Assembly (NCBI GenBank): GCA_025774865.1
Contig: JALGZO010000447.1
Coordinates: forward strand, 1-8,193
Direction: 5' to 3'
Source: a bacterium
Lineage (GTDB): Bacteria > ARS69
Length of the DNA stretch: 8,193 nt
In this document: positions 1-8,193 of the stretch, piece by piece
Numbering within the stretch: position 1 is the first letter of the stretch
Layout of the letters: each line of letters begins with the position of its first letter
Position numbers and translations under genes: made by a program
Notes under the pieces: generated by a model
The model's database searches: none
Told to the model about the DNA's origin: nothing
Seen by the model: the letters and a program-made list of their open reading frames with translations, nothing else

Positions 1-846
1 GATGACGTCCGCTCCATTGTCCACCGCGAATCGGATCCCCCGGGCGACCGAGACGGAGGTCCCGATTCCGTCCGAGTCGAGAACCCTCACGGCCATGAGA
101 CTCGCTCCCGGGGCAACCGCGCGGACCAGGCCCGCCACGTGCGTTCCGTGGCCGGCGCCCTCGTCGATCAGTCCGTCCTCGTCCTGGTCGATGCCGTCGC
201 GCTCGTCCATCGCGTCCGCATCGTCGTCGATGAAGTCCCAGCCGACGGGGGAGACGGAGGCCGCGAGATCGGGATGCGTGGCGTCGATTCCGGTGTCGAG
301 GATCGCGACGGTGACGCCCGTTCCCAACGCCGTCCCGTGGGCGGTGGGGACCCCGATGCGATTCAATGCGTCCTGGTCCTCGACGTCCTGCGAAACGTGG
401 TCACCCTCGTAGAACGGCAGCGTTCCTTGGTGCGTCTCGGGGGCCTCGGCGAGCCAGTTCGGGTGAGCCGACATGCAGTCTCCGGCTTCCAGCATGTCGG
501 TCGCCAGACGGTGTACCGATTGCTCGTCCGGGATATCGAGGAGAGCGTGCCCGACACCCTCCACCTCGAGAATCGTGCTCGTTCCCCAGGTGGCGTTCAG
601 CGTCGGTAAGTCCACCCCGTCCGAGGTCCTCACGACGATTTGCCCCGGAACGGCGGGTCCGAGCGGGCGTTCAAAGCCACCGGCCGACGAGCCTCCCACG
701 TTCAGGCGCGGGCGGTTCAGCGACTGGGGCTCGGAGTCGTCCGCCGGGCCGGCGAGCAGCCCGGAGCCGCGCTCGGTGCATCCACCGAGGGCCAGCGACG
801 TGGCGATGGCGAGGATCCCGACCAGCACGAGTGCGGGGCGATTCAT
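1..846 (-). CDS. S8 family (subtilisin-like) serine peptidase, secreted lipoprotein, partial (C-terminus beyond window)
   Basis: A secreted endopeptidase of the subtilase family; 282 N-terminal residues are visible and the frame is open to the left edge. Residues 1-22 form a lipoprotein signal (MNRP, then a hydrophobic stretch) ending in the lipobox LGGC, with Cys23 as the lipidated residue, so the protein is probably anchored to a membrane facing outward. Residues about 61-140 resemble the propeptide of fervidolysin-like subtilases (PAVPGQIVVR at 65-73). The catalytic domain starts near 172: AILDTGID carries Asp184, and GHGTHVAG carries His233. The catalytic Ser lies outside the window. Just before the His motif, residues 217-229 hold an Asp-rich DxDxDG loop, probably calcium binding. 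The visible part ends in NGADVI, the usual run-up to the conserved N-(M/L)-S-(L/F)-G strand. An in-frame ATG at 936 would add 30 residues and bury the signal peptide; the start at 846 has an AAAGGAG site 10 bases upstream and is preferred. It lies downstream of the CHAT gene on the same strand. Confidence 0.93.
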   Translation of the reverse strand, partial: MNRPALVLVGILAIATSLALGGCTERGSGLLAGPADDSEPQSLNRPRLNVGGSSAGGFERPLGPAVPGQIVVRTSDGVDLPTLNATWGTSTILEVEGVGHALLDIPDEQSVHRLATDMLEAGDCMSAHPNWLAEAPETHQGTLPFYEGDHVSQDVEDQDALNRIGVPTAHGTALGTGVTVAILDTGIDATHPDLAASVSPVGWDFIDDDADAMDERDGIDQDEDGLIDEGAGHGTHVAGLVRAVAPGASLMAVRVLDSDGIGTSVSVARGIRFAVDNGADVI

Positions 847-994
847 GACACTGACGCTCCTTTCGCGGTCCCCGGGGTGGGGCCCACACGCCTGCTTGTG
901 ACGCACCGACTTTACGGACGGGGGAATGAGGGCCATGATACATGCTTCGAGGATCACGATTGAGTAAATCTATAACAGATTGCCAATCAATGAA
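847..994 (-). promoter_or_regulatory. Leader/promoter region of the S8 peptidase gene, with short inverted repeats
   Basis: The 148 bases between the CHAT stop and the S8 start. The end nearest the CHAT gene (about 955-1000) is clearly AT-richer than the rest of the window and has a -10-like TATAGA (minus strand, 969-974). No convincing -35 at 16-18 bases was found, so the promoter is tentative. Next to it is an 11-base odd palindrome, GATTG-G-CAATC (978-988). A second odd palindrome, GTGGG-C-CCCAC (877-887), lies nearer the start. These could be operators, but neither is long enough to be convincing. No stem followed by a T run was seen, so the S8 gene may also be read through from the CHAT gene. 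Confidence 0.35.
857..863 (-). promoter_or_regulatory. Ribosome binding site of the S8 peptidase gene
   Basis: AAAGGAG on the minus strand, 10 bases before the ATG at 846. It decides the start in favour of 846 over the in-frame ATG at 936, and the product then begins directly with a lipoprotein signal. Confidence 0.7.
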
Positions 995-3859
995 TTACGA
1001 ATCTCTGATGCGAGTTCCCGCTCCTCCTACGAGGAGAAACGGGGACCAGTAGTAGGGGTGCTCCAGCTCGTCGCGGAGCTCGAGCATGGCATCGCGCAGC
1101 GTCACGTCGATTTGACCGCCGCGCCGCAGCCCATGGTAGAACCGGATCATGAGCTTCGCGGTCGCCCGGTCGTCGACGGGCCACAAGCTCACCAGAAGCG
1201 ATCCCGCTCCAGCGTAGAGGAAGCCGCGAGAAAGGCCGACGAGCTCGTCGCCCGCCCCGACCCAGTTGCGTCCACTCTGACAGGCGCTGATGCATACGAG
1301 CTTCGCGTCGAGCTTCAGTCCGTAGACTTCGTGGAGGCTCATCCAGCCGTCCGCGAGTCGGAGTGACGAGAACGCGGGGTCGTCGCCGCGGAACATCCCG
1401 TGCGTCGCGACGTGAATCACGTCCGCCCCTGGCGCGGCGCGCCGGAACTCCCGCGCCGACGCCTTCGCGCCACGGAGCGTGCGACCGCGGCGAAAGGTGC
1501 GGCGCACGGCGTCGATTTCGACGCGCGCCTCCGGAATCGACTCATCGGTCACCTCGACGGCGAGGGCCCGGAGATCGGTTCCACCACTGGCCCTCCCGGG
1601 GGACGTCGGAGTCTCCCGGAGGTAGCGCCGGCAACTCGCGCTCGGGAGGTGCGACAGGACATGACGATCGAGGACCCGGTCGCCGTTGCCGAGCGGCAAC
1701 GATGCGAAGGGGAGCGAGTGCAGCGGCCCGTGCGGGATCACGATGACGCGACCGTCCGGCACTTGCAGCGGTTTCCACACGCGCTCCGCCAGGAAGCCCA
1801 AGTGATGGTCGACGCCCTGACGCCAAGACCTGGCGCGGGTCTCCGTGTACTCGCGCCCGTAACAGCCTTTCTCGATGTGGAATCGCAGACGGGACAACGC
1901 TTTCGTGATCTCCGCGCTCGTGGCCGGAAGGGGAACTCCCCGGGCTTCGCCGCGCCGTACCACGAACGCCCAGGTTCCGCGCGGACTGCAGAAGTACTCG
2001 ACGAGCGTGGTGTCCTCGGCCAGGTCGTGCTGGGCCTCCTCGAGCGTCACCGTCTCTCCGCCGGCCAGCGCCCCGAGACGCGCGTTTCGGCGCTGCAAGC
2101 GACGCATCAGGTCGGTGATCTCCGACTCGTGCGCCCGGACCCGCTCGGACGGAGCGGTCAGGTGCAGGTCGCGGCGCTGTCCTGGGGACGAGCGATCGAA
2201 GCCGGTGAGTCGGTTGATCTCGGCCCGGAGGTTCTCCATCCGGGCGAGCAGGCGGACCGCCTTGTCGTCGTCGGCGGCGGCGGGCGCGAGCCGGCCCGCG
2301 AGCAGATCCACGAGAGAGCGCGATCGTCCGCTCTCCACGACCGCGAACGCATCCGCCACCGCGCGTCGGCCGCCACGCCGCAGGATCGCCGAGGCGAGGT
2401 CCGCGTAGACCGGCGCCTTGTCCTCCGCGAAGCTCACTTTGAATTCGTCGATCCCGATGCGCCCCCGGATCGACTCGATCTTCTCGATCGCCTGGCGGTA
2501 GTGACGGGTCGCGACGCCGGCGGCTCCTCGGGCATCCGCCAGGCGCCCACGCAGATGGCAGAGCCGAGCCCCGAGCCACGGAGAGGGGACCCGCCGGAGA
2601 ACGGTGGCCGCTCGGTCCACCTCGCCCTTCGCCCGCGCCGCGCGTCCGGTGTCCATCTCGAGCGACGCCAACCGGAGCCGCGCGGCGCCCTCGTGCAGCT
2701 TCATCCGCTCGGCCTCGAAGACGTCGATCGCCCGCCGCAGGTAGCGGCGCGCAGCGGCGGAGTCGCCCCGTCGAGTCGCCACCTCCGCCAGATAGACCCC
2801 CGTGACCGCTTCGGAGGATGAGTTGCCTTCCTCGCGAAAGGACCGCCGGGCCAGGGCCAGCAGAGCCTCCGCCTCCCGGTCCGCGCGGAGTCCCAGCGCC
2901 GCAATCCCTTCGAAGAGAGCGGCGCGCGCGCGCTCGAATCGCAGGCCGATTCGCTCGGCGAGGCGGCGCGCGCTCCGCGCGAGGTCCCGAGCCGGAGCGA
3001 AGCGGTTCACTTCGAGCAGGAGCTCGGTGAGATCGATGTCGGTGAGCGTGATCAAGTGGTCGTCCTCGAGCTCCTCGAACGTGTGCCGAGCGCGGTCGAG
3101 GGTGTCGTACGCGCGGCCGTAGTCCCCCTTCTGGAAGCGGATGTAGCCGAGGTTGAAGTCGGCGAACGCACCGACCCGTCGCTCGCCGGTCTCGTCCGCC
3201 TCCCGCCGCACGTCCTCGTACAGGTGTTGCGCGGAGTCCAGCTTTCCGAGGGCTGAGAGAGCGCTCGCGCGGTTCAAGCGGATGATTCGAAGCATGTCGG
3301 GATCACCGATGCGTTCGGCGACGCGGAGGGCGCGATCGTACCTTCGCAGGGCCGTCGACGGCTTTTCGATGCGGTGGTGAATGTTCCCCAGGTTGAGATC
3401 CATGCGGGCGGCTGCGGCGTCTTGCCCCGTGGCGACGAGGTCGCGTCGTGCCCGCTCACCGAGCTTCAGCGCCTCGCCGTAACGGCCCTGATAGGTGAGC
3501 ACGTTGACCCGGCCGATCGCGATGCGCGCGACATCGGCTGTCCGCCCGAGCTTCTGATAGGCGCTGGCGGCGTCCCGATAGCAGTCGAGCGCTTCCTGGT
3601 TCCGGAGCAGCGCCGCCAGCGCATGAGCCCTGACCCAGCGGGCGCGGGCGCGCTCCGCCGGAGCCTCGGCGGAGTGCGCGACGAGCTCGACACGCTCCGC
3701 CGCCTCCAGGGCATCGCGGGCGTTCACGCGGAGCAGACGCAGGACCTCGGACGCCATCGGCTCAACGGCGTCACGCAGCTCCTCGGCCGACGAGGCGTCG
3801 ATCAGTCGGCGAACGGATTCTCGATCGGCGGAGGAGAGGACGGATTGCACCAGCTGCAT
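995..3859 (-). CDS. TPR repeat protein with C-terminal CHAT (caspase-like) peptidase domain
   Basis: A 954-residue cytoplasmic protein with no signal peptide or membrane segment. Residues about 70-420 are tandem TPR-type helical hairpins (for example LNLGNIHHRIEKPSTALRRY near 155-174 and FNLGYIRFQKGDYGRAYDTL near 235-254), a protein- or ligand-binding superhelix. Residues about 457-522 are the helical linker typical of CHAT proteins (IEKIESIR, then VVESGRSRSLVDLLAG). Residues about 615-950 are the CHAT domain, a clan CD cysteine peptidase fold: VIPHGPLHSLPFASL at 706-720, the histidine motif HVATHG with His820, and the cysteine motif CISACQSG with Cys860. The dyad is intact, so an active protease is expected; family members cut specific partners once the TPR part is triggered. 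The start lies 7 bases after the stop of the zinc-finger gene, with only a weak GAG ahead of it, which suggests translational coupling. The substrate cannot be named from sequence; the adjacent anti-sigma factor is a candidate. Confidence 0.94.
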   Translation of the reverse strand: MQLVQSVLSSADRESVRRLIDASSAEELRDAVEPMASEVLRLLRVNARDALEAAERVELVAHSAEAPAERARARWVRAHALAALLRNQEALDCYRDAASAYQKLGRTADVARIAIGRVNVLTYQGRYGEALKLGERARRDLVATGQDAAAARMDLNLGNIHHRIEKPSTALRRYDRALRVAERIGDPDMLRIIRLNRASALSALGKLDSAQHLYEDVRREADETGERRVGAFADFNLGYIRFQKGDYGRAYDTLDRARHTFEELEDDHLITLTDIDLTELLLEVNRFAPARDLARSARRLAERIGLRFERARAALFEGIAALGLRADREAEALLALARRSFREEGNSSSEAVTGVYLAEVATRRGDSAAARRYLRRAIDVFEAERMKLHEGAARLRLASLEMDTGRAARAKGEVDRAATVLRRVPSPWLGARLCHLRGRLADARGAAGVATRHYRQAIEKIESIRGRIGIDEFKVSFAEDKAPVYADLASAILRRGGRRAVADAFAVVESGRSRSLVDLLAGRLAPAAADDDKAVRLLARMENLRAEINRLTGFDRSSPGQRRDLHLTAPSERVRAHESEITDLMRRLQRRNARLGALAGGETVTLEEAQHDLAEDTTLVEYFCSPRGTWAFVVRRGEARGVPLPATSAEITKALSRLRFHIEKGCYGREYTETRARSWRQGVDHHLGFLAERVWKPLQVPDGRVIVIPHGPLHSLPFASLPLGNGDRVLDRHVLSHLPSASCRRYLRETPTSPGRASGGTDLRALAVEVTDESIPEARVEIDAVRRTFRRGRTLRGAKASAREFRRAAPGADVIHVATHGMFRGDDPAFSSLRLADGWMSLHEVYGLKLDAKLVCISACQSGRNWVGAGDELVGLSRGFLYAGAGSLLVSLWPVDDRATAKLMIRFYHGLRRGGQIDVTLRDAMLELRDELEHPYYWSPFLLVGGAGTRIRDS

Positions 3860-3866
3860 CTCGAAC

Positions 3867-4496
3867 TCACGAAATGGGGTCGACGTCGGGGATGGAGAAC
3901 GTGGTCAGTTTCTCCGCGGTGATGACCCGCAGCGTCAACTTCCTGACGTTCCGGATCTCGACGGAGAACTCTCCGAGCTCATCCGTTTCGGTCTCGTGCA
4001 TGTCGAAGTCGTCCCCGGTGACGAGAAGACGAGCGTTGGCCAGTGGCCGCGGCTCGGGCTCGAGCAGAGACAGCTGGCCCGTGAGGAGGCCCCCGCTCGC
4101 GATCGGCTCGAGCTGCAGGTCGAGCTCGACGCTTTCCGACTCGAAGCGAACGCGCCGCGAGTCAGCCACGTGCCGCGTTCCGGCCCACCCGAGCTCCGGA
4201 CCGCCCGCGCTGTCCCGGACGAGACGAGCCACTTCCTCGCGAAGGCCGGCGCACCACTCGCGAATGCGCGCCTTCAGGTCGCCCTCCGAGTAGAGACGAA
4301 TCGCTCGCTCGACCCACTCGGCGGGTGGCTCGGGAGTCCGGTCGGCCCGCATCGCCTGCATGAGCGCCTCGTACTGCCGGAGGCGCTTCGCGCAATCGGG
4401 GCAGCCCTCGTGCAGGTGACTGGCGACGCGGGCGGCGCCACGGCCGGACTCTCCTTCAAGGAGATAGCCGATCAGCTGCGAGTCGGTCGGATGCAT
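3867..4496 (-). CDS. Zinc-finger (zf-HC2-like) putative anti-sigma factor, soluble, with C-terminal beta-rich domain
   Basis: A 209-residue protein encoded between an ECF sigma factor and a TPR-CHAT protease. Residues 1-45 carry a zinc-binding anti-sigma-type motif, HLHEGCPDC: His27 or His29 with Cys32 and Cys35. Spacing from His27 is H-x4-C-x2-C, one residue longer than the classical H-x3-C-x2-C. Most anti-sigma factors of this type have a transmembrane helix after the finger; none is present here, so the protein should be cytoplasmic. Residues about 60-95 are helical. Residues about 115-205 are beta-rich and resemble carboxypeptidase-regulatory / transthyretin-like domains (LLTGQLSL, PLANARLLVTG, then TDELGEFSVEI and LTLRVI). 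Role inferred: binding and silencing the neighbouring sigma factor, with the beta domain sensing or docking. An AGGAGG site lies 6 bases before the ATG. The finger is clear; the anti-sigma role rests on context. Confidence 0.82.
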   Translation of the reverse strand: MHPTDSQLIGYLLEGESGRGAARVASHLHEGCPDCAKRLRQYEALMQAMRADRTPEPPAEWVERAIRLYSEGDLKARIREWCAGLREEVARLVRDSAGGPELGWAGTRHVADSRRVRFESESVELDLQLEPIASGGLLTGQLSLLEPEPRPLANARLLVTGDDFDMHETETDELGEFSVEIRNVRKLTLRVITAEKLTTFSIPDVDPIS

Positions 4497-4502
4497 GGTC
4501 GT

Positions 4503-4508
4503 CCTCCT
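4503..4508 (-). promoter_or_regulatory. Ribosome binding site of the zinc-finger gene
   Basis: AGGAGG on the minus strand, 6 bases before the ATG at 4496. It is a strong site and fixes that start. It sits in the 101-base gap after the sigma factor gene. No terminator is seen in that gap, only the 8-base palindrome CCGGCCGG near 4567-4574. Confidence 0.75.
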
Positions 4509-4597
4509 CTACCGGCCGACAGACGGGAGCGCGATTCGTCTGATACGCGTCGATGAGACAACTTGCCCGGCCGGAGGGTGTCCGGGGCGGATTCGTG

Positions 4598-5200
4598 TCA
4601 CTTCTCCTCCAGTTTCGTGAACTCGGTCAGCAACTGTTGCAGGCACCGTGCCCGCGTCGGGCCGATGGAACCGATCGGGATCCCCAGCTCCTGACTCACC
4701 GACTCGTACGACGGCGGCTGATCCGACGAATGATAGAAGAGCGACGTGAGGAGACGACGGCAACGTGGGCCGAGGCGGAGCAACGCCTGCCGCACCTGGT
4801 GCTGGTTCTCGATCTCCTCCAATGCGTCGGACGGCAGGGGATCGCCGGACGGTAGCCGCCCGAGCGTCTCTTCGGAGTCGCTCAGCTCGGCCGACTGGCG
4901 GCGCCGGCGGATCGTGTCGATCGTCAAGCGTCGGGCGGTCGTCACGAGCCAGGCCCGCACTCGGGCGGGGTCCCGGATCGATCCGATCCGCTCCGCGAGT
5001 CGTGCGAATGTCTGGTGGAAGACCTCCTCCACCTCGTCCGCCTCGAGGCCGGCGCGGCTGGGCACCGCGTATACGAGCCGGCGGTACCGTCGGACCAACG
5101 TGGCCCACGCGCGCTCGTCGCCGTCGATGCAGAGCGGGACGAGCTCGGCGTCGGGGGTGTCGTCGCGGATCGAACTGGCGGTACGGGTGCGTTGGGTCAC
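4598..5200 (-). CDS. RNA polymerase sigma factor, ECF (sigma-70) family
   Basis: A transcription initiation factor of the two-domain ECF kind, 200 residues from the GTG at 5200. Region 2 spans about 30-100: AWATLVRRYRRLVY, then EADEVEEVFHQTFARL (the usual DxEDxxQxxF core) and AWLVTTARRLTIDTIRRRR, which contacts the -10 element. Region 4 spans about 135-190: LLRLGPRCRRLLTSLFY, then YESVSQELGIPIGSIGPTRARCLQQL, a helix-turn-helix for the -35 element with the GPTRARCL variant in place of the common VKSRLxRA. The linker at 101-133 is acidic. An upstream TTG at 5263 is in frame, but it lies upstream of a TATGAT box at 5252-5257 and has no ribosome site. The GTG at 5200 has GGGAG 5 bases ahead and is preferred. 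It is the first gene of the minus-strand operon with the zinc-finger protein and CHAT protease, and is probably controlled by the former. Confidence 0.92.
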   Translation of the reverse strand: MTQRTRTASSIRDDTPDAELVPLCIDGDERAWATLVRRYRRLVYAVPSRAGLEADEVEEVFHQTFARLAERIGSIRDPARVRAWLVTTARRLTIDTIRRRRQSAELSDSEETLGRLPSGDPLPSDALEEIENQHQVRQALLRLGPRCRRLLTSLFYHSSDQPPSYESVSQELGIPIGSIGPTRARCLQQLLTEFTKLEEK

Positions 5201-5205
5201 CGAAG

Positions 5206-5210
5206 CTCCC
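5206..5210 (-). promoter_or_regulatory. Ribosome binding site supporting the GTG start of the sigma factor
   Basis: GGGAG on the minus strand, 5 bases before the GTG at 5200. It is the only purine-rich site found near a usable start in this frame. Confidence 0.5.
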
Positions 5211-5251
5211 GGCAGCGCGAAATGAAAGTCGTCCGGGGGGACGGCTGCCCC

Positions 5252-5257
5252 ATCATA
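5252..5257 (-). promoter_or_regulatory. Candidate -10 box for the sigma factor operon
   Basis: TATGAT on the minus strand, five of six matches to the TATAAT consensus, rare in DNA this GC-rich. Transcription would start near 5245 and give a leader of about 45 bases before the GTG at 5200. The -35 position (about 5275-5281) holds only weak matches, so the promoter may need an activator. No clear ECF-type GGAAC/CGTC pair was found at the right spacing on this strand. Confidence 0.35.
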
Positions 5258-5397
5258 GCGCAAGACCGCGACACCTCACGAGCCCGCGATCGGCACGGCT
5301 CCGGAGTGCCTCCGTATCACGCGTCGGATCTCCCCGTCCGTGCCATTGCGGTGACCATGGAACGACGTAGGAACCGGGCAACCACCCGGGGGGTGAC

Positions 5398-5413
5398 ACC
5401 CTCGTGAGAGGGT
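5398..5413 (+). promoter_or_regulatory. Small leader hairpin with GNRA-type loop upstream of the SRPBCC gene
   Basis: ACCCTC and GAGGGT form a perfect 6-base-pair stem closed by the loop GTGA (GUGA in RNA, a GNRA tetraloop, known to be unusually stable). It lies 6 bases before the Shine-Dalgarno at 5420-5426. It overlaps the palindrome GGGTGACACCC at 5391-5401, so alternative pairings exist. No T run follows, so it is not a typical terminator. A regulatory role is inference. Confidence 0.4.
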
Positions 5414-5419
5414 ATCTCG

Positions 5420-5426
5420 AGGAGGT
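5420..5426 (+). promoter_or_regulatory. Strong Shine-Dalgarno sequence pointing to an ACG codon
   Basis: AGGAGGT, a near-perfect anti-16S match. Downstream, at a 7-base spacing from the last G of AGGAGG, is ACG (5433-5435) in the frame of the SRPBCC gene. No ATG, GTG or TTG in that frame occurs until 5523. It may mark a non-canonical start, or an ATG altered by one base. Confidence 0.5.
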
Positions 5427-5522
5427 CGCGCTACGTTCCGGATCGTCACGCACTCGAACCGGCGGGCGTCAGGGTCGGCTCGGCTCCAACCGGCCCGGCT
5501 CGTCGGTTTCGTCGCCGCGGCA

Positions 5523-6050
5523 TTGTTGGTGCACCCGTCTCTCGGCGGCGCATCCCAGCGGGAGCCGAGCGTCAGCGTTCGCACCATCGGCGGCGTCCAC
5601 CGCGCCCGAGCCACCCTCAGGATCGATGCGGCGCCGGCCCGCGTGTGGGAGGTGCTCTCGGACTACGAGCGCCTCGACGATTTCGTTCCAGGGATCACGC
5701 GCAGCCAGGTACGCGGTGTCGCCGAGGACGGCTCGATCCTGGTAGAGCAAGCCAGCCGCGGGCGTTTTCTCTTTCTCAGCCGAACGGTGGAGCTCGTGAT
5801 CGCCATTCGCGAGGAGCCGCCGAGCCGAGTCCGGTTTCGGCAACACGAGGGCCCGTTCTCCGTGTACGAGGGGAGCTGGGAGATCGCGCGCGACGGGGGA
5901 GGGTCGCTCGTGACGTTCGCGATCTCGGTCCGCCCGGACTTCTTCGCGCCCGGATTCGTCGTCCGGGGAGAGTTGAAGGATCGGTCGAAGCGCTCGCTGG
6001 AAGCCGTCGCCCGGGAGGTGGCGGCTGCGCGACCGGCGGCGCCGGAGTAG
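5523..6050 (+). CDS. SRPBCC / START-like (polyketide cyclase, COQ10-type) protein, probably exported
   Basis: 175 residues from the first standard start, TTG at 5523. Residues about 22-165 form one SRPBCC (Bet v1-like, helix-grip) domain: ARATLRIDAAPARVWEVLSDYERLDDFVPGI is the typical opening, followed by SRTVELVIAI, RVRFRQHEGPFSVYEGSWEI and the C-terminal helix RSKRSLEAVAREV. The family binds lipids or other hydrophobic ligands, and some members cyclize polyketides; no ligand can be assigned here. The TTG has no ribosome site, and the frame is open upstream to 5397. Residues upstream of and across the TTG read RLVGFVAAALLVHPSLGGASQ after several arginines, a good Sec signal peptide. The true start is therefore probably upstream, near 5433, where an ACG follows a strong Shine-Dalgarno (about 205 residues). 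It is separated by 78 bases from gltX on the same strand and divergent from the sigma operon. Confidence 0.85.
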   Translation: MLVHPSLGGASQREPSVSVRTIGGVHRARATLRIDAAPARVWEVLSDYERLDDFVPGITRSQVRGVAEDGSILVEQASRGRFLFLSRTVELVIAIREEPPSRVRFRQHEGPFSVYEGSWEIARDGGGSLVTFAISVRPDFFAPGFVVRGELKDRSKRSLEAVAREVAAARPAAPE

Positions 6051-6128
6051 CCTCCCTCTTTACGCGCGGACCGGTCTCGTTCTACCCTGCCCAATTCGCT
6101 CCCCCCAATCCCTCGATCGAAGACTGAC
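6051..6128 (+). promoter_or_regulatory. Short intergenic gap ahead of gltX with a weak promoter candidate
   Basis: 78 bases between the SRPBCC stop and the gltX start. TTTACG (6059-6064) and TACCCT (6083-6088), 18 bases apart, are weak -35 and -10 matches. No stem-loop terminator is seen, so read-through from the SRPBCC gene is possible. The ribosome site for gltX is poor (only GAAGA near 6118). Confidence 0.2.
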
Positions 6129-7712
6129 ATGGTTCGCACCCGTTTCGCTCCGAGCCCCACCGGATACCTCCACATCGGCGGCGTTCGCACGGCGCTCTTC
6201 AACTGGCTGTTCGCACGCCGTCACGGCGGCCGGTTCGTACTGCGCATCGACGATACCGACGAGATGCGCAACGTGGAGGCCGCGCTGCAGCCGATCCTCG
6301 ACGGCTTCCGCTGGCTCGGGCTCGACTGGGACGAGGGTCCCGAGGTCGGCGGCGACTTCGGACCGTATCGCCAGTCGGAGCGGACCGAGCGCCACCGGGA
6401 GGCGGCCCGCACACTCGTGGAGAGGGGGCTCGCGTACACGGACTACGCCACTCCCGACGAGATCCAGGCCGAGCGCGGGGCCGCGCAGGCCGAAGGGAAG
6501 CGGTTCCTCTACAGCCGGGCCTGGATGGCGAAGACTCCCCAGGAGCGCTCGAAGTTCGAGTCCGAGGGCCGCAAGGCGCTCGTCCGGCTCGAGATGCCTC
6601 GCGAGGGCACGTGCACGTTCGTGGACGCGGTCCGCGGCGAGGTCTCGTTCGACTGGGCCCGCGAGCAGGACCACGTGATCCAGCGCGCGGACGGGTCGTG
6701 TCTCTATCACCTCGCGAGCGTCGTCGACGATCACGACATGGAGATCTCCCACGTGATCCGGGCGGAGGAGCACCTGTCGAACACGCCGCGCCAGATCTTC
6801 ATCGCCGAGGGTCTCGGCTTCGAGCCGCCGACGTTCGCGCATCTGCCGTTCGTAGCCGCGCCCGGAGGCAAGAACAAGCTCTCCAAGCGCAAGCTCGAGC
6901 AGTACCGGAAGAACCCCGACTTCGCGAGGGTGTGGGAGCATGGCAACGCGATCGCCGCCGCGATCGGCCACGACGCGTCCGCCGACACGTTCAATCCGGT
7001 GATCGTCGATTTCTACGAGACGGTCGGGTACCTTCCGGGCGCGCTCTTGAACTATCTGCTGCTTCTCGGCTGGTCGCTCGACGACAAGACCGAGTTCTTC
7101 ACCCGAGACGAGATGGTGCAGCACTTCGGACTGGAGAGGGTCGGGAAGGGGGCAGCGAGCTTCGATCCGGCCAAGCTCGCCGCGTTCCAGGATCACTACA
7201 TGCAGGAGCTCCCGCTCGCGACGAGGGTGGAGATGACGCTGACGTTTCTCGAGGGGGCGGGGCTCGTGGCGGCTCCGGTCGCAGAGGCGGACCGCGATCG
7301 CGCGGGACGCATCGTCGAGGCGGCGGGAGACCGAATCAAAGTGGCCGGGGACGTGCTCGACTACCGACACTTCTTCCGGCCCGCCACCGAGCTCGCCTGG
7401 GACGACAGGGCGTTCGCGAAGCGACTGGAGAAGCCCGACGCGGCGGCGCGACTGGAGCGGCTGCGCGAGAGATTCGCGACCGCGGACGAGTTCGAGGTCG
7501 GCGCCGTCGAGGAGATCGTCCGAAGTTTCGTCGAGGCGGAGGGCATCAAGATGGGCGACATCATTCACGCGCTCCGCGTGGCGGTCACGGGAACGGCCGT
7601 GGGCTTCGGCATGTTCGAGACGCTCGCGATCCTCGGCCGGGACGAGTGCCTGGCCCGCATCGACGCGGCGCTCGCCCGCGTCTCGGAGCGGAAAGCGGCG
7701 GGGTCGAGCTGA
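6129..7712 (+). CDS. gltX: Glutamate--tRNA ligase (GluRS)
   Basis: Charges tRNA-Glu with glutamate using ATP, in the cytoplasm; class Ib aminoacyl-tRNA synthetase, 527 residues. The Rossmann catalytic core opens with [21 protein letters not shown] (5-25), where HIGG at 15-18 is the class I signature in its common GluRS form, followed by RIDDTD at 39-44. The tRNA acceptor region includes [30 protein letters not shown] (193-222). The second signature is KLSKR at 250-254. Between it and [17 protein letters not shown] (300-316) are about 45 residues where short bacterial enzymes have about 15, which makes this an extended GluRS. The cysteines of the zinc-binding module of the E. coli enzyme are absent (TDYATPDEI near 104-112). 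The helical anticodon-binding domain follows to the end, with the late motif [13 protein letters not shown]. The start ATG at 6129 gives the exact family N-terminus. The stop is one base before the glnS start, so the two genes are probably co-transcribed and coupled. Confidence 0.97.
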
Positions 7713-7713
7713 C

Positions 7714-8193
7714 ATGCCGGTGACGACGACTCGCCACTTCATCCAGCACGCGGTCGCGGAGGACATCGAGAAGGGCCGCTTCGAGGGGCGCATCTGTACT
7801 CGCTTCCCGCCCGAGCCCAACGGCTACCTCCACATCGGCCACGCGAAGGCGATCTGCGTCGACTTCGGCATCGCGGAAGAGTTCGGCGGTCTCTGCAATG
7901 TCCGGTTCGACGACACGAACCCGACCCGGGAAGAAACCGAGTACGTCGAAGGAATCCTGAACGACATCCGATGGCTCGGTTTCGACTGGGGTGACCGCCT
8001 CTACTACGCGTCGCAGTACTTCGACCAGCTGCACGCCTGGGCGGTGCAGTTGATAGAGGTGGGGAAAGCCTACGTCTGTGATCTGTCGCCGGAGGAGATT
8101 CGCGAGCACCGCGGCACGCTCACGGCCCCCGGCCGCGAGAGCCCGGATCGCAATCGCTCCGTGGAAGAGAATCTCGATCTCTTCGCCCGAATG
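7714..8193 (+). CDS. glnS: Glutamine--tRNA ligase (GlnRS), partial (C-terminus beyond window)
   Basis: Charges tRNA-Gln directly with glutamine; class Ib synthetase closely related to GluRS. The 160 residues visible match the GlnRS N-terminus throughout: [16 protein letters not shown], then [26 protein letters not shown] with the HIGH signature at 40-43, [21 protein letters not shown] at 61-81, DIRWLGFDW at 84-92, [25 protein letters not shown] at 97-121, [31 protein letters not shown] at 127-157. PEPN in place of PSPT before HIGH separates it from GluRS. The KMSKS-like motif and the beta-barrel anticodon domains lie beyond the window. ATG at 7714 follows the gltX stop (TGA at 7710-7712) by one base. 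Having glnS implies the organism does not depend solely on transamidation of Glu-tRNA-Gln by GatCAB. Confidence 0.97.

Follow-up and report, generated by a model that had tools for sequence, protein, structure and literature searches.

How an ECF sigma factor held by a soluble inhibitor could be set free is the question raised by a bacterial operon that encodes a sigma factor, a candidate anti-sigma factor and a TPR-CHAT protease side by side. The window (the whole stretch of DNA analysed, 8,193 nt) carries these genes on the minus strand in the transcriptional order ECF sigma factor, anti-sigma factor, CHAT protease. An ORF check gave intergenic gaps of 101 bases (sigma/anti-sigma) and 7 bases (anti-sigma/CHAT), matching the three co-directional genes and the spacings of the earlier note. 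All three components named there are present, but a fourth co-directional gene, a subtilase running from 846 to 1, had been overlooked. The subtilase belongs to the sigma/anti-sigma/CHAT unit, and full-length equivalents follow the CHAT gene in relatives. The known neighbours of the operon are genes for glutamyl-tRNA synthetase and an SRPBCC protein. The four genes are:

4598–5200, minus strand: ECF sigma factor (GTG start at 5200; a longer in-frame start, TTG, at 5263)
3867–4496, minus strand: putative soluble anti-sigma factor, 209 aa, with an N-terminal class I anti-sigma domain and a C-terminal beta-sandwich
995–3859, minus strand: TPR-CHAT cysteine protease, 954 aa (Pfam; AF2 model)
1–846, minus strand: start of an exported (lipobox) subtilase of family S8, 282 aa seen (Peptidase_S8, E 9e-18), running off the contig end

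The first gene is a recognizable sigma factor, with matches to Pfam Sigma70_r2 (E 3e-10) and TIGR02937 (E 1e-23) and a family profile that finds the solved structures of SigW, SigH and RpoE. A TATGAT precedes it and backs the GTG start at 5200 at most weakly. At the other end of the operon, the visible N terminus of the subtilase shows a signal and lipobox as well as the Asp and His motifs.

The product of the middle gene divides into the following parts:

4251–4496, minus strand: anti-sigma domain, residues 1–82 (AF2 helices 5–17, 21–29, 33–51 and 59–82)
4392–4418, minus strand: putative zinc ligands His27, Cys32 and Cys35 in the sequence HLHEGCPDC
4158–4211, minus strand: flexible loop, residues 96–113, with the invariant Arg108 (codon 4173–4175), from the AF2 model and the alignment
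3870–4157, minus strand: carboxypeptidase-regulatory-like beta-sandwich, residues 114–209, not a peptidase (CarboxypepD_reg found in 7 of 48 members)

Class I anti-sigma domains (ASDI) are defined by a three-helix bundle plus helix 4 (PMC7406223), an architecture seen in the AF2 model of the window protein (pLDDT 89), where four N-terminal helices are followed by ten strands. Taken alone, the window protein stays below single-model Pfam cut-offs, and NCBIfam anti-sigma models match its residues 11–64 weakly and hit 14 of 48 members. A 48-member profile of the family matches solved anti-sigma domains, RsiW (5wuq) at E 2e-5 and 3hug at E 1e-4, as expected of the probable anti-sigma factor that the earlier note had proposed. 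The anti-sigma profile thus leads to RsiW and the sigma profile to SigW, which are partners in the solved entry 5wuq. The family relationship supports membership of the middle gene product in the anti-sigma fold family, and homology and precedent suggest that it binds the sigma factor. The absence of a membrane segment claimed for this candidate is borne out, with no hydrophobic segment found in the window protein and all 48 aligned versions looking soluble.

The conserved core of the family, judged from the alignment, is the loop with the invariant Arg together with the C-terminal beta-sandwich. Arg108 is the sole fully invariant column among 48 sequences (41/41 when non-redundant), and it recurs in 11 of 12 further members. 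Residues 101–110, with a mean pLDDT of 55, are the only low-confidence block of the AF2 model, a value that may stem in part from alignment gaps at residues 100–101. We infer that the loop 96–113 is the site at which CHAT would cut or recognize the protein; Arg108 could alternatively be a docking or sigma-contact residue. The zinc site is less constant. In the window it reads Hx4Cx2C (H27, C32, C35) as against the class motif Hx3Cx2C, which about half of the class carries, and the three ligands are the top residue in 82, 83 and 78% of the non-redundant relatives that have a letter at the position. The zinc finger of the earlier note, a putative site in the window and in most relatives, is not the conserved core: roughly one relative in three has lost it, while the Arg loop and the C-terminal domain stay.

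RsrA and ChrR, two soluble anti-sigma factors that bind zinc, act as redox sensors. Like the window family they have a class I anti-sigma domain in the cytoplasm, with a zinc site that is putative in the window. This invites a reading in which the anti-sigma factor itself senses the signal, through zinc or thiol chemistry or through a ligand of the beta-sandwich, and releases a sigma factor that drives CHAT and the subtilase as effectors on other targets. Of the class I anti-sigma factors that are soluble, 72% have the zinc motif (PMC7406223), the CHAT and subtilase genes follow downstream with the same orientation, and some CHAT genes have no neighbouring sigma gene, all of which would suit such an output role. 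The window family differs from RsrA and ChrR in its C-terminal beta-sandwich, its adjacent CHAT gene and a zinc site that is dispensable across the family. Against the output reading stand the loss of the zinc motif in relatives that keep the Arg loop and the C-terminal domain, and the CHAT precedents, in which the protease acts upstream of the sigma factor. The regions upstream of 41 sigma genes were also searched with gapped 4+4-mers for a shared ECF-type promoter, which returned nothing above shuffles. We regard this output reading as less likely than the protease-gated switch but plausible.

The other candidate sensor is the protease, in which two regions stand out:

2465–3721, minus strand: TPR solenoid, about residues 47–465, the presumed sensor (Pfam TPR_12, E 6e-23; AF2 helical hairpins)
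1025–1789, minus strand: CHAT protease domain, residues 691–945 (Pfam, E 8e-52), with His820 at 1400–1402 and Cys860 at 1280–1282

The AF2 model of CHAT is well defined (pLDDT 91.5, pTM 0.90), and its best structural matches are Csx29 (Z 34) and separase (Z 30); the sequence profile also matches Csx29 (E 3e-16). The solenoid resembles the ligand-binding solenoids of Rap, NprR and MalT as well. A His-Cys dyad in the CHAT domain combined with a TPR solenoid places the protein among the TPR-CHAT proteases of clan CD, for which proteolysis is predicted. The earlier view of an apparently active enzyme relying on His820 and Cys860 is upheld at the level of prediction, as both residues are invariant in the 58 CHAT relatives that could be aligned, leaving out of account a frameshifted copy and a truncated one. 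Its cleavage preference is less readily predicted. Judged by spacing, the counterpart of D2151, with which separase reads the P1 Arg, is about residue 901 of CHAT, a non-acidic Ala, so Arg specificity draws no support from that residue. Asp897 was considered as the match to the Arg-reading residue and ruled out by spacing; this conserved Asp is presumably present in separases too. Csx29 itself cuts after Leu rather than Arg, the residue found in the loop here (Arg108).

On balance, the operon more likely than not encodes a soluble sigma switch gated by a protease: CHAT would cut the anti-sigma loop around Arg108 and so free the sigma factor. In this model the ECF sigma factor would be held by the N-terminal domain of the inhibitor until a signal, by binding or reshaping the TPR solenoid, turned CHAT on. 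CHAT would then cut in the loop around Arg108, between the sigma-binding half and the beta-sandwich, the latter being the part that it likely recognizes. Removal or loosening of the leftover N-terminal fragment would leave the sigma factor free to transcribe its regulon; holding, cutting and release are all modelled on homologues and precedents. In Csx30 and CalpT the sigma-proximal fragment remains attached once the protein has been cut, so release of the sigma factor may take more than cleavage.

Two systems built along these lines have been characterized. Csx29, Csx30 and CASP-sigma (RpoE) of the type III-E Craspase (CASP) are known from experiment to work as proposed here (PMC10028731, PMC9729208), and CalpL/T/S has a cytoplasmic protease whose substrate is an anti-sigma factor in complex with an ECF sigma factor (PMC11417357). 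Csx30 and CalpT are thus both anti-sigma factors that such a protease cleaves. The window operon appears best read as a system of the same build, with no CRISPR genes seen beside it. As in Craspase, a TPR-CHAT protease, an ECF sigma factor and a two-part cytoplasmic inhibitor are encoded together. The N-terminal part of Csx30 likewise binds the sigma factor, and the cut falls within a flexible loop that belongs to the C-terminal domain; we count the parallel between this loop, cut by Csx29 (PMC10028731), and the low-confidence loop around Arg108 in favour of the proposed cut.

The differences from these systems are equally clear. The window inhibitor has a zinc-finger-type anti-sigma domain and shows no detectable similarity to Csx30, and the operon adds a subtilase. 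Its sigma factor falls outside the NCBI III-E CASP-sigma family, as a search of the source genome with NF041236 gave no hit over the cut-off and the window sigma factor was not among the hits. CHAT scores 19.6 bits with the Csx29 model NF041237, against a cut-off of 300. Neither Cas7-11 nor Csx31 was seen next to the operon, on a contig that stops shortly beyond it; short-spaced direct repeats were absent from the 8,193-nt window, and a search of the source genome for Csx31, run without a positive control, came back empty. Homology of the anti-sigma protein to Csx30 was rejected as a candidate: the profile gave no sequence hit even at E 10, and the Foldseek matches listed include no Csx30 chain, which leaves room for a distant relation. 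CalpL/T/S differs in its protease, a Lon-SAVED protein activated by cA4 in type III CRISPR, in place of TPR-CHAT.

A third likeness is to DdvA/DdvS of Myxococcus xanthus, where an ECF sigma factor, a TPR-CHAT module and an anti-sigma factor also go together. DdvA (8rot) is matched by the CHAT profile at E 8.5e-10, and its N-terminal domain weakly by the anti-sigma profile (E 0.05). In DdvA all the parts are fused in one transmembrane protein, whose active site was reportedly found to be incomplete in a 2024 paper. The window operon differs from this single-protein arrangement of anti-sigma domain, membrane segment and TPR-CHAT, with separate genes, soluble parts, no membrane segment in the anti-sigma protein and an intact dyad.

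The tendency of the C-terminal domain to persist raises another explanation, in which the CHAT cut serves to release or retarget the beta-sandwich fragment and sigma control is secondary. This domain is the common denominator of the family, retained in a few relatives (L123, L124) where the anti-sigma domain is almost gone, and Csx30-C is a suspected effector in Craspase. That the sigma gene is still next door in L123 and L124 also weighs against the protease-gated switch. Sigma genes are adjacent in most loci, however, and the domain has a common Ig/macroglobulin-type fold with no catalytic signature; we consider effector release improbable as the main function.

A proposal already in the literature concerns the ECF54 group, whose neighbours include carboxypeptidase, subtilase and CHAT domains and which is described as having no anti-sigma factor (PMC8999054). 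The gene context of the window sigma factor overlaps with this one, and what was called a 'carboxypeptidase' there may correspond to the CarboxypepD_reg-like domain found here in the anti-sigma family. The overlap would favour a reading in which CHAT or the subtilase degrades or processes the sigma factor itself, as that review proposed for ECF54; the window operon encodes an anti-sigma domain, however, so the ground for proposing direct sigma proteolysis falls away, and the subtilase has an export signal and should therefore not meet the sigma factor. We consider this reading very improbable. Anti-phage defence was also rejected, the CHAT domain giving only a weak BovA match (PADLOC) and no defence genes being seen in the window.

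The distribution of the gene set also speaks for the protease-gated switch. The order sigma, anti-sigma, CHAT, usually with the subtilase, was seen in at least four phylum-level groups, the recurrence across phyla that the earlier note had suggested looking for; a lack of conserved order in relatives, which the note would have taken as a refutation, was thus not what the comparison showed. Among 53 family CHAT genes with enough flanking sequence, 42 have both sigma and anti-sigma genes nearby and 38 have a subtilase downstream. CHAT genes on plasmids sit in other gene contexts, with no anti-sigma match. Among the systems found, those in which sigma release through cytoplasmic cutting of an anti-sigma factor by a dedicated neighbouring protease has been demonstrated are all linked to CRISPR. 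If a common four-gene version on chromosomes proves real, such cutting would be a general signalling design. Orphan CHAT proteases, a large class, would gain a natural substrate with a predicted region of cleavage, and sigma factors thought to have no regulator, possibly those of ECF54, would gain one. More tentatively, the locus may represent a widespread CRISPR-independent class in little-studied phyla, in which an active TPR-CHAT protease cuts a soluble two-domain anti-sigma factor at an Arg loop, and may be the source-type module for the Craspase sigma arm and the fused DdvA; we consider this broader proposal less likely than not.

Further observations within the family favour the switch. 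A mirror-tree comparison found that the C-terminal half of the anti-sigma protein tracks CHAT divergence best, with a partial rank correlation of 0.47 as against 0.26 with the sigma factor, values that carry shared ancestry; the N-terminal domain was too noisy for use. In one family (f76), the CHAT-subtilase pair is apart from the sigma gene, yet the genome still encodes the anti-sigma protein at another place, and the Arg motif of that protein is intact. The source genome itself carries two more copies of the module, one of them cut off by a contig end.

The window is the opening 8,193 bases of contig C451, from a 4.7 Mb assembly split into 785 contigs (completeness 93%, contamination 8%), and encodes four genes of the module on one strand:

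5200–4598, minus strand: ECF sigma factor, GTG start, with Pfam sigma region 2
4496–3867, minus strand: zinc-finger (anti-sigma) protein, 209 residues
3859–995, minus strand: TPR-CHAT protein, 954 residues, with Pfam matches to TPR repeats and, strongly, to CHAT
846–1, minus strand, running off the contig: exported, lipobox-bearing subtilase (Peptidase_S8, E = 9e-18)

Transcription runs from sigma through the zinc-finger protein to CHAT across gaps of 101 and 7 bases, and both these gaps and the positions of the CHAT residues His820 and Cys860 agree with the earlier note. A longer sigma frame from TTG at 5263 is less probable as a start than the GTG at 5200. Divergent from the module, the plus strand (5523–7712) carries ordinary genes, encoding an SRPBCC/polyketide-cyclase-like protein and glutamyl-tRNA synthetase.

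The fourth gene had been overlooked because it has no stop codon within the window. It begins approximately 150 bases beyond the CHAT stop, and it encodes a signal peptide with a lipobox (SLALGGC) and the subtilisin Asp and His motifs. A subtilase-type gene lies downstream of CHAT in 38/53 relatives with enough downstream sequence; in a closer look at 30, the N-terminus is hydrophobic in every one, a lipobox can be recognised in 10, and a simple motif finds the full Asp-His-Ser set in 21.

Conservation of the three-gene order across phyla was the test set beforehand, and the order does recur in several phylum-level groups. The host genome holds two extra module copies, one complete (contig C227) and one truncated by a contig end (C537). 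Within its small phylum as assigned, a six-member profile finds the anti-sigma in four of five genomes, and the fifth, G003, has a divergent sigma–anti-sigma–CHAT–subtilase set. Among the named genomes scanned, records carrying the labels Gemmatimonadetes, Kuenenia and Phycisphaerales keep this gene order, and Krumholzibacteriota shows a divergent version; taking other genomes as search centres adds phylum-level groups of 47, >250 and 1 genomes. Of the family's CHAT genes, 53 have 1.5 kb or more of upstream sequence; an ECF sigma lies within 2.5 kb of 43 of these, an anti-sigma accompanies 45 and both accompany 42. The counts describe the family, as the sample was chosen by similarity to the window's CHAT, and not CHAT proteins generally. 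Three plasmid CHAT genes inspected have other contexts, and one bacterial family (genomes G079, G221 and G350) has CHAT and subtilase without sigma, the anti-sigma being encoded elsewhere in the genome. Anti-sigma genes at L169, L170 and L171, with the FALRG-type loop kept, lie apart from their genome's CHAT–subtilase genes.

As a single sequence, the window anti-sigma scores under the Pfam and NCBIfam cut-offs. A profile of 48 members hits two anti-sigma factors of solved structure, RsiW (E = 2e-5) and 3hug (E = 1e-4), and over its C-terminal part it aligns with carboxypeptidase-regulatory-like stretches in NOMO2 and other proteins. The sigma profile hits SigW, which solved entry 5wuq pairs with RsiW. 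The confident AlphaFold model (pLDDT 89) starts with the four-helix arrangement of class I anti-sigma domains and continues into a beta-sandwich. The lack of a membrane segment, noted for the window protein, extends by hydropathy to all 48 members. Where an aligned non-redundant member has a letter at a zinc-ligand position, the ligand is kept in about four fifths of cases; many other members clearly lack it. Arg108 is the sole fully invariant residue (48/48 members, 41/41 non-redundant), kept in 11/12 additional distant members, and residues 101–110 around it form the only low-confidence block of the model (mean 55). Such constancy within what looks like a flexible interdomain loop would be in keeping with a cleavage or docking site. 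Homologues of approximately 160 amino acids at L123 (7115–7588) and L124 (4759–5232), adjacent to sigma, have nearly lost the N-terminal anti-sigma domain.

The TPR-CHAT model (pLDDT 91.5) has Craspase Csx29 as its top structural match (Z 34.4, rmsd 6.5, 502 residues), with separase (5fc2) also among the best (Z 29.8, rmsd 3.0, 318 residues). The CHAT-domain family profile matches Csx29 (E = 3e-16) and DdvA (E = 8.5e-10), and the catalytic dyad is invariant in 58/58 alignable relatives. The TPR part also resembles the ligand-binding solenoids Rap, NprR and MalT, although TPR superhelices readily match each other.

In Craspase, the N-terminal domain of Csx30 binds and inhibits CASP-sigma, and Csx29 cleaves Csx30 in the C-terminal domain, inside a flexible loop (PMC10028731; PMC9729208); in CalpL/T/S, a Lon-type protease cleaves the anti-sigma factor CalpT (PMC11417357). 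Since the same three roles fall here to separate soluble proteins, the Craspase/Calp logic is the best reading of the module: probably, a signal would act on the TPRs, CHAT would become active and cut the anti-sigma near Arg108, and sigma would be freed. In both precedents, the sigma-proximal fragment initially stays bound and further degradation is thought necessary. The anti-sigma C-terminal half follows the divergence of CHAT (partial rank correlation 0.47) more closely than that of sigma (0.26); tentatively, this half would face the protease. It is also possible that sigma merely drives expression of CHAT and subtilase as effectors; a search upstream of sigma genes in 41 loci found no common promoter motif, a result that fits a module with or without autoregulation.

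Under the cleavage reading, the cut site itself is less certain. The separase D2151 position is Lys in Csx29 (PMC9729208). We sought an acidic S1 residue fitting an Arg cut in CHAT, and the D2151 equivalent, located by its distance from the conserved Trp, is a non-acidic residue. Asp897, close by, is conserved in 48/50 but presumably common to separases too, and so proves nothing on Arg specificity. Arg108 as P1 is therefore a guess; it is safer to regard it as part of a site that CHAT or sigma reads.

The published neighbourhood of ECF54, with carboxypeptidase, subtilase and CHAT domains and no anti-sigma factor described (PMC8999054), overlaps that of the module. We suspect that the 'carboxypeptidase' named there corresponds to the regulatory-like domain found here in the anti-sigma protein, since 7/48 members match the CarboxypepD_reg Pfam model. 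Curated tests for Craspase parts do not recognise the window system, and DdvA is a fused protein whereas the parts here are unfused. We file the module among protease-controlled sigma/anti-sigma switches.

Several loci depart from the simple layout. In L020 (6518–13467, Krumholzibacteriota), two sigma/anti-sigma pairs flank one CHAT–subtilase pair, the first divergent from CHAT, and in L101 (374–7814) a single CHAT gene lies amid two such pairs, the second on the opposite strand. L081 (4356–14501) carries the module twice in tandem, with one CHAT split across frames and its main frame lacking an intact catalytic part. L076, L085 and L028 instead encode sigma, a conventional membrane-spanning zinc-finger anti-sigma and then a TPR-CHAT protein, which in L028 and L085 has an apparent signal peptide and may therefore lie outside the cytoplasm.
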